The translations under genes were made by a program, and so were the position numbers. Shown here in pieces: positions 1 through 64,000 of a stretch of DNA of 64,000 bases. The notes below the pieces were generated by a model that was not told where the DNA came from, did not search any database, and was given only the letters and a program-made list of their open reading frames with translations. The first letter of the stretch is position 1. Each line of letters begins with the position of its first letter. The stretch covers positions 186,001 to 250,000 of the forward strand of contig CASEDF010000004.1 of the NCBI GenBank assembly GCA_949286705.1, given 5' to 3'. Source of the DNA: an uncultured bacterium (lineage in GTDB: Bacteria > Cyanobacteriota > Vampirovibrionia > Gastranaerophilales > Gastranaerophilaceae).

Positions 1-487
1 CATAATTGTTTCAGGACCTGAAGCACCCGTTCAGACCGGTAACGCACTTCCTCTGGAATTAATTCCGTTAGGTACAATTGTTCATAACATTGAATTAACT
101 CCGGGCAGAGGCGGCGTTATGGTAAGATCAGCAGGTAACGCAGCTCAGGTTATGGCAAAAGAAGGCAACTATGTTACAATCAAACTTCCTTCATCAGAAA
201 TGAGAATGGTAAGAAAAGAATGTATGGCAACAATAGGAACCCTTGGCAATGCCGAATTCAAAAACCTTTCATTAGGTAAAGCCGGCAGAAAACGCTATTT
301 AGGCGTAAGACCGACAGTCCGCGGTGTTACAATGAACCCGTGTGATCACCCGCACGGCGGCGGCGAAGGTAAAACAGGTCCCGGCGGACACCCGAAAACA
401 CCTTGGGGCAAACCGGCTCTCGGTCATAAGACCAGAAAAGTTGGTAAAGCTTCTGATAAATTAATAGTTAGAAGACGTAAAAAATAG
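1..487 (+). CDS. rplB: 50S ribosomal protein L2, 3' part
   Basis: The gene is cut by the window edge; the open frame runs from base 2 and 161 C-terminal residues are visible. L2 sits at the subunit interface and is needed for peptidyl transferase centre assembly. The hallmark segment [16 protein letters not shown], which carries the conserved functional histidine region, is present, followed by [18 protein letters not shown] and a basic tail ending in VRRRKK. An internal Met at 119 is not the start, because conserved L2 sequence ([18 protein letters not shown]) is encoded before it. First of a run of S10/spc genes; rpsS follows after an unusually long, structured 140-nt gap. Confidence 0.97.
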
Positions 488-498
488 GCGCAAGCCGA

Positions 499-589
499 GT
501 TGAGCCCATAGCGTACAGGCTCAACGATACCGCCGTTGTGAATGGAGCGGCAGCGAAATGAACGAAGCAATCTTTGATTGCACAGGCGG
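499..589. repeat. Structured spacer with three hairpins between rplB and rpsS
   Basis: Three perfect inverted repeats lie in this 140-nt gap: GTTGAGCC/GGCTCAAC (499-506 with 518-525), GCAATC-TTT-GATTGC (567-581), and outer CCGCC/GGCGG arms (530-534 with 585-589) enclosing the second. No T-run follows, so it is not an ordinary terminator. It is GC-richer than its surroundings. It could be a dispersed palindromic repeat or an RNA element acting on the ribosomal transcript; the sequence alone does not decide. Confidence 0.55.
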
Positions 590-627
590 AAAAATAAATA
601 TACTCAAACAAATTAAAGGAGAAATTA

Positions 628-909
628 ATGGCACGTTCATTAAAAAAAGGTCCATACGTAGAGCAGGCTCTACAGACAAAAATCGAAAAAATGAATGCAA
701 ACTCTGAACATAAAGTTATAAAAACTTGGTCAAGAGCATCAATGATTATACCTGATATGTTGGGTCATACAATTGCGGTTCATAACGGCAAAACTCACGT
801 ACCCGTATATGTAACCGAACAAATGATCGGACATAAATTGGGTGAATTTGCACCGACAAGAATGTTTAGAGGACACGCAGGTTCTGATAAAACCGCAAAA
901 AGAAAATAA
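628..909 (+). CDS. rpsS: 30S ribosomal protein S19
   Basis: S19 (uS19) binds 16S rRNA in the small-subunit head next to S13. The 93-residue length is normal for the family. The sequence opens with [15 protein letters not shown] and carries the family blocks [24 protein letters not shown] and [12 protein letters not shown] clear AAAGGAG precedes the ATG by 7 nt, which fixes the start. Gene order rplB-rpsS-rplV-rpsC is the standard S10 operon order, with a 12-nt gap to rplV. Confidence 0.98.
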
Positions 910-921
910 AGGAAAATAAAA

Positions 922-1257
922 ATGGAAGCAAAATCAAGACAAACAGATATCAAAATGACAGCAAGAAAACTTCGCAGAGTAATCAACGAAGTTCGTGGCA
1001 AAGCTGTTAAAGATGCTCAAGATATGTTACGTTTTATGCCTTACTTTGCAGCAAGAGTGGTAGAAAAGAACTTGAAAGCCGCAGTTGCAAACGCACAGGA
1101 AAAATACGGTGTAGGTGCTGAAAATTTGAAGATTTCCGAAATCTATGCTGATGAAAGCGTTACATACAAAAGAGGTAAACCAAGAGCGCAAGGTCGTATC
1201 TACAAAAGACTAAAACGTACATCACACCTTACATTAAAAGTTAGTGATAATAATTAA
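922..1257 (+). CDS. rplV: 50S ribosomal protein L22
   Basis: L22 (uL22) contacts all 23S rRNA domains and lines the nascent-peptide exit tunnel through its C-terminal hairpin. The 111 residues match the family: TARKLRRVINEVRGKAVKDA near the N terminus and the tunnel hairpin region with YKRGKPRAQGRIYKRLKRTSH. The start follows AAGGAAAA at a normal distance. It lies between rpsS and rpsC in the canonical order. Confidence 0.97.
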   Translation: MEAKSRQTDIKMTARKLRRVINEVRGKAVKDAQDMLRFMPYFAARVVEKNLKAAVANAQEKYGVGAENLKISEIYADESVTYKRGKPRAQGRIYKRLKRTSHLTLKVSDNN

Positions 1258-1273
1258 GTAAAAGGAATAAAAC

Positions 1274-1996
1274 ATGGGACAAAAAACACATCCAACCGGA
1301 TTTAGAGTAGGCATCATTCAACCTTGGGTAAGCACATGGTTTGCAAAGGTTAAAGACTACGGTGAATTTGTAGCAGAAGATGCTAAAATCAGAAAATTCA
1401 TAAAGAAAAAATTATACGCAGCAGGTATTTCTAAAATATTAATTGCGAGAAAAGCCCAGAATACAACAATTACGGTTGTAACCGCAAAACCGGGTATCGT
1501 AGTAGGCCGCGGCGGTCAGGGTATTGAAGAATTAAAACAAGATGTAACAAAATATCTTGGAAAACCTGTGGTAATTAACGTAGTAGAAGTAGCAAGAATT
1601 GACGCGGATGCTCAATTGGTTGCGGAAGCAATTGCACAACAACTTGAAAAACGTGTAGCTTTCAGACGTGCAATGAAACAGGCAATGCAAAGAACAATGA
1701 GAGCAGGCGTTCAAGGTATAAAAGTTATGGTATCAGGTCGTTTGGGCGGTGCTGAAATCGCACGTTCAGAATGGGCGAAAGAAGGAAGAATTCCTCTTCA
1801 AACGTTACGCGCAGACGTAGATTACGGATTTACCGAAGCAGATACCATAATGGGTAAAATAGGTGTTAAGGTATGGATTTTCAAAGGCAACTTGATGCCC
1901 GGCGAAAAAGCAGACCAAAACATTAAAGCAAAAGGCGGCAAAGGCGACGAAAAAGGTATGAGACGCCCCAGACGTAAAGCAATAGAAACTGAATAA
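1274..1996 (+). CDS. rpsC: 30S ribosomal protein S3
   Basis: S3 (uS3) forms part of the mRNA entry channel and has helicase-like activity with S4 and S5. It opens with [14 protein letters not shown]. The KH domain is visible with its GxxG-type loop GRGG at residues 78-81, and the C-terminal domain carries [16 protein letters not shown] and [20 protein letters not shown]. At 240 aa it is slightly longer than many bacterial S3 proteins, with a basic Gly-Lys-rich tail ([20 protein letters not shown]). Ribosome binding site AAAGGAA. Confidence 0.98.
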
Positions 1997-2010
1997 AGGA
2001 GTAAATAATA

Positions 2011-2430
2011 ATGTTACAGCCTAAAAAAACAAAATACCGCAAAATGATGAAAGGCAGAATGAAAGGCACTGAAACAAGAGGCACAAAACTTGAATTCGGC
2101 GGCTATGCACTTCAAGCCTTGGAACCGGGCTGGATAACCAGCAGACAAATTGAGGCAGCACGTCGTGCAATGACTCGTGAAATCAAACGTGGCGGTAACG
2201 TTTGGATAAAAATATTCCCGGATAAACCGATTACTGCAAAACCTGCTGAAACTCGTATGGGTTCAGGTAAAGGTAACTTGGAATACTGGGTAGCGGTTGT
2301 TAAGCCGAACAGAATACTTTTCGAACTTGATTATTTTGATAGATCAGTCGCAGTTCATGCATTGGAATTGGCTGCTCAAAAACTTCCTATCAAAGTAAAA
2401 GTTGTAGAAAAAGCTAAGGTTGAAGCTTAA
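2011..2430 (+). CDS. rplP: 50S ribosomal protein L16
   Basis: L16 (uL16) helps shape the A site and the peptidyl transferase centre. The 139 residues start [19 protein letters not shown] and contain the family blocks [24 protein letters not shown] and [18 protein letters not shown]. Length is normal. RBS AAAGGAG, start 12 nt later. It is followed 17 nt downstream by rpmC, the usual neighbour. Confidence 0.98.
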
Positions 2431-2447
2431 GATAAGGAAAAATAACA

Positions 2448-2639
2448 ATGAAATTAAGTGAAATGCGAGAAAAAACAGTTGATGAGCTAAAAAATCAAAT
2501 TGTTGATTGGAAGAAAGATTTGTTTAACTACAGATTGCAGCTTTCAACTCACAAATTGGAAAACACAGCGTTGATTTCCAAAACAAAAAGACTTATAGCT
2601 CAGGCAAAAACGGTTATAAAGGAAAAAGCAGCAGTTTAA
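2448..2639 (+). CDS. rpmC: 50S ribosomal protein L29
   Basis: L29 (uL29) sits near the tunnel exit and is part of the docking site for trigger factor and SRP. It is a 63-residue helical-hairpin protein beginning MKLSEMREKTVDELKNQI, with the family's basic second helix (ENTALISKTKRLIAQAK). RBS AAGGAAAA. Its stop codon ends at 2639, 20 nt before the rpsQ start chosen here. Confidence 0.96.
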   Translation: MKLSEMREKTVDELKNQIVDWKKDLFNYRLQLSTHKLENTALISKTKRLIAQAKTVIKEKAAV

Positions 2640-2646
2640 TGCTGTT

Positions 2647-2653
2647 AAAGGAG
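2647..2653 (+). promoter_or_regulatory. Ribosome binding site that fixes the rpsQ start
   Basis: AAAGGAG lies 6 nt before the ATG at 2660. An upstream ATG at 2639, overlapping the rpmC stop, is in the same frame but has no such site, and using it would translate the Shine-Dalgarno sequence itself. The downstream ATG is therefore preferred. Confidence 0.85.
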
Positions 2654-2659
2654 AAACAA

Positions 2660-2905
2660 ATGCCTAAAAAAGAAAAACAAGGAATGGTAATCAGCAATAA
2701 AATGGACAAAACAGTCGTTGTAAAAGTGGCTGATTATGAACCACATCCGAAATACAAAAAGATTATAGAATCAAACAAAAACTATAAAGCACACGATGCA
2801 GAAAATGTATGCAATGAAGGCGATATTGTAAGAATTGTGGAATCAAAACCGCTTTCAGGCAGCAAACGCTGGGTTGTGGCAGAAGTAGTAGAAAAAGCAC
2901 GTTAA
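2660..2905 (+). CDS. rpsQ: 30S ribosomal protein S17
   Basis: S17 (uS17) is a primary 16S rRNA binding protein with an OB fold. From the ATG at 2660 it is 81 aa, beginning MPKKEKQGMVISNKMDKTVV, which is the family's normal N terminus and length. Signature features: TVVVKVADYEPHPKYKK, a basic loop, and GDIVRIVESKPLSGSKRW near the end. A longer in-frame start at 2639 adds seven residues with no ribosome binding site and is not used. Confidence 0.96.
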   Translation: MPKKEKQGMVISNKMDKTVVVKVADYEPHPKYKKIIESNKNYKAHDAENVCNEGDIVRIVESKPLSGSKRWVVAEVVEKAR

Positions 2906-2971
2906 TCACGCGCGGACATCATTACATTTGCTAATGCGCTGTCAAAATGAATAACATAAAGGAAAAGAACA

Positions 2972-3340
2972 ATGATACAACAAGAAACCAGATTAGAAGT
3001 AGCTGATAACACAGGCGCAAAAGAACTTTTGTGTATCCGTGTTATGGGAAGCTCAAACAAAAAATTTGCGGCAGTAGGCGACGAAATCGTTGCAACAGTA
3101 AAAGATGCAACTCCTAATATGGCCGTAAAAAAATCAGAAGTTGTAAGAGCTGTTGTGGTAAGAACCAAAGCTGATATCAAACGTAATGACGGATCAGTTA
3201 TCAGATTTGATGAAAACGCGGCAGTAATTATCAATAAAGACGGAAACCCGAGAGGAACACGTGTTTTCGGACCGGTAGCCAGAGAATTAAGAGACAAAGG
3301 CTATATGAAAATAGTTTCATTGGCACCGGAAGTTATCTAG
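2972..3340 (+). CDS. rplN: 50S ribosomal protein L14
   Basis: L14 (uL14) forms intersubunit bridges with 16S rRNA and is the target of the silencing factor RsfS. The 122-residue sequence begins [20 protein letters not shown] and includes [27 protein letters not shown] and the C-terminal block [13 protein letters not shown]. Length and composition are normal. RBS AAAGGAAAAG. A 66-nt gap without clear signals separates it from rpsQ. Confidence 0.98.
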
Positions 3341-3375
3341 TCCTTAACGAGCTTAAGCGAGTTTTAGGAATAGAT

Positions 3376-3398
3376 AATCCCGAACTTGTTTCGGGATC
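3376..3398 (-). repeat. Palindromic repeat element, CCCGA-stem variant
   Basis: ATCCCGAA-cttgt-TTCGGGAT is an 8-bp stem with a 5-nt loop in the rplN-rplX gap. Read on the minus strand the loop is ACAAG, the same as in the copy inside ileS near 59623, but two stem base pairs differ in a compensating way. I treat it as a member of the dispersed family seen also at 9655, 24764, 45693 and 59619. No T-run follows, so terminator function is unlikely. Confidence 0.65.
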
Positions 3399-3424
3399 TA
3401 ACTTAGTAAAAATGGAGAACAGAA

Positions 3425-3763
3425 ATGACAGACAAGAATAAAAAATCCTTGCACGTAAAAACCGGTGACAGAGTCATCGTAATTGCAGGAAAGGACAAAG
3501 GAAAAACAGGTAACATAAAAAAAGCTTACGTTGCAGAAGGTAAAGTATCTGTAGAAGGCTTAAACATGGTTACCAAAGCTCAAAAGCCGATGCCGGCAGC
3601 CGGAATTCAAGGCGGTCTGGTAAAACTTGAGGCACCTATGGATGCGTCAAAAGTTATGGTAGTTTGCCCGGCTTGCGAAAAACCGACCAGAATCAAACAC
3701 AGCGTCGTAGACGGCAAAAAAGTTCGTGTTTGTAAAAAATGTGGTGAACAGTTGGATGTGTAA
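3425..3763 (+). CDS. rplX: 50S ribosomal protein L24
   Basis: L24 (uL24) starts large-subunit assembly by binding the 5' region of 23S rRNA. An N-terminal KOW domain is visible (TGDRVIVIAGKDKGKTGNIKK, residues 13-33). The C terminus carries two CxxC pairs (C81/C84 and C103/C106), a zinc-ribbon form present in part of the family. 112 aa is normal. RBS around AATGGAG. Next to rplE as usual. Confidence 0.97.
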   Translation: MTDKNKKSLHVKTGDRVIVIAGKDKGKTGNIKKAYVAEGKVSVEGLNMVTKAQKPMPAAGIQGGLVKLEAPMDASKVMVVCPACEKPTRIKHSVVDGKKVRVCKKCGEQLDV

Positions 3764-3814
3764 CGGAAACCTTGTGGTTTCGCGCCAATCATCTTAAGAA
3801 AAAGGAACAGAAAA

Positions 3815-4366
3815 ATGACAACAAAAACTGAAAGCTTGAAGAAAAAATACGACAAAGAAGTTAAATCCGCATTAAAAGAAAAATTCGGATACAAAAATGA
3901 ACACCAAATCCCCAGACTTCACAAAATTGTTTTGAACATGGGTGTTGGTGAAGCTTCTCACAACTCAAAAATTGCTGAATCAATTGAAGCTCAATTGACA
4001 AAAATAGCAGGTCAAAAAGCAGTTGTAACGAAAGCTAAAAAATCAATTGCATCATACAAATTAAGAGAAGGAATGCCTGTAGGTGCAATGGTAACTTTAC
4101 GCGGCGAAAGAATGTATGATTTCTTGCAAAAATTAATCTGCGTGGTATTGCCGAGAATTCGTGACTTTAGAGGTGTAAGCCCGAAAAGTTTTGACGGTCG
4201 CGGCAATTATACATTAGGTTTGAAAGAACAGGCTCTTTTCCCGGAAATCACTTATGAAGAAGTTGATCTGGTAAAAGGTATGAACGTATCAGTAATCACA
4301 ACAGCTGAAACTGATGACGAAGCAAGAGAATTGTTGAGATTGCTCGGTATGCCTTTCAAAAAATAA
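3815..4366 (+). CDS. rplE: 50S ribosomal protein L5
   Basis: L5 (uL5) binds 5S rRNA in the central protuberance. The 183-residue sequence contains [33 protein letters not shown] and the C-terminal [19 protein letters not shown] block. Length is typical. RBS AAAAGGAAC. A 62-nt gap separates it from the type Z S14 gene. Confidence 0.98.
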
Positions 4367-4428
4367 TCTTGATTCAAGATTATAGCTGAGATAGAATATA
4401 ATTACAAAGGAACATAAAGGAGAAATTC

Positions 4429-4635
4429 ATGGCTAAAAAAGCGATGATAAACAAAGAAGAAAAAAGAAGAATGCTTGCTGCAAAGGGCAAATACCCGACA
4501 GTAAGACTTCATAACAGATGCAGCATTTGCGGAAGACCTCATGGTTTCCATAGAGATTTCGGCTTATGCAGAATTTGTTTAAGAAAAATGGCACATCAGG
4601 GTTTGCTGCCCGGTGTTACCAAAGCAAGCTGGTAA
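4429..4635 (+). CDS. rpsZ: 30S ribosomal protein S14, zinc-binding type Z
   Basis: S14 (uS14) is a small head protein. The zinc form is identified by CSIC at 31-34 and CRIC at 47-50, separated by [12 protein letters not shown]. At 68 aa it is a few residues longer than the usual 61, due to an N-terminal extension that includes [11 protein letters not shown]. The start is supported by AAAGGAGAAATTC before the ATG. A 284-nt non-coding stretch follows before rpsH, so the spc block is split here. Confidence 0.95.
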
Positions 4636-4659
4636 CTTTTACTTAAATTGACACAAAAT

Positions 4660-4684
4660 AACAGGCTTATTGCCTGTTATTTTA
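4660..4684 (+). terminator. Hairpin downstream of S14
   Basis: AACAGGC-TTATT-GCCTGTT forms a 7-bp stem followed by ATTTTAATATTT. It could end or attenuate transcription from the S10/spc block before rpsH. The T-tract is imperfect, so partial readthrough is possible. Confidence 0.6.
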
Positions 4685-4919
4685 ATATTTAAACTTTTAT
4701 TTTCTAAATAATTATTAATATTAAATTTTTATAATAAATGTATTATGATGTAACATGTCTAAACAAATCACTTGTAAAAGAAAAATGTTTATAATAAACT
4801 AAATATGTTAACTGCCGAAAGACGCTTTCTTATGAGCAACAATTAATTCGGTAAGAACGGGTAGAAGGAACCGGAATGACGGAATTTGACCGGTTTCCGC
4901 AAACAGAAAAGGAATAACT
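4685..4919 (+). promoter_or_regulatory. Long rpsH leader with a possible internal promoter and hairpin
   Basis: This AT-rich stretch has no open frame of interest. A TATAAT at 4790-4795 could be a -10 box for a second promoter, although no good -35 is visible 16-18 nt upstream. Near the end, GGAACCGG (about 4867-4874) can pair imperfectly with CCGGTTTCC (about 4890-4898) just before the rpsH ribosome binding site AAAGGAATA. Together with the preceding terminator-like hairpin this suggests separate control of rpsH-rplF. S8 autoregulation is a guess. Confidence 0.35.
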
Positions 4920-5315
4920 ATGAACACAGATCCGATAGCAGATATGCTAACAAGAATCAGAAACGCAAGCCTTGTTTCTCACGAAACAGTTTCTATGCCT
5001 TCATCAAAATTGAAAGTAGAATTGGCTAAATTGTTAAAATCAGAAGGTTTCATCACTGATTATGAAGTAAAAGAAGAAGGAAAGTTCAAAGTTCTTTCAA
5101 TTACTTTAAAATATGATGAAAAGCACAAACCTGTAATTACAAGACTTGAAAGAGTTTCAAAACCGGGTTTAAGAAATTATTCAAAAGCTAAAAACTTGCC
5201 GCAGGTATTGGGCGGTATGGGTGTAGCAATTGTATCAACAAGCAAAGGTTTGTTGACAGACAGAAAAGCCCGCAAGGAAAATGTCGGCGGCGAAGTTCTT
5301 TGCTACATCTATTAA
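4920..5315 (+). CDS. rpsH: 30S ribosomal protein S8
   Basis: S8 (uS8) binds the central domain of 16S rRNA and in Escherichia coli represses its own operon. The 131 residues show the family start [16 protein letters not shown], the segment [15 protein letters not shown] and the C-terminal [20 protein letters not shown]. Length is normal. RBS AAAGGAATA. It is the first gene after the 284-nt break in the ribosomal block. Confidence 0.98.
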
Positions 5316-5385
5316 TGAATTTTATCAGGCATAATTGGTAGAAAAGTCTGATAATTAGTAGAATATACCAAAAGGAGAAATAAAA

Positions 5386-5925
5386 ATGTCACGTATAGGT
5401 AAAAAACCGATTGAAATTCCGCAAGGAGTTGAAATTAAAATAGACGGTCAAACTGTTACTGCAAAAGGACCTTTAGGTGAAGAAACAGTGGAAGTCCGTC
5501 CGGAAATCGCCGTTAAAATTGAAGATAATCACATAATCTTATCAAAAGTAGGCGAATCAAGAGAAACCGATGCTTTGTACGGTTTGTTCAGAACATTAGT
5601 TGCAAATGCCGTACACGGTGTAAAAGAAGGTTTTGAAAAGAAACTTGAAATTCAAGGTGTAGGTTATCGTGCGCAAATGCAAGGTACAACTTTGAATATG
5701 CAATTGGGTTACTCACACCCTGTTGATATTGTTCCGCCGAAAGGCATTACAATTTCTGTTGAAGCAAACACAAAAATCACCGTAAAAGGTTCAAACAAAC
5801 AAACCGTAGGTGATGTTGCTGCAGAAATCAGAGGCAAACGTCCGCCTGAAGTTTACAAAGGAAAAGGTATCAGATACGAAGGCGAATACATCAGACGTAA
5901 AGCCGGTAAAGCTGGTAAGAAATAA
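5386..5925 (+). CDS. rplF: 50S ribosomal protein L6
   Basis: L6 (uL6) lies near the GTPase-associated centre. The 179 residues begin MSRIGKKPIEIPQGVEIKID and end with KRPPEVYKGKGIRYEGEYIRRKAGKAGKK, which is diagnostic; GVGYRAQMQG is also present. RBS AAAGGAG. An unknown 115-aa gene, not rplR, follows after only 3 nt. Confidence 0.98.
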   Translation: MSRIGKKPIEIPQGVEIKIDGQTVTAKGPLGEETVEVRPEIAVKIEDNHIILSKVGESRETDALYGLFRTLVANAVHGVKEGFEKKLEIQGVGYRAQMQGTTLNMQLGYSHPVDIVPPKGITISVEANTKITVKGSNKQTVGDVAAEIRGKRPPEVYKGKGIRYEGEYIRRKAGKAGKK

Positions 5926-5928
5926 GGT

Positions 5929-6276
5929 ATGAAAATCAGTTTTGCTGGGATACATGATATAAGATTTCCGTATGGAACTCCGGATGCAAAAATAAATCAA
6001 ACATATCAGGAGATTAAAAAGTATACTGCTCAAAGCTTTCCTGAACTTGATAAATACGGAACATTCAACGTGGAAATCAAAGATTATTTTTCCCATCAAA
6101 AAACGGATGAAAAGCTGGCAGATAAAGGCATAAGAATTATAACGCCGGTTGAAAATCCTTATATAACAGCAGATTTATTGGAACACATTGATAACGGAAT
6201 GGTTCAACAATATGTTGATCAGACCAAAACAGAACTTATAATAAGCCCGCATAAACCCTTAGACGTGGTTATTTAA
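5929..6276 (+). CDS. Unknown 115-aa protein inside the spc operon
   Basis: I do not recognise this protein. It starts 3 nt after rplF and stops 28 nt before rplR, on the same strand, so it is almost certainly co-transcribed with them. Its start has only a weak TAAGG upstream, which suggests coupling to rplF termination. The product opens with [16 protein letters not shown], reminiscent of the 'ISF-G' leader of other proteins in this window, and continues as a soluble mixed charged sequence with no membrane segment or Cys cluster. Standard spc operons have no gene between rplF and rplR. A translation-related role is only an inference from position. Confidence 0.75.
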
Positions 6277-6304
6277 GAAGGTTTGGGCAGAAAGGAAAAA
6301 CAAA

Positions 6305-6673
6305 ATGATTAAACAAAAAACCAGAAAACCACAGGTACAAAAAAGACATAGATCAATCAGAACAAAAATCTCCGGTACATCAGAATTCCCGAGATTGGCG
6401 GTTTATAGAAGTACAAAACACATTTATGCACAATTGATTGATGATGAAAACCATGTAACACTTTGCTCAGCATCATCAGTTGACAAAGACCTTAAAGAAA
6501 AATTAGCACACGGCGGAAACATCGACGCTGCAAAAGTTGTTGGTGAAGCCATTGCTAAAAAAGCTAAAGAAAAAGGTATTGAATGTGTAGTATTTGACCG
6601 CGGAGGATTTTTATATCACGGTCGTGTAGCAGCACTCGCTGATGCAGCCCGCGAAGCCGGTCTGATGTTCTAA
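6305..6673 (+). CDS. rplR: 50S ribosomal protein L18
   Basis: L18 (uL18) binds 5S rRNA together with L5. The 122 residues contain [32 protein letters not shown] and the C-terminal [20 protein letters not shown] block with [23 protein letters not shown]. In most bacteria rpsE, rpmD, rplO and secY follow. Here a strong terminator comes immediately after, so the remaining spc/alpha genes must lie elsewhere. Confidence 0.97.
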
Positions 6674-6680
6674 ATAGCCT

Positions 6681-6711
6681 AAAAAGACCGGTTTAAAACC
6701 GGTCTTTTTTT
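6681..6711. terminator. Bidirectional terminator between rplR and speB
   Basis: AAAAAGACCGGTTT-taa-AACCGGTCTTTTTTT has a perfect 12-bp-plus stem with T-runs on both strands. It ends rplR rightward and serves the convergent speB gene, whose stop codon overlaps its edge. Confidence 0.92.
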
Positions 6712-7546
6712 ACATAATCATTAATAATTCTCGGATAACTTTAGTTGCAACAGCAGTTGATACGCCTGATGCATCGTAATCAGGTGCGAGTTCCACAACA
6801 TCCGCACCGATTATGTCAAATTTTTTGAGATAAGCAAACCAACCAACAAGCTCATCAAATCGCATTCCGCCGCTTTCTGGTGTGCCTGTTCCGGGCATAA
6901 CTGACGGATCCAATACATCCAAATCAACAGTTACAAAGATTTTTTTGTTCTTTAATACATCAAGCTCATGGAATTCGTAAATAAGAGTTTTATGCTGCTT
7001 CATAAATTCAAATTCTTCTTTCATTCCCGAGCGGATTCCGACTTGTTTAATATTTTCAGGTCCAACGATTTTGGAAACGTGACGAATTACTGCTGAATGC
7101 GACATTTCTTCGCCCAAATATTCTTCTCTCAAATCTGTATGAGCGTCAAAATGTACTATTGCAAGATTTTTATAAAATTTTGAAACAGCTTTTATCTCGG
7201 GTAGTGTTACGAGATGCTCGCCGCCGATTCCAAAAACTCTTTTGCCGTCTTTATAAATATCCTCGACGTTTTGTTCTATAACATCTAAAGATTTATAAGT
7301 ATTTCCAAGCGGCAATTCCAAATCGCCGGCATCGTTAAAATTTACATCTTCAAGGTGTTTATCAAAATTTGGTGAATATTCTTCCAGACCCCAGCTTGCC
7401 AGCCTGATCTGCTCCGGCGCAAAACGAGAGCCCGGACGGTATGATACTGTTCCATCAAATGGCAGCCCCAGCATAATTATATCTGACGAATTATAATCCG
7501 GATTTTGCCCCATCCAGTTTCTGTCCAAAAAAGGTCCTCTAAGCAT
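6710..7546 (-). CDS. speB: Agmatinase-type ureohydrolase
   Basis: A member of the arginase/agmatinase family, which hydrolyses a guanidino group using two Mn ions. Metal ligand motifs are all present: GGEH (residues 108-111), DAHTD (134-138) and DLDVLDP (208-214), plus the substrate region GTGTPESGG. At 278 aa it resembles SpeB, which converts agmatine to putrescine and urea. Other family members act on formiminoglutamate or guanidinobutyrate, so the substrate is inferred. RBS AAGGAGAAAAA before the ATG. It stands alone between two terminators. Confidence 0.85.
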   Translation of the reverse strand: MLRGPFLDRNWMGQNPDYNSSDIIMLGLPFDGTVSYRPGSRFAPEQIRLASWGLEEYSPNFDKHLEDVNFNDAGDLELPLGNTYKSLDVIEQNVEDIYKDGKRVFGIGGEHLVTLPEIKAVSKFYKNLAIVHFDAHTDLREEYLGEEMSHSAVIRHVSKIVGPENIKQVGIRSGMKEEFEFMKQHKTLIYEFHELDVLKNKKIFVTVDLDVLDPSVMPGTGTPESGGMRFDELVGWFAYLKKFDIIGADVVELAPDYDASGVSTAVATKVIRELLMIM

Positions 7547-7608
7547 TTTTTCTCCTTGTTTAATTTTAACACAAAATTTTTTACATAAAAACTATTTATA
7601 CAAAAACT

Positions 7609-7636
7609 AAAAAAAGCTCCCTTTCGGGAGCTTTTT
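7609..7636 (-). terminator. Terminator after rpsA
   Basis: AAAAAGCTCCC-TTTC-GGGAGCTTTTT lies directly downstream of the rpsA stop on the minus strand, with T-runs on both strands. It separates rpsA from speB. Confidence 0.9.
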
Positions 7637-7642
7637 CTGATT

Positions 7643-8716
7643 TTACGCATCTTTATTTATGTCTTTGATACTCAAAGCTATTCTGTGTTCCTGCGGTGTG
7701 AATTTCTTAATAAGAACTTCAACACTGTCGCCGACTTTGAATTGATTAAACGGGTTAACGTTTTCGTCAGCCATTTCGGAAACCGGTAATAAAGCTTCAA
7801 CACCGGGGAAAATGTTAATAAATGCGCCAAAACCCGTAACTTTATTAACAGTACCCGTGATTACCTGACCTTCTTCAAACTGACCTTCAATCTGCTGCCA
7901 AGGATCTTCACCCATTCTCTTTAATGATAATGAAATTCTCTTCAATTCATTATCGATTTTAATAATTTTAACTTCAATGGTTTCACCGAGAGAAATAACA
8001 TCAGACGGATGTTTAATTCTTGACCATGAAATTTCTGAAATAGGCAGCAAACCGTCTATTCCGTTGATATCAACGAATGCGCCGAAATCAGCGATTCTTA
8101 CGACTTCACCTTTAACTATCTGACCTTCTTCAAGAGTTGACAGGATGTTATCAACAACCTGATCACGCTGTTCTGCAACAGCCATACGCTGAGAAAGGAT
8201 TAATTTATTTTTCTTGGGATCTGCTTCGAGAACTTTAACTTCAATTTTTTGATCAACCAGACCGTCGAACGGAGTGCCTGTTCTCAATTGTGATGACGGG
8301 ATAAATCCTTTCAAATCAGCCACATCAACCAGAACACCGCCTTTTACTATAGAAACAACTTTTGCTAAAATAGTGTCGCCCTGAACTTTTGCATCATTCA
8401 ACTGTGCCCATGCTTGAGCAAATGCAATACGTTTAAGTGACAAAACCATTCCTTCTTCGTCATTTTCTTCTTTTAAAACGTAAAATTCTTTTTCATCACC
8501 GATTTCAAGAGTTTCAGCGCCTTCGCCTGAAGGGATTTCTTTACTCGGCAAGAATGCTTCCGTTTTTGCACCGCGAATACTTATCAAATATCCGTCCTGT
8601 TCTTTTTTAGCAACCGTACCTTCTACGATATCGGCTACTGAATAAGATTTTGAAAAGCTTTCTTCCAAAAGTTTTTCAAATTCATCCATTGATGTTTTTT
8701 CTAATGTTGCTGTCAT
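7643..8716 (-). CDS. rpsA: 30S ribosomal protein S1, four-domain form
   Basis: S1 helps recruit mRNA to the 30S subunit. Four S1 RNA-binding repeats can be followed (about residues 26-95, 110-176, 195-263, 280-349), the third and fourth being the best conserved (VRIADFGAFVDINGIDGLLPISEISW and GTVNKVTGFGAFINIFPG, written as separate blocks). E. coli S1 has six repeats; 357 aa with four repeats is the shorter form common in Gram-positives and cyanobacteria. It starts 2 nt after the ispH stop, so the two are probably one transcript, an arrangement known in other phyla where they can even be fused. Confidence 0.93.
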   Translation of the reverse strand: MTATLEKTSMDEFEKLLEESFSKSYSVADIVEGTVAKKEQDGYLISIRGAKTEAFLPSKEIPSGEGAETLEIGDEKEFYVLKEENDEEGMVLSLKRIAFAQAWAQLNDAKVQGDTILAKVVSIVKGGVLVDVADLKGFIPSSQLRTGTPFDGLVDQKIEVKVLEADPKKNKLILSQRMAVAEQRDQVVDNILSTLEEGQIVKGEVVRIADFGAFVDINGIDGLLPISEISWSRIKHPSDVISLGETIEVKIIKIDNELKRISLSLKRMGEDPWQQIEGQFEEGQVITGTVNKVTGFGAFINIFPGVEALLPVSEMADENVNPFNQFKVGDSVEVLIKKFTPQEHRIALSIKDINKDA

Positions 8717-8718
8717 TT

Positions 8719-9588
8719 TTATTCTCCTTTTCTAATTTTATTAATTACTTTTTCAATAACTTCCTGAGGGGTGGAAGCCCCTGCAGTAATCGAAATTTTT
8801 TCTGCGTTTTTGATTAAATCAATATAATTTTCCAATTCTTCGTCGTTTTCAATGTGAATTGTTTTTGTAATGTCTTTCAAAATTTCAGCCAAATGAGTTG
8901 TGTTAGCGCTTTTTTTGGAACCTACGACAATCATAAGATCGCTGTTTTGCGCCAATTCTTTAGCTTCTGTTTGCCGCATGGAAGTGCTTGCGCAGATTGT
9001 ATTTGCGACGTGCAATTCTTTTGCAATAGCCGTCAGGTATTCAACCACAGGCGTCAGGGTTGTAATCCTTTGCGTTGTCTGGACAACCACTCCTATTTTT
9101 TTGTGTGATTTTAATTCAGCCTCAAGCGGTTTTAATTTTTCAACGGAGCTTGCGACAACAACTTTGTCGGTATAGAGTTCGGCATTTGCTTTAATCGCAA
9201 TAACTTCCGGATGTTCGGATTTTCCGACGATAACGACGTAATACCCCTCTTTTGCAAGTTCAATTGCTTTTTGCTGAACTTTTTTGACGTCAGGACATGT
9301 CAAATCAACAGGCTCAAAGCCTGCCTGTTTAATTTTTTCAATAACCTGCGGGCTTTCGCCATGACTTCTGATAACACAAATCCCTTCGCCCTTTTCGGGA
9401 ATTTCGGTTAGTGTTTTTATCCCTAAACTTTCCAATTCGTGAATAACCTGAGTGTTATGAATAAGTTCACCCAGCACAAAAACATTTTTATCAGGGTTTT
9501 CGGCTTTTAATTTTTTAGCGGTTTCAACGGCTCTTTTTACACCGTAGCAAAATCCCGCGTGTTTTGCTAAAATAATTTCTTTCGGCAA
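8719..9588 (-). CDS. ispH: 4-hydroxy-3-methylbut-2-enyl diphosphate reductase
   Basis: IspH makes IPP and DMAPP in the last step of the MEP isoprenoid pathway using a 4Fe-4S cluster. The three cluster cysteines are recognisable in HAGFCYGVKRAV, LTCPDVKK and NTICASTSMRQ, and the substrate-binding EHPEV and TTQRI segments are present. The open frame extends to a TTG at 9732, but that extension encodes a palindromic repeat and a spurious hydrophobic peptide. I prefer the TTG at 9588, giving MPKEIILAKHAGFCYG and 289 aa, the usual length. Neither start has a strong ribosome binding site. Located directly upstream of rpsA. Confidence 0.9.
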   Translation of the reverse strand: MPKEIILAKHAGFCYGVKRAVETAKKLKAENPDKNVFVLGELIHNTQVIHELESLGIKTLTEIPEKGEGICVIRSHGESPQVIEKIKQAGFEPVDLTCPDVKKVQQKAIELAKEGYYVVIVGKSEHPEVIAIKANAELYTDKVVVASSVEKLKPLEAELKSHKKIGVVVQTTQRITTLTPVVEYLTAIAKELHVANTICASTSMRQTEAKELAQNSDLMIVVGSKKSANTTHLAEILKDITKTIHIENDEELENYIDLIKNAEKISITAGASTPQEVIEKVINKIRKGE

Positions 9589-9654
9589 TTTAAAATTGTC
9601 TTCTTTCTTTTGAACTCGCGATTTTTCCTTAAAATTTTTAAGAATTATTTTAAT

Positions 9655-9686
9655 GAGATTCTGAAATAAATTCAGAATGACAAAAA
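9655..9686 (+). repeat. Palindromic repeat element, TTCTGAA-stem variant
   Basis: GAG-ATTCTGAA-ataaa-TTCAGAAT-GACAAAAA: an 8-bp stem with a 5-nt loop, flanked by GAG and GACAAAAA. The copy inside ileS (59619-59650) has identical flanks and stem and differs only in the loop (acaag). It lies in the ispH upstream region and creates the false N-terminal extension of that frame. Confidence 0.75.
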
Positions 9687-9733
9687 TAAACCGCTGTAAG
9701 ACAATTAAATTACAAACACAACCAAAAGTCAAT

Positions 9734-12403
9734 CTAAGCTTTTATTTGCAAATTGTTGCCCATTTCACTGTTATCGAATTTTTTGTTATGCTTTGGACCG
9801 GAAGCCAATTCCAGAAGTTTTTGGTGGACAGAGGAACCGGGCTGATAATTATAAAATCCGGGGTTTAACAAAATATTACGCGCCAATTCGGTATTTTTGG
9901 TTAAAATAGCCAAATCGGGAGCTTCTTCTTTATTAGTTTTGGCATATTCCATTATATCTATACCCAACTCGGTGGCTAAAGCAACAGTATTAGATTCTTT
10001 GCCTTTCAAGAGTTTAAATATGTCATCCTTGTACATATTCAATTTAGTACCGGCACTGTTTAAAATTGTTTGATAGAATGATAAATTATCTTTCAAGAAA
10101 GTAAATATTTTAGCCGGACTTGCATTTTTACAATACAATTCAATCATCTTAGTTCGTTGCCCCTGAGACAGACCGGCAAGATAATTTGAAAATTGCACAT
10201 TATATTTATCAACAATTTCAACAAATTTTTGAGCGGCTTCGGCGCTGTTCAAATCAATTTTTTTAAGTTCTTCCTGCATTTGAACGGTTTGCTCCTCAGA
10301 TTGAGGAGTTTCAACCGGTGTGTCGTCAAAATTTACCGGACTAACAGTATCTTGAGACAGAATTTCATTTGAAGAATAATTTTGTTCAACTGAAGATGCC
10401 GCATCGGATGAATTATCAGGTGCTGGAGGTTCGGTTCTTATGGCATCTGTAAGATTTTCTTTGCCGAGAGATTTGGTATACTCGCTTGCCCAATCTCTGA
10501 CGCTTTCGTCCAATTTGTAGATATTACTTGCGGCGTATTCCTGAACCTCATCAAATTTTGATGACATAACTATTTTATAGATGTCATCCTGGTTTTCCGC
10601 ATCAACACCGGAGGCGTTTGCATCAGCCAATCCTTTTTGGACTTCAACAGCATCCGTATCAGATAAATATTGAGTTGCATCCATTGTGTTCTGCGCAAAC
10701 GGCACCTGTGCATCTTTTTCTATAATTTTTTCTGCCAAGGCGTCATTAAAACCATGCAGTACAAATTTATCACCACGAGCTCTTTGTGCTATTACTTTTT
10801 GTGTCTCAATTTGTTCTTCACCGGAAATTCCTTCAAAAACCTTTGAGGTCTGCTCACGCCTAATCTCATCATTTTTTAAATTAGTAACAGTAGCGGCATA
10901 TTGTCGTCTTATTGCAAGAGTTGGAGCCAAATTCACTGCGTCAACATGTGTGCGTTGCAAATCTTTATTTTTGGTCTTTGAAAATTCTTCCATTGCCATG
11001 ACATGACCATCTCTAGCCATAATAGCCCTGGCATCCTTTACTTCAGGAAGGAAATAGTCACCACGTTGATCTGCCAATTTTGTTTGAAATCTTGCAATAG
11101 CGGCAGCTTCATCTTCTGACAAATCTTGAGTCCCATTTGATTCAAAATATTGGTTTATATCTATCAACGCATCTTTCATTTCTTGATCAGAATCGTCAAA
11201 ATTTAAAGATGCAAGAAGTTTAGTATCCTTACCTACAGCAATCAATAAATATCTAGCATATTCCGGCTGTTCGTCATTTAAAGAACCAATCATATTTTGG
11301 AATTCCCTAGCCCTCTTTTCTTCCGGAACTTTATAAAGCTCTTTAGAGACATAATCAATGAATACTTGCTTACGTTCTTCTCTGGTAAGTTTCTTACCAT
11401 CTATACTATTTTTAAAATCTGTATATAAATTATCATAAGTACCATCAGCTTTTTGACTAGCTGCATTTAATGCAGCACCTATAGTATTCTCTCTTGCAGC
11501 TAATTCAGGAGAAGAATTCTCTAATATTTTTTTAGACTTTTCTATGCTTGAAGAAATTCTCTCTTGCTTCTGTGCCAAATCCAGACCTATTGCCATTGCG
11601 TCTTCTATGTCACCTCCGGCTTCAAAAGTTACTGAATTTTTAGTAATTTCTTCTGAAATTTTATCAAACAGCTTTTCTTTATGCATAAGCCCATGTTGTA
11701 TTTCAAGTTTTGTCTTATCTGCATAAGAAAGATTTGCCAAATCTTCTTTTGTAAACCCATTTTCTATAACCATATGGAAATCAGCCATATAATTTCTGCG
11801 TAAACGCGCCTTGCGCTCATCTGACATATTATTCCATCTTTCATCAGAAAATCCGCGTGTCTGCTTTATATGATTGTCTAACAGTTCTTGTCTTGCTGCA
11901 TCTTTTTGATCTTCAGGAACATCTTTTAGCATTTCATCCGTTATGGATCTTAAATAAGCAGCCCTTTGTTCAGGAGACATTTGTTTCCAGTCTTTTTCCG
12001 TTATAGTTCGTTTAGAAGTATCATCCCGCTTAATAATACTATTTTCTTTATTCTGGACTTCAGCCTTTACCTCCACAGGATTTTCTATTGATGTCAATTT
12101 GTCATTTGCGGCTTCTGTTGTTGTTTTTTCAATAGATAAACCAGGTATTCCAAAATTAGTTTTATCAGCAGGATTTTTAATTTGATTAATCTGATTATTT
12201 ACTTCACTTTTTTGTTCGTCAGATAACTGTAAATATTGTTCCAGAGTTAGACCAAGTAATTTAAGTAACTCTTCATCAACAGCTACAGGTACAACTATAT
12301 TTTTTGAACTTTCAACAATAGGATTTGGTGTAACTGAGCTGGCAGGCGTTGTTTGCACCTGCTGCACATTCTGCTGTTTAATTGTACCGTCACCAAAAGC
12401 CAT
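9734..12403 (-). CDS. Large helical protein of unknown function (889 aa)
   Basis: I do not recognise a family. The protein has no signal peptide or membrane segment, starts MAFGDGTIKQQNVQQVQ, has a low-complexity Gln/Thr/Ser/Pro N terminus (to about residue 40) and is otherwise strongly charged and helical. A short helix-cap motif recurs: LSDEQKSEV (60), MSPEQRAAYL (142), MSDERKARLR (193), LSYADKTKLE (225) and LSQGQRTKM in the C-terminal part, hinting at repeated helical units. A Ser/Glu/Pro-rich linker lies around 640-720. A hairpin terminator separates it from the upstream 378-aa gene. Possibly a scaffold or clade-specific structural protein; this is inference. Confidence 0.8.
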   Translation of the reverse strand: MAFGDGTIKQQNVQQVQTTPASSVTPNPIVESSKNIVVPVAVDEELLKLLGLTLEQYLQLSDEQKSEVNNQINQIKNPADKTNFGIPGLSIEKTTTEAANDKLTSIENPVEVKAEVQNKENSIIKRDDTSKRTITEKDWKQMSPEQRAAYLRSITDEMLKDVPEDQKDAARQELLDNHIKQTRGFSDERWNNMSDERKARLRRNYMADFHMVIENGFTKEDLANLSYADKTKLEIQHGLMHKEKLFDKISEEITKNSVTFEAGGDIEDAMAIGLDLAQKQERISSSIEKSKKILENSSPELAARENTIGAALNAASQKADGTYDNLYTDFKNSIDGKKLTREERKQVFIDYVSKELYKVPEEKRAREFQNMIGSLNDEQPEYARYLLIAVGKDTKLLASLNFDDSDQEMKDALIDINQYFESNGTQDLSEDEAAAIARFQTKLADQRGDYFLPEVKDARAIMARDGHVMAMEEFSKTKNKDLQRTHVDAVNLAPTLAIRRQYAATVTNLKNDEIRREQTSKVFEGISGEEQIETQKVIAQRARGDKFVLHGFNDALAEKIIEKDAQVPFAQNTMDATQYLSDTDAVEVQKGLADANASGVDAENQDDIYKIVMSSKFDEVQEYAASNIYKLDESVRDWASEYTKSLGKENLTDAIRTEPPAPDNSSDAASSVEQNYSSNEILSQDTVSPVNFDDTPVETPQSEEQTVQMQEELKKIDLNSAEAAQKFVEIVDKYNVQFSNYLAGLSQGQRTKMIELYCKNASPAKIFTFLKDNLSFYQTILNSAGTKLNMYKDDIFKLLKGKESNTVALATELGIDIMEYAKTNKEEAPDLAILTKNTELARNILLNPGFYNYQPGSSVHQKLLELASGPKHNKKFDNSEMGNNLQIKA

Positions 12404-12436
12404 TATTTTCTCTCTGTTTTTAACACTTATTTATAT

Positions 12437-12473
12437 AAAAACATGCTAAAATGCTCTATTTCAGCATGTTTTC
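12437..12473 (-). terminator. Terminator after the 378-aa FG-leader gene
   Basis: On the minus strand AAAACATGCT pairs with AGCATGTTTT around a 15-nt loop and is followed by TTAT. It lies 26 nt after the stop of the 12499-13635 gene and before the start of the 889-aa gene. Confidence 0.65.
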
Positions 12474-12498
12474 ATGTTGTTACATTTATTTACATATA

Positions 12499-13635
12499 TC
12501 ATTTATCTTCAAGCACCAAGTTAGAAACTTTTTGGTTTACTTTAACAGCTGATTCTGAATTTTTATTATATTCAGGAGATTTTACTGCTTTGATAATCTC
12601 CGTCCCCAATACATCATCCGTTATAATAAAATTATCTATTTGAAGGCCAAAATTGTCCCTATCAAGAGGTACATTATCCACAGATATAGCCATTATTATT
12701 CCTGTATTCAACAATGCATCTATACCATGGAGTCTGCCGTCAATTAAAGAAACACCCCTAACTCTTGTTGACCAGCCGCCTTTGTCTTCGTGTACAATTC
12801 TTATTTCTTCAAAATTACTTAAATTATTATCTAAATCGTAAAACTTAAGGGTGTAATTACCATGAGAACCTTTAATTTGTATATCATCTTTACCCATAGA
12901 CTTTCGACCAAAATATTCCATTTCAGATTCATGTGTTTTTGCTTTTCCAGAAACATTAAAGTCAAAAATTGCGGATAATCTGTCGATTTTATTTTTTATA
13001 AAATCGTCATCAACAAAAAGCAAATCGCCTTCCTCAGTTGCAACAATCAAATTATTATGAGCCTGCCGGACACCTTTTATATTGCTCTGATTGGTCGGCT
13101 GGGAAATAACAGCTTCTACATAATTAACAACTTGAGGATCAAGAAAGCTGAAGCTTTGAATTTTTCCATTATATTCGGTTTCTCCTATGACTTCTTTAGT
13201 ATACATAGGGCCTTCTTTTACACCGTTTTCGCCATATAAATATATTTCTCTGTTGACAAGATCTTTGGCTTCAAATGTAAACTTTCCGGCTTTTAACAAA
13301 ATTTTATCAAAGCTGTCAGTGCCGCCTTTTGTATTCAATGCCATCACAGTAACGTCCGTGCCGTTTTGAGTCTTAAATGAATCACCATAAATAAGCACTC
13401 GGCTCTGCGACTGTGGAGCTTCCGCAAGCTCAATTGTGTGGGCATTGCTCTCTGCCCGCATAATATTTTCTGCATTTGTTGTCGTTAAAGGGCTCATTGC
13501 TATCAAAACCGCCAGAGGAACCGCCTTCATCGGACTTGTAACATTATGATTTTTTGCAGGTTTTTCCCCGCGTTTTCCAAAACTTATATTTGAATAACCC
13601 TTGTTCGTAACACTTGATATTGCTTGAATTGTCAT
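12499..13635 (-). CDS. Unknown exported protein with FG-type N-terminal leader (378 aa)
   Basis: The N terminus reads MTIQAISSVTNKGYSNISFG, followed by a basic stretch (KRGEKPAKNH) and a hydrophobic segment at residues 36-50 ending near TNA-EN (53-57), which could be a signal peptide with an unusually long leader. The first 20 residues align with those of the 94-aa protein at 28592-28876 (M-x-[IV]-x-x-I-S-x-[IV] ... K ... [IV]-[ST]-F-G). The mature part is beta-rich and soluble-looking with no family that I recognise. A good promoter (13738-13766) and a leader of about 100 nt precede it; RBS CAAGGAG. Probably envelope-associated or secreted; function unknown. Confidence 0.8.
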   Translation of the reverse strand: MTIQAISSVTNKGYSNISFGKRGEKPAKNHNVTSPMKAVPLAVLIAMSPLTTTNAENIMRAESNAHTIELAEAPQSQSRVLIYGDSFKTQNGTDVTVMALNTKGGTDSFDKILLKAGKFTFEAKDLVNREIYLYGENGVKEGPMYTKEVIGETEYNGKIQSFSFLDPQVVNYVEAVISQPTNQSNIKGVRQAHNNLIVATEEGDLLFVDDDFIKNKIDRLSAIFDFNVSGKAKTHESEMEYFGRKSMGKDDIQIKGSHGNYTLKFYDLDNNLSNFEEIRIVHEDKGGWSTRVRGVSLIDGRLHGIDALLNTGIIMAISVDNVPLDRDNFGLQIDNFIITDDVLGTEIIKAVKSPEYNKNSESAVKVNQKVSNLVLEDK

Positions 13636-13737
13636 AACAACTCCTTGTTTTTAGTACTTTTTCATCAGAAAACACCTAAAAACCTTTTTTGCTACCGCTA
13701 ATATTTATTTTTTTTAATTCACTAACCTTTTAAGCCT

Positions 13738-13766
13738 ATTATAGCAATGTTTTTCAGGTTTGTAAA
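13738..13766 (-). promoter_or_regulatory. Promoter of the 378-aa FG-leader gene
   Basis: On the minus strand TTTACA-N17-TATAAT, an almost ideal vegetative promoter. The start would be near 13731, leaving an untranslated leader of about 95 nt, long for this genome. Confidence 0.7.
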
Positions 13767-13886
13767 GAGTTTTGAACAAATTTAATATATCTTAACGATA
13801 TCCTGAAAAACTTTTTTGCTTGTAATCCATAAATGTTTGTAATACACTTGATGTGTGTAAAATTTTACAAAAGAAGGAGAACTCAA

Positions 13887-14846
13887 ATGAGTGAAAGAAA
13901 ATTAGTTGGAACAGGAGAGATGTTCAAAAAAGCATTGGCAGGCGGATATGCTATCGGTGCTTACAACGTAAACAACATGGAAATTTTGCAAGGTATTGCA
14001 GAAGCTGCTGAAGAAACTCAATCACCTATTATTTTGCAGGTTTCAGCAGGTGCAAGAAAATATGCTAACCAGACTTACTTAATCAAATTGGTTGAAGCAG
14101 CACTCGCTACAACTACAGTACCTATCGCTTTACACCTTGATCACGGTGCTGATTTTGAAATTTGTAAAGCTTGTATCGATGGCGGTTTCTCATCAGTTAT
14201 GATTGACGGTTCAAGATTCCCGCTCGAAGAAAATATCAAATTGACTAAACAGGTTGTAGACTACGCTCATCCGCGCGGAGTTTCAGTTGAAGCAGAACTC
14301 GGTAAACTCGCAGGCGTTGAAGATGATGTTAAAGTTCATGCTAAAGATTCAACATACACTGATCCTGAAGAAGCAGCAAGATTTGTTAAAGAAACAGGCT
14401 GCGATTCATTAGCAGTTGCTATCGGAACTTCTCACGGCGCTTACAAATTCAAAGGCGAAGCTAAACTTGATTTTGAAAGATTGGCTGAAATTAAAAAAGC
14501 TGTAAATGCAGTTGTAGGCTATGATTATCCGTTAGTTTTACACGGTTCTTCATCAGTTCCTAAAGAATTTGTTGAAAAATGCAACAAATTCGGCGGCAAC
14601 TTGCCTGACGCTCAAGGTGTTCCTGAAGAAATGTTGGCTTACGCATCTAAACACGGTGTTGCTAAAATTAACATTGATACAGACTTAAGACTTGCAATGA
14701 CATCAACTATCAGAGAATTCTTTATTGAACATCCTGAAAAATTCGACCCGAGAGAATATATGGGACCGGGAAGAACTGCTGTTAAAGAAATGGTTATGCA
14801 CAAAATGCGCGACGTTTTGGGTACAGCAGGCCACGCTCAGGACTAA
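13887..14846 (+). CDS. fba: Class II fructose-1,6-bisphosphate aldolase
   Basis: Catalyses the reversible aldol cleavage of fructose-1,6-bisphosphate in glycolysis and gluconeogenesis, using zinc. Family blocks: AYNVNNMEILQGIAEAA, the zinc-ligand segment LHLDHGADFE, GFSSVMIDGSR, VEAELGKLAG and VLHGSSSVPKE, ending with KINIDTDLRLA. The start at 13887 (MSERKLVGTGEMF, 319 aa) follows AGAAGGAGAA; an upstream ATG at 13833 overlaps the promoter region and is rejected. A single-gene unit with its own terminator. Confidence 0.96.
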   Translation: MSERKLVGTGEMFKKALAGGYAIGAYNVNNMEILQGIAEAAEETQSPIILQVSAGARKYANQTYLIKLVEAALATTTVPIALHLDHGADFEICKACIDGGFSSVMIDGSRFPLEENIKLTKQVVDYAHPRGVSVEAELGKLAGVEDDVKVHAKDSTYTDPEEAARFVKETGCDSLAVAIGTSHGAYKFKGEAKLDFERLAEIKKAVNAVVGYDYPLVLHGSSSVPKEFVEKCNKFGGNLPDAQGVPEEMLAYASKHGVAKINIDTDLRLAMTSTIREFFIEHPEKFDPREYMGPGRTAVKEMVMHKMRDVLGTAGHAQD

Positions 14847-14861
14847 TTATTTATCACATAG

Positions 14862-14892
14862 AAAAGACCGTCTTTTCAGACGGTCTTTTTTT
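14862..14892 (+). terminator. Terminator after fba
   Basis: AAAAGACCGTCT-TTTC-AGACGGTCTTTTTTT: 12-bp stem with a T-run. The A-run on its left makes it usable by the convergent 14907-16526 gene as well. Confidence 0.92.
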
Positions 14893-14906
14893 ATGAAATA
14901 TCCACA

Positions 14907-16526
14907 CTATGCAGTCAACTCCAATTTTGATTGTGATAATTTATATTCCATAATATCTTTTTTGGTCTGCAAACGTATGTCACGAATTGCTTCTTTTGTC
15001 TGCTGTCTGATGGCTTTAATATTTTGTCTGTATTCTTGACGCTGAGCACGGATTTCGGCATTTATGGCTTTTTGTTCAGCACGTTTTGCGTCTTTAATAG
15101 CTTTTTGTTCTGCCCATTCAGCTTTGCTTGCTTCCTGTTCGGCCTGAAATTCTTCTAATCTTTTTTGTCTTGCTACTTTTCGTTCAGCTTTTCTTTCAGC
15201 ACGTTCGGCATCTTTAATGGCTTTTTGTTCTGCCCATTCAGCTTTGCTTGCTTCCTGTTCGGCCTGAAATTCTTCTAATCTTTTTTGTCTTGCTGCTTTT
15301 CGTTCAGCTTTTCTTTCAGCACGTTCGGCATCTTTAATGGCTTTTTGTTCTGCCCATTCAACTTTGCTTGCTTCCTGTTCAGCCTGAAATTCTTCTAATC
15401 TTTTTTGTCTTGCTACTGCGCGGTCTTCAGCTCTGATATTTTTAATTTGAGCGCGGTATATTCTGTTTTCAGCTTTATTTTGACGAATTTTTGCTTGAAG
15501 CGAACTTACCGTATCATCCGGTTCAATTTGTTCTTGCGGTTTTGCCGGTACCGGTTCTTCAGCAACAACTTCTTCCTGTTTTTCTTCCGGTTTAACATTA
15601 GAGGTTTCATCTTCAGACGGTGTTACAACAGTTTCCTGAACTTCCTCCTTGGATGGTGTTGCCTCAACATCTTCCTCGACGGTTTCTTCATCTTTTTCCC
15701 CGGGCACAACTACCGGTGCCGGAACAACGGTGGTAACACTACCGGAAGTTGTTTCCTGCGCCGCTTCTTTGTGTTCGGCTTCGTCTTTTTCCTGAACCGG
15801 TATCACCGGCACATTATCTTTTACGTCATTAAGTTTTTCATCTATTGAATCTACAGATGCATCTGCGATTTCAGATTTCTTATCATTTTTTCCGCCGAAT
15901 AATGCTATTCCACCGCCAATAAGAAGTGCTGCAGCTGCACCGGCAATGGCATATTTACCTTTTACGCCTTTAAACATATTTCCCAACTTGCCTGATTTTT
16001 TTGCATTTTCCGCAATCTTTACAGCTGCAATCTCATCTGCTTTTACAACACCTGAAATTTCACCTTTGTGAGCGGCAAGATTTTTAAAACGTTGAAGTTT
16101 CAATTGTTCATAAGCTAATTTCTTTTCTAAATCTGCCAATTTAGCTTCGTTTCGGTATGCTTTAATTTTTTCCGCAGCAATTTCATCAGCCTTTACAACG
16201 CCTGACTTAGCACCCTTATTTTTTAAGATTCGCTTTCTGACTTCTGCTTTTTTAGCATCTTGAACATCTTTTTCTGCTAATGCCTTTTTCCAAAACTCGA
16301 TATATTCGTTACGTTTTGTCTGTTTTTCTACTGCAAGTTCTTTGCCGTAAGATTTACCAAAAGTTTTTTTGGCAGCTTTTTCTGCATCATATTGTAATCC
16401 AACAGCATATCTGCCCAATTGTTCGCCTAATTTTTTACCTCTTAATCCCAAGTTTTCCGCATCAAGTTTTAAATACCTTTCATATGCAGCAAACTTTGCA
16501 TCAAAATTAACTCCATCTGTTGCCAT
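14907..16526 (-). CDS. Coiled-coil membrane protein with 40-residue repeats (539 aa)
   Basis: Not a family I recognise. Residues 1-180 are helical and lysine/alanine rich, with SGVVKADEIAA occurring twice (about 108-118 and 158-168). A single hydrophobic segment (about 191-211, Ala/Gly/Leu/Ile rich) is followed by an acidic Pro/Val/Glu-rich stretch (about 215-345). The remainder is a highly charged predicted coiled coil made of a 40-residue unit (ARQKRLEEFQAEQEASK then AEWAEQKAIKDAERAE and RKAERK) repeated nearly perfectly. This suggests a membrane-anchored stalk or filament-like protein. RBS CGGAGGAC. It lies behind the ftsZ terminator, so a division role is not implied. Confidence 0.8.
   Translation of the reverse strand: MATDGVNFDAKFAAYERYLKLDAENLGLRGKKLGEQLGRYAVGLQYDAEKAAKKTFGKSYGKELAVEKQTKRNEYIEFWKKALAEKDVQDAKKAEVRKRILKNKGAKSGVVKADEIAAEKIKAYRNEAKLADLEKKLAYEQLKLQRFKNLAAHKGEISGVVKADEIAAVKIAENAKKSGKLGNMFKGVKGKYAIAGAAAALLIGGGIALFGGKNDKKSEIADASVDSIDEKLNDVKDNVPVIPVQEKDEAEHKEAAQETTSGSVTTVVPAPVVVPGEKDEETVEEDVEATPSKEEVQETVVTPSEDETSNVKPEEKQEEVVAEEPVPAKPQEQIEPDDTVSSLQAKIRQNKAENRIYRAQIKNIRAEDRAVARQKRLEEFQAEQEASKVEWAEQKAIKDAERAERKAERKAARQKRLEEFQAEQEASKAEWAEQKAIKDAERAERKAERKVARQKRLEEFQAEQEASKAEWAEQKAIKDAKRAEQKAINAEIRAQRQEYRQNIKAIRQQTKEAIRDIRLQTKKDIMEYKLSQSKLELTA
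15111..15412. repeat. 120-bp tandem repeat, about 2.5 copies
   Basis: Two full 120-bp units (about 15111-15230 and 15231-15350) and a partial third (to about 15412) differ at only a few bases. The period is 40 codons, so copy changes keep the frame and lengthen or shorten the coiled coil. The near identity of the units indicates recent duplication or ongoing homogenisation. Confidence 0.85.
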
Positions 16527-16682
16527 AATGTCCTCCGATGTTTATTTTTAATATCCCCTATGTATCTATTAAAAATTTTCGGAAGAAATTATTGACTATT
16601 AAAGAAATAATTTTTATATACTATAGGCAAATTATTACGTTAATCACACGTTTTAGACAAATTTACATTTTGTAACAAAAAT

Positions 16683-16707
16683 AAAAAGGGACGAATTTCT
16701 TCGTCCC
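16683..16707 (-). terminator. Terminator after ftsZ
   Basis: On the minus strand GGGACGAA-gaaa-TTCGTCCC followed by TTTTTATTTTT. The GAAA loop is stable. It ends the yggS-sepF-nadK-ftsZ side. Confidence 0.9.
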
Positions 16708-16740
16708 TCACTTTTTCATACTTCATTTTTTATAAAATCA

Positions 16741-17898
16741 TCACTTCTTTAAAAAGTCCGGAATTTCAATATTTGTAAAGCTTGGTGAAACTTCCGGAAT
16801 AGAAGTTCTTCTCGGCTGATTGAAAGAACCTGTGCTTGCAAAGAAATCTGCAGCATTTAACTGTCTTGTTTCAGGTTTTTCTTCAACTGATTGATTTTTC
16901 AATTCAAAGCCTGTTGCAATAACAGTAACTTGAATTTCACCCTGAATATTTTCATTAACTGCAGTACCGATAATAACAGTCGCGTCATCAAGAACTGCAT
17001 CATGAATAATATTAGCGGCATCCGTAATTTCGTGAAGCGTCATATCCGGACCGCCGGTGATATTAACGATAACACCGGATGCACCATTAATTGAGGTTTC
17101 AAGTAATTGAGAGTTAATGGCGATTTCAGCCGCTTTAATAGCTCTGCCTTCACCCTGACCGCGACCGATACCCATAAGAGCTGAGCCTGATGCCTGCATA
17201 ACATTTTTAACATCGGCAAAGTCAACGTTAATAAGTCCGGGAACGGTAATGATGTCAGATATACCCTGAACACCTCTCAACAGAACTTCATCGACAATAA
17301 TGAAAGATTCTGTCAATGAAACCTGTCTGTCAACTACCTGTAACAATTTATCGTTAGGAATTACAATAACAGCATCAACAGCTTCTCTGAGTTTTTCCAA
17401 ACCTTGCACAGCTTGATTTTGTCTTTTCTTACCTTCCCAGGAGAAAGGTTTTGTAACAACTGCGATTGTTAAAATTCCCAATTCTTTAGCGATTTTAGCA
17501 ACAACAGGAGCTGCACCGGTACCTGTACCGCCGCCCATACCTGCTGTGATAAATACCATATCTGCCCCTTCAAGAGCGTTGGTAATTTCCTGCTGGGCTT
17601 CTTCAGCTGCTTTTTCACCGATTGACGGATCACCGCCCGCACCTAAGCCGTTTGTTGAAGATGCACCGAGCTGAATTTTATTTTTAGTCTGACCGTATTC
17701 CAAAACTTGTAAATCTGTATTCATAAGCCAGAATTCAACACCTGATAATCCGGCTTTAATCATTCGGTTGACCGCGTTACCGCCGCCTCCGCCTACGCCG
17801 ACTACCTTAATATTTGTAGGGTTGATTGGAGACCTGTTTACGGGAGTGCTTGTTGTGTCATCTTTTCTAGCAAAGATATCTGATACGAAATTTTCCAC
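16741..17898 (-). CDS. ftsZ: Cell division protein FtsZ
   Basis: Tubulin-like GTPase that forms the division ring. The tubulin signature GGGTGTG is at residues 122-128, after [15 protein letters not shown] (32-46); the T7-loop region with [11 protein letters not shown] and [11 protein letters not shown] is present. After a variable linker the protein ends in IEIPDFLKK, the conserved peptide that binds partners such as FtsA, ZipA or SepF. The start codon is GTG, placed after GAGGTAAAAATA. A hairpin (ACCCGC/GCGGGT, about 17948-17968) sits in the upstream leader. Same strand as nadK, sepF and yggS. Confidence 0.97.
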
Positions 17899-18065
17899 TA
17901 TTTTTACCTCTTATATATTGATATTACTTGTTTTTGAGTTATTTTTACCCGCATCGACTAAGCGGGTTCGACAATAATATAATAACATACTATTTTAAAT
18001 AGAAAAAAAGTACAATAATTTCCATGCCAATTATGAACAAAAATTAATAATTTTTTTTAAATTAA

Positions 18066-18860
18066 TTAAATATTGGCAGGAGAGATTCCCCAGTGAAGTT
18101 TATTTCTCAAAATAGAATAAAATTCCGAACCGCCCAAAAGTGCCAGTTTGGCAGTGTATTCAGATTTTTTAATTTCAATTTCTTTAGCGAATTCATAAAA
18201 TTCCTGACCGTCCGTAGATACCACATAATTTGTCAAGTCCTTATCGGAACAAATTGTAACAATTTCATTATCCGGAATTACAATCGGTCTTGCGGTAAGA
18301 GTATGCGGACAGATCGGAACTATTACAAATGCGTTCAACTCAGGCGAAATGACAGGACCGCCTGCAGAAAGTCCGTAAGCGGTGGAGCCTGTAGGCGTTG
18401 TGACTATAATTCCGTCCGCAAGATAATCACAAACGAGTTTGCCGTTAATTTTTAAAGAAAATCTTGATGTTCTGCCGGTTGTAGTGCCTTTTACAACAAA
18501 ATCATTCAAGGCAATTTTATCACCGCTCTGCAGCATAATTCTATTTTCTGTTCGGTAATGTCCGTTGAGAATTTTTTCAACCGAATTTTTAATATCTTCT
18601 TTTGATGACTGGGAAAGATACCCTAATCTTCCCAAATTTATCCCGAAAATAGGAGTAGATGTTTTTGCATAAAATCTTGCGGCTTTCAAAATTGTTCCGT
18701 CACCGCCGATTACAAACACAAAATCATATCCGCTTTTTAAATTATCTATATCAAGGACATCCGCAAAACAATTATTAGCAGACAAAATACTTTTCAGCTC
18801 ACTCATAACGTCCACGGAATGCTCAATCGTCTTATTATAACAAATTGCAAAATTTTTCAT
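18066..18860 (-). CDS. nadK: NAD kinase
   Basis: Phosphorylates NAD to NADP. Motifs: GGDGTIL at residues 52-58, the NE/D-type segment NDFVVKGTTTGR, and TPTGSTAYGLSAGGPV. 264 aa is a short but complete form. It starts MKNFAICYNK. A TATAAA lies six nucleotides before the ATG, with the sepF terminator immediately further upstream, so nadK may have its own nearly leaderless transcript. Gene order sepF-nadK-ftsZ on one strand. Confidence 0.93.
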   Translation of the reverse strand: MKNFAICYNKTIEHSVDVMSELKSILSANNCFADVLDIDNLKSGYDFVFVIGGDGTILKAARFYAKTSTPIFGINLGRLGYLSQSSKEDIKNSVEKILNGHYRTENRIMLQSGDKIALNDFVVKGTTTGRTSRFSLKINGKLVCDYLADGIIVTTPTGSTAYGLSAGGPVISPELNAFVIVPICPHTLTARPIVIPDNEIVTICSDKDLTNYVVSTDGQEFYEFAKEIEIKKSEYTAKLALLGGSEFYSILRNKLHWGISPANI

Positions 18861-18884
18861 AAATTTTTTATATCATAAAAGAAT

Positions 18885-18907
18885 AAAAAAGGGAACTTTC
18901 GTTCCCT
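18885..18907 (-). terminator. Terminator after sepF
   Basis: On the minus strand GGGAAC-gaaa-GTTCCC followed by TTTTTTATT, 49 nt past the sepF stop. It separates sepF from nadK. Confidence 0.85.
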
Positions 18908-18955
18908 ATTATACAACTATCTCTTCTCATACCCAATGAATCTATTGTTTATCTC

Positions 18956-19456
18956 CTACTGTAAAGGAGCTCTCCACAAAGAATCATTAAATTTATTCTG
19001 GTTTGCATTCAATTCAACAGACAAAGTTACGTTACTCGGAGTGAATACAAATACTAAATCGCCTACTTTTTGGGGTTTGCCGTTAAGAGCGTGTGCTGCA
19101 CCGCATACAAAGTCGATTGTGCGTTGTGATTGTTCTTTATCCAAAAGGTGAAGGTTCAAAACAATTGTCTTTCTGTCTTTCAAATATTGAACAATACTTG
19201 CTGCGTCATCAAATGAACGCGGCTCCATAACTATTACTTCATAACCTCTGAAATTCGGATGATTTACAACTTTCAAATCGTTTGTTCTGTCAATGTTTGA
19301 CTGATAAGAATATTTCGGATCAACTGCAAGGTTGTCCTGAACTTCGTATTCATCACCCATTTCTTCTGCCATTTCATCAAATATTGTTTCTCTCGGTTCA
19401 AATCCTTTTACCAAGAAGTCTACTACTGATTTAATTTTGTCTGTTACTACTGCCAC
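18956..19456 (-). CDS. sepF: Cell division protein SepF
   Basis: SepF binds the FtsZ C-terminal peptide and membranes and supports septum formation in Firmicutes, actinobacteria and cyanobacteria. The conserved C-terminal domain is clear: EVIVMEPRSFDDAASIVQYL, KTIVLNLHLLDKEQSQR, TIDFVCGAAHALNG and FVFTPSNVTLS. The N-terminal 60 residues form the usual acidic linker. 166 aa is typical. It lies 22 nt downstream of yggS, a pairing shared with cyanobacteria and Firmicutes. Confidence 0.93.
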   Translation of the reverse strand: MAVVTDKIKSVVDFLVKGFEPRETIFDEMAEEMGDEYEVQDNLAVDPKYSYQSNIDRTNDLKVVNHPNFRGYEVIVMEPRSFDDAASIVQYLKDRKTIVLNLHLLDKEQSQRTIDFVCGAAHALNGKPQKVGDLVFVFTPSNVTLSVELNANQNKFNDSLWRAPLQ

Positions 19457-19478
19457 CGTTTTATTCCTCCGTTTATTT

Positions 19479-20150
19479 TTACATAAATAATTTTCTACCG
19501 ATTCTTAACATTGTTGAACCCTCACGGGCTGCTATTTTGTAATCCTGACTCATACCCATAGATATATCATTCAGTTTACAGTCAAATTTTTTTTCAAGAT
19601 TATCTCTAATCTCTCTTATTTCGCAGAAAAGTCTTTTTAATTCATCGTCCTGTGCCCCTAAAGGAGCCATATTCATAACCCCTTTTATGTCAAGGTTTTT
19701 CAATTTAATTATTCGGGCGAAAACGTCAAAAATTTCGTCTTTTGAAAAACCGAATTTTTGTTGTTCGCCGGCATTATTTATCTGGACTAAAATCTTTTGA
19801 ACTTTTCCGATTTTGCCTGCTTCCTCAGATATCTTTTCAGCAAGCTTAACAGAATCCACAGAATGTATATAATCAAAAATTTCTATTGCTTTTTTCACCT
19901 TATTAGTTTGTAAATGTCCTATAAAATGAAATGTGGAATTTTTTCTTATTTCCTGCGGCAGATTGTTAATCTTTTCTGATGCCTCAATTACTCTTGATTC
20001 GCCGAAATTCCTTAACCCTGCGTTATACGCTGCAATTATGGCTTTTTCGTCAAAATATTTTGTAACTGCAATGATATTTGGTCTATAAGGTGCAATGTCT
20101 TCTTGTATTTGTAAAAGATTTTTTTTAATTGTTTCTTGCACTATCTTCAC
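19479..20150 (-). CDS. YggS-family pyridoxal-phosphate homeostasis protein
   Basis: PLP-binding protein related to the N-terminal domain of alanine racemase, involved in B6 and amino-acid homeostasis. The PLP lysine is K31 in IIAVTKYF; other family blocks are GLRNFGESRV, FHFIGHLQTNKVKKAI, HSVDSVKLAEKIS and the C-terminal LSMGMS-like DISMGMSQDYKIAAREGSTMLR, which ends in the phosphate-binding part. 223 aa is normal. First gene of the yggS-sepF unit. Confidence 0.93.
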   Translation of the reverse strand: MKIVQETIKKNLLQIQEDIAPYRPNIIAVTKYFDEKAIIAAYNAGLRNFGESRVIEASEKINNLPQEIRKNSTFHFIGHLQTNKVKKAIEIFDYIHSVDSVKLAEKISEEAGKIGKVQKILVQINNAGEQQKFGFSKDEIFDVFARIIKLKNLDIKGVMNMAPLGAQDDELKRLFCEIREIRDNLEKKFDCKLNDISMGMSQDYKIAAREGSTMLRIGRKLFM

Positions 20151-20581
20151 CTCTACAAGAAATCCGCCCCGTGTCAGAGCATATTTTAATTTTACTCTAA
20201 CCTTTCAAGGTGGACAACTATTTTATTTTCAGGTCTCTCACCCCCTTTTTATCTACTCCCGAAACCATGATTTTGACATGATTTCAGCCTAAATTAATAT
20301 TTCTTAATTTTTGGTTACATTTTGTAATACTGACGTTTGATAGGCATGCCCGCCATGCCTTTTTCTTTACAATTTGTAAAAGTCCGGTAATAAATTGGGA
20401 TTTATGTTATAAGAATAAACCCTTTTTGAACAAAATTTATCCTTCGTTTATATGAGATTTGCACAAAACAGATATTTATGACAGATAATAATTTTTATAT
20501 AAAACCGTATCACTGTTAAAAAATAATTAAAAAATTAAGAATTAAAAGAATTTTATATTATCATAATAATAGGAGATAAAT
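20151..20581. other. 431-nt divergent gap between yggS and dnaJ
   Basis: No gene is visible on either strand. It contains a hairpin, AGGCATG-cccgc-CATGCCT (20342-20360), followed by TTTTT on the plus strand; a terminator has no obvious job between divergent genes, so this may be a dispersed palindromic repeat or the end of a small transcript. A promoter candidate for dnaJ lies at 20426-20454. The last 60 nt before dnaJ are extremely AT-rich. Confidence 0.5.
20426..20454 (+). promoter_or_regulatory. Candidate dnaJ promoter
   Basis: TTGAAC-N17-TATATG. It would give a leader of about 120 nt ahead of dnaJ. No CIRCE inverted repeat (TTAGCACTC type) was seen. Confidence 0.4.
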
Positions 20582-21616
20582 ATGCAGTATAAAGATTATT
20601 ATGATATATTGGGAGTAAAACGCGGCGCAACTGAAGCGGAGATCAAATCCGCATACAGAAAACTTGCGCGCAAATATCACCCCGACGTAAATAAAACAAA
20701 AGAAGCCGAAGCTAAATTTAAAGATATAAATGAAGCCTATGAAGTTCTGGGAGATAAACAAAAACGCCAGAGATACGACAGCCTTGGATCCAATTGGCAG
20801 GGTGGAGCAGAATATACGCCGCCGCCCGGATTTGAACAATTTAATTTTGGCGGAGGTCAGGGTTATCAAACTTTTAACTTTGGCGGACAGGATTTAGGCG
20901 GATTTTCCGACTTTTTCAGTTCACTATTCGGTGATATGATGATGGGTCAAGCTCAATCCGGAGCCAGAAAAAGCCGTATGGATTTTGGCGGATTTGATTT
21001 TGGCGGACAACAGCAAAGTACACGCTCACGCCGTCAGACTAAATCCGAAAATCTTGATATAACCATGACATTAAACGTAACAGCTAAAGATTTATTTGAT
21101 CAAAAACCAATAACTGTACGGTTTAATCAAATGGAGAAATGCCGTCAGTGTCCTCCCGGAGGCGGTTTTTGTGCTGCATGCGGCGGAACGGGCATAAAAT
21201 CGGAACAAAAATCCATTAAAGTTAAACTTCCATCCGAAATAAAAGAAGGTCAAAAAGTCCGCGTAAAAGGTGAAGGCAAAACCGATGATTACGGTCAAAA
21301 AGGTGACTTGTACTTAATTGTTCACATGAAAGATACCAATTACGAAATAGAAGGCAGTGACCTTACAAAAGATGTGGAAATTACCCCGCCGGAAGCAGTT
21401 CTCGGTTGTAAAAAAGATATTGAAACTTTACACGGCAAAATCGGCATAAAGATTCCGCCTAAAACCTCTACGGGACAAATGCTTAGACTTAAGGGTCTGG
21501 GCTTGCCGAAAAAAGGCGGCTACGGCAATTTGAATGCACGGATAAAAATTGTTATTCCGAAAAATTTATCCGATAAACAAATTGAATTGTATAAAAAATT
21601 ATCCGAATTAAGCTAA
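20582..21616 (+). CDS. dnaJ: DnaJ-family co-chaperone with minimal zinc site
   Basis: J-domain co-chaperone that stimulates DnaK. The J domain covers residues 1-70 with HPD at 33-35. A Gly/Phe-rich region follows (about 75-150, [16 protein letters not shown] type). Canonical DnaJ has four CxxCxGxG repeats; here only C188/C191 and C198/C201 occur within [18 protein letters not shown], so the zinc domain is cut to one module. The two C-terminal client-binding domains are complete. It could be the genome's only DnaJ or a CbpA-like second copy. RBS TAGGAG. Confidence 0.85.
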
Positions 21617-21644
21617 AATTTTATTTTAAATTTTGGCAATATGC

Positions 21645-21673
21645 TTGACATTTCACCCTAAAAATCAGACAAT
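21645..21673 (+). promoter_or_regulatory. Promoter of the gcvT-gcvH-gcvPA operon
   Basis: TTGACA-N17-GACAAT, with a perfect -35 box. The transcription start would be about 10 nt before the strong ribosome binding site AAGGGGGAA. No glycine riboswitch fits in this short leader. Confidence 0.6.
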
Positions 21674-21690
21674 AAAATCAAGGGGGAATT

Positions 21691-22797
21691 ATGGTCAAAA
21701 AAACTTACTTGCACGAAAAACACATTGAACTGGGCGCTAAAATGGTTGATTTCGCAGGTTGGCACATGCCGGTTCAGTACAGGTCAATTATTGAAGAGCA
21801 CAAAAATGTTCGCGAAAATGTAGGTCTATTTGATGTGTCACATATGGGTGAAGTTTTTGTTGTAGGCGAAGATGCGGAAGAATTTTTGAATAAACTTGTG
21901 CCGCAGAATATTTCCAAATTAACGGACGGCAAAGCGGTTTATTGTCAGCTTCCGAATAGAGATGGCGGGCTTATTGATGATTTAATTATTTATAAGCTTA
22001 AGACAAATACTTATTTAGTAATCTGTAACGCGTCAAGGGTTGATGAAGATATTAACTGGATGTCTTTAAATCAGCGCGGGTATAATATAAATCTTGATAA
22101 TGAATCGCATAACCTTTCACTTCTTGCTGTTCAAGGACCTAAGGCCGTTGATTTGATGCATAAATTAGGATACACGGATGATCAGGATTCTTTTACGATA
22201 ATTGAAGGGAAACTTTTAAATATACCTATGTACATTTCAAGAACAGGTTACACAGGAGAAGACGGCTTTGAACTTCTTGTAATCAATGAATATGCTGAAC
22301 ATCTCTGGGACAAATTGCTGGAGGAAGGAAAAGAATTTAACATAATGCCAATTGGGCTGGGCGCACGTGATACATTAAGACTTGAAGCAGCTTTACCTTT
22401 ATACGGAAATGATTTGGACGAAAATACTACACCTGTTGAGGCAGGGCTGTCATGGTCAATTCCTAAAGATAAACTTGATGATTATAACGGTAAAAAAATA
22501 ATTATGGAGCAATTGGAAAACGGAGCACCAAAAAAACTTATCGGCTTAAAGATGCTGGATAAATCAATTGCGCGGCATGAATATGAAGTTTATTATCAAG
22601 GGGAAAAAGTCGGTATAGTCACAAGCGGCGGAGTTTCTCCGATGTTGAATGCAAATATTGCAATGGCTTATGTAAAAAATATTAAAGAAATTTGCGCAGG
22701 TTCTGTTGTTCAGGTTATGATAAGAGAAAAACTTCATGATGCGGAAGTTGTAAAACGACCTTTTATTAAAAAAAGAAATAAAGTTACAAGGAGCTAA
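21691..22797 (+). CDS. gcvT: Glycine cleavage system T protein (aminomethyltransferase)
   Basis: Transfers the methylene group from the H-protein-bound intermediate to tetrahydrofolate, releasing ammonia. Family blocks: FAGWHMPVQY, NVGLFDVSHMGEV, GLIDDLIIYKL, SLLAVQGPKAVDLM, SRTGYTGEDGFELL and GARDTLRLEAALPLYGND. 368 aa is normal. The stop is 1 nt before gcvH, so the genes are tightly coupled. Confidence 0.96.
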   Translation: MVKKTYLHEKHIELGAKMVDFAGWHMPVQYRSIIEEHKNVRENVGLFDVSHMGEVFVVGEDAEEFLNKLVPQNISKLTDGKAVYCQLPNRDGGLIDDLIIYKLKTNTYLVICNASRVDEDINWMSLNQRGYNINLDNESHNLSLLAVQGPKAVDLMHKLGYTDDQDSFTIIEGKLLNIPMYISRTGYTGEDGFELLVINEYAEHLWDKLLEEGKEFNIMPIGLGARDTLRLEAALPLYGNDLDENTTPVEAGLSWSIPKDKLDDYNGKKIIMEQLENGAPKKLIGLKMLDKSIARHEYEVYYQGEKVGIVTSGGVSPMLNANIAMAYVKNIKEICAGSVVQVMIREKLHDAEVVKRPFIKKRNKVTRS

Positions 22798-22798
22798 A

Positions 22799-23179
22799 AT
22801 GAGTATTACTGAAAAAATTTTATGTTCAAAATCCCATGAATATTTGCTGGAAGAAAACGGGAATTATATAATCGGCTTGACTGATTATGCGATTGAACAA
22901 TTGGGAGATATTGTATTTGTAGAATTGCCGGAAGTCGGTTCCGAATACAAAAAAGGCGACACTTTCGCGACAATTGAATCGGTTAAGGCAGCATCCGAAA
23001 TTTATATGCCGGTTAGCGGAAAAATTATTGAAGTTAATGACGCAATAGCAGATGCGCCGGAAATCTTAAACGAAGACTGCTATGAAAAAGGCTGGCTTGT
23101 AAAAATCGAAAAAACTGGCGACGAATCAGAATTTGCCGACCTTTTGGAATACGAAGATTATAAAGAAGATTTGGAATAA
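22799..23179 (+). CDS. gcvH: Glycine cleavage system H protein
   Basis: Lipoyl carrier that shuttles the aminomethyl group between P, T and L proteins. The lipoylated lysine is K63 in ATIESVKAASEIYMP. Also present are GLTDYAIEQLGDIVFVELP and a C-terminal GWLVKIE. 126 aa is normal. It overlaps gcvPA by one base. RBS AAGGAGC within the end of gcvT. Confidence 0.96.
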   Translation: MSITEKILCSKSHEYLLEENGNYIIGLTDYAIEQLGDIVFVELPEVGSEYKKGDTFATIESVKAASEIYMPVSGKIIEVNDAIADAPEILNEDCYEKGWLVKIEKTGDESEFADLLEYEDYKEDLE

Positions 23180-24414
23180 TGAAAAATTTTTTAGTACATA
23201 ATGACGATGTTATAAAAAAAATGTGCACTGAAATCGGCATATCCGATGTTAAGGATTTATTCAAACAAATTCCCGAAAAAGCACGTATGCAAAGCCTTGA
23301 ACTTTCCGATGCAATAAGCGAAATGGAAACTCAAAAACGCATAAAATCTCTTGCCCAAAAAAACAAAACGGATTACATAAGCTTTTTGGGCGCCGGATAT
23401 TATAACAAATTTATTCCCGCCTGCATTTCACAAATTGCTCAGAGATTTGAATTTAACACGGCATATACCCCTTATCAGCCGGAAATTTCACAGGGCACAC
23501 TGCAGGTTATGTATGAATTTCAAACAATGATGTGCCGGCTGACAAATATGGATGTCGCAAACGCAACAGTTTATGATGCCGCAACAGCATGTGCGGAAGC
23601 TATCTTAATGGCAGTTCGTATTAAAAAAATTGATAAAGTGCTGGTTTCAAACGCGCTGAATCCCGAATACAAAAAAGTTATTGAAACTTACACACACGCG
23701 AACTCAATTGAGATTGAATGGTTTGACAATACCCCTGAAAATACTACGGATTATTCCTGCGTTTTGATCCAGACACCGGATTTTTACGGCGAAATTTTAG
23801 AGGCGCCGCAGGTTGATACGCTGCTTGTGGTTTGTACGGATGTTTCGACATTATCAATCCTTAAACCTGTTGAATGCGATATTATGGTCGGGGATGTTCA
23901 GACTCTCGGTATTCCGGTAAGCTTTGGCGGACCGAGCGCTGGATTTATGGCATGCAAAGAAAAATACATGCGTCAGCTCCCAGGACGTCTTGCAGGAAGA
24001 ACCGTTGATGCGGACGGAAATCAAGCTTTTACATTAACTATCCAAACCCGCGAACAACACATTAAACGTGAAAAAGCCACCAGTAACATATGTTCAAATC
24101 AAGCACTCATCGGGCTTTGTGCCACTCTTTATTTAAGCGTTATGGGTGAAAAAGGCTTCAAACAGGCAGGATATTTATCAGCAAAACAGGCTCACAAACT
24201 TTCTGAAAAGCTTGCTGAAAAAGGAATTAAAACTTTAAACAAAAATTTCTTTAATGAATTTGTTATTCAGGTCAACAATGCCGATAAAACCCTTGCAAAA
24301 CTTAAATCCGCAGGTATCATAGGCGGATTAAAGCTCGACGATAATAAAATTCTCGTTGCTGCAACGGAAATGATTTCGGACGAAGATATTGACCTTTATA
24401 CAGAAAACATATAA
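23179..24414 (+). CDS. gcvPA: Glycine dehydrogenase (decarboxylating) subunit 1
   Basis: N-terminal half of the P protein in organisms with a split enzyme. Recognisable segments are ISFLGAGYYNKFIPACI, FNTAYTPYQPEISQGTLQ, FQTMMCRLTNMDVANA, VGDVQTLGIPVSFGGPSAG, RLAGRTVDADG and TIQTREQHIKREKATSNIC. It is 411 aa, about 30 shorter than usual, the difference being near the middle and the end. The PLP-carrying partner GcvPB normally follows directly but is absent here; two tRNA genes on the opposite strand begin two bases after the stop. Confidence 0.93.
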   Translation: MKNFLVHNDDVIKKMCTEIGISDVKDLFKQIPEKARMQSLELSDAISEMETQKRIKSLAQKNKTDYISFLGAGYYNKFIPACISQIAQRFEFNTAYTPYQPEISQGTLQVMYEFQTMMCRLTNMDVANATVYDAATACAEAILMAVRIKKIDKVLVSNALNPEYKKVIETYTHANSIEIEWFDNTPENTTDYSCVLIQTPDFYGEILEAPQVDTLLVVCTDVSTLSILKPVECDIMVGDVQTLGIPVSFGGPSAGFMACKEKYMRQLPGRLAGRTVDADGNQAFTLTIQTREQHIKREKATSNICSNQALIGLCATLYLSVMGEKGFKQAGYLSAKQAHKLSEKLAEKGIKTLNKNFFNEFVIQVNNADKTLAKLKSAGIIGGLKLDDNKILVAATEMISDEDIDLYTENI

Positions 24415-24415
24415 A

Positions 24416-24488
24416 TGGGCGATACGTGACTCGAACACGTGACCCCCACAACGTCAATGTGGTGCGCTACCAACTGTGCCAATCGCCC
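24416..24488 (-). tRNA. tRNA-Val (GAC)
   Basis: Read on the minus strand it folds as a full cloverleaf: acceptor arm GGGCGAT/ATCGCCC, anticodon arm CCACA-TTGACGT-TGTGG giving anticodon GAC, and T arm GTGTTCGAGTCAC. The discriminator is A. The 3' CCA is not encoded. It follows tRNA-Cys by 10 nt and shares its promoter. Confidence 0.93.
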
Positions 24489-24498
24489 GTATAAGAAA

Positions 24499-24569
24499 AG
24501 GCGACACCCGGATTCGAACCGGGGGTAAAAGCTTTGCAGGCTTCTGCCTTACCACTTGGCCATGTCGCC
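24499..24569 (-). tRNA. tRNA-Cys (GCA)
   Basis: Minus-strand cloverleaf with acceptor GGCGACA/TGTCGCC, anticodon loop CTGCAAA giving GCA, and T arm CCCGGTTCGAATCCGGG. The discriminator is U, the cysteine identity base. The 3' CCA is not encoded. First of a two-tRNA transcript. Confidence 0.94.
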
Positions 24570-24582
24570 GCCTCGTTTCTTT

Positions 24583-24611
24583 ATAATAAAAAAGACATAA
24601 ACGATTGTCAA
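24583..24611 (-). promoter_or_regulatory. Promoter of the tRNA-Cys/tRNA-Val pair
   Basis: On the minus strand TTGACA-N17-TATTAT, with the start expected about 7 nt before the mature tRNA-Cys 5' end. The -35 box lies 3 nt from the remnant XRE gene. Confidence 0.75.
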
Positions 24612-24613
24612 GG

Positions 24614-24765
24614 TTAGAATTCAAAAAGCGCCTTTATGGGTATATCCAATGCGTCTGAAATTTTGATAAGTGTTTTCAACCCCGGCTTATTTATACAAAC
24701 CTCAATCTTGCCTAAATAATCCAAACTTATCCCGCATATAGCTCGGTATCTGTTTTTAACCGGAA
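24614..24765 (-). pseudogene. Remnant of an XRE-family regulator
   Basis: The minus strand encodes about 50 codons ending in a stop: NRYRAICGISLDYLGKIEV, then CINKPGLKTLIKISDALDI and PIKALFEF. This is the second half of a Cro/C1-type helix-turn-helix domain (CGIS-x-x-Y-[LI]-x-[RK]-IE and the L-x-K-I-[AS]-x-A-L-x-[IV] helix). The N-terminal part is missing and is replaced by the palindromic repeat at 24764. No start codon with a ribosome binding site is left. The repeat may have inserted into the gene or mark a deletion junction. Confidence 0.7.
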
Positions 24766-24850
24766 GATCCCGCAATACCTACCGGCTACACCGACGGATG
24801 CAGGCTCACACAACTCGTTTCTGTTCGCTTTGCAAAATGCGGGATGACGT
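24764..24850 (+). repeat. Long palindromic repeat (CCCGCA stem) at the XRE remnant
   Basis: AGATCCCGCA at the left end pairs with TGCGGGATGACG at the right end, enclosing about 65 nt of GC-richer DNA. The outer sequence (AGATYCY ... RGRATGAC) matches the smaller elements at 3376, 9655 and 59619 and the one at 45693, so I group them as one family with different inner loops. Confidence 0.65.
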
Positions 24851-24873
24851 TTTATTTTACACTTCTCTGAGAG

Positions 24874-24916
24874 AAAACAAAAGGCGCCGGCAGGGTATTT
24901 TCCCTGCCGGCGCCTT
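24874..24916 (-). terminator. Terminator after adhE
   Basis: A perfect 15-bp GC-rich stem (AAGGCGCCGGCAGGG with its complement, 24881-24895 and 24902-24916) with a 6-nt loop, followed on the minus strand by TTTTGTTTTC. It is the strongest hairpin in the window, fitting a highly expressed gene. Confidence 0.93.
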
Positions 24917-24932
24917 AACCATTTAATTTTAA

Positions 24933-27605
24933 TTATTTATCGTTTTCGTAATCTCTTACAACACCTTCATAAGCGTCAATGTAGATTTTCTTAATATCTT
25001 CCATCAACGGATATGCAGGGTTTGCACCTGTACATTGATCGTCGAATGCCAATTCAACCATTTCATCAAGTTTATCGTAGAAGTCTTTTTCTTTTACGCC
25101 AAACTCTTTGATTGATTTCGGCAGATGAATTGCTTCTTTCAATCTGGTGATTTCGTTTAACAGCAATTCAACTTTTTCGTCGTCAGTTTTACCGCCAAGA
25201 TTAAGTTCATCAGCAATCTGACCGTATTTAGCCTTAGCATTCGGGAACTTATATTGCGGGAAAATACATTGTTTTTTCGGACAATCAGTTGCGTTGTATT
25301 TGATTACCTGATTAATCAATAATGCGTTTGCAACACCGTGAGGTATATTAAACATAGCACCGAGTTTGTGAGCCATTGAGTGGCACAAGCCTAAAAAGGC
25401 GTTTGCAAATGCCATACCTGCGATTGTTGCCGCATAGTGCATTTTTTCTCTTGCAATCGGATCGTTTGCACCTTCGTTATAGGATCTTTCAAGATATCTG
25501 AAGATTAATTTTGTAGCTTCCAGAGCATTTGAATTAGTGAAGTTTGTAGCCATGGAAGAAACATAAGCTTCAATAGAGTGAACGAGTGCGTCAATACCTG
25601 AAGCAGCAGTCAAACCTTTCGGCATACCGTCAACAAAGTTCGGGTCAATAATTGCCATATTAGGTGTTAATGCGTAATCTGCAATTGCGTATTTAACGTG
25701 GGTTTCATCGTCCGTAATAATTGCAAACGGTGTAACCTCTGAACCTGTACCTGATGTTGTCGGAATTGCAACCATAGTTGCTTTTTTGCCTAAGTCAGGA
25801 ATTCTGCAGATTCTCTTTCTGATATCCATAAATCTCATAGAGATATCTTCAAATACCGTATCAGGCTGTTCATACATTAACCACATGATTTTAGCCGCGT
25901 CCATCGGAGAGCCGCCGCCAAGTGCGATAATGATGTCAGGTTCATAAGGTTTGATAATTTCCATTGCCTGATTAATTGTAGACAATGTCGGATCCGGTTT
26001 AACATCAAAGAAAATTTGATGGTCAATACCGATTTCATCCAAAACATTAACAATCTGATCAACTGCGCCTGAATTGAATAAGAATCTGTCAGTTACAATA
26101 AATGCGCGTTTCTTGCCTTGAAGTTCACGGAGAGCCAGATCAACTGCACCTCTTTTGAAGTAAACTTTCGGCGGAACTTTAAACCATAACATGTTTTCTC
26201 TCCTTTCAGCAACAGTTTTGTAGTTTAATAAGTGTTCAACACCAATATTACCGGATACTGCGTTTTTACCCCAAGAACCGCAGCCTAATGAAAGTGACGG
26301 TTCAAGTTTGAAGTTATACAAATCACCGATACCGCCCTGTGCTGAAGGTGAATTGATTAGTACACGGCAGGTCGGCATTTTTTCAGCATATCTGTCAATT
26401 CTTTCCTGATGACGTGCGTCCGTATAAAGATCTGCCGAGTGACCTGCACCGCCTTTCAAAACAAGCTCATAAGCCATTTCTGCAGCTTCTTCAAAGTCTT
26501 TTGCTTTATACATTGTCAAAATCGGTGACAATTTTTCTCTTGAGAACGGATCTTCCCAATCAACTTTCGGTCTTTCCGCAAGCAAAATCTTGGAATTTGC
26601 GGGAACATCAAAACCTGCAAGTTCAGCAATCTTGCGCGCGCTTTGACCGACAATTGCAGGATGAGCAGTTCCGCGTTTCGGGTCAATAAACGGCAGATCC
26701 ATAAGTTTCTTTTCATCTGCAGAACTCAAAAGGTGAGCGCCTCTGTATATGAATTCTTTCTTAACTTCTTCATATACTTCGTCTACTACGACAACTGATT
26801 GTTCTGATGCACAAATCATACCGTTGTCGAAAGTTTTTGACATAATAATTGATGAAACCGCCATTTTGATATCTGCTGTTTCGTCAATAACCGCACATGC
26901 ATTACCGGGACCAACACCCAATGCAGGGTTGCCGGATGAATATGCCGCTTTAACCATTCCCGGACCGCCTGTTGCCAGAATGCACGCAATAGATTCGTGT
27001 TTCATTAACTGATTTGACAAATCAATTGAAGGAACATCAATCCAGCCGATAATATCTTCCGGAGCGCCGGCTTTTACTGCAGCTTCAAGAACTAATTTTG
27101 CAGCAGCAATTGTACATTTTGTAGCTCTCGGGTGCGGTGAAAAGATAATCGCGTTTCTTGTTTTCAATGCAATTAATGATTTAAAAATTGCAGTTGACGT
27201 CGGGTTTGTTGTAGGAACAATACCCGCAATTACGCCTAAAGGTTCTGCAAAAACTTTTATACCGTTGGTTTTGTCTTCACTGATAATACCGCAGGTCTTT
27301 GCGTTTTTGTGTTTGTTGTAAATGTATTCTGATGCAAAGTGATTTTTAATAATTTTATCTTCCAAAACACCCATTCCTGTTTCTTCAACAGCCATTCTGG
27401 CTAAAGGAATACGTGCTTTGTCAGCAGCTGTTGCAGCAGCTTTAAAAATTGCATCTACCTGTTCCTGTGTGTAAGTTGCATAAATCTTTTGAGCTTTTTT
27501 TACTCTTTCGATAAGCAATTCCAATTGTTCCGCGTTGTCAACCAGAGTAGACTTATTTAAAGTCTTTTCCAGCTTCTCAACGGTCTTTTTGCTTTTTGTT
27601 GTCAT
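24933..27605 (-). CDS. adhE: Bifunctional acetaldehyde-CoA / alcohol dehydrogenase
   Basis: Fermentative enzyme that reduces acetyl-CoA to acetaldehyde and then ethanol, regenerating NAD. The N-terminal CoA-acylating aldehyde dehydrogenase domain (about 1-440) has the catalytic cysteine C265 in [10 protein letters not shown]. The C-terminal iron alcohol dehydrogenase domain (about 460-890) has [17 protein letters not shown] and the iron-ligand helices [12 protein letters not shown]. The 890-aa length is normal. RBS AAAGGAGATAA. The promoter region holds a Rex-like operator, matching redox control of adhE in other bacteria. Confidence 0.97.
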
Positions 27606-27678
27606 ATTTATCTCCTTTTTGATTATTACTTCAGCTCTTTTGGAGTAATTAATTTTATCATAAAATCTTTCAATTTTA

Positions 27679-27696
27679 TCGTGATTTATTTCACAA
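27679..27696. promoter_or_regulatory. Candidate Rex operator at adhE
   Basis: On the minus strand TTGTGAA-ataa-ATCACGA. The known Rex consensus is TTGTGAA-N4-TTCACAA, so the first half is perfect and the second differs at two bases. It lies just downstream of the -10 box, where binding would block the transcription start. adhE is a classical Rex target. No rex gene is in the window. Confidence 0.6.
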
Positions 27697-27700
27697 TTAC

Positions 27701-27729
27701 ATTATAAAACAACGATAACAAAAAAGCAA
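27701..27729 (-). promoter_or_regulatory. adhE promoter
   Basis: On the minus strand TTGCTT-N17-TATAAT. The expected start is near 27694, inside the Rex-like site, giving a leader of about 90 nt. Confidence 0.7.
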
Positions 27730-27766
27730 GTGTATTTTTTACAATCTTTATTTTTTCTTTATAAAT

Positions 27767-27795
27767 TTGATATATTAATAAAACATTGATATAAT
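27767..27795 (+). promoter_or_regulatory. Promoter placing the transcript start at the ATG (leaderless)
   Basis: TTGATA-N17-TATAAT, with only six nucleotides (AAAATT) between the -10 box and the ATG at 27802. The transcription start should fall on or within a base or so of the start codon, and there is no Shine-Dalgarno sequence. Confidence 0.65.
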
Positions 27796-27801
27796 AAAAT
27801 T

Positions 27802-28506
27802 ATGCAAAATATCATTAAAAAGATTTTATACTATTTTCTCTCAATTCAAGAAAAGACGCTATCTCTGCGCCTGAATAAAAGCCTTAAAACTTCATACAGC
27901 AACAAAACCTCAAAAACAATTCTTTCTTCCACGGAACATATGACTCTCACTTTAGAAACCGAAAAAAATAAAGAACTTGTAAGAAAAAACGTTGAGGATA
28001 TTGTTAAAAATTGCAGGAACAATCCTTATAAACTGCTTGACTACATAATTGCGGCAGGGACAAAAGTCTATAAAATTAATAATGCAGACAAAATTCTGTC
28101 AGCAATAGGCGAGAATGAAGGTCTTATCTGCGAATTAAAAGGGATAAAAGCGCTTTATCTGAATCTTTTTACAACTTCAAAATTTTCATTAACTTTTCAG
28201 CCGGCATTTGTAATGCGTGAAGGGAACATTGAACCTTTATACATGCTTCATCAATTTTACAAATGGTATTCCCTAAAGTTAAATTTACCCGGATTTGACT
28301 ACAAAACTCAGGAAAATTTCAAAAAATACTTAAAAAATGTGAACGACAAGACCTTAGGCAATTTATCACTGGAAGACACACTTGCTCTGACAGAAGCCGT
28401 TGCAAGAGATCAGGAGGCAACTGATTTTGCGCTTTCCTTTGCTCAAAAAACAGAAGGCGCCAAAAAAGTTCATAAAAAAATGACCGAAGGCGGCGCAGAT
28501 ATTTAA
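27802..28506 (+). CDS. Unknown 234-aa protein, probably from a leaderless mRNA
   Basis: Family not recognised. The product has an N-terminal amphipathic, lysine-rich stretch (MQNIIKKILYYFLSIQEKTLSLRL) that could lie on the membrane but is not a clear signal peptide; it is shown here in pieces: MQNIIKKILYYFLSI then QEKTLSLRLNK. The rest is soluble and mostly helical, with a central FQPAFVMREGNIEPLYMLHQ block. The gene is a single unit between a promoter set 6 nt before the ATG and a hairpin terminator. It diverges from adhE across a 196-nt region. Confidence 0.75.
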   Translation: MQNIIKKILYYFLSIQEKTLSLRLNKSLKTSYSNKTSKTILSSTEHMTLTLETEKNKELVRKNVEDIVKNCRNNPYKLLDYIIAAGTKVYKINNADKILSAIGENEGLICELKGIKALYLNLFTTSKFSLTFQPAFVMREGNIEPLYMLHQFYKWYSLKLNLPGFDYKTQENFKKYLKNVNDKTLGNLSLEDTLALTEAVARDQEATDFALSFAQKTEGAKKVHKKMTEGGADI

Positions 28507-28530
28507 AAAGGAGCTATAAAGCTCCTTTAA
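28507..28530 (+). terminator. Terminator after the 234-aa gene
   Basis: AAAGGAGCT-ATAA-AGCTCCTTT, immediately after the stop codon, followed by AATAAAA. The T-run is part of the stem itself. Confidence 0.65.
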
Positions 28531-28562
28531 TAAAAAAAACTTAGCAATTGGGGTTAATTGCT
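28531..28562 (-). terminator. Terminator after the 94-aa FG-leader gene
   Basis: On the minus strand AGCAATT-aacccc-AATTGCT is followed by AAG and a run of eight T. It lies 30 nt past the stop of the 28592-28876 gene. Confidence 0.75.
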
Positions 28563-28591
28563 ATAGTTGGGGTAAGTAGTTAAGGATTCTA

Positions 28592-28876
28592 TTATGCCAT
28601 ATATGGCATATGAATGTATGAAGTTTTTGCTCTATTAGATTCTCTGTTTGGTGAAAATAGTATATTATAAGCCTTGGCAAATTTGCAGCCCAATGCCTTT
28701 AACGGATTAGATTGTACGGCATCGGCTTCTTGAGTAAGTCTTAAATTCTTTTCAAAATTCAATTTATCTGAATTTTGTAAAGATAAAAGACCGATTTTAG
28801 GGGTCATGTTATTCATATAACCTTCACCAAAGGTTACGTGTTTTGTGTTTATATTACTTATAGGAGTTACTCTCAT
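28592..28876 (-). CDS. Small FG-leader protein of unknown function (94 aa)
   Basis: The N terminus MRVTPISNINTKHVTFGEGY aligns with that of the 378-aa protein at 12499-13635, sharing M-x-[IV]-x-x-I-S-[SN]-[IV] and [IV]-[ST]-F-G. The remainder is short, basic and without a membrane segment, so this leader is not simply part of a signal peptide. The coding capacity is supported by an excellent promoter (28941-28969), an ideal ribosome binding site (AAAGGAGGT) and its own terminator. The last codons lie in an 18-bp palindrome (TATGCCATA/TATGGCATA). High expression is likely; function unknown. Confidence 0.75.
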   Translation of the reverse strand: MRVTPISNINTKHVTFGEGYMNNMTPKIGLLSLQNSDKLNFEKNLRLTQEADAVQSNPLKALGCKFAKAYNILFSPNRESNRAKTSYIHMPYMA

Positions 28877-28940
28877 TTTCTTACCTCCTTTCGAGGTTTT
28901 CTTATTAAGTGTTTTTTTAACACTTCATCTTAACAATTTC

Positions 28941-28969
28941 ACTATATACTATAAATTATTTTTTGTCAA
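28941..28969 (-). promoter_or_regulatory. Promoter of the 94-aa FG-leader gene
   Basis: On the minus strand TTGACA-N17-TATAGT, among the best promoters in the window. The leader of about 60 nt contains AAGTGTT/AACACTT and a CCTC-gaaag-GAGG hairpin that covers the ribosome binding site. Confidence 0.8.
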
Positions 28970-29113
28970 CCCTTATTGTAAAGATTTATTAAGTAGCTTT
29001 AAATTCAAGCAAATCAACACTTTGGGCATAAAGTGGCAAAAGTACACTTATTCGCAGGTTTTAGACTAATACCTCTCCTGTCGGTTATGCCTGTACGGGG
29101 AATAAAATTCAGA

Positions 29114-29160
29114 CAAAAAATTACCCGATTGTATGCTAAGGTCGATATCATCGGGTAATT
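29114..29160 (-). terminator. Terminator of the kdsC-TPR-lysC operon
   Basis: On the minus strand AATTACCCGAT pairs with ATCGGGTAATT (11 bp) around a 20-nt loop, followed by TTTTTTG. It is about 90 nt beyond the lysC stop. Confidence 0.75.
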
Positions 29161-29227
29161 GCCATAAAAATATAATTTATATTAAATATAATTAAATCTT
29201 TTTCATACTTCCAGCTATTCTTAATCG

Positions 29228-29248
29228 GGGAGCATTTGCTCCCTTTTT
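29228..29248 (+). terminator. Rightward hairpin terminator without an obvious gene
   Basis: GGGAGCA-tt-TGCTCCC followed by TTTTT on the plus strand only. It sits 3 nt past the lysC stop and points the wrong way for lysC. It may protect lysC from antisense transcription or end an unannotated rightward RNA. Confidence 0.6.
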
Positions 29249-29251
29249 CTT

Positions 29252-30517
29252 TTAAACATCCGGAAGGTCGCCTTTGACGTCTGCGATTACGTCACTTTCA
29301 AGATTGAATACCGTATGCAAAGCTTTCACGGCTTTTTGCGCATCAGATTTATCCACAAGGCAGCTTATTTTAATTTCACTTGTAGATATCATTTTAATAT
29401 TAATATTTAGAGTTGCAAGAGTTTCAAACATGGTTGAAGCTATACCCGGACGGTCAATCATGCCTGCGCCGACAATTGAAACTTTAGCAATTTCGTCGTC
29501 AACCTTGATATCGGAAGCACCGATTACGTCTTTCAATTTATCAAGCACTGACAAAGTTTTAGGTAAATCAGCAGTATCAATTGTGAATGCAATATCATTA
29601 GTATTTGATATTTTTCTTGCATAAGACTGAATAATCATATCAACAGATATATTTTCATTAGCCATGGCGCTAAACAAACCTGCTGCGACACCCGGTTTAT
29701 CCGGAACATCGCAAACAACAATTCTTGCCTGACTTAAATCTGCCGCAACACCTGCGACCGGTCTGTATAATTCCATTTTTTCAACTCCTACAATTAATGT
29801 GCCCATATCATCAAGGTTAAAGCTGCTTCTTACCCTCATCGGAACAGCAAACTGTTTAGCGGTTTCAACACTTCTGGGATGAAGAACGTTTGCACCGGCA
29901 TGCGCCAGCTCCAGCATTTCTTCATAAGAAACTTCATCTAGCTTAGAAGCATTCGGGACAACTCTCGGATCGGTTGTATAAACCCCTTCAACATCAGTAT
30001 AAATATCACACCGTTCAGCATTCAACGCAGCAGCAAGCGCAACGGCGGAGGTATCCGAACCGCCTCTGCCGAGTGTTGTAATCTCACCGTCTTCAGTTAC
30101 ACCCTGAAATCCTGCAACAACTATAATTTTGCCTTCTTCAAGATTTTTACGTAATTTTTCTGTTCTGATATCGACAATTCTTGCTTTTGAATGAATATTT
30201 TCGGTCATAATTCCGACCTGCATTGCGTTAAAGCTTATTGCGTCATACCCTTGAGCCTGAATTGCCATTGTTAAAAGCGCAATGGAAACGCATTCACCTG
30301 TTGACAAAAGCATGTCCATTTCACGACTTGAAGGGTTAGGAGTCAATGATTTTGCCATTTTTACAAGATGGTCGGTAGTGTGACCCATAGCAGATACAAC
30401 AACTACAACGTCGTTACCGTTTTCTTTTTCTCTGATTACAACTTTTGCTACATTTTTTATTTTTTCGGTATCGGCAACTGATGTTCCGCCGAATTTTTGA
30501 ACTATAATCTTTTTCAT
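29252..30517 (-). CDS. lysC: Aspartate kinase
   Basis: First step of the lysine, threonine and methionine pathway (aspartate to aspartyl phosphate). The kinase domain opens with KKIIVQKFGGTSVAD and contains VVVVSAMGHTTD, TTLGRGGSDTSAVALAAAL and CDIYTDVEGVYTTDPR. Two C-terminal ACT domains (about 265-335 and 345-410, KVSIVGAGMIDRPGIA) indicate amino-acid feedback. 421 aa is normal. It overlaps the upstream TPR gene by one base, so it ends a three-gene operon. Confidence 0.96.
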   Translation of the reverse strand: MKKIIVQKFGGTSVADTEKIKNVAKVVIREKENGNDVVVVVSAMGHTTDHLVKMAKSLTPNPSSREMDMLLSTGECVSIALLTMAIQAQGYDAISFNAMQVGIMTENIHSKARIVDIRTEKLRKNLEEGKIIVVAGFQGVTEDGEITTLGRGGSDTSAVALAAALNAERCDIYTDVEGVYTTDPRVVPNASKLDEVSYEEMLELAHAGANVLHPRSVETAKQFAVPMRVRSSFNLDDMGTLIVGVEKMELYRPVAGVAADLSQARIVVCDVPDKPGVAAGLFSAMANENISVDMIIQSYARKISNTNDIAFTIDTADLPKTLSVLDKLKDVIGASDIKVDDEIAKVSIVGAGMIDRPGIASTMFETLATLNINIKMISTSEIKISCLVDKSDAQKAVKALHTVFNLESDVIADVKGDLPDV

Positions 30518-32004
30518 CAGTTCTGTTTTATACCTTTTAAAAGTTCTTCTAACTCCGCCCTAAGTTCGGGGTATTCAAATTTTGTTATATTATCTGCAAT
30601 TGATATTGCTTCCTTAACATTATATTCACAAACCTTTTCTTTGACAAGTATGTAACTTGTATAAAATAATAAATTTAATATTTCTTGGCTGTTAGGATCG
30701 AGCTTTTCGGCTTTTCTCAGCTTTCTTTGAGCATCTTTATAATCCTGTTTTGAAATTAAATATTTTGCATACTCCAGATATGCATTTGTGCAACATGGAT
30801 TAAATTTCAAGACTTTATCATAGGAATCTCTTGTCATTTCATCATTTTTAAGTGTTTCGTAACATTTTGCAAGCCTGAAATAATTATATACATCTTTAGA
30901 ATCTTTTTCCAGCGCAAGCTTGAAATACCGGATTGATTCGTCTATTTTTCCGTAAGCGAAAGCCGAAACGCCCTTGGCTTCTATTAAAAATACGCTATTA
31001 GTATTTTTTTCATCCGCAAACTCAATAAAATTATGAGCCTTTTCAAAATCCTTTGTTTCTGCCGCACATAATGCCATGCCGGCAAGGGCATCAGGATTTT
31101 CCAAATCTTCAAACAAAACTTTTTGATACATTTCTTTTGCTTCTTCAAATCTGCACAATCTGACAAGCGCATTGCCCCATTCAAGGTACAAAAGCGGATT
31201 AATAAGCTCTCTGTCTTTTGCCATTGAAAAATATTTTGTTGAATTTTCATAATCAAATTCCAGAGAATATATTTTGCCGAGCAAAAGATATGCGGGGAGC
31301 ATATTCGGGTTAAAATCTATTGACTGTTTTGCATAACGGATTGCGGCTTCATAATTTTCTTTTAAAAAATACAAGTTCGCAAACTCATACATACAGCTTT
31401 CATTAGGATTAGCTCCTGACAGAAAGCTCAATTTTTCTTCCGCATCATCATATTTGTCAATTCTAACTTCAACAATTGCAGCAAGCAGCATAGCGGCAAA
31501 ATTGTACCGGTTAATCTGTATTGCTTTCATAAACTTGTCATGCGCTTCATTGTATTTTTTTTGTTTAAATAAGGACATGCCCCAGCCTGTCTGAATATCG
31601 GTATTTATAGGGGAAATTTTATCAGCCTCGACAAAAGATAATTCGGCTTTTTCGTAATCTCGTAATGTAATCTGCACAAGACCCAATTTATGCCAGATAT
31701 TTTTATCCTGAGGGTTTAACTCAGCAGACTTTTGATAATCAATAACGGAGGCTTGATAATTCCCCAACTTTTCTTCGCAAACGCCGAGATATTTATAAAC
31801 CAGCGCATCTTTTCTTGTTATTGCAAGCGCTTCTTCCAGAACTTTTTTTGCGTCATCATAACGCATTTTATCAATAAGCTTTTTGGCGCGGTTAACATAG
31901 GCAACCGACGGTATAGACTGATTGTCCGTTTCTTTTTTATAAGTATCTACGGACGTATTCAAATCTTTTATTTTATCCAAAATCTTCTTTATCCGGCCAA
32001 ACAA
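30517..32004 (-). CDS. Tetratricopeptide repeat protein
   Basis: 495 aa consisting mostly of TPR helix pairs (about twelve, from residue 35 onward), with the typical pattern of A/G-x-x-x and Y/F spacing, for example AKKVLEEALAITRKDALVYKYLG (split: AKKVLEEALAITR and KDALVYKYLG) and YNFAAMLLAAIVEVRIDKYD. No signal peptide or catalytic domain is visible, so it is a cytoplasmic scaffold or adaptor. It overlaps the KdsC-like gene by 16 bp upstream and lysC by 1 bp downstream. The partner is unknown. Confidence 0.85.
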   Translation of the reverse strand: MFGRIKKILDKIKDLNTSVDTYKKETDNQSIPSVAYVNRAKKLIDKMRYDDAKKVLEEALAITRKDALVYKYLGVCEEKLGNYQASVIDYQKSAELNPQDKNIWHKLGLVQITLRDYEKAELSFVEADKISPINTDIQTGWGMSLFKQKKYNEAHDKFMKAIQINRYNFAAMLLAAIVEVRIDKYDDAEEKLSFLSGANPNESCMYEFANLYFLKENYEAAIRYAKQSIDFNPNMLPAYLLLGKIYSLEFDYENSTKYFSMAKDRELINPLLYLEWGNALVRLCRFEEAKEMYQKVLFEDLENPDALAGMALCAAETKDFEKAHNFIEFADEKNTNSVFLIEAKGVSAFAYGKIDESIRYFKLALEKDSKDVYNYFRLAKCYETLKNDEMTRDSYDKVLKFNPCCTNAYLEYAKYLISKQDYKDAQRKLRKAEKLDPNSQEILNLLFYTSYILVKEKVCEYNVKEAISIADNITKFEYPELRAELEELLKGIKQN

Positions 32005-32471
32005 TCCGCCACCTCTCTGAAAGCTCCTTCACCGCCGTCTTTTTCAGTGACCTGAATATCCTGTATATTTTTAAGTTTTTCCGGAGCATGCGGCACCGTA
32101 ATTTTATATCTGGCATATTCAAGACACGCAAAATCATTTATATCATCACCTATATATACAAAATCGTCCAAAGACAAGTTATATCTTTCTACAATTGATT
32201 TTAATACATCAATTTTTATTCTTATATTTTGATGGACTTCATCAATTTGAAACTTTTTTGAAAGAGTTTCAATTGCAAAATTCTTTTCGCCGGAAATTAT
32301 TGCTATATTGTAACCTTTTTTACGGAGCATGGAAAAACCGATTACGTCTTTAAAATTAAGTTTGCGTGCCATAACACCGTCATCGTGAATGTACACACAA
32401 TTATCGGTTACGACACCGTCAAAATCAGTTATAATCCATTTTATACTTTCAGGTAACTTAATCAATGACAA
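31989..32471 (-). CDS. KdsC-type HAD phosphatase
   Basis: HAD-family phosphatase of the small KdsC group, which removes phosphate from KDO 8-phosphate in lipopolysaccharide synthesis; related domains act in sialic-acid pathways. The nucleophile motif is TDFDGVVTDN with D16 and D18; IISGEK and GDDINDFACL are the other HAD motifs, and the GGEGAFREVADC end is typical of KdsC. 160 aa matches. The start is TTG at 32471 after AGAGGA. kdsA/kdsB are not in the window, so the substrate is inferred. It heads the operon with the TPR gene and lysC. Confidence 0.85.
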   Translation of the reverse strand: MSLIKLPESIKWIITDFDGVVTDNCVYIHDDGVMARKLNFKDVIGFSMLRKKGYNIAIISGEKNFAIETLSKKFQIDEVHQNIRIKIDVLKSIVERYNLSLDDFVYIGDDINDFACLEYARYKITVPHAPEKLKNIQDIQVTEKDGGEGAFREVADCLAG

Positions 32472-32497
32472 AAATCCTCTTATCTGCTATAATTATA
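32465..32497. promoter_or_regulatory. Overlapping divergent promoters with a palindromic -10 (TATAATTATA)
   Basis: Rightward: ATGACA (32465-32470)-N17-TATAAT (32488-32493), serving the histidine kinase gene at 32521. Leftward: the same palindrome TATAATTATA (32488-32497) gives TATAAT on the minus strand for the KdsC-like gene, with a weaker TTTGCC at the -35 position. The two genes are 49 nt apart. Confidence 0.65.
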
Positions 32498-32520
32498 TCA
32501 TAAGATAGGGCTGAGGCAAA

Positions 32521-33792
32521 ATGATTTCATATATTATTAACAGCGGATTAATTCTTGTTTTCATATTACTGTTTTTCATTACTCGAAAAACAAACAAACG
32601 ATGGTCAAAAATTAACGATTATTTAGGCACTGTTACAAATACGGTTAATTCCGTACGCTACGGGAATTTAACAACTAAAATAGAAAAACTTGAACATCCT
32701 ACATACCAGAATGTTACGGACAGTATTAACAGGATGGTTGAGACCCTGAATGACCGCGAAAAAATGATTATTGAATATCAGGCGGAATTAATGCGCCAGA
32801 ACAGATTGCTTGAATCTGTTATTAATTCTTTATCCGACGGAATTTTGATTATAAACGAACATAATGACATTTTGCGTGCAACCCCGAAGGTCTCCACCTG
32901 GTTCGGGGTAAAAGGCAAACACATTGTCGGCAAAAATATTTTTGAATTCATTGAAATTGCCGACGGTTTAAGTATTGATAAACTTAACGGCGATGATGTT
33001 TTTATAAAACACACTCCGACAAATAATTTTATTATAAGTTCCCAAAAGTTAAAAACCGATGACAAAAAAAATCGTTTTGTACTTTTGATTAAAGATGTTA
33101 CAAACGAACGTGAAATCGAAACGCTTAAAGAAGATTTTGTGGCAACGCTGACCCATGACCTGAAAGTTCCGATTGTAGCGGAAGCTAATATTGTTGAATT
33201 TTTACTTGAAGGCAAATTCGGAGATATTACCGAAAAACAAAAGGTCGCGCTGCAAAACATGCAGGTTTCCAATAAAGAATTGATTGACCTTGTGCAAATT
33301 CTTCTTGAAACTTACAAAATTAAAGAGCATGGCATAAAACTTTTGAAAGAAACAATCGTACTGGATCCGTTTATAGAAGGAATAGTTGCCGAAATGCAGC
33401 CCATTGCAAACAAATCGGGCATAACCATAAATTTCAATCCCGAAAGAGCTTTGACGGTAAATGCGGATCCTATCCAGCTTAACCGCGTTATAAAAAATCT
33501 TATCTCAAACGCAATCTCACACAGCAACACAAAAGAATGCATTGATGTTAAAACCGGCGAACAAAAAGGATTTATCACAATTTCGGTTATTGATTACGGA
33601 CAGGGAATTTCGCAGGAAGAAATCAAAATGATATTTAACAAATACTATTCTGCAGCCAAAAAATTCCGCAAAATCGGAACCGGTCTGGGACTTTATTTAT
33701 CGCAGCAAATAGCACTCTCACACGGCGGTGAAATTAAGGTCGACAGCGAAGAAAACGTCAGAACCGAATTCTGCGTTAAACTGCCGGTGTAA
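32521..33792 (+). CDS. Sensor histidine kinase with PAS domain
   Basis: 423 aa. One N-terminal membrane segment (about 4-21) is followed by a linker, a PAS-like domain (about 92-195), a HisKA domain with the phospho-acceptor H212 in ATLTHDLKVP, and a HATPase domain with NRVIKNLISNAISHS (N box), DYGQGIS (G1) and GTGLGLYLS (G2). The short N terminus leaves almost no periplasmic part, so sensing is probably in the membrane or cytoplasm. No response regulator is adjacent; it is an orphan kinase. It ends 2 nt from the convergent XRE gene. Confidence 0.9.
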   Translation: MISYIINSGLILVFILLFFITRKTNKRWSKINDYLGTVTNTVNSVRYGNLTTKIEKLEHPTYQNVTDSINRMVETLNDREKMIIEYQAELMRQNRLLESVINSLSDGILIINEHNDILRATPKVSTWFGVKGKHIVGKNIFEFIEIADGLSIDKLNGDDVFIKHTPTNNFIISSQKLKTDDKKNRFVLLIKDVTNEREIETLKEDFVATLTHDLKVPIVAEANIVEFLLEGKFGDITEKQKVALQNMQVSNKELIDLVQILLETYKIKEHGIKLLKETIVLDPFIEGIVAEMQPIANKSGITINFNPERALTVNADPIQLNRVIKNLISNAISHSNTKECIDVKTGEQKGFITISVIDYGQGISQEEIKMIFNKYYSAAKKFRKIGTGLGLYLSQQIALSHGGEIKVDSEENVRTEFCVKLPV

Positions 33793-33793
33793 T

Positions 33794-34012
33794 TTAATCG
33801 ACATCTAGTAACGTTTTCGGCTCAACTTTTAAAACTTTGGCAATTGCATATAATGTTTCTATTGTAAAATTTTGCTCACCACGCTCCATTTTACCGATTG
33901 AACCCCTTGTCAATTGTGCAAAATCCGCCAATTCTGCCTGTTTTAAATCTCGCTTTGCCCTTGCGGATTTTATATTCAAACCTACTTTTCGCTTAAATTG
34001 TTTGATGTCCAT
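33794..34012 (-). CDS. Small XRE-family transcriptional regulator (72 aa)
   Basis: A single Cro/C1-type helix-turn-helix domain: GLNIKSARAKRDLKQAELA, the recognition region LTRGSIGKMERGE and TIETLYAIAKVLKVEPKTLL. No second domain, so it is a minimal DNA-binding protein. Divergent from comF across only 40 nt, where a TATAATTATA palindrome lies. The -10 is 8 nt from its ATG and no ribosome binding site is visible, so its mRNA is leaderless or nearly so. It may control itself and comF; this is inference. Confidence 0.88.
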   Translation of the reverse strand: MDIKQFKRKVGLNIKSARAKRDLKQAELADFAQLTRGSIGKMERGEQNFTIETLYAIAKVLKVEPKTLLDVD

Positions 34013-34016
34013 AATT

Positions 34017-34046
34017 TATAATTATACATAAAAAACATGTTATAAT
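34017..34046. promoter_or_regulatory. Compact divergent promoter region, XRE gene / comF
   Basis: TATAATTATA at 34017-34026 reads as a -10 box on both strands, and a second TATAAT lies at 34041-34046, six nucleotides before the comF ATG. -35 matches are weak. The whole gap between the two start codons is 40 nt, so the promoters must overlap. Confidence 0.5.
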
Positions 34047-34052
34047 AAACTT

Positions 34053-34697
34053 ATGAAAGAAAAACTCTTGAGCCTGTTAGACTGGATTTATAAAAAGAAA
34101 TGCTATTTTTGCAAAAGTTCAAAAGAGTCTGTGCGCATGTGCTGCAAATGCTATGACAAGCTCATTCACCTTCCCGTCAAACCCAACAGAATTATAGACG
34201 GGGTGAATATTTACTGCGCGGGTAATTATTCAAATGAATTGCAAAAACTAATCCGCGGGCTTAAATACCATAAACAAAAGGATTTGGCATACTTTCAGGC
34301 AAAATTCATGTATGAATTCTGGCAAAAATTGAATTATGAAGGAGATTTTCAGGTAGTGCCCGTACCTTTGCACGAAAAACGCCGCAAGAAAAGAAAATAC
34401 AACCATATGGAGCTTGTTGCCGTTGAATTTTGCAACCTCACAGGGTATGAGCCGAATTTCAATCTGATTAAAAGAATAAAAGATACCAAACCCCAATACC
34501 GCCTCTCAAAACGTGAACGTGCCGCAAATCTTCACGAAGCTTTTGAAGTAAACAAATCCGCATATATTCAAGGCAAAAAGGTTCTGATACTTGATGACAT
34601 CTGCACAACAGGTTCAACTTTTGAAGAAATGATAAAAGAATTTAAGAAAAACGGGATTTGTGATATAATCTGTTTTGCGACAACAACACCGTTTTAA
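34053..34697 (+). CDS. comF: ComF-family phosphoribosyltransferase-like protein
   Basis: ComF proteins take part in natural transformation, handling incoming single-stranded DNA. The N-terminal zinc finger (C17, C20, C30/31, C33) is followed by LRGLKYHKQKDLA-type sequence (IRGLKYHK), VVPVPLHEKRRKKRKYNH and the PRT signature VLILDDICTTGST (about 176-188). 214 aa is normal. TATAAT lies six nucleotides before the ATG with no Shine-Dalgarno sequence, suggesting a leaderless mRNA. A 110-aa gene follows after 2 nt. Confidence 0.9.
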   Translation: MKEKLLSLLDWIYKKKCYFCKSSKESVRMCCKCYDKLIHLPVKPNRIIDGVNIYCAGNYSNELQKLIRGLKYHKQKDLAYFQAKFMYEFWQKLNYEGDFQVVPVPLHEKRRKKRKYNHMELVAVEFCNLTGYEPNFNLIKRIKDTKPQYRLSKRERAANLHEAFEVNKSAYIQGKKVLILDDICTTGSTFEEMIKEFKKNGICDIICFATTTPF

Positions 34698-34699
34698 TT

Positions 34700-35032
34700 A
34701 TGATTTTAAAAGAATTTGCAAAATATTTACAAAAACATAATGATGATTTAGTAAACAATAAAACCACTGCAACAAAGCTTTTATGCAAGTGGTTGCGTCA
34801 TATTATCCATAAACACCCCAGATCAAATGTCGAAAAAATTATCCACTGCGAAATTATGCTTGCAGAAAACAATAAAGGCGACTTTTTGCTTGTCGGAAAA
34901 TCCGAAAGCGGCAGAACATTAATGAACGCACTGAATAATTTTGCCATGAGTTATGAAAATTATATTATGAGCAGATGGCTTGAAGACAAAAAGCCCCATC
35001 ATTTCACTAACCGTCCAGAGGAACAAAACTAA
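34700..35032 (+). CDS. Unknown 110-aa protein downstream of comF
   Basis: I do not recognise a family. A soluble, His- and Lys-rich small protein with a helical first half (MILKEFAKYLQKHNDDLVNN) and no membrane segment or cysteine cluster. It starts 2 nt after the comF stop with no ribosome binding site, so it is probably translated by coupling. Association with comF is the only functional hint. Confidence 0.7.
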   Translation: MILKEFAKYLQKHNDDLVNNKTTATKLLCKWLRHIIHKHPRSNVEKIIHCEIMLAENNKGDFLLVGKSESGRTLMNALNNFAMSYENYIMSRWLEDKKPHHFTNRPEEQN

Positions 35033-35102
35033 TTACCATATTGGCGGATTTTATTTAATTTTCATGATTTTAAAATAATCTTGAAAATAAAGGGGATTTA
35101 CA

Positions 35103-35954
35103 ATGAATACAATCTACACGGCACCCGTTTGTGAAATGAAAGCATTTAACAATCTTTTTATAGAGCTTACCGCCAAAAACTGCAACCAACGATGCAAACA
35201 CTGCTATATTGACTTTCCGCTCACTAAAAATGTTAAAGATTTTATTCCAATTGACACAATAAAAAATGCGTTGAATGATACAACAAATGAAAATTTAGAA
35301 TGTATTTATCTTACAGGCGCAGAACCTATGACACATCCGGATTTCAACAGTATTTTAAGATTGTGTCTGAAACGAACAAACGTATGTATTTTCACCAACG
35401 GTTCTTTTATAAACGAAAAAAAAGCCAGATTTTTAAAACGCGTAGAGGGCGAAAGCAGCTTTGAAATAATCTTTAAATTAAGTATTGATCATTATAATGA
35501 AGTAAAAAGCGACGACATCCGCGGCAGAGGAACCTACAGACAAGTTCTCCACGCGGTAAAAAGCCTTGTAAAATATGATTTCAACCCTATTCTATGCATA
35601 ACCGATTATTACAATGAAGGCAAAAATACTCTTTTAAAAGAATTCAAAAAAGTATTTGCCAAAATAGGATTTGAAGCACAGGACAATAATTTTAAAATCA
35701 ATATATGGCATGGCAATAACATTTGTGAAAATTTCTCTGACGACTGGAATTCACTGGACTGCGAATACGGCAGAATATTAACTGCAAAAGGAATTTATAC
35801 CTGTCCTTTTTTAGCCAATGACCACAGAGGGCGTTCCGGCAGTACCTTTAAAGATTTTTCCCGTAAAAATCCGCTTGAAACGGATTATTGCCTGACCTGT
35901 ATAAAAAATAAAGATGCTCTTTTTGGAATTGATTACAATCTTTTTAAAGAATAA
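35103..35954 (+). CDS. Orphan radical SAM protein (283 aa)
   Basis: The 4Fe-4S/SAM motif CNQRCKHC is at C27, C31 and C34. TGAEPMTHPDF matches the GGEP-like SAM-binding strand. Additional cysteines lie near the C terminus (LDCEYGR, YTCPFLAND, YCLTCIKNK), as in SPASM-like domains of peptide- or protein-modifying enzymes. No precursor peptide, carrier or cofactor gene is adjacent, so the substrate is unknown. RBS AAAGGGG at good spacing. Monocistronic, convergent with the PilO-like gene with a 2-nt gap. Confidence 0.85.
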   Translation: MNTIYTAPVCEMKAFNNLFIELTAKNCNQRCKHCYIDFPLTKNVKDFIPIDTIKNALNDTTNENLECIYLTGAEPMTHPDFNSILRLCLKRTNVCIFTNGSFINEKKARFLKRVEGESSFEIIFKLSIDHYNEVKSDDIRGRGTYRQVLHAVKSLVKYDFNPILCITDYYNEGKNTLLKEFKKVFAKIGFEAQDNNFKINIWHGNNICENFSDDWNSLDCEYGRILTAKGIYTCPFLANDHRGRSGSTFKDFSRKNPLETDYCLTCIKNKDALFGIDYNLFKE

Positions 35955-35956
35955 GG

Positions 35957-36541
35957 TTATTTTTCAGCATACAGTTTAAGCTGAAATTTAATTATAAGTA
36001 TTTTTTTATCTTTATCGTAAGGTACAATTTCAAATGATGCCATATCTAAAAAATGTTCATGCTTATAAAGTTCTTTTAAAAAACTTTCAAACTCTTTATA
36101 AGTACATATCATTTCAATATCAAGTTTTGCGACGTGATATTTATCAGGAACATTTTTCACAAAATTATCGTCTTTAGGATCATATTCATATTTTATTGAA
36201 CGCGTTTTAATGGCATTGCCGCGGATAAGAGTCAATATTTCGGAAAATTCATTTGCGATAACCGATTCGGTATCCATACCCTTTTCTATTGGCTTAAAGA
36301 CATCTTTAGGAGTGTTATTATTTTCAGCTTCAGCTTTTGCTGTCTTTTCCTTTAGATTTTGTAAAGTTCTTTCTTTATCCGCAAGATTAGTAACAGCCGT
36401 TTTATAATTTTTAGAGATTTCATAAATATCCGTCACAACAGGTACAATTTTGCTTATCATATAGCCGAATACTATAAGCACTAAAAGCAGAATTAAAATT
36501 ATTGATTTAAATTTTCTAAAATATACTTCTATTTCTTGCAT
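35957..36541 (-). CDS. PilO-like (GspM-like) pilus assembly protein
   Basis: 194 aa with one membrane helix at about 13-31, a coiled coil (about 40-75, with LADKERTLQNLKEK) and a C-terminal ferredoxin-like part ending in a beta-strand LIIKFQLKLYAEK. This matches the inner-membrane alignment protein PilO/GspM, which joins PilM and PilN. It follows the PilM-PilN fusion on the same strand after 21 nt. Sequence similarity is weak in this family, so the call leans on topology and neighbour. Confidence 0.75.
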   Translation of the reverse strand: MQEIEVYFRKFKSIILILLLVLIVFGYMISKIVPVVTDIYEISKNYKTAVTNLADKERTLQNLKEKTAKAEAENNNTPKDVFKPIEKGMDTESVIANEFSEILTLIRGNAIKTRSIKYEYDPKDDNFVKNVPDKYHVAKLDIEMICTYKEFESFLKELYKHEHFLDMASFEIVPYDKDKKILIIKFQLKLYAEK

Positions 36542-36562
36542 TATATTATCCTTATTATGACG

Positions 36563-38269
36563 TTACCCGCCAATATCAACAGGCTCCAGATCGTTAACCT
36601 TCTTTGTTGATTTGGCATTTTTTGATGCGCCGGAGTTAGCATCCGCTGCATTCTTTTTATCATCTTTAGCAGAAGGATTTAATTCGCTTTCCGCCATATT
36701 TGTAATTTCAAAATCATACATAGTAGGCATATCAGAAGCTACCGCATCATCAATTGAATCAGATATCATCTCAAGTTTATGCAAACGCAATTGATTATCT
36801 ATCAAAGAATCTTTCATATTCTTATAGAATATATAGATATCCTCAACATCTTCGGATATACCTTTAATATCAAATTTGCCTTTATCTTTTGCGGAAAAAT
36901 AAGTAATCCACAAATCCGCAGGCACGGATTCACCTAAAGCAGAGTACGCAATAAGTTTTGTTCTGTTATATTTTAATACATTTTCTATTTCAGTTTTAAT
37001 AACGAAATTTCCGGATTCAGAGGCTAATTCCGTAAGCTTTTTAATTTCAGCTTCTACATTTTTAATCTTAGAATTTATCTCATCAAGCTGTGCTTTATTT
37101 TTCTTTTGAATTACCGGAAGCGTCAACATAGCAATCAATGAAGGAATAATTAATATGCCGGCAATAACAAAAGATATTTTTTTCATAACCGTTTCGGTTA
37201 AAACAATTTCTTTATCATTAAAAGTAAACGAAATACTTTCTTCCCCGCCGGAAGACATTTCACTCGGCTTGTTGCCTGAAAAATCGAGTCTGACAGGATA
37301 ATCGCACACTCTGGAAACCGCAATACCAACGGATTCAAGAGATATTTTCATAACCTGATCAGGCAATATATTCAAACTAACCGATAAAATTTCTCTTTTT
37401 CTAAAGCTGTTATTTTCAAGAAAATCAACTTTCCCTTCAAAAGACATTTTGGAAACCAAATGTTCTGCACTGACCAAGTCTGTTTCTGAAACAACATAGA
37501 GATAATTAGTAGGAGAATTCATCAATGCGATTTGAGCGGACGCATTTATAACCTCATATATTTCGTCAAGTTCATATGTTTTTAATGCCAACGGTTCTTC
37601 ATAATAGTCAACAATATTTTTCCCCGATAAAGAAACCAGACTATATCCGGTAGAATTTACTATCATTAAATTCCACGGAGTACCACCCTCCATTTGAGTT
37701 TCGGTTAAACCGGAAAATAACAGGGCACGCAAATTTGAAACTAAAGAAATTTCAACTCCGCTAAGATTAGCACCCATTTCAGTCAAAATTTCTTTTATCT
37801 TATCAATAGCAGTCTTTTGAACGGCGGAATAAAATATTGTTCTTGTATCTGAAGCACTGTTTGAATTACCTTCAAACCAGCTTACAACAGGCTCACATCT
37901 TTTAAAAATATATGATTGCTCCACTTCTGATATAACGGCTTCAGTGACACCATCGTCATTTAATAAAAGAGGAAGATCTACCTTACCAAAATACACCATG
38001 GGCAAATTTAATACAATATTACACTTCGGATTGATATTTAAGTCATGAAACAATTCCTGCAAAACATTTTTAAAATCATCATAATTAGAGATTTCTCTCA
38101 TGGAATCACTATATTCAAGAGGCTTATGCCCGTAGGTCTTTACGGATTTTATAACCGGATCCACCTGAATCAACTCAAGCCCCACACCGGGTGTTACAGA
38201 TAAATATACTATCTCCTTACTTCCGGCACCTAATTGTGATAATAAGTCATTTATAAATTTCTCTATCAT
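36563..38269 (-). CDS. PilM-PilN fusion protein (GspL-like architecture)
   Basis: 568 aa. Residues 1-355 resemble the actin-like PilM domain of type IV pilus systems (NIVLNLPMVYFGKVDLP, ISEVEQSYIFKRCEPV, AGANLSGVEIS-type TEMGANLSGVEISLVSNLRA). A membrane helix at about 364-386 is followed by a coiled coil (QLDEINSKIKNVEAEIKKL) and a PilN-like periplasmic domain with LWITYFSAKDKGKFDIKG. In most type IV pili PilM and PilN are separate; a fused form is the layout of GspL in type II secretion. A disordered Ala/Asp/Lys tail ends it. A PilO-like gene follows. Confidence 0.78.
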   Translation of the reverse strand: MIEKFINDLLSQLGAGSKEIVYLSVTPGVGLELIQVDPVIKSVKTYGHKPLEYSDSMREISNYDDFKNVLQELFHDLNINPKCNIVLNLPMVYFGKVDLPLLLNDDGVTEAVISEVEQSYIFKRCEPVVSWFEGNSNSASDTRTIFYSAVQKTAIDKIKEILTEMGANLSGVEISLVSNLRALLFSGLTETQMEGGTPWNLMIVNSTGYSLVSLSGKNIVDYYEEPLALKTYELDEIYEVINASAQIALMNSPTNYLYVVSETDLVSAEHLVSKMSFEGKVDFLENNSFRKREILSVSLNILPDQVMKISLESVGIAVSRVCDYPVRLDFSGNKPSEMSSGGEESISFTFNDKEIVLTETVMKKISFVIAGILIIPSLIAMLTLPVIQKKNKAQLDEINSKIKNVEAEIKKLTELASESGNFVIKTEIENVLKYNRTKLIAYSALGESVPADLWITYFSAKDKGKFDIKGISEDVEDIYIFYKNMKDSLIDNQLRLHKLEMISDSIDDAVASDMPTMYDFEITNMAESELNPSAKDDKKNAADANSGASKNAKSTKKVNDLEPVDIGG

Positions 38270-38374
38270 AATTTCCGTTAATTTGCATTAAATTCTTATT
38301 TTTATTATACAATATATTTTATAAACATTCCAAAATTAACATAAATTTACACTACATGGAGGATAATCACCTTA

Positions 38375-39349
38375 ATGGAAGGAATAACAGAAAAAATCAA
38401 TAAATTAAAGAGGGAGAAAAATGCCGTAATTCTTGCGCACTGCTACCAGAATGCCGAAATAGATGAAGTAGCGGATTATGTAGGCGATTCCTTATATTTA
38501 AGCCAGATGGCGGCAAAAACCGATGCTGACATAATAGTTTTTGCGGGGGTATATTTTATGGCTCAAACCGCAAAAATTCTCTCACCTGATAAAAAAGTTT
38601 TACTGCCGAGGCTTGAATCCGGCTGTCTTATGGCAGATATGATTAATTTGCAGCAGCTGAGGGAATTCAAATCAAAATATCCGAATATTCCGACGGTATG
38701 TTACATAAATTCAACAGCGGAAGTCAAATCGGAATGCGACATCTGCTGCACAAGTTCCAACGCAATTAAAATTGTAGACAGCTTAAAAGCTGAAAAAGTA
38801 TTATTTTTGCCCGACACATATCTTGGGAAATGGGTAGAATCAAAACTGAAAGGCGTTGAAGTTATCACCTATCCGGGGTACTGCCCGACACATTTGAGAA
38901 TAAAAGCGGAAGACATCATCTCAATGCGCAAAAAATATCCTGAAGCAAAAATTTTAACCCATCCGGAATGCCACAAATCCGTCACGGAGATTTCCGATTA
39001 CGTAGGCAGCACAACAGGTATTATGAAATACGCACAAGAAAGCAAAGCAAAACAATTCATAATTGCGACAGAAAAAGGTGTTTACGACAGACTCAAACGT
39101 GACCTTCCGGAAAAAGAATTCATAATGATAAAAGACAATATCATCTGTCCGAACATGAAATGGCATACGCTGGATGATATTTATAACGCACTTTTACACG
39201 AACAGCATGAAATTGATGTTGAAAAAGGTTTAGCCGAAAAAGCTCTCGGCTGCATTGACAGAATGCTGGAGTGTTCAAATAAATCAGATAATTTGCCCTC
39301 TACCCCTGGGAGAGGGCGGCACGTAGTGCCGGGTGAGGGTTTCAAATAA
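38375..39349 (+). CDS. nadA: Quinolinate synthase
   Basis: Makes quinolinate from iminoaspartate and dihydroxyacetone phosphate in NAD synthesis, using a 4Fe-4S cluster. Family blocks: AVILAHCYQNAEIDEVADYVGDSL (given in two parts: AVILAHCYQNAEI, DEVADYVGDSL), VFAGVYFMAQTAKIL, VCYINSTAEVKSECDICCTSSNA (VCYINSTAEVKS, ECDICCTSSNA) and HPECHKSV, with the cluster cysteines. The last ~20 residues (from NLPSTPGRGRH on) are encoded by a palindromic repeat and are not part of the normal enzyme. RBS GGAGGATAA. Confidence 0.95.
   Translation: MEGITEKINKLKREKNAVILAHCYQNAEIDEVADYVGDSLYLSQMAAKTDADIIVFAGVYFMAQTAKILSPDKKVLLPRLESGCLMADMINLQQLREFKSKYPNIPTVCYINSTAEVKSECDICCTSSNAIKIVDSLKAEKVLFLPDTYLGKWVESKLKGVEVITYPGYCPTHLRIKAEDIISMRKKYPEAKILTHPECHKSVTEISDYVGSTTGIMKYAQESKAKQFIIATEKGVYDRLKRDLPEKEFIMIKDNIICPNMKWHTLDDIYNALLHEQHEIDVEKGLAEKALGCIDRMLECSNKSDNLPSTPGRGRHVVPGEGFK
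39296..39339 (+). repeat. Palindromic repeat forming the nadA 3' end
   Basis: CCCTCT-acccctggg-AGAGGG followed by CGGCAC-gta-GTGCCG and GGTGAGGG. Two adjacent hairpins, GC-rich against an AT-rich gene. It is translated as the extra NadA tail and ends 8 nt before the rlmB start. A different sequence family from the ATTCTGAA elements. Confidence 0.75.
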
Positions 39350-40092
39350 TGAGCGACATTATTTTCGGCAAAAATTCAGTTCTGGAAGCATTGATTTCCG
39401 GTGACAGAGAAATAAATAAAATTCTCATATCCAAAAATCTTCACAGCGATGCAAAATTGAACAAAATCAAAGACCTCGCACAAAAAAACGGCGTTGTATA
39501 TCAATTTGTCGCAAAAGAAAAATTTCAAGCTTATGCCGAATATAATCATCAAGGCGTAATCGCACAAATTTCACCTATCAGATACACGGAACTTGACGAC
39601 TTTTTGAATAAACCCTATTCAAATGCCTCTTTAGTCATTTTAGATGGCGTTGAAGATCCGCACAATCTTGGAGCAATAATAAGAACCTGCGTTTGTGCGG
39701 GTGCTGCGGGAATAATTATACCGTCAAGACGAAATGTTCTTGTGAATTCAATAGTCGAAAAAACAAGCGCCGGTGCGATTAATCACATTCCGATTATAAA
39801 AGTCAATAGCCTTGTTAACGCTGTACAGCAGCTAAAAAATCAGGACTGGTGGATAATTGCCACAGACGCATCCGCAAAAGATAATTATTACAACATAGAT
39901 TATTGCAATATGAATTCCGCAATAATAATGGGCGCGGAACACGCAGGAGTTTCAAAATCCCTGTTAAAACTTTCGGATTTTGTTGTAAAAATCCCGATGA
40001 TGAACGATTTCAACTCTCTCAACGTATCCAATGCCCTGAGCGCAATAATCTTTGAAACTTTAAGACAAAAGTTAAATAATATTAAAAAATAA
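39349..40092 (+). CDS. rlmB: 23S rRNA 2'-O-methyltransferase, SpoU/TrmH family
   Basis: SPOUT-class methyltransferase. An N-terminal substrate-binding domain (FGKNSVLEALISGDREINKI, about 4-23) is followed by the knotted catalytic domain with LDGVEDPHNLGAIIRTC, ATDASAKDNYY, IIMGAEHAGVSKSLL and NDFNSLNVSNALSAIIFE. 247 aa fits RlmB, which methylates G2251; other SpoU members modify different 23S or tRNA sites. It overlaps the nadA stop by one base (TAATG). Confidence 0.9.
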   Translation: MSDIIFGKNSVLEALISGDREINKILISKNLHSDAKLNKIKDLAQKNGVVYQFVAKEKFQAYAEYNHQGVIAQISPIRYTELDDFLNKPYSNASLVILDGVEDPHNLGAIIRTCVCAGAAGIIIPSRRNVLVNSIVEKTSAGAINHIPIIKVNSLVNAVQQLKNQDWWIIATDASAKDNYYNIDYCNMNSAIIMGAEHAGVSKSLLKLSDFVVKIPMMNDFNSLNVSNALSAIIFETLRQKLNNIKK

Positions 40093-40137
40093 ACTTATCT
40101 TAAAAAGATGTTGTAATATAAAATTACGGAGCAAAAC

Positions 40138-41139
40138 ATGAAAAAAGAGTTTGAAAAATTTGGCATACTGACCGATGATATATCTGATGAAAACATAGAT
40201 TTTCATAAAATTCAGGAAGAAGATGACGACGATAATGTTCTTGAATCGGTCGAGGATCCGAAAGTGCAGGAAAGTCTGTCATCGGTCAATTCTGATGACA
40301 GTGTAAGACTTTATCTCCAGCAAATCGGGAAAATTCCGCTTTTATCATCCGAACAGGAGCTTGATCTTGCAAAAAAAATTAAAGACCAGCACGATGAGTT
40401 TTCAAAAGATTTGCTTGTAAATGCCAACCTAAGACTGGTTGTAAGTATCGCAAAAAAATACATCGGACGCGGACTTTCATTTCTTGATTTAATTCAGGAA
40501 GGCAATATGGGCTTGATGAAGGCGGCAGGACGCTTTGACTATACAAAAGGTTACAAATTTTCGACCTATGCGACATGGTGGATTCAACAGTCAATTACCC
40601 GCGCAATTGCAGACAAGGCAAGGATTATAAGACTTCCGATACACATGATAGAATCTCTTGGCAAAATTCGCCGCGCCACACTGGATTTGACAACAGAACT
40701 CGGACACACTCCCACAAAACAAGAAATCGCATACAGACTGGGGGTTCCCGTAAGCAAATTAACCTCAATTGTTAAAGCTGCACAATCCACAATAAGCATG
40801 GACACACCCGCAAGCTCCGACGAAGATGCAACAAAATTATCCGATTTTATTGTGGATGAAAGCACAATAACACCTGACAGCAGAGTTTCACAGGAAAATT
40901 TGCTTGAAGATATCAGAAAAATTCTAAACCAATTAAGCCAGAAAGAACGTGATGTCTTAATTTTGCGCTACGGGCTTGATAATAACGGAGCCAAAAAAAC
41001 CCTTGACGAAATCGGCTCACAATACGGGGTTTCCAGAGAACGTATAAGACAAATCGAAAACCGCGCAATCGCCAAGCTTAAAAAACTATGTAAAAACAAA
41101 AAATTGACAGTTGGTTTGAAAAACTATTTTGGAGAGTAA
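40138..41139 (+). CDS. rpoD: Primary sigma factor (RpoD/SigA)
   Basis: Vegetative sigma factor. Region 1.2 (DSVRLYLQQIGKIPLLSSEQE), region 2 (NLRLVVSIAKKYIGRGLSF, GNMGLMKAAGRFDYTKGYKF, STYATWWIQQSITRAIADK), region 3 (RLPIHMIESLGKIRRATLDL) and region 4.2 (LDEIGSQYGVSRERIRQIENRA) are all present. At 333 aa with a short acidic region 1.1, it is the compact cyanobacterial/Gram-positive type. The promoters read in this window match TTGACA-N17-TATAAT as this factor would recognise. RBS ACGGAGC. Confidence 0.95.
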   Translation: MKKEFEKFGILTDDISDENIDFHKIQEEDDDDNVLESVEDPKVQESLSSVNSDDSVRLYLQQIGKIPLLSSEQELDLAKKIKDQHDEFSKDLLVNANLRLVVSIAKKYIGRGLSFLDLIQEGNMGLMKAAGRFDYTKGYKFSTYATWWIQQSITRAIADKARIIRLPIHMIESLGKIRRATLDLTTELGHTPTKQEIAYRLGVPVSKLTSIVKAAQSTISMDTPASSDEDATKLSDFIVDESTITPDSRVSQENLLEDIRKILNQLSQKERDVLILRYGLDNNGAKKTLDEIGSQYGVSRERIRQIENRAIAKLKKLCKNKKLTVGLKNYFGE

Positions 41140-41345
41140 TTTTCATCTTTACAAATTCCGAAAAGACTATCTTGCAAATCCAAAATCAAACGAATTTGTT
41201 TTTGAATAATTAATAACAGTACGGTAATTTTAGAACAATCTTCTTCCGAAATTTCACAATACTTTGTGAGAATTTCAACCAAATTTTCAATATTCGTAAG
41301 TTGATTATTTATTTCAAAAAGTTTGTCAACTATTTCTTTGTTCAT
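41124..41345 (-). CDS. Small unknown helical protein (73 aa)
   Basis: A Leu/Ile/Glu-rich, entirely helical small protein (MNKEIVDKLFEINNQLTNIE ... LLLIIQKQIRLILDLQDSLF) with several heptad-like stretches. No known family. It overlaps the 3' end of rpoD by 16 bp and has an AGGTGA upstream of its ATG, with a TATAATTATA palindrome just beyond. Divergent from a second small XRE gene. Expression is plausible but unproven. Confidence 0.55.
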   Translation of the reverse strand: MNKEIVDKLFEINNQLTNIENLVEILTKYCEISEEDCSKITVLLLIIQKQIRLILDLQDSLFGICKDENYSPK

Positions 41346-41359
41346 TTTTAAATTTCACC

Positions 41360-41369
41360 TATAATTATA
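41360..41369. promoter_or_regulatory. Palindromic -10-like box TATAATTATA
   Basis: The same 10-bp palindrome as at 32488 and 34017, again in a gap between divergent genes (73-aa gene leftward, XRE gene rightward). It reads as -10 on both strands. Confidence 0.45.
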
Positions 41370-41433
41370 ATTTTTATAAATGCAGTCGCAATAATTACAA
41401 TTATAGCTGATTATATTTAAATTGCAATACCTT

Positions 41434-41439
41434 TATAAT
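41434..41439 (+). promoter_or_regulatory. -10 box six nucleotides before the XRE start (leaderless)
   Basis: TATAAT followed by GAAAAA and the ATG at 41446. There is no ribosome binding site between them. The -35 is weak. Confidence 0.55.
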
Positions 41440-41445
41440 GAAAAA

Positions 41446-41667
41446 ATGGAACAAAAAAGATTATTGAAAAATATCGCAGATAATATCAGACTTCTCAGAA
41501 CAAAACACAGGATAAGTCAAGAGTTACTCGCCGAAAAAATACAAATGAGTAATCAACAAATAAGTTCCATTGAAAATGAATTATCCGAACCTAAAATTTC
41601 AACATTAGTAAAAATAGCCGAAGTATTTAACGTAACAGTAAACGACCTGATCTGCGAACCTAAATAA
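41446..41667 (+). CDS. Small XRE-family transcriptional regulator (73 aa)
   Basis: Single Cro/C1-type helix-turn-helix domain: NIADNIRLLRTKHRISQELLAEK, recognition helix MSNQQISSIENELSEP and ISTLVKIAEVFNVTVNDLI. The open frame can be extended to a TTG at 41422, but that would translate the -10 box; the ATG at 41446 gives the normal domain start MEQKRLLKNIADNIR. Probably leaderless. It is the third XRE-type sequence in the window, with those at 33794 and the remnant at 24614. Target unknown. Confidence 0.88.
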   Translation: MEQKRLLKNIADNIRLLRTKHRISQELLAEKIQMSNQQISSIENELSEPKISTLVKIAEVFNVTVNDLICEPK

Positions 41668-41753
41668 AATATTTTTCTGTAACCCTGATAAAGCGCTACC
41701 CAACTATAAATCAATAATACACGTCCTTTTCTCTTATTAAATTTGTGGTATAA

Positions 41754-44169
<2,416 letters not shown>

Positions 44170-44173
<4 letters not shown>

Positions 44174-44895
44174 AAAAGATTTTATTAGGAGCATTGCTTG
44201 CAGGGATTTTGGCAGCACCTGCGGTTTTTGCGGAAACAGAACGCGGGTTTGTAAGCGCAACTGCCACAGCTAATAAAGAACTTGCACCTGACACCGTTGA
44301 AATTTCAATCGCTGTCGTAACTTATGATAACAAATCAATGCAAAAAGCTACTTTAGAGAATAAACAGCTTTCCGACAAATTATATAATGCGATGAAAGGT
44401 TTGATAACACCTGCAAACGGCGACTGGGTTAAAACATCAGATTACAGCGCACAGCCTGTTTATGTATACACAAATAACAAAAGAAATTTTGACAAATACG
44501 AAGTTTCAAACAGAATTATTGTTCACACCAAATCAATTGATAAAGCAGGCGACATAATTGATCAGGCAATAACTCTGGGCGCGACAAATATTGATAACCT
44601 TAATTTCACAATATCTTCTTACGAAAAACAATGCGACGGTCTGCTAAGTGAGGCTACCCAAAAAACACGCGCAAGAGCGGAACTTCTTGCAAAAGCCGCA
44701 GGAACTGTTATTACAGGGACAAAATCAATCTCCGCAAGCTGCAACACAACAGGCGTATCCCAAAGAATTATGTATAATATGATGGCAAAATCTTCCGTGG
44801 CAGATTCAGAAGCTGCTATGGGAAGCTCAACACCCATTGCAACAGGTGTCATCAAAATTTACGCAAACGTGAACGCAAGTTATTTTGTGAAATAA
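44170..44895 (+). CDS. Exported SIMPL-domain protein (DUF541)
   Basis: A signal peptide (MKKILLGALLAGILAAPAVFA, about 21 residues with AFA-type cleavage) precedes a SIMPL domain: RGFVSATATANKELAPDTVE, LSDKLYNAMKGL, YEVSNRIIVHTKSIDKAGDII and the C-terminal IATGVIKIYANVNASYFV. Known members are periplasmic or outer-membrane proteins of oxidative-stress or signalling type, but no enzymatic function is established. 241 aa is normal. Last gene of the ligA operon. Confidence 0.88.
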
Positions 44896-44908
44896 TATAA
44901 AAATATTA

Positions 44909-44937
44909 AAAAGACCGGAACAAAGTTCCGGTCTTTT
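44909..44937. terminator. Bidirectional terminator, ligA operon / prepilin
   Basis: AAAAGACCGGAAC-aaa-GTTCCGGTCTTTT, 13-bp stem with T-runs on both strands. It serves both convergent genes. Confidence 0.92.
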
Positions 44938-45664
44938 ATTTAACAACTTCTCCCACATTATATGGCGTGTATTCTATTTTATTGTACAGTAGAGCATTAT
45001 TTAACAAATTTTTATAAACAGACTCTATGTTTCCGTTACTTTTCACGACATATTGATAGAAATCCGCTCCCAGCTGGTTTGGATCCTGTGTGTTGTTAAT
45101 ATCCATATAAACATAAGCACAAGCATCCACAGTAACTTCTTCTCTGCCAATTTCAAAACCATTTTCATCACGATAAACACGATCTTGAGTTTTTATACAA
45201 GATGACTGCATAGTTACCTGAAAAATTATACCATTTTGCAGCCAAATACGCCCGAAATTATTTAAACCGATACTTGTTGCATAAACACCGTCTTTTTTAA
45301 ACGGCGTATTAGCTTTCACTCCATAATATTTGCAAACATTTTCAGTATCACCACTTTTACAGACTTTTGATTTTTTCAATACTTTCGTCAATTCTGCCGC
45401 CACTTCATCAGATGTCTTACTTGTATCAAATAAACACAACATATTTTGGCAATTATTCTGCGCCACATACATTTGTACCGCATTCAACAATTGCGCATGC
45501 CCCTGCTTTACTTTTGTCACAATTACCCTCTCACGATAATTTTTTACCAATGTCGGAATTGTCATGGCAGCCACAACGCCGATTATGCCGAGGGTTATTA
45601 ACACTTCAGCCAATGTAAACGCAGCTTTTTTAGAAGATACTAAGTTACTAAGGCAGTAAGGCAC
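44936..45664 (-). CDS. Prepilin-like protein with N-methylation motif (242 aa)
   Basis: Type IV pilin or type II pseudopilin. The leader MPYCLSNLVSSKKAA is cut before F16 (FTLAEVLITLGIIGV), with E20 at mature position +5 as required. Position -1 is Ala rather than the usual Gly. The hydrophobic helix continues to about residue 40. The globular domain has four or more cysteines (NNCQNMLC, SKVCKSG, NVCKYYG, SSCIKTQ, DACAYVY) that could form disulfides. The start is GTG inside an 8-bp tandem repeat and there is no good ribosome binding site. The partner assembly genes nearest are the PilMN/PilO pair 7 kb away. Confidence 0.85.
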   Translation of the reverse strand: MPYCLSNLVSSKKAAFTLAEVLITLGIIGVVAAMTIPTLVKNYRERVIVTKVKQGHAQLLNAVQMYVAQNNCQNMLCLFDTSKTSDEVAAELTKVLKKSKVCKSGDTENVCKYYGVKANTPFKKDGVYATSIGLNNFGRIWLQNGIIFQVTMQSSCIKTQDRVYRDENGFEIGREEVTVDACAYVYMDINNTQDPNQLGADFYQYVVKSNGNIESVYKNLLNNALLYNKIEYTPYNVGEVVK

Positions 45665-45668
45665 TAAG
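45637..45668 (-). repeat. Four 8-bp tandem repeats encoding the prepilin leader
   Basis: On the minus strand CTTAGTGC, CTTACTGC, CTTAGTAA, CTTAGTAT: four octamers sharing CTTA[GC]T. They cover the GTG start and the residues PYCLSNLVS. Eight is not a multiple of three, so gain or loss of one unit would shift the start out of frame with the pilin. Confidence 0.75.
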
Positions 45669-45692
45669 AATTTTCTGTGAGATTCGCTCTCA

Positions 45693-45769
45693 TTTTTGTC
45701 ATTCTGAGCTCTCTGCCGAGCAAAACAATTGTGTATTATTTTGCGAGAGGAAAAGAAGAATCTCTTGAG
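45693..45769 (-). repeat. Long palindromic repeat with ATTCT/AGAAT ends
   Basis: On the minus strand GAGATTCTTC ... CTCAGAATGACAAAAA, with an inner GCAAAA/TTTTGC hairpin. The flanks GAGATTCT and AGAATGACAAAAA are the same as those of the small elements at 9655-9686 and 59619-59650, but the inner loop is about 55 nt. Confidence 0.7.
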
Positions 45770-45777
45770 TTTCTTGC

Positions 45778-45903
45778 AGGTCGGGTTTACTAACCCGACG
45801 GTATATTTTCTGTCGGCATAGTAATGCCGACCTACTTTTCTAATTTCATGACCCGATATATTTTTTCCAACTTCCTGTTGGTCGAATCCAGCGGCTACGC
45901 TGG
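45778..45903. repeat. Cluster of four perfect small hairpins
   Basis: GTCGGGTT-tact-AACCCGAC (45780-45799); GTCGGCAT-agta-ATGCCGAC (45812-45831); CCAAC-ttcct-GTTGG (45867-45881); CCAGCG-gcta-CGCTGG (45888-45903). The first two are inverted copies of one 20-bp element: loop TACT against AGTA, and the inner stem GTT/AAC changed to CAT/ATG with pairing kept. The outer AGGTCGG and CCGACCT make the pair a larger palindrome. Confidence 0.75.
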
Positions 45904-45967
45904 CTAGGAGAGTCGCCCCCCCCCGAGATTTTCAAACTCTGTCTTTCGCATCGCTTTACTCCTTTTT

Positions 45968-46966
45968 TTAATACATACCTATAATATTTCTCACTTCTTT
46001 TAAGACTTTTTGTGCTTCTGTTCGGGTTTTTTCGGAACCTTTACGGATAATTTCACGAACCTCATCCAAATGTTCCTCATAATATCTTCTGCGCTCTCTG
46101 ATATCATGGAGGCGTTCATTTACCAACGCACCCAATTGTCTTTTGCAATCCGCACAGCCGCGGGAACCCTTTTCACATTCGCATTTAACCGTATTAACCT
46201 GTTCAGCGTCACCAAAAATCTGCCAGTATTTGAATGCGACTTCGCACTGATCGGGATGTCCCAAATCATCACGGCGCAAGCGGCTTCTGTCGGTAATCGC
46301 AGTCATTATCTTTTTCGCAGTGACTTCTTCCGTATCGGAAATTTTTATATCATTATTATAAGATTTACTCATCTTGTTGCCGTCAAGTCCGCAAATCAAT
46401 GAACATTCGTTCAAAATCGGCTGAGGTTCATTGAAAAAGTCCGTCTTATAAATATTATTAAACCGTCTTACAATATCACGTGTAATTTCAATATGCGCGA
46501 TTTGATCAACACCTACAGGAATCAATGGTGAATTAAGCATCATAATATCCGCACTCATCAAAACCGGATATCCCATAAGTCCGTAACTTATCTGAGAATT
46601 CGCAGCTTCTTTTGTGCGTAAAATTTTTGCCATATCCTTTAAGGTCGGGTCACGCTCAACCCAGTTTTGCGGGGTAACCATACTCAGATAAATATGTAAT
46701 TCCGCAATCTCAGGCACTAACGATTGAACATATATCGTTGATTTTTCAGGATCAATTCCTGACGCCAGCCAGTCAATTACAACATCTATAACATCCTGAC
46801 GGAGATTTTCCGTATTATCATATTTGGTAGTCAATGCATGCCAGTCAGCAACGAAAAAATAACAATCATATTCATTTTGGAGCTTAACCCAATTTTGTAT
46901 AACCCCGAGATAATGCCCCAGATGTAACCTTCCCGTTGATCTCATTCCTGATACAATTCTTTGCAT
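45968..46966 (-). CDS. trpS: Tryptophanyl-tRNA synthetase
   Basis: Class I synthetase charging tRNA-Trp. The HIGH-like motif is in GMRSTGRLHLGHYLGVI (about 6-22) and the KMSKS motif in GNKMSKS. Other family blocks are DWHALTTKYD, SYGLMGYPVLMSADIM and VGVDQIAHIE. 332 aa is normal. The C-terminal region has C-x-C and C-x2-C pairs (VKCECEKGSRGCADC) that may bind zinc, as in some bacterial TrpRS. It ends close to the repeat cluster. Confidence 0.96.
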   Translation of the reverse strand: MQRIVSGMRSTGRLHLGHYLGVIQNWVKLQNEYDCYFFVADWHALTTKYDNTENLRQDVIDVVIDWLASGIDPEKSTIYVQSLVPEIAELHIYLSMVTPQNWVERDPTLKDMAKILRTKEAANSQISYGLMGYPVLMSADIMMLNSPLIPVGVDQIAHIEITRDIVRRFNNIYKTDFFNEPQPILNECSLICGLDGNKMSKSYNNDIKISDTEEVTAKKIMTAITDRSRLRRDDLGHPDQCEVAFKYWQIFGDAEQVNTVKCECEKGSRGCADCKRQLGALVNERLHDIRERRRYYEEHLDEVREIIRKGSEKTRTEAQKVLKEVRNIIGMY

Positions 46967-47000
46967 TTAATACCCAACCTTTCCGCAATTATTATAGCAT

Positions 47001-47023
47001 AAAAAAACGGCCGAAGCCGTTTT
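47001..47023 (-). terminator. Terminator after the 96-aa gene
   Basis: On the minus strand AAAACGGC-ttcg-GCCGTTTT followed by TTT; a UUCG tetraloop on a C-G closing pair. It lies 32 nt past the stop of the 47055-47345 gene. Confidence 0.88.
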
Positions 47024-47054
47024 AATTTATCCTATTTCCTTTTATCCTATCAAT

Positions 47055-47345
47055 TTACGCAACTACTTTTGATACAAAGTTTGCAATTTCAAAGAATGAA
47101 TCTTTGACAAATTCTTTAGCCAATGTTTTAATCGGTCTGTTTTCAATACAGTCAAATACGTAATAAATCGGATCTTTTGAATTGTTAAAACGCATTCTTC
47201 TGTCAGATTTTTCTAAATAACAATAATCTTCAATAGAAAATCCGTTATTGGAATTTCTTTTGTTACCTTTTCTTCTTCTGGTTAAAGCACCGAACTGACC
47301 GTTTCCTGCTGTATCATTATGTGAATTAGCTGCTGTCTGAATCAT
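47055..47345 (-). CDS. Small unknown protein (96 aa)
   Basis: Unrecognised. The first 40 residues are Asn/Gly/Arg-rich and probably disordered (GQFGALTRRRKGNKRNSNNG), the rest is a compact mixed segment with IEDYCYLEKSDRR, YYVFDCIENRPIKTL and a helical end. The two Cys are single. RBS AAGAGAG before the ATG. A good terminator follows, supporting a real gene between tolC and trpS. Confidence 0.65.
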   Translation of the reverse strand: MIQTAANSHNDTAGNGQFGALTRRRKGNKRNSNNGFSIEDYCYLEKSDRRMRFNNSKDPIYYVFDCIENRPIKTLAKEFVKDSFFEIANFVSKVVA

Positions 47346-47460
47346 CTTTTGCTCTCTTTCTTAAAATTAATCTCTTCTTGTATATATAAAGTATATAAAC
47401 TCAAAAAAATTGCCTTTTTGGAAAGAGAAATGTTACGATTTATTTACAAATAATTTTAAA

Positions 47461-48873
47461 TTATTCTTCTAATTCAATAACATCTTCATCAGATATAATA
47501 TTTTTACCGACAGCTTTTTCAAGACCTGCTTTTGCGGAATTATATTCGTATAACGCCTGATAATAAGTCAGTTGAGCCGTTTCATACATAATTTGAGAAT
47601 CTTTTAATTCTGTCGGACTTGCCTCACCGACTCTGTATCTGCCGTATGAAAGCTCATAATTCTCTTTTGCCTGTTTAACCTGCAAAAGCGCAACCGGCAT
47701 TTGATTTTTCTTCTCTTCAAGAGTTAAAAACGCGTTTTGGATTTCGAGATAAATCTGGTTTTGAGTATTCTGGGCATTAGCAAGCTCTTTATCATACAAA
47801 TACCGTGCTTCTTTAATCTCGTTGCGGATTAACATACCGTTAATTGTCGGAAAATTCAAATAACCGCCGAGGTTATAACCGTGGTTTGAAGTCCAGCTTT
47901 TACCGCCGAGCTGCAGTTGACCTTCTACTGATAAAGTCGGGAAATATGATTTTTTAACAAGTTTAAGCGTTTGATTTGCGGTTTCCACCTTGATTTCAGC
48001 AAGACGCAACTCCGGACGTGCTTCTCTTGCAATATCAACCGCGGCATTAAAAGTCAAATTCAACGGCTGATACTGAAGTTTATCCATAACATTATATTTA
48101 TCAATAAAAGGAACGCCCATAACATTATTCAATCTGGCAATCGCAAGGTTTACCCCGTTATCAGCCTGAATAAGCTTAAGTTTTGCACTGCTGAGGTTTG
48201 ATTCGGCAATAGTAACGTCAACCTTCGGGTTCATGCCGATTTCATAAAAGGCTTTTGCCTGATCGTAAAATAGCTGGAATTTATCAACCGTATCCTGCGC
48301 GACGCGGCGGTTTTCATATGCAAACAAAAGAGCATAATATGCGTCTTTTGTCTGATAAATAACATCATTTATTATGGCGGTCAAAGACGCTTTATAACCT
48401 TCATAATCCAAGCGCTTGATAGTTGCCTGATTCTGAGTAACCCCAAAGTCATAAAGCATTTGCTGCAAAGTAACCTGCCCCATCAAATAATAGTTAAATG
48501 TCAAATTCTGCCCCAAAGCATCGGACAATTGCAGTTGCCTGATTCTTGTATAACCTGTTTGCCAGCCGATTTGAGGGAAATAATTCGACCAGACCTGTTT
48601 TATTCTGGCATCTGAAGCTAAAATATCCTGAAAAGCCGCATTAATTTGAGGGTTGTTGCCAAGTGCAAGTTCAATACAGTTTTCAAGGGTAAGATCAATA
48701 TTTTTTTCAACGGAACCTGAAATTATATATTCGGAACCGCTGTTATTTTCAGGTAAAACCTTTTCGGATTTCGGGAATTCCTTGTCCTGAATAGCGTTAC
48801 CTATGACAATATCTTCTGCCGCAGCAGGCAGAATACAAAAACTTAATATTAAAAGTAAAAATCTTTTTATCAT
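47461..48873 (-). CDS. tolC: TolC-family outer membrane efflux protein
   Basis: Outer-membrane channel for a tripartite RND pump. A signal peptide (MIKRFLLLILSFCILPAAA) is followed by the two TolC/OEP repeats with LTLENCIELALGNNPQINAA and the second-half RPELRLAEIKVETANQ; the GRYRVGEASPTELKDSQ block is characteristic. 470 aa is normal. Its start overlaps the acrB stop by 4 nt, so the operon order is acrA-acrB-tolC. Presence of TolC implies a diderm envelope. Confidence 0.93.
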   Translation of the reverse strand: MIKRFLLLILSFCILPAAAEDIVIGNAIQDKEFPKSEKVLPENNSGSEYIISGSVEKNIDLTLENCIELALGNNPQINAAFQDILASDARIKQVWSNYFPQIGWQTGYTRIRQLQLSDALGQNLTFNYYLMGQVTLQQMLYDFGVTQNQATIKRLDYEGYKASLTAIINDVIYQTKDAYYALLFAYENRRVAQDTVDKFQLFYDQAKAFYEIGMNPKVDVTIAESNLSSAKLKLIQADNGVNLAIARLNNVMGVPFIDKYNVMDKLQYQPLNLTFNAAVDIAREARPELRLAEIKVETANQTLKLVKKSYFPTLSVEGQLQLGGKSWTSNHGYNLGGYLNFPTINGMLIRNEIKEARYLYDKELANAQNTQNQIYLEIQNAFLTLEEKKNQMPVALLQVKQAKENYELSYGRYRVGEASPTELKDSQIMYETAQLTYYQALYEYNSAKAGLEKAVGKNIISDEDVIELEE

Positions 48874-51800
48874 TTCTTTTTACCCTTATTAACTTTTCTT
48901 GCGATATTGACTTTCATTTCTTCAATAATCACATAAAATGCAGGAACAAGGAAAGTACCTATAAAGGCAACCGCCATCATACCTCCGAATACCGTCATAC
49001 CGACCGAATGACGGCTTGCCGCACCTGCGCCTTTAGCGAATACAAGCGGTAACAAACCAAGAATAAAGGCAATATTTGTCATCATAACTGCACGGAACCT
49101 TAATTTTGCCGCCTGCATTGCCGCATCTCTTATTGCCATGCCGGCTTCGTGCGCGTCTTTGGCAAATTCAATAATCAAAATTGCCTGTTTTGTACTCAAG
49201 CCCAGAAGCATAACAAGCCCGATTTGAGAATACAAATCAAGCGAATATCCCGCTACATACTGGAAGAATAGCGCTCCGACAAGAGCAACAGGCGATACCA
49301 GAAGTACGGCGATCGGAAGCATCCAGCTTTCATATAAACCTACCAAGAATAAATAGACAAATACAATTGACATCGCAAGAATAGGTCCGATTTGTCCGGA
49401 AGATTCCTGTTCCTGAAGCGAAGTACCTGACCACGCATAACCCATGTCTTTTGGCAGAACCTCCTGTGATAATCTTTCCATAATTGCCATTGCCTGACCT
49501 GAAGATACCCCTTCCCGGGCTGACCCGTTTATGGTAATTGCAGGATATAGGTTAAATCTTGTTCTGCTGTAAGGTCCGACTATATTTTCTATTTTTAATA
49601 CCGATGTTATCGGAACCATTTTGCCGTAATTATTTTTTACAAAGATTTTGTCAATATCGGCAGGTCTTGCCCTGAAATCCGAATCAGCCTGCATATAAAC
49701 ACGATAAACACGTCCGTATTTATTAAAATCGTTTATGTAAGATTTACCGAAATATGCCGCAAGAGCGCTGTAAATTTCAGAGATTTCAACCCCCTGCGCC
49801 ATAGCTTTAGCCACATCAACATTCAATAAAAGCTGAGGCATATTTGACGTAAATGAGGTGTAAACCATTGTGAAATTCGGGTCTTTATTTGCGGCGGAAA
49901 GCAATTTTACGGCTTCGTCATAAAGTTCCTGTGCATCTCTGTTGCCCTTATCCAGAAGCTGATATTCAAAACCGCCGAACATACCCAGACCGGAAATCGC
50001 AGGCGGCGAGAATGAAGCAATCGTTGCGGAAGGATAATTTGAAAATTCTTTTCGCATTATACCCAGAATTCCCTCAGCAGATTCCGCTTTTGATTTTCTC
50101 TGTGACCAGGGTTTGAGCTGTGAAACAATAAATGCCGTATTTTCACCGTTAAAACCTACCATTGTAATGGTTGTTTCCACGCCTTTTATCTTCAAAATTC
50201 TATCTTCAATTTCATTTGCAACCATACTTGTTCGGGACGCTGATGATCCGTCAGGCAGCTGAATTTGCGTAAAAATGGCACCTCTATCTTCTGACGGCAA
50301 AAAGCCCGTAGGTATAAGATTAAACATAAATATAACAAATGCAACAATTCCCAAAAGTACACCCATTGTAAGTTTTGCGGAATTTATAAATACATTTGCG
50401 CCTTCGAGATATCTGTCGCGAATATTATTAAACCAGTCATCAAATTTCTGAATAAATTCAAAATCAGCCTTTTCGTCACCGGATTTCAAAATCATTGAAC
50501 AAAGAGCAGGCGAAAGCGTCAGCGCAACAAGAGTTGACAAACCGATTGATGATGCGATGCACAAAGCGAATTGTCTGAACATCTGCCCCGTAATCCCTGC
50601 CATAAATGATACAGGCACAAATACAGCCATCAAAACAAGTGATGTTGCAAGAACAGCGCCAAACACCTCTTTCATGGTAATTTCCGTTGCTGTTTTTTGA
50701 TCTTTACCCTCCTGAATATGACGCTGGGTATTTTCCAGAACTACAATCGCATCGTCTACAACAAGCCCTACCGCCAGTACTAAAGCAAATAAAATCAACA
50801 GGTTAATTGAAAATCCCAGAAGATTCATAAATATAAACACACCGATTAACGAAACCGGTATTGCACAGAAAGGAATAAAAGCAGCTCTCATACTGCCAAG
50901 GAACATATAAGTTACAAGTCCCACAAGCAGGATTGCAAGCGCGATTGCGTGGATAACTTCATTAATTGATTCCCTTACGAATTCCGTTTCATCGTGCTGA
51001 ATCTCATATTCTATACCCTGCGGAAAGCCTTTGCTGAGTTCTTCCATTTTTTTCTGGATTTTATTGGACAAATCAATTGCGTTTGCCTCCGGAAGCTGGC
51101 TCACAGAAATAATTGCCGCATTTTTACCGCCGATTCTTGAAAAATAAGAATAACTTTCCGCACCGAGTTCAACCCGCGCAATATCTTTCAGTTTAATCTG
51201 AGATCCGTCGGGTTTTGATCTGACAACAATTTCTTCAAACTCTTTCGGATCCTCAAGGCGCCCGCGGGTGCGCATTGTTAATTTAATCATCTGAGGATCT
51301 TTCATAGGCTCAACACCCAAATCTCCGGCAGGCGTTTGGGTATTTTGTGCCTGAACTGCCGCTGCCACTTCGTTTGTGGAAACTCCTAAGCTTGCCATTT
51401 TATTTGCGTCAAGCCAAATCCTCATTGAATATTCGGTTGAACCGAATACCTGAACTTTACCTACGCCTTTTATACGCGCGAGTTCATCTTTAATATAAAT
51501 CGCGGCATAGTTTGCAATATAAAGGTTATCATAAGTTCCCGTCGGTGAATTTACGGAAATCATTAAGATACCCGGGCCGCCGGTTGATTTTTTTACAGTC
51601 AAGCCATAACGTCTAACCTCTTCCGGCAGACGGGGAGTAACCAGTTGCAGCTGGTTTTGAACATTTACAACCGCCATGTCAGGGTCGGAGCCTATATCAA
51701 AATACAAGGTTAATTGATAAGAACCGTTTTGCGATGTTGAGGACATATAAATCATGTTTTCAACACCGTTCAATTGAGCTTCAACAGGTGCTGCAACGGT

Positions 51801-51989
51801 AGATTCAACAACGTCTGAGCTTGCACCGGCATATACGGCACTAACAACTACCTGCGGAGGCGTAATTGACGGATATTCCTCCAACGGCAGAGTTGTTATC
51901 ATAAGCATACCCGCCAGAATAATCGCAAGAGAGATTACTATCGCAAGTTTTGGACGTTTTATAAATAAATTTCCGGAATTTTCTGCCAT
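48870..51989 (-). CDS. acrB: RND multidrug efflux transporter, AcrB/HAE1 type
   Basis: Proton-driven inner-membrane pump of about twelve membrane helices and two large periplasmic loops. The N terminus (FIKRPKLAIVISLAIILAG) and the fourth-helix aspartate pair in GLVVDDAIVVLENTQRH are diagnostic, as are TMRTRGRLEDPKEFE-type porter sequence and the C-terminal GLLPLVFAKGAGAASRHSVG. 1039 aa is the usual length. The substrate cannot be read; HAE1 members export drugs, dyes and bile acids, which suits a gut resident. One base overlap with acrA. Confidence 0.95.
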   Translation of the reverse strand: MAENSGNLFIKRPKLAIVISLAIILAGMLMITTLPLEEYPSITPPQVVVSAVYAGASSDVVESTVAAPVEAQLNGVENMIYMSSTSQNGSYQLTLYFDIGSDPDMAVVNVQNQLQLVTPRLPEEVRRYGLTVKKSTGGPGILMISVNSPTGTYDNLYIANYAAIYIKDELARIKGVGKVQVFGSTEYSMRIWLDANKMASLGVSTNEVAAAVQAQNTQTPAGDLGVEPMKDPQMIKLTMRTRGRLEDPKEFEEIVVRSKPDGSQIKLKDIARVELGAESYSYFSRIGGKNAAIISVSQLPEANAIDLSNKIQKKMEELSKGFPQGIEYEIQHDETEFVRESINEVIHAIALAILLVGLVTYMFLGSMRAAFIPFCAIPVSLIGVFIFMNLLGFSINLLILFALVLAVGLVVDDAIVVLENTQRHIQEGKDQKTATEITMKEVFGAVLATSLVLMAVFVPVSFMAGITGQMFRQFALCIASSIGLSTLVALTLSPALCSMILKSGDEKADFEFIQKFDDWFNNIRDRYLEGANVFINSAKLTMGVLLGIVAFVIFMFNLIPTGFLPSEDRGAIFTQIQLPDGSSASRTSMVANEIEDRILKIKGVETTITMVGFNGENTAFIVSQLKPWSQRKSKAESAEGILGIMRKEFSNYPSATIASFSPPAISGLGMFGGFEYQLLDKGNRDAQELYDEAVKLLSAANKDPNFTMVYTSFTSNMPQLLLNVDVAKAMAQGVEISEIYSALAAYFGKSYINDFNKYGRVYRVYMQADSDFRARPADIDKIFVKNNYGKMVPITSVLKIENIVGPYSRTRFNLYPAITINGSAREGVSSGQAMAIMERLSQEVLPKDMGYAWSGTSLQEQESSGQIGPILAMSIVFVYLFLVGLYESWMLPIAVLLVSPVALVGALFFQYVAGYSLDLYSQIGLVMLLGLSTKQAILIIEFAKDAHEAGMAIRDAAMQAAKLRFRAVMMTNIAFILGLLPLVFAKGAGAASRHSVGMTVFGGMMAVAFIGTFLVPAFYVIIEEMKVNIARKVNKGKKK

Positions 51990-53161
51990 TATTTACCCTT
52001 TTTAGGTTGTGTTTCCTGTTTTTTAATTTTAGCCATTTCTTCAGGTGTAACAATAGTTACCGGATGTCCCGGAGTAACTTTTTGTAAGCCGTCCGTAATT
52101 ACACGGTCGCCTGCATTTAAACCTTCTGTTACAACCCAGTAATCTCCCGTCTGCTGACCGACTTTTATATATGTCAATTGAGGAATATCGTTTTCATCCA
52201 TTTTATAAACGTATTTACCTGCCTGATTTTCCTGAACAGATGCCTGATGAACCACCGGCACCTTGACTTTGTTATTTGAATACAATTTTATGGTAACAAA
52301 TTCACCGTGCAAAAGCCTGTTATTTGGATTTTTGAATGTGGCACGGAGAGTTACTGTACCTGTTGACTGATCAATTTTGTTGTCCAAAAAATCCTGAACG
52401 CCGTCAAGTTCATACTTTTCGCCGTTATTAAAATACAGTTCAACCCGGCGGTTTTTATAATTTTCCATATCGGCTTTGGCTAACGCATCAAAATCGTTGG
52501 AATCCAGCGGGAATGTAACATATATAGGATCCGTACTGTTAATTGTTGTCAAAGGACCTGACGACGGCGATACATAGTTCCCGACGGTTACGGTAATAAT
52601 ACCGACTCTGCCGTTTACTGGAGATTTTACCATTGTATAGCCGTAATTTCTCTGGCTGTCCTGATAAGCTGCCTGAGCTGATGCCAGCTGTGCCCTCAGG
52701 GCATCCCTTTGTGACAAAATCTGATCATACTGAGCTTTTGCTATATAATCTTTTTTTACAAGCTCACTTGCACGTGCCAGCTGCTTTTCCGCATACTCAA
52801 GCTGTGCTTTTGTATTCGCCACATTTGCCTTTGCAATATTTGCAGTGTTTATAAATTCATTAGGCTCTATCTGAAACAAAACCTGACCTTGTTTTACGTA
52901 ATCGCCTTCTTTAAAATAACTTTTCTGCAAATATCCGGAAATACGCGCAAGTACATTAACCTGATATTTGGAAGTTACGCGGCCCGGAGCCTGAAAACTT
53001 CTGATAATCTCTTTTTCGCCTATCGGCTCGACCTGAACACTGGGTGCAGGCTGCATTTTCATTCTCTTGGTACTTATATATTCACCGACAATACCCGAAA
53101 TATACCTCAGGAAAATTGCCGCAACAACTACTATTAATACAATAATTATATTTTTTTTCAT
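51989..53161 (-). CDS. acrA: RND efflux periplasmic adaptor (membrane fusion protein)
   Basis: Adaptor linking AcrB and TolC. An N-terminal membrane anchor (about 4-20) without a lipobox, a lipoyl half-motif (GRVTSKYQVNVLARISGYLQ), the helical hairpin (about 100-165), the second half-motif VKSPVNGRVGIITVTVGNYV and the beta-barrel with VRATFKNPNNRLLHGEFV-type sequence (RATFKNPNNRLLHGEFV) are visible. 390 aa is typical. First gene of the efflux operon, with a candidate operator in its promoter. RBS AGGGGAGA. Confidence 0.94.
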   Translation of the reverse strand: MKKNIIIVLIVVVAAIFLRYISGIVGEYISTKRMKMQPAPSVQVEPIGEKEIIRSFQAPGRVTSKYQVNVLARISGYLQKSYFKEGDYVKQGQVLFQIEPNEFINTANIAKANVANTKAQLEYAEKQLARASELVKKDYIAKAQYDQILSQRDALRAQLASAQAAYQDSQRNYGYTMVKSPVNGRVGIITVTVGNYVSPSSGPLTTINSTDPIYVTFPLDSNDFDALAKADMENYKNRRVELYFNNGEKYELDGVQDFLDNKIDQSTGTVTLRATFKNPNNRLLHGEFVTIKLYSNNKVKVPVVHQASVQENQAGKYVYKMDENDIPQLTYIKVGQQTGDYWVVTEGLNAGDRVITDGLQKVTPGHPVTIVTPEEMAKIKKQETQPKKGK

Positions 53162-53189
53162 TGCTCTCCCCTGATAAAAGTATGGTTTT

Positions 53190-53211
53190 GTAACAAAAAT
53201 CGTAACAAAAA
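53190..53211. promoter_or_regulatory. Direct repeat overlapping the acrA promoter
   Basis: GTAACAAAAA occurs twice at 53190-53199 and 53202-53211, 12 bp apart on the same face, covering the -10 box and start region. It is a plausible operator for a repressor of the efflux operon; no regulator gene is adjacent. Confidence 0.5.
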
Positions 53212-53227
53212 CAAATCAGGTTTGCAA
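53199..53227 (-). promoter_or_regulatory. Promoter of the acrA-acrB-tolC operon
   Basis: On the minus strand TTGCAA-N17-TACGAT. The start would be near 53192, about 30 nt before the ATG, with AGGGGAGA between. Confidence 0.5.
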
Positions 53228-53246
53228 TAGTAATATCATACAAAAA

Positions 53247-53816
53247 TTAATGCAAAGTTCGTATAAAATTTAGCATATCCGTTAAGGCTCTGCCGCGATG
53301 TGAAATCTGATTTTTTTCATCTTCGGACATTTCAGCCATTGTTTTGCCGTAATTTTCGACAACAAAAACAGGGTCGTATCCGAAACCGTTTACACCGGAT
53401 TGATGTTCTGCAATTTCGCCTTTGCATTCACCTTTTGAAACATGCAAAATCTCGCCGTTTTCATCCAAAAGCGTCATAACGCATACAAATTTGGCACTTC
53501 TGTCGGATACTCCTTCAAGTTCTTTTAAAATTTTATTAATTTTTTCCTGCTGAGTCCCCGCATAACGTGCGGAATAAAGCCCCGGGGCGCCGTTTAATGC
53601 GTCAACACACAACCCTGAATCATCCGCAAGCGACATTTTGTGTGATACTCTGACAGCTTCTTTTGCTTTTTTATAGGAATTTTCTTCAAAAGTCAAGCCG
53701 TCTTCAACAGGATTAAAACCCGCTTCGGGCAAAATAAATTCAATTCCGCTGCCCTGTGAAATTTCGTTTATCTCCCTTAATTTATCCTTATTCCCCGTTG
53801 CAAAAACTATTTTCAT
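53247..53816 (-). CDS. rdgB: XTP/dITP diphosphatase (RdgB/HAM1 family)
   Basis: Removes non-canonical purine triphosphates. Family blocks: KIVFATGNKDKLREI at the start, FEENSYKKAKEA, LADDSGLCVDALNGAPGLYSARYAG (two parts: LADDSGLCVDALNG, APGLYSARYAG), GFGYDPVFVVENYGKT and the C-terminal NQISHRGRAL. 189 aa is normal. One-base overlap with uppS upstream indicates co-transcription. Confidence 0.96.
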   Translation of the reverse strand: MKIVFATGNKDKLREINEISQGSGIEFILPEAGFNPVEDGLTFEENSYKKAKEAVRVSHKMSLADDSGLCVDALNGAPGLYSARYAGTQQEKINKILKELEGVSDRSAKFVCVMTLLDENGEILHVSKGECKGEIAEHQSGVNGFGYDPVFVVENYGKTMAEMSEDEKNQISHRGRALTDMLNFIRTLH

Positions 53817-54544
53817 TATTTACCGTACCGTCTTTGTCTGTGACCGAATTCAAAAATGGCTTTTGACAGCAATTCCTCATCAAATTCCGGCCAGAATTCT
53901 TGCATTACAATAAATTCCGAATAAGCAATCTGCCATAAAAGATAGTTTGAAACCCTCATCTCGCCGCCCGTTCTGATTAACAAATCAGGATCAGGAATAT
54001 TTTTTGTATAAAGTTCTTTGGAAATCAAATCTTCCGTAATATCTTCCGATTTTACACCTTTTTCAATTATATGTCTAACCGCATTTACAATTTCATCGCG
54101 GGAGCCGTAATTAAAAGCTATCTGCAGCCTGACACCCGTATTATCTTTTGTATAATCCATTGCATCATACAAAATTTTCTGCAATTTAGGATTCAATTTT
54201 GTCAAATCACCGATAAAATTAATCACAACGCCATTTTCATGCAACTCCTGAAGTTCATTTTTTATGGTATTGGCTAAAAGTTCCATCAAAAACGCAACTT
54301 CTTCCGGTTTTCTGTTCCAGTTTTCTGTAGAAAATGCATACACAGTCAAATATTTCACGCCGAATTTATGGCATGCTTTTAGAGCTGCTTTCAAAGCATC
54401 AACACCTTTTTTATGCCCCATCGCGGACGGAAGATTTCTTTCTTTTGCCCAGCGGCGGTTTCCATCCATAATAATTGCTATATGCTGCAAATTAGTACTT
54501 TTAACTATATCTTGGGCTGTTAATTTTTCAATCTCAGTTATCAT
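53816..54544 (-). CDS. uppS: Undecaprenyl diphosphate synthase
   Basis: Cis-prenyltransferase making the lipid carrier for peptidoglycan and polysaccharides. Motifs: IAIIMDGNRRWAKER (catalytic Asp and substrate loop), YLTVYAFSTENWNR, LQIAFNYGSRDEIV and the C-terminal DPDLLIRTGGEMRVSNYLLWQ (two parts: DPDLLIRTGGEMR, VSNYLLWQIAYSE). 242 aa is normal. It supplies the envelope pathway and uses IPP from the IspH route. Forms a two-gene unit with rdgB. Confidence 0.96.
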   Translation of the reverse strand: MITEIEKLTAQDIVKSTNLQHIAIIMDGNRRWAKERNLPSAMGHKKGVDALKAALKACHKFGVKYLTVYAFSTENWNRKPEEVAFLMELLANTIKNELQELHENGVVINFIGDLTKLNPKLQKILYDAMDYTKDNTGVRLQIAFNYGSRDEIVNAVRHIIEKGVKSEDITEDLISKELYTKNIPDPDLLIRTGGEMRVSNYLLWQIAYSEFIVMQEFWPEFDEELLSKAIFEFGHRQRRYGK

Positions 54545-54572
54545 AATTCCTCACCCGAAAATTATAGCACAA

Positions 54573-54600
54573 AAAAAACACCGCCGGAGCGGTGTTTTTT
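54573..54600 (-). terminator. Terminator after the 200-aa membrane protein gene
   Basis: AAAACACCGC-cgga-GCGGTGTTTT with A- and T-runs on both sides, 12 nt past the stop of the 54612-55214 gene on the minus strand. Confidence 0.9.
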
Positions 54601-54611
54601 AAATTTAATCT

Positions 54612-55214
54612 TTATTTAAGAGAACTTCTTGATACTATTCCTGCAAAAGCAGATCTAAGTTCATCAAATTTTTCTTTGTGCAAGGCTTTTGAATTAAGGT
54701 TTGCTGCATATTCGTCAATGCCTCTTACATATTCCAAAATACCTGCTTTTTTCGCTTTTTCCAATTCGGGACTTAAACCTCTGCTGAAAACAGTTGCATT
54801 TTCCGCTTTTTGTTGTTTTTTAAATAGGTTCTTTACAAATTTCTTAGTTTTAACCCATTTATCTGCAACAAAATCTGCAACAGAATTATATGCTCTGCTT
54901 AATCCTTCTTTAGCATTTTCAACATTTTTACTAAATCCGTTTGCTCTTAAATCTGCAAAAAATTTGCCGATATTTTTACGGTAAATAATACCTGCAGCAA
55001 TTGCACCTGCAGCAGCCAAACCGCCAACAATACCAAGAACAATCTTTTTGGATTTTGAATTATCTTTAACACGAACGCCGTAAGTATCGGCTATTTGTTC
55101 AAGCTGCGCTCTGTTTACAACAGCGGCGCCCATGTTGCCGTTTGTAACAGCTATTGAATATCTGTCTTTGCCTATTTTTTTAACATCATAACCAGGAATT
55201 GCTGCTATTGACAT
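54612..55214 (-). CDS. Unknown single-pass membrane protein (200 aa)
   Basis: No known family. N-terminal soluble part (MSIAAIPGYDVKKIGKDRYS ... LEQIADTYGVRVKD), one hydrophobic helix (about 57-77, Gly/Ala/Ile-rich) flanked by lysines, then a basic helical tail (WVKTKKFVKNLFKKQQK) and a final helical domain. The layout of Lys-flanked Gly/Ala helix resembles that of the 539-aa protein at 14907-16526. Monocistronic with its own terminator and a RBS AAAGGGC. Function unknown. Confidence 0.78.
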   Translation of the reverse strand: MSIAAIPGYDVKKIGKDRYSIAVTNGNMGAAVVNRAQLEQIADTYGVRVKDNSKSKKIVLGIVGGLAAAGAIAAGIIYRKNIGKFFADLRANGFSKNVENAKEGLSRAYNSVADFVADKWVKTKKFVKNLFKKQQKAENATVFSRGLSPELEKAKKAGILEYVRGIDEYAANLNSKALHKEKFDELRSAFAGIVSRSSLK

Positions 55215-55309
55215 ATTAATGCCCTTTCAAAATTTCTACCTACACTTACATTAAAACTCTTAAAAATTTTTATTGCTATTATTTATATATTTTGTTACAA
55301 ACATTAACA

Positions 55310-55336
55310 AATGAGTACCCATGAGGGTACTCATTT
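55310..55336 (-). terminator. Hairpin after nrdJ
   Basis: AATGAGTACCC-atga-GGGTACTCATT, an 11-bp perfect stem 28 nt beyond the nrdJ stop. The following minus-strand sequence (TGTTAATGTTTG) has few T in a row, so termination efficiency is uncertain. Confidence 0.6.
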
Positions 55337-55363
55337 CACTCTCTTTCTTATTACGGATAAGAC

Positions 55364-57370
55364 TTATGAGCATCCTGAATAACCGCATTTCAAGCAAATA
55401 AAGCAGCCTTCTGCCATTTGAATTTCATTGCCGCATTCCGGACATTTAACCGTTTTAATTTCGCCTGTAGGTTCTTCGCTGGCGATTTCGTTAACTTCTT
55501 CGACTTTTTCCTCTGCCTTTTCTTCGGATTTTTTCTTGTCATCCAAATTCATAGGCTGGAATTGACGCGAATTGTTTCTGTATACCGTAATACCTTTAAG
55601 ATTATTTTTGTATGCAAGAATATAAGCTTCTTCAATATCTTTTCTTGTAGCATGTTCTTCAAAGTTTACGGTTTTTGAAACAGCGTTGTCTGTATGCAAC
55701 TGGAACGCAGCCTGCATTTTTACGTGCCAGTAAGGTGAAACGTCATGAGCCGTTACAAAAATATGTTTAACCTCATCTGATATTCCGTCTACATGTGCAA
55801 CTGAACCATCTTTTGCAATTTTTTTCATCAATTCTTCACTATAAAGTCCGTGAGATACCATGTAATCTTTGAATATCGGATTGATTTCGAGCATTTCGGT
55901 ACCGTCCATAATCAATCTTGAAAATACAAGACCGAATAAGGGTTCAACACCGCCTGATGCACTTGCAATCATAGAAATTGTACCGGTCGGCGCAATACAC
56001 GTAGTGGTTGCATTTCTGATACCGTATTGTTTAATAAGCTCATCCAATTCTTTCCATTGACTGTCTGAAATTTTTCCGGCAGACTTGCCTTTATATTTAT
56101 TATAAAGGTAATAGTCACTATCATAAACGCTGCCTTTAAAATTCTTAAATCTGCCGCGTTCTTTTGAAAGTTCAATAGACTCGCATTTTGATTCATAATC
56201 TATGAATTCCATAACCTGACCTGCGAGTTTAGTACCTTCTTCTGATGCATAAGATATACCCATTTTCATAAGCATATCAGCCCAGCCCATAACGCCTAAT
56301 CCGATTTTTCTGTTATTTTGAACCATTTCGGAAATTTGCGGAAGCGGATAATTGTTTACCGCAATTACGTTATCCAAAAATCTGATTGCAGTTCTTGTGG
56401 TTTCAGCCAGCAAATCCCAGTCAACCTCAACGCCTGATGAGGTTTCCTTAACCATTCTGCCGAGGTTAATTGAACCGAGGTTACAAGCTTCATACGCCAA
56501 TAGAGGAACTTCGCCGCAAGGATTTGTAGATTCTATCTGTCCGATTAAAGGTGTCGGGTTATCGGAATTCATTTTGTCAATAAATACAATACCCGGTTCA
56601 CCGTTTCTCCAGGCGCCGTCAACAATCATATCAAAAACTTTTTTAGCGCTTAATCTGCCGACAACCTGATTATTCTGCGGATTAATTAAATCATAATCGG
56701 TGCCGTTAAGATATGCTTCCATAAATTTATCGGTTACTGCAACAGAAATATTAAAGTTATTCAACTTATTGTTATCTGATTTGCATTCAATAAAGTCTAA
56801 AATATCAGGGTGATCAACTCTTAAGATACCCATATTAGCTCCGCGGCGTGTACCGCCCTGTTTAACAGCTTCTGTTGCAGCGTTAAAAACTTCCATAAAT
56901 GATACAGGACCGGATGAAACACCCATTGTAGATCTTACAACACTGTTTTTAGGTCTTAATCTTGAAAAAGAAAAACCTGTACCGCCGCCTGATTTATGAA
57001 TTAACGCAGTATTTTTAACAGTTTCAAAAATACCTTCCAGAGAATCCTCAACCGGCAATACAAAACAAGCCGCCAATTGTCCGAGTTCCCTGCCTGCATT
57101 CATTAAAGTCGGTGAGTTCGGCATAAAATAACGATTTGTAATCGCTTTATAAAATCTTTCAGTAAGTTTATCAACATCGGATTGTGTTGCTCCGAATTTA
57201 AAATCACCTTCTGCAATAGTTTTTGCAACACGTCTGAACATATCAGCCGGTCTTTCGGTGCAATTACCATCTTTGTCGCGTTTAAGATATCTTCTCTCCA
57301 AAACCTTTATCGCGTTTTCGGATAAACATACATCATCAATACACGTAGAATCTGCCACATTAACCTCCAT
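55364..57370 (-). CDS. nrdJ: Adenosylcobalamin-dependent (class II) ribonucleotide reductase
   Basis: Reduces ribonucleotides to deoxyribonucleotides with B12 and needs no oxygen. Identified by RYFMPNSPTLMNAGRELGQLAACFVLP (two parts: RYFMPNSPTLMNAG, QLAACFVLPVEDS), HKSGGGTGFSFSRLRPK, NPCGEVPLLAYEACNLGSIN and APTGTISMIASASGGVEPLFGLVF. The C terminus has a zinc ribbon CPEC ... CFICLKCGYSGC. 668 aa lacks an N-terminal ATP cone. No cobalamin riboswitch is visible in the 230-nt upstream region, so B12 is probably assumed available. Confidence 0.95.
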   Translation of the reverse strand: MEVNVADSTCIDDVCLSENAIKVLERRYLKRDKDGNCTERPADMFRRVAKTIAEGDFKFGATQSDVDKLTERFYKAITNRYFMPNSPTLMNAGRELGQLAACFVLPVEDSLEGIFETVKNTALIHKSGGGTGFSFSRLRPKNSVVRSTMGVSSGPVSFMEVFNAATEAVKQGGTRRGANMGILRVDHPDILDFIECKSDNNKLNNFNISVAVTDKFMEAYLNGTDYDLINPQNNQVVGRLSAKKVFDMIVDGAWRNGEPGIVFIDKMNSDNPTPLIGQIESTNPCGEVPLLAYEACNLGSINLGRMVKETSSGVEVDWDLLAETTRTAIRFLDNVIAVNNYPLPQISEMVQNNRKIGLGVMGWADMLMKMGISYASEEGTKLAGQVMEFIDYESKCESIELSKERGRFKNFKGSVYDSDYYLYNKYKGKSAGKISDSQWKELDELIKQYGIRNATTTCIAPTGTISMIASASGGVEPLFGLVFSRLIMDGTEMLEINPIFKDYMVSHGLYSEELMKKIAKDGSVAHVDGISDEVKHIFVTAHDVSPYWHVKMQAAFQLHTDNAVSKTVNFEEHATRKDIEEAYILAYKNNLKGITVYRNNSRQFQPMNLDDKKKSEEKAEEKVEEVNEIASEEPTGEIKTVKCPECGNEIQMAEGCFICLKCGYSGCS

Positions 57371-57400
57371 AGTCTGTTATCTTTAAAAGTAATTCTATCC

Positions 57401-57468
57401 CAGCATGCCTCAAAGCATGATTGTTCTACAATTTTACATCAGTTTTAATTTACGCGCAACAGCATGCC
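57401..57468. promoter_or_regulatory. Two CAGCATGCC sites upstream of nrdJ
   Basis: CAGCATGCC occurs at 57401-57409 and 57460-57468 in direct orientation, 59 bp apart. Each contains the palindrome GCATGC. They may be operator half-sites for nrdJ or parts of small hairpins (AAGCATGATT and AACAG/CTGTT nearby). They do not match the NrdR box. Confidence 0.3.
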
Positions 57469-57601
57469 AAAACTGTTACACTATTTAATTTTTTATCATA
57501 TTTTTAAAATATATACAAATACCTGTCGGTCATTAAATTTTCTTAAATTAAAATTTCCTCTTTTGTATGTTTATAATATAATATAGTCAGAGGAAATTTC
57601 T

Positions 57602-58927
57602 TTGAAACATTCAAAACTTACAGCCTTAATATTTATAGCACTCATATTAGGTGTTTTAGTTGGACATTTTTTCCCCGAATTTGCGGTAAAAATGCGTCCG
57701 TTTGCCGTAATTTTCCTGAGAATGGTTAAAATGATTATTGCACCACTGTTATTTGCGACTCTGGTTGTAGGAATAGCCGGTCACGGTGATATAAGAAGCC
57801 TTGGGAAAATCGGACTGAAAACCATTATTTATTTTGAAGTTGTAACAACTTTGGCATTAATTATCGGATTAACAATGGCAAATATTTTCAGACCCGGAAT
57901 GGGATTTGTATCGGAAAATGTTGCCAATAACCCTGTATTACTCCACGAAGCCGGATTAATGGCAACGGCGAATGCACATACATCAATTTCCGATATGGTA
58001 ATGAATATATTCCCCACAAGCATAGTGCAAGCAATGGCTGACGGAAATCTTTTGCAAATAGTTGTTTTTTCAATATTTTTTGCAATTGCAATGTGTACTG
58101 TCGGGAAAGCAGCAAAACCGGTCATGGCAATTTTAAATTCCGTTTCACAAATTATGTTTAAATTCACGGAATATGTAATGTATTTTGCACCGCTGGGTAT
58201 TTTTGGCGCTATTGCCGCAACCGTAGGTGATAACGGACTTTCAATTCTTAAAAATTATGCAAAAGTAATATTTTCATTATATACAGCACTTGCCGTGTTT
58301 GTCCTTTTAGTTTTGTTTATTGCCTGCAAATATGCAAGAATTTCTTTCAGAAATCTTATAAAAGCAATTCAGGAACCCGCAATTCTGGCATTCACAACAG
58401 CAAGTTCGGAAGCAGCTTTTCCTAAAGCCATTGAAATTATGGAAAAATTCGGAGTACCTAAAAATATTGTCGGATTTGTAATGCCTACCGGCTACACATT
58501 TAACCTTGACGGAAGCACACTTTATCTTGCAATGGCAGTATTATTTTCATCCCAAATCGTCGGGATTCATCTCGATTTAAACCAGCAGATTATAATGATG
58601 ATTGCATTAATGCTTACCAGCAAAGGCATTGCAGGAGTTCCGAGAGTTTCTTTAATTGTCCTTGCAGGCTCTCTTGCAAGCTTTAACATTCCGCTTTTAG
58701 GCGTTGCAATACTTTTAGGCATTGACCAAATCCTTGATATGGGCAGAACAACAGTCAACTTAATCGGCAATTGTGTTGCAACAGTTGTTATTGCACGCTG
58801 GGAAAATGATTTTGACTACGGAAAAATGAAAGAATTTATTGACGAAACAGACCATGATAAACTTGAATGGGATTTTTCGGGCATAAAAAATATTTATGAA
58901 AAAGTTACGAATAGAGGAATAGAATGA
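57602..58927 (+). CDS. Dicarboxylate/amino acid:cation symporter (DAACS family)
   Basis: Sodium- or proton-coupled transporter of C4-dicarboxylates or glutamate/aspartate. Eight membrane helices and two re-entrant loops are recognisable, with RMVKMIIAPLLFATLV near the start, the serine-rich loop AFTTASSEAAFPKAIEI and the helix-7/8 region GYTFNLDGSTLYLAMAVLF and AGVPRVSLIVLAG plus DQILDMGRTTVNLIGN. 441 aa is normal. The start is TTG with AGAGGAAA upstream. It overlaps ileS by 4 nt, an unusual pairing. Confidence 0.92.
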   Translation: MKHSKLTALIFIALILGVLVGHFFPEFAVKMRPFAVIFLRMVKMIIAPLLFATLVVGIAGHGDIRSLGKIGLKTIIYFEVVTTLALIIGLTMANIFRPGMGFVSENVANNPVLLHEAGLMATANAHTSISDMVMNIFPTSIVQAMADGNLLQIVVFSIFFAIAMCTVGKAAKPVMAILNSVSQIMFKFTEYVMYFAPLGIFGAIAATVGDNGLSILKNYAKVIFSLYTALAVFVLLVLFIACKYARISFRNLIKAIQEPAILAFTTASSEAAFPKAIEIMEKFGVPKNIVGFVMPTGYTFNLDGSTLYLAMAVLFSSQIVGIHLDLNQQIIMMIALMLTSKGIAGVPRVSLIVLAGSLASFNIPLLGVAILLGIDQILDMGRTTVNLIGNCVATVVIARWENDFDYGKMKEFIDETDHDKLEWDFSGIKNIYEKVTNRGIE

Positions 58928-61746
58928 GCGAACAAACAAAAACGGATTACAAAAACACCCTGAATTTGCCTCAAACAACACTTGAGATGAGAGCAAATGC
59001 AACAGTAAAAGAACTTCAGACCCAAAAATTCTGGGAAGAACAAAATGTTTATGAAAAAAATATTGAACAGCGTGATAAGACAAACAGCTTTGTACTTCAC
59101 GACGGTCCTCCGTATTTAAGCTCCGAAAAAATTCACGTCGGAACAGCCTTAAATAAAATATTAAAAGACATTTTAATTAAATACAAATCCCAAAAAGGCT
59201 TTTATGCCCCGTATGTACCGGGTTATGACGGGCACGGGCTTCCGATTGAAAACGCTGTCGTGAAAAATATTAAAGGCGGCAGAAGCGCGCTCACTCCTCT
59301 TGAATTGCGTGAAAAATGCCGCGAATTCGCCCATAAAAACCTGAAAGGACAGGAATCAGAATTCAAACGCCTCGGAGTCTGGGGTGATTGGGAACATCCT
59401 TATTTGACAATTAATCCCGAATTTGAAGCGGAACAGGTCAGAGTTTTCGGCGAAATGTATAAAAAAGGTTATATTGAAAAGGGCTTGAAACCGGTTTACT
59501 GGTGTGCATCTTGCGAAACGGCACTTGCAGAAGCCGAAGTTGAATATGCAGATCACACATCAACTTCAATTTATGTAAGATTTAAGTTTGATGATGATTC
59601 AACGGAAAAAATAAACAAGGAGATTCTGAAACAAGTTCAGAATGACAAAAACATTTACGCGGTAATTTGGACGACAACTCCGTGGACAATTCCTTCAAAC
59701 ATGGCGATTTCAATGCACCCGAAATTTGAATACACCTTCTTTGAATACAAAGGTGACATTTATGTTGCGGCACAGGGACTTTTGGGCGCATTTTTAGCAG
59801 ATGTAGGCTGGGAAGAAAAAGACATCAACGTAATCGCCTCCTGCACAGGTGCGGATTTGGAACTTTTAAACACAAAACATCCGCTTGTTGACAGAAAATC
59901 ACCGATAATTTTAGGCGAACACGTTACTCTTGATGCAGGTACCGGCTCTGTTCATACAGCTCCCGGACACGGTCTTGAGGACTATGAAGTCGGATTAAAA
60001 TACGGTATTGAAGTATTTTCTCCGTTGGATTCAAAAGGTGTATGGACGGATAAGGTTCAGGATAAAGATTTGGAAGGGGTTCCTTACTATAAAGGCAACT
60101 CAATTGTAATCGAAAAACTTGAAAAATGCGGGGCATTACTTGCAAAACAAGACATTCAGCACAGCTATCCGCACTGCTGGAGATGTAAAAACCCCGTAAT
60201 TTACCGCGCAACACCGCAGTGGTTTGTAAAAGTTGATAAGTTCAGACAACAGACGCTTGAAGAAATTAAAAAAGTTAAATGGATTCCCTCAAGCGGAGAA
60301 GCCAGAATTTCAAACATGGTGGAAGGCCGCTCTGACTGGTGTATTTCACGCCAGAGAGCATGGGGGGTTCCTATACCCGTTTTCTATTGCAAAGAATGCG
60401 GAGAAGTTATCGTAACCGATGAAACTATTGAAAATGTCGCTAAAATCTTTGAAAAAGAAAGTTCCGATGCATGGGTAAAATACAGCGCGGATGAACTTTT
60501 GCCTCAAGGCTTCAAATGTCCGAAATGCGGCAAAACCCATTGTTTTACAAAAGAAAACGACATCATGGATGTATGGTTTGATTCAGGCATAACCTGGCGT
60601 GCGGTTGTTGAAAAACGTTCGGATGAGTTGGGGCATACGCCTGTTGACATGTACCTTGAAGGCTCTGACCAGCATAGAGGCTGGTTCCAGTCATCACTTT
60701 TGACCTCTGTTGCAACTCAGGGCAAAGCACCTTATAAATCAGTTCTTACGCACGGCTTTGTATTCGGGGAAGACGGCAGAAAAATGTCTAAATCTTTGGG
60801 TAATTATATCAGACCGGATGATATTATCAAAACCTACGGCGCAGATGTATTAAGGCTCTGGGCAGCGTCCGTCGATTACAGAAATGATACCAAAATCGGC
60901 GACAATATTATCAAACAGCTTGTTGAAATTTTCAAAAAAACAAGAAATACATCAAGATTTTTGCTCGGTAACCTGTTTGATTTTGACCCGAAAACAGATT
61001 ATGTTCAATATGATGAACTTAAATCACTTGATAAATTCGCGCTTTATAAGTTAAATCAGTTAATTGAACAGGTTACGGAAGCTTTTGAAAATTATGAATT
61101 TTACAAATATTTCCAGAGCCTCCAAAACTTTGCGGCAGTTGACCTGAGCGCATTTTATCTGGATATTGTAAAAGACAGATTGTATACAGCAGGCAAAAAG
61201 TCACTTTCAAGACGTGCATGCCAGACGGTTTTGTATGAAATTTCGCAAACTCTTGTCAGACTGCTTGTTCCTGTAATGCCTCATCAGGCGGAAGATATCT
61301 GGCAAAATGTTCCAAAATCACAACAAGGCGGACTGGAAAGTATTTTGCTTTCAAATTGGCCTGTTGTAAACGAAAAATGGAATAATCCGCAGTTGGAAGA
61401 AGATTTCACAAAAATCTTGAAAGCACGTGAAGTCGTAACCCGCGCAATTGAACCTTTAAGAGCCGATAAAAAAGTCGGAAGCTCATTAGAGGTTGCGGTT
61501 TACGTAAAAACAGCAGACAATAGCGTTTTAAAAACAAATGAAGATGAACTTGCAAATATTTTCATCACATCGCAAGCATACGTAACGGACGAAGCACCGT
61601 CAGATGTATTAAATGAATATACTGAAGACGATTACACCGTTTGGGTTACAAAAGCTGAAGGCGAAAAATGCGAACGCTGCTGGAAATACAGAAAACTTGA
61701 CGAAAACGGTATCTGCGAAGAATGCCGTCAGGCAATAGGTGAATAA
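58924..61746 (+). CDS. ileS: Isoleucyl-tRNA synthetase
   Basis: Class I synthetase with editing domain. The HIGH-like motif is in HDGPPYLSSEKIHVGTALNK, the editing domain starts around IWTTTPWTIPSNMAI, KMSKS is in GRKMSKSLGN, and a C-terminal zinc finger CERCWKYRKLDENGICEEC closes the protein. 940 aa is the bacterial long form. Residues 232-243 (EILKQVQNDKNI) are encoded by a palindromic repeat inserted in frame between the catalytic core and the editing domain. It is translationally coupled to the transporter gene. Confidence 0.96.
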   Translation: MSEQTKTDYKNTLNLPQTTLEMRANATVKELQTQKFWEEQNVYEKNIEQRDKTNSFVLHDGPPYLSSEKIHVGTALNKILKDILIKYKSQKGFYAPYVPGYDGHGLPIENAVVKNIKGGRSALTPLELREKCREFAHKNLKGQESEFKRLGVWGDWEHPYLTINPEFEAEQVRVFGEMYKKGYIEKGLKPVYWCASCETALAEAEVEYADHTSTSIYVRFKFDDDSTEKINKEILKQVQNDKNIYAVIWTTTPWTIPSNMAISMHPKFEYTFFEYKGDIYVAAQGLLGAFLADVGWEEKDINVIASCTGADLELLNTKHPLVDRKSPIILGEHVTLDAGTGSVHTAPGHGLEDYEVGLKYGIEVFSPLDSKGVWTDKVQDKDLEGVPYYKGNSIVIEKLEKCGALLAKQDIQHSYPHCWRCKNPVIYRATPQWFVKVDKFRQQTLEEIKKVKWIPSSGEARISNMVEGRSDWCISRQRAWGVPIPVFYCKECGEVIVTDETIENVAKIFEKESSDAWVKYSADELLPQGFKCPKCGKTHCFTKENDIMDVWFDSGITWRAVVEKRSDELGHTPVDMYLEGSDQHRGWFQSSLLTSVATQGKAPYKSVLTHGFVFGEDGRKMSKSLGNYIRPDDIIKTYGADVLRLWAASVDYRNDTKIGDNIIKQLVEIFKKTRNTSRFLLGNLFDFDPKTDYVQYDELKSLDKFALYKLNQLIEQVTEAFENYEFYKYFQSLQNFAAVDLSAFYLDIVKDRLYTAGKKSLSRRACQTVLYEISQTLVRLLVPVMPHQAEDIWQNVPKSQQGGLESILLSNWPVVNEKWNNPQLEEDFTKILKAREVVTRAIEPLRADKKVGSSLEVAVYVKTADNSVLKTNEDELANIFITSQAYVTDEAPSDVLNEYTEDDYTVWVTKAEGEKCERCWKYRKLDENGICEECRQAIGE
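59619..59650 (+). repeat. Palindromic repeat inserted in frame in ileS
   Basis: GAG-ATTCTGAA-acaag-TTCAGAAT-GACAAAAA. Same stem and flanks as the element at 9655-9686. It is translated as EILKQVQNDKN, without stop codons, in a loop ahead of the editing domain. In-frame repeat insertion of this kind is known from Rickettsia palindromic elements; I do not claim homology. Confidence 0.78.
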
Positions 61747-61762
61747 ACAAATAAAATTCCTG

Positions 61763-61800
61763 AAAAAGTAATCCTGTAAACATTACAGGATTACTTTTTA
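61763..61800 (+). terminator. Terminator after ileS
   Basis: AAAAAGTAATCCTGTA (61763-61778) pairs perfectly with TACAGGATTACTTTTT (61784-61799) around a 5-nt loop. T-run included. Confidence 0.92.
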
Positions 61801-61911
61801 GTATAACTTCATGTAACATTTTGTTAACAAATTTCTTTAAAATACTAAAGTTCCGTAAAAAATCTTCCGTAGAAGTAAATACGAAGTATTTAGAAAGGAA
61901 CGTTAAAGCTT

Positions 61912-63153
61912 ATGGGAATGGCGGCAGGACAAGCCAGATTGCTCAGCATTACTGCAAGACTAAGTGATAATGAAGCCAATGGTCAAGCGCTTTCATATTC
62001 CAAACAGCGCCTTGCGGATGAAACAGAGCAGCTGAATACTAATTATAACAATGCGCTTGCTGCAACTAAATTACAGGTTCTTACAAGCTTTAACGGCACT
62101 ATCGCAAATTATTCGGATATTTCATATAATCTTATGACCGGCTACGACTCCGTTGCTCTTGGCAGACAATACATTGTCACAGATACCAAAGGCAGAATTC
62201 TTGTTACTGACAAACAGGCAAAAGCTTTTGAAGCCGGTAACGGTGACTTTAATATTTTCCTTGCGGAATTAGGCTACACACAGGCAGATTTAACCGCCAC
62301 AAGCACAAGCACTGATGAAGCTGCCAAAAATGAATCTTTACAAAAGATTCACGACGCATGGGATAAATATTTCACATCGATTGGAATTACATTTGACGAT
62401 GAAGAACATGAATATGGTGATGCCGCGATAGAATTTGGTTATCAAACTTTCAACGGCGATAATACATTATTTAACGGCTATCCAACTTATACAATAACCC
62501 GTAAACCAAATCTTGATAAAGATGGTAATCCTGTTTTGGATGAAAATGGTAATCCTACTTGGGAAATACTGCCAAATCCGGTGACTAATGCAATTAACTA
62601 TGAAGGCACAACAAAGGAACAACGCGAACTTTATGATTACGCGATTGCAATTACAAGCCAATATTATAGTGATGGAACTTATGATCACGTAAATCCGGAT
62701 GACGGCAAGGTTTCAAATAATTTATTACAGACTGCAAACGACATTGAAAAGGGTTATATAGATTATTTGAGGAACATTTTTAACAAAATGGCTTCAGACG
62801 GTTACTACACGGAAGAAAATGAAAACGATACAATTAAAGATGATGTATGGTTTGAACAACAAATTACGGAAGGTAAACTTCTTCTTGAATACTATTCTGC
62901 AACCGAAAAAGGATTTGTATCAACAACTATAAGCGATGATGATGCGATCCAAGAGGTTGAAGACGACCGTGAGATTGCAAGAGTTGAAGCTAAATATAAT
63001 CAGGATCTTGCATCTCTTGAAAAGAAAGACAGCATTATTGACCTCGAACTGAAAAAATTAGATACCGAACACAATGCGCTTCAGACTGAATATGAATCCG
63101 TAAAAAGCGTCGTAGACAAAAACGTAGAAAAATCATTCAATATATTCAGTTAA
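61912..63153 (+). CDS. Clade-type protein with terminal coiled coils (413 aa)
   Basis: No named family. It begins MGMAAGQARLLSITARLSDN, a helix that continues to about residue 55, has a variable Asp/Asn/Thr-rich central domain with DKDGNPVLDENGNPTWE (which resembles calcium-loop sequence) and ends in a helix rich in heptads (IDLELKKLDTEHNALQTEYE ... VDKNVEKSFNIFS). Helical termini framing a variable middle are a feature of flagellar and other surface-filament subunits, but no such homology is established here. I recall similar MGMA-start proteins from this clade in many copies. RBS AAAGGAAC, spaced a bit far. Own terminator downstream. Confidence 0.8.
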   Translation: MGMAAGQARLLSITARLSDNEANGQALSYSKQRLADETEQLNTNYNNALAATKLQVLTSFNGTIANYSDISYNLMTGYDSVALGRQYIVTDTKGRILVTDKQAKAFEAGNGDFNIFLAELGYTQADLTATSTSTDEAAKNESLQKIHDAWDKYFTSIGITFDDEEHEYGDAAIEFGYQTFNGDNTLFNGYPTYTITRKPNLDKDGNPVLDENGNPTWEILPNPVTNAINYEGTTKEQRELYDYAIAITSQYYSDGTYDHVNPDDGKVSNNLLQTANDIEKGYIDYLRNIFNKMASDGYYTEENENDTIKDDVWFEQQITEGKLLLEYYSATEKGFVSTTISDDDAIQEVEDDREIARVEAKYNQDLASLEKKDSIIDLELKKLDTEHNALQTEYESVKSVVDKNVEKSFNIFS

Positions 63154-63184
63154 AAAAATTCCATTTTCCATACTAAATTTTCAT

Positions 63185-63210
63185 AACACCGCTTTTATAA
63201 AGCGGTGTTT
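63185..63210 (+). terminator. Terminator after the 413-aa gene
   Basis: AACACCGCTT-ttata-AAGCGGTGTTT, 10-bp stem 31 nt past the stop. Confidence 0.8.
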
Positions 63211-63212
63211 AT

Positions 63213-63247
63213 AAAAAAAGAGCTCCCTTTGAGGGAGCTCTTTTTTT
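63213..63247. terminator. Bidirectional terminator, mainly for fusA
   Basis: AAAAAAAGAGCTCCCT-ttg-AGGGAGCTCTTTTTTT. A perfect stem with seven-base A and T runs. It ends fusA on the minus strand and backs up the terminator at 63185. Confidence 0.93.
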
Positions 63248-63263
63248 ATAATAATCAAATTCA

Positions 63264-64000
63264 TTATGCTTTTGCGGCGCCTGATTTTTCGATAATTTCT
63301 TTTTCGATATTTGCAGGAACCTGCTCGTAGCATTTGAATTCCATTGAGAAAGTACCGCGGCCTTGAGTTTTTGAACGAATATCCGTTGCATAACCGAACA
63401 TTTCGCCGAGAGGTACAATCGCATTGATTTTTTGAATTCCGGTACCTTCGATAATTTCCATACCCTCAACACGGCCTCTGCGTGATGAAATATCACCGAT
63501 AATGTCGCCTGTGTTTTCTTCCGGTACTTCAATTTCAACCTTCATCATAGGTTCAAGGATACACGGTTTTGCTTTGCGGCAGCCTTCTTTAATTGCCATA
63601 GAACCGGCAATCTTGAATGCCATTTCAGATGAGTCGACTTCGTGGTATGAACCGTCATAGAGTTCAACCTTAACGTCAATCATCGGATAGCCTGCTAAGA
63701 TACCGCCTTCAAGTGCTTCTTCCATACCTTTTCTTGCAGGTTCAATGTATTCTTTAGGAATAGCACCGCCGACGATTTTGTTTTCAAATACAAATCCGGC
63801 ATTTTCTTCAGCAGGTGAAATTTTAATCTTAACATGACCGTATTGACCTTTACCACCTGATTGACGGATAAATTTAGAATCCTGATCAGCGTTGCCGCGA
63901 ATAGTTTCACGATAAGCAACCTGAGGTTTACCAACATTAGCATCGACTTTGAATTCACGTAATAAACGGTCAACAATGATGTCTAAGTGAAGTTCACCCA
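63264..64000 (-). CDS. fusA: Elongation factor G, 3' part
   Basis: The gene continues beyond the window; about 245 C-terminal residues are seen. The frame runs open to 64000 and begins [25 protein letters not shown], shown in parts: [30 protein letters not shown]. Domain IV has [12 protein letters not shown] and domain V has [19 protein letters not shown] and [24 protein letters not shown] drives ribosomal translocation. Met at 63725 is internal and not a start. Confidence 0.97.

What the first reader, a model, noticed from the sequence alone, without database searches (positions are those of the whole stretch)
12499..13635. Shared 'FG' N-terminal leader on unrelated proteins (378 aa and 94 aa, possibly 115 aa)
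Seen: MTIQAISSVTNKGYSNISFG (378-aa protein) and MRVTPISNINTKHVTFGEGY (94-aa protein at 28592-28876) align as M-x-[IV]-x-x-I-S-[SN]-[IV]-[TN]-[NT]-K ... [IV]-[ST]-F-G, while the rest of the two proteins is unrelated. The 115-aa protein at 5929 starts [10 protein letters not shown]. In the 378-aa protein the leader precedes a hydrophobic signal-like segment; in the 94-aa protein nothing hydrophobic follows. A common short N-terminal tag on different cargo suggests a sorting, processing or translation signal that is not in the standard list. I recall many proteins of this type from Gastranaerophilales, unverified.
Basis: partly seen in the sequence, partly recalled or inferred. Interest (0 to 1): 0.8.

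Follow-up and report, generated by a model that had tools for sequence, protein, structure and literature searches.

The report
Shared N-terminal tag, unrelated gut-bacterial proteins
Gut bacteria of the order Gastranaerophilales (non-photosynthetic relatives of cyanobacteria) put the same short start sequence on dozens of otherwise unrelated proteins; it is probably an address label, most likely for a needle-type secretion machine that all of them keep although their genus has no flagellum.

Summary
Both proteins (minus strand) start with a two-block leader, M-[KQR]-[IV]-N-x-[IV]-N ... [NS]-x-[NST]-F-[TKGQE]-G. In 1.62 Mb of the window's own 1.85-Mb genome about 43 proteins carry it, in 42 unrelated body families. 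Leave-one-out, 21 of 27 core members pass a threshold at which 0.4 chance hits are expected per proteome. It occurs across the order: a pattern scan of 84,980 species gave 33 loci, about 25 in Gastranaerophilales-type records at gene starts and essentially none elsewhere. It is absent from 400 kb of a sister-order genome. Leader codons are under purifying selection (dN/dS 0.17, body 0.28). A subset of leader genes shares a promoter-like element, TAGCAAAAA-N8/9-..GTGTTTTA (8/32 against 14/1487 other genes). The 115-aa protein is not a member. Function is inferred: I favour an export signal of the filament-less flagellar-type T3SS found in every relative examined (confidence 0.4). For it: N/Q/P/S-rich, L/E/D-poor composition; weakly hydrophobic membrane segments; tagged GT5 and GH77 enzymes paralleling Chlamydia's T3S-secreted glycogen enzymes. 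Against it: some leader proteins have Sec-type hydrophobic segments; no general clustering with T3SS genes; a sister order has the gate without the leader.

The parts
12499..13635 (-). 378-aa leader-bearing protein: leader, basic linker, conserved hydrophobic segment KAVPLAVLIAMSPLTTTNA, body without a family
13570..13635 (-). leader, residues 1-22 (MTIQAISSVTNKGYSNISFGKR)
   Evidence: PSSM 19.2; dN/dS 0.17 over residues 2-22 against 0.49 in the linker, 13 homologues
13471..13530 (-). hydrophobic segment, residues 36-55 (KAVPLAVLIAMSPLTTTNAE), signal-peptide-like but unusually conserved
   Evidence: dN/dS 0.06; kept with the leader in other genera while bodies differ
13666..13694 (-). promoter-like element TAGCAAAAAAGGTTTTTAGGTGTTTTCTG
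   Evidence: largely conserved upstream of homologues
28592..28876 (-). 94-aa leader-bearing protein
   Evidence: homologues with leader in other genera
28823..28876 (-). leader, residues 1-18 (MRVTPISNINTKHVTFGE)
   Evidence: PSSM 19.4 for the whole N-terminus
28907..28925 (-). inverted repeat AAGTGTTAAAAAAACACTT in the 5' region of the 94-aa gene, downstream of a TTGACA/TATAGT promoter
   Evidence: similar repeat before homologues in L084, L091, L102, L107
55250..55278 (-). variant of the promoter-like element (TAGCAATAAAAATTTTTAAGAGTTTTAAT) before the 200-aa gene 54612-55214, whose N-terminus MSIAAIPGYDVKK is not a leader by PSSM
   Evidence: possible regulon member, uncertain

Best explanation
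The first 15-40 residues of these proteins form a portable recognition tag with two hydrophobic anchor points ([IV]3/[IV]6 and a later F, in an N/S/Q/P-rich setting low in Leu and acidic residues). Shown: the tag is real, is specific to Gastranaerophilales, sits on unrelated proteins, is under amino-acid-level constraint, and in a subset of genes lies behind a shared promoter-like element. Inferred: it is an export signal read by the order's filament-less flagellar-type type III secretion system (FliF, FliH, FliI, FlhA, FlhB, FliP, FliQ, FliR, a FliM/FliN-type protein, FliE, FlgB, FlgC and FlgF/G-type rod proteins), so the tagged proteins would be its effector-like or surface substrates. A stand-alone FlhA-cytoplasmic-domain protein, found in nearly all genomes of the order, may be an accessory docking factor but is not required in every genome.
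For: Tag statistics; 42 unrelated body families; order specificity. A full-length FlhA-type gate in all 21 relatives tested and FliI over the cut-off in 20 of 21; further T3SS components in G000 by Pfam and by homology to G007. No FlgE/FlgD homologue seen in the 88% of G000 read, apart from a weak FlgG-like match. Leader composition N x2.3, Q x1.8, P x1.7, S x1.5 and L x0.34, E x0.35, D x0.66 against other N-termini; T3S signals are S/T/P-rich, L/E/D/A-poor and enriched in polar-hydrophobic-polar patterns (PMC2669295). Two separate N-terminal signals are known in flagellar T3S substrates (PMC8983047). Membrane segments of leader proteins are less hydrophobic than those of other proteins of the genome (median KD 1.80 against 2.17, P=0.018), as known for T3S membrane substrates (PMC6110835). 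Tagged GT5 and GH77 enzymes, the GT5 one with an untagged relative elsewhere in the genome, parallel Chlamydia GlgA and MalQ, which carry T3S signals (PMC4829429). The tagged GH77 gene lies next to the stand-alone FlhA-C gene in four genera.
Against: The T3SS core is wider than the leader: sister-order genomes (f8) have the FlhA gate but no leader in the 400 kb examined. Leader genes are not generally clustered with T3SS genes (3 within 2 genes, P=0.014; no excess within 5-30 genes), and the T3SS genes were not among the clear hits of the promoter-element scan. Some leader proteins carry Sec-type hydrophobic segments ending in Ala-x-Ala-like sites. G135 and G365 lack the stand-alone FlhA-C protein yet keep leaders, so it cannot be the obligate receptor. 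Thr is not enriched. Co-occurrence rests on one clade. N and F enrichment is partly built in by the motif definition.
Confidence: 0.4

Rival explanations
1. The leader is a targeting tag for another, unknown receptor: it recruits cytosolic enzymes, weakly hydrophobic membrane proteins and Sec-exported proteins to one place (pole, membrane domain, vesicle or internal compartment) without T3 secretion.
For: Cargo includes enzymes that need cytosolic substrates (GT5 starch-synthase type, AAA ATPase) and proteins with signal-peptide-like segments; sister-order genomes have the T3SS gate without the leader.
Against: No candidate receptor or compartment identified; the composition and hydrophobicity features point to T3S.
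Confidence: 0.3
2. The leader is proteolytically removed at or near F-x-G by a dedicated peptidase (processing signal).
For: Conserved C-terminal block ending mostly in G.
Against: The block is F-centred with varying continuation (FG, FTG, FKG, FQR, FTA, FSS), so there is no fixed scissile position; no peptidase partner was sought or found.
Confidence: 0.1
3. The conserved 5' end acts at the gene-expression level (promoter plus start region), and the amino acids matter little.
For: Shared promoter-like element; synonymous divergence is lower in the leader than in the body.
Against: dN/dS 0.17 in the leader against 0.49 in the adjoining linker; synonymous codons vary among hits; in other genera most leader genes lack the exact element.
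Confidence: 0.1
4. Evolutionary relic: young genes repeatedly born by fusion to one mobile 5' module (promoter plus start codons), with no present function of the tag.
For: Many bodies are lineage-specific and without Pfam family.
Against: Leaders are kept across species and genera while bodies diverge to about 30% identity (GT5 family; 378-aa family), which needs selection.
Confidence: 0.08

Closest known systems
N-terminal signals of type III secretion substrates (injectisome effectors; early flagellar subunits)
   Same: Extreme N-terminus, about 15-40 residues, cargo-independent; rich in S/N/Q/P, poor in L/E/D; polar-hydrophobic-polar pattern; two-part hydrophobic signals are known in rod and hook subunits (PMC2669295, PMC8983047).
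   Different: T3S signals share composition rather than a strict consensus; here there is a sequence consensus across the order. The F-block is F-x-G, not the FxxxPhi gate-recognition motif (recalled, not tested). Export untested.
Chlamydia trachomatis glycogen enzymes secreted by T3S (GlgA, GlgB, GlgX, GlgP, MalQ; PMC4829429)
   Same: Same enzyme classes tagged at the N-terminus (GT5 glycogen-synthase type; GH77 4-alpha-glucanotransferase; a weakly GH13-like 1359-aa protein).
   Different: Here the tagged GT5 protein has an untagged relative in the same genome (C18_7166) and is highly divergent; secretion not shown.
Sec signal peptides
   Same: Some leader proteins have a hydrophobic stretch with an Ala-x-Ala-like end after the leader.
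   Different: Most leader proteins have none; the leader itself is polar. KAVPLAVLIAMSPL is conserved at sequence level (dN/dS 0.06), unusual for a signal peptide.
Double-glycine leader peptides and prepilin leaders
   Same: Short N-terminal leader with a G near its end.
   Different: No GG or fixed cleavage spacing; no G-F-T-L-x-E and adjoining hydrophobic helix. True pseudopilin-like N-termini are a separate set of 32 genes here.

Membership tests
Type III secretion substrate | Cognate T3SS present in the genome | tested here: met
   FliF, FliH, FliI, FlhA, FlhB, FliP, FliQ, FliR, FliM/N-type, FliE, FlgB, FlgC, FlgF/G-type
Type III secretion substrate | N-terminal composition typical of T3S signals (S/T/P up; L/E/D/A down) | tested here: met
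   compared with PMC2669295; Thr not enriched, so met only in part; N and F partly selected for by the motif
Type III secretion substrate | Membrane segments below the hydrophobicity needed for inner-membrane targeting | tested here: inconclusive
   Lower than other proteins of the genome (P=0.018, 15 proteins) but overlapping
Type III secretion substrate | Genes near T3SS genes or co-regulated with them | tested here: not met
   Only 3 within 2 genes (P=0.014), no excess further out. Typical of some but not all effector sets, so not a strict criterion
Type III secretion substrate | T3SS-dependent export of the N-terminus | not testable with these tools
   needs a secretion assay
Sec signal peptide | n-region, hydrophobic h-region and AxA site near the N-terminus | tested here: not met
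   Leader itself is polar and low in Leu; by inspection only a few of 43 proteins have such a segment after it
Double-glycine (C39-type) leader peptide | Conserved GG/GA at a fixed cleavage site | tested here: not met
   C-block F-[TGQEK]-G or F-G with varying continuation
Type IV prepilin leader | G followed by F-T-L-x-E and a hydrophobic helix | tested here: not met
   leader sequences; pseudopilins are a separate set
Described domain or sorting-signal models (Pfam, NCBIfam) | Match to a curated model over the N-terminal region | tested here: not met
   No family over the cut-off for the two window proteins

The most novel reading that the evidence does not exclude
Gastranaerophilales use a consensus, portable N-terminal tag as an address code that sends dozens of unrelated proteins (enzymes, weakly hydrophobic membrane proteins, orphans) through an order-wide, filament-less flagellar-type T3SS, part of them expressed from a dedicated promoter class.
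Probability: 0.4. Interest if true: 0.9.

Novelty: new variant of a known kind. Interest (0 to 1): 0.75.

Why it matters
Gastranaerophilales are common gut bacteria of people and animals, and no secreted effector set of theirs was found in the searched literature. A sequence consensus lets anyone list about 40 candidate substrates per genome from sequence alone, and gives the order's conserved but filament-less T3SS a testable substrate set. If the tag is a T3S signal, it would be a rare case of such a signal with a readable consensus. If not, it points to an undescribed protein-sorting system.

Tried and rejected
(1) The 115-aa protein as a third member: rejected (PSSM -0.5). (2) The stand-alone FlhA-C protein as obligate receptor: weakened, because G135 and G365 lack it but keep leaders; G135 is 98% complete, G365 93%. 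(3) Fixed cleavage site after F-x-G: rejected by the varying C-block. (4) Chance: rejected. (5) Full-length homology: rejected. (6) The promoter-like element as a strict marker of leader genes: only a subset has it; strong in this genome (8/32 against 14/1487, P=4e-9), weak in relatives (3/39 against 2/199; some of the 'others' look like mis-started or variant leader genes). (7) Structure of the 378-aa protein from single sequence: useless (pLDDT 31.5), so no fold search was run. (8) No PDB, Pfam or NCBIfam relative of the 378-aa body. More of G135 could not be fetched.

Full report
1. The observation. Most of the genome in which the window lies (1,849,024 bases in 41 contigs; window = contig 4, 186001-250000) was read in stretches (1.62 Mb) and genes were called with a simple codon-usage caller (1524 genes). 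A regex form of the leader hits 19/1494 real N-termini, against 5.2 in shuffled N-termini and 32/7397 pseudo-N-termini (internal Met plus 44 residues). An iterated two-block PSSM gives 33 hits at >=12 with 0.82 expected. In leave-one-out, 21 of 27 members score >=12 while 0.41 are expected per proteome; seven hits were removed by hand as obvious housekeeping or metabolic N-termini. The consensus is M-[QRK]-[VI]-[NQ]-x-[IV]-[NS], a linker of a few to about 25 residues, then [NS]-[PV]-[NSQ]-F-[TGQE]-G. Other genera use M-K-I-N-x-I-N ... N-F-K-G. The GT5 family has a compact form, M-x-S-V-x-K-I-S-F-K-G-E.

2. Cargo. With members added by hand (weaker PSSM scores or the promoter-like element), 43 proteins carry the leader. 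Their bodies (from residue 36 on) form 42 families by BLASTP at 1e-3; the only pair are two adjacent 519-aa paralogues. Bodies with a family are GH77 4-alpha-glucanotransferase, GT5 starch-synthase type and an AAA ATPase. By inspection of the sequences there are also HNH-like, GNAT-like and phosphatase-like candidates; these were not confirmed by a family model. A 1359-aa protein is weakly GH13-like. Most of those scanned have no family.

3. Distribution. The N-block as DNA (ATGMARRTNAAYNNNRTNAAY) occurs 324 times in 170 genomes of the window's family against 51 for the reversed control; 21 against 8 in 22 genomes of six other families of the order; 5 against 4 in five genomes of another family of the class; 71 against 47 in 156 other genomes of the phylum (sums). 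A stricter pattern covering both blocks, run over 84,980 species, gave 33 loci. About 25 are Gastranaerophilales-type records whose matches are gene starts; the eight others are frames of 4-30 residues, or a 117-aa frame in Brevibacillus. Gene calls in 400 kb of a distant family of the order show a looser form (MNIQPVKISFS, MFITPISFN..TTFG, MNLTSVNNQQTFG), and 400 kb of a sister-order genome shows none.

4. Constraint. In 13 homologues of the 378-aa protein dN/dS is 0.17 in the leader, 0.49 in the adjoining linker, 0.06 in the hydrophobic segment KAVPLAVLIAMSPLTTTNA and 0.28 in the body. In other genera the match is mainly to the first 57-146 residues (leader plus hydrophobic segment) while the bodies have diverged or differ. 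So the leader plus KAVPLA segment is a module of its own. The conserved hydrophobic segment is unusual for a signal peptide, which normally tolerates much change (general knowledge).

5. Shared promoter-like element. Upstream of many leader genes lies TAGCAAAAA-N8/9-[AC]-[CG]-R-TGTTTTA. Using leader genes defined by protein only, GCAAA-N14..17-TTTTA within 120 bp occurs in 8/32 against 14/1487 other genes (P=4e-9); a scrambled control shows no excess. Several of the best 'other' genes turned out to be leader genes that the PSSM or start choice had missed (C4:57571, C4:77252, C5:87902, C14:981, C6:107325). In some genes the second box lies 7-10 bp before ATG, as in a leaderless mRNA. In relatives the exact element is seen only in some leader genes. 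That it is a promoter is inference. The 94-aa gene instead has a TTGACA-type promoter and a conserved inverted repeat in its 5' region.

6. Machine. All 21 relatives tested have a full-length FlhA-type gate, and FliI is over the cut-off in 20 of 21. G000 also has FliF, FliH, FliP, FliQ, FliR, FlhB, a FliM/FliN-type protein and FlgF/G-type rod proteins by Pfam, and FliE, FlgB and FlgC by homology to a relative's cluster. No hook or filament genes were recognised in the 88% read. Other families of the order have a second FlhA/FliI set, consistent with a true flagellum besides this system. Earlier papers called the gene sets of non-motile members incomplete flagella (PMC5877343) or inferred loss of flagella (PMC4451040). 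A stand-alone FlhA cytoplasmic domain (about 490 aa; residues 146-482 match FHIPEP 316-654) is found in 42 of 44 genomes of the order and not in 11 sister-order genomes (two fragmentary assemblies there show partial hits). In four genera its gene is followed by the tagged GH77 gene. G135 (98% complete) and G365 (93%) lack it, yet both keep leaders, so it cannot be the required receptor.

7. Why T3S is the preferred mechanism. Leader residues 2-25 are rich in N, Q, P, S and poor in L, E, D, W, close to published T3S signals (PMC2669295). Two-part hydrophobic N-terminal signals exist in flagellar T3S substrates (PMC8983047). Membrane segments of leader proteins are less hydrophobic than those of other membrane proteins here (P=0.018), as for T3S membrane substrates (PMC6110835). 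Tagged GT5 and GH77 enzymes mirror the T3S-secreted glycogen enzymes of Chlamydia (PMC4829429). None of this proves export.

8. Against. Some leader proteins carry Sec-type hydrophobic segments. Leader genes are not generally near T3SS genes. The sister order has the gate but no leader. Evidence from co-occurrence is one clade deep. Hence 0.4 for T3S, 0.3 for another targeting route.

9. Novelty. No paper in the searched library couples Gastranaerophilales with an N-terminal motif or describes its T3SS, and no Pfam or NCBIfam model covers the leader. The literature set is open-access only, so earlier description elsewhere cannot be excluded.

Caveats: home-made gene caller; metagenome-type assemblies; some members chosen by hand; starts not verified experimentally.

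Noticed in passing
G000 C15:9045-10523 (L016); 42 of 44 genomes of the order: Stand-alone FlhA cytoplasmic domain with a coiled coil and a DUF4177-like N-terminus: an apparently undescribed soluble T3SS-derived protein, next to a tagged GH77 gene in four genera.
   Followed up: partly
window 61912-63153; also G000 C2:119556, C4:9733, C4:109663, C4:268135: Family of proteins starting MGMAAxQARxLxLTAR, no Pfam or NCBIfam match for the window member; possible secreted or appendage components of the filament-less T3SS.
   Followed up: no
window 28907-28925 (-); L084, L091, L102, L107: Conserved inverted repeat AAGTGT...ACACTT between promoter and start of the 94-aa gene family across genera: possible RNA element or operator.
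   Followed up: partly
window 5929-6276 (+): 115-aa protein without known family inserted between rplF and rplR in the ribosomal-protein operon.
   Followed up: no
window 13471-13530 (-); L222-L241: KAVPLAVLIAMSPL hydrophobic segment after the leader, dN/dS 0.06, shared by proteins with different bodies in several genera.
   Followed up: partly
G000, genome-wide: 32 genes with pseudopilin-like N-termini (FTLAEVLITLGIIG), many for a 1.8-Mb genome.
   Followed up: no
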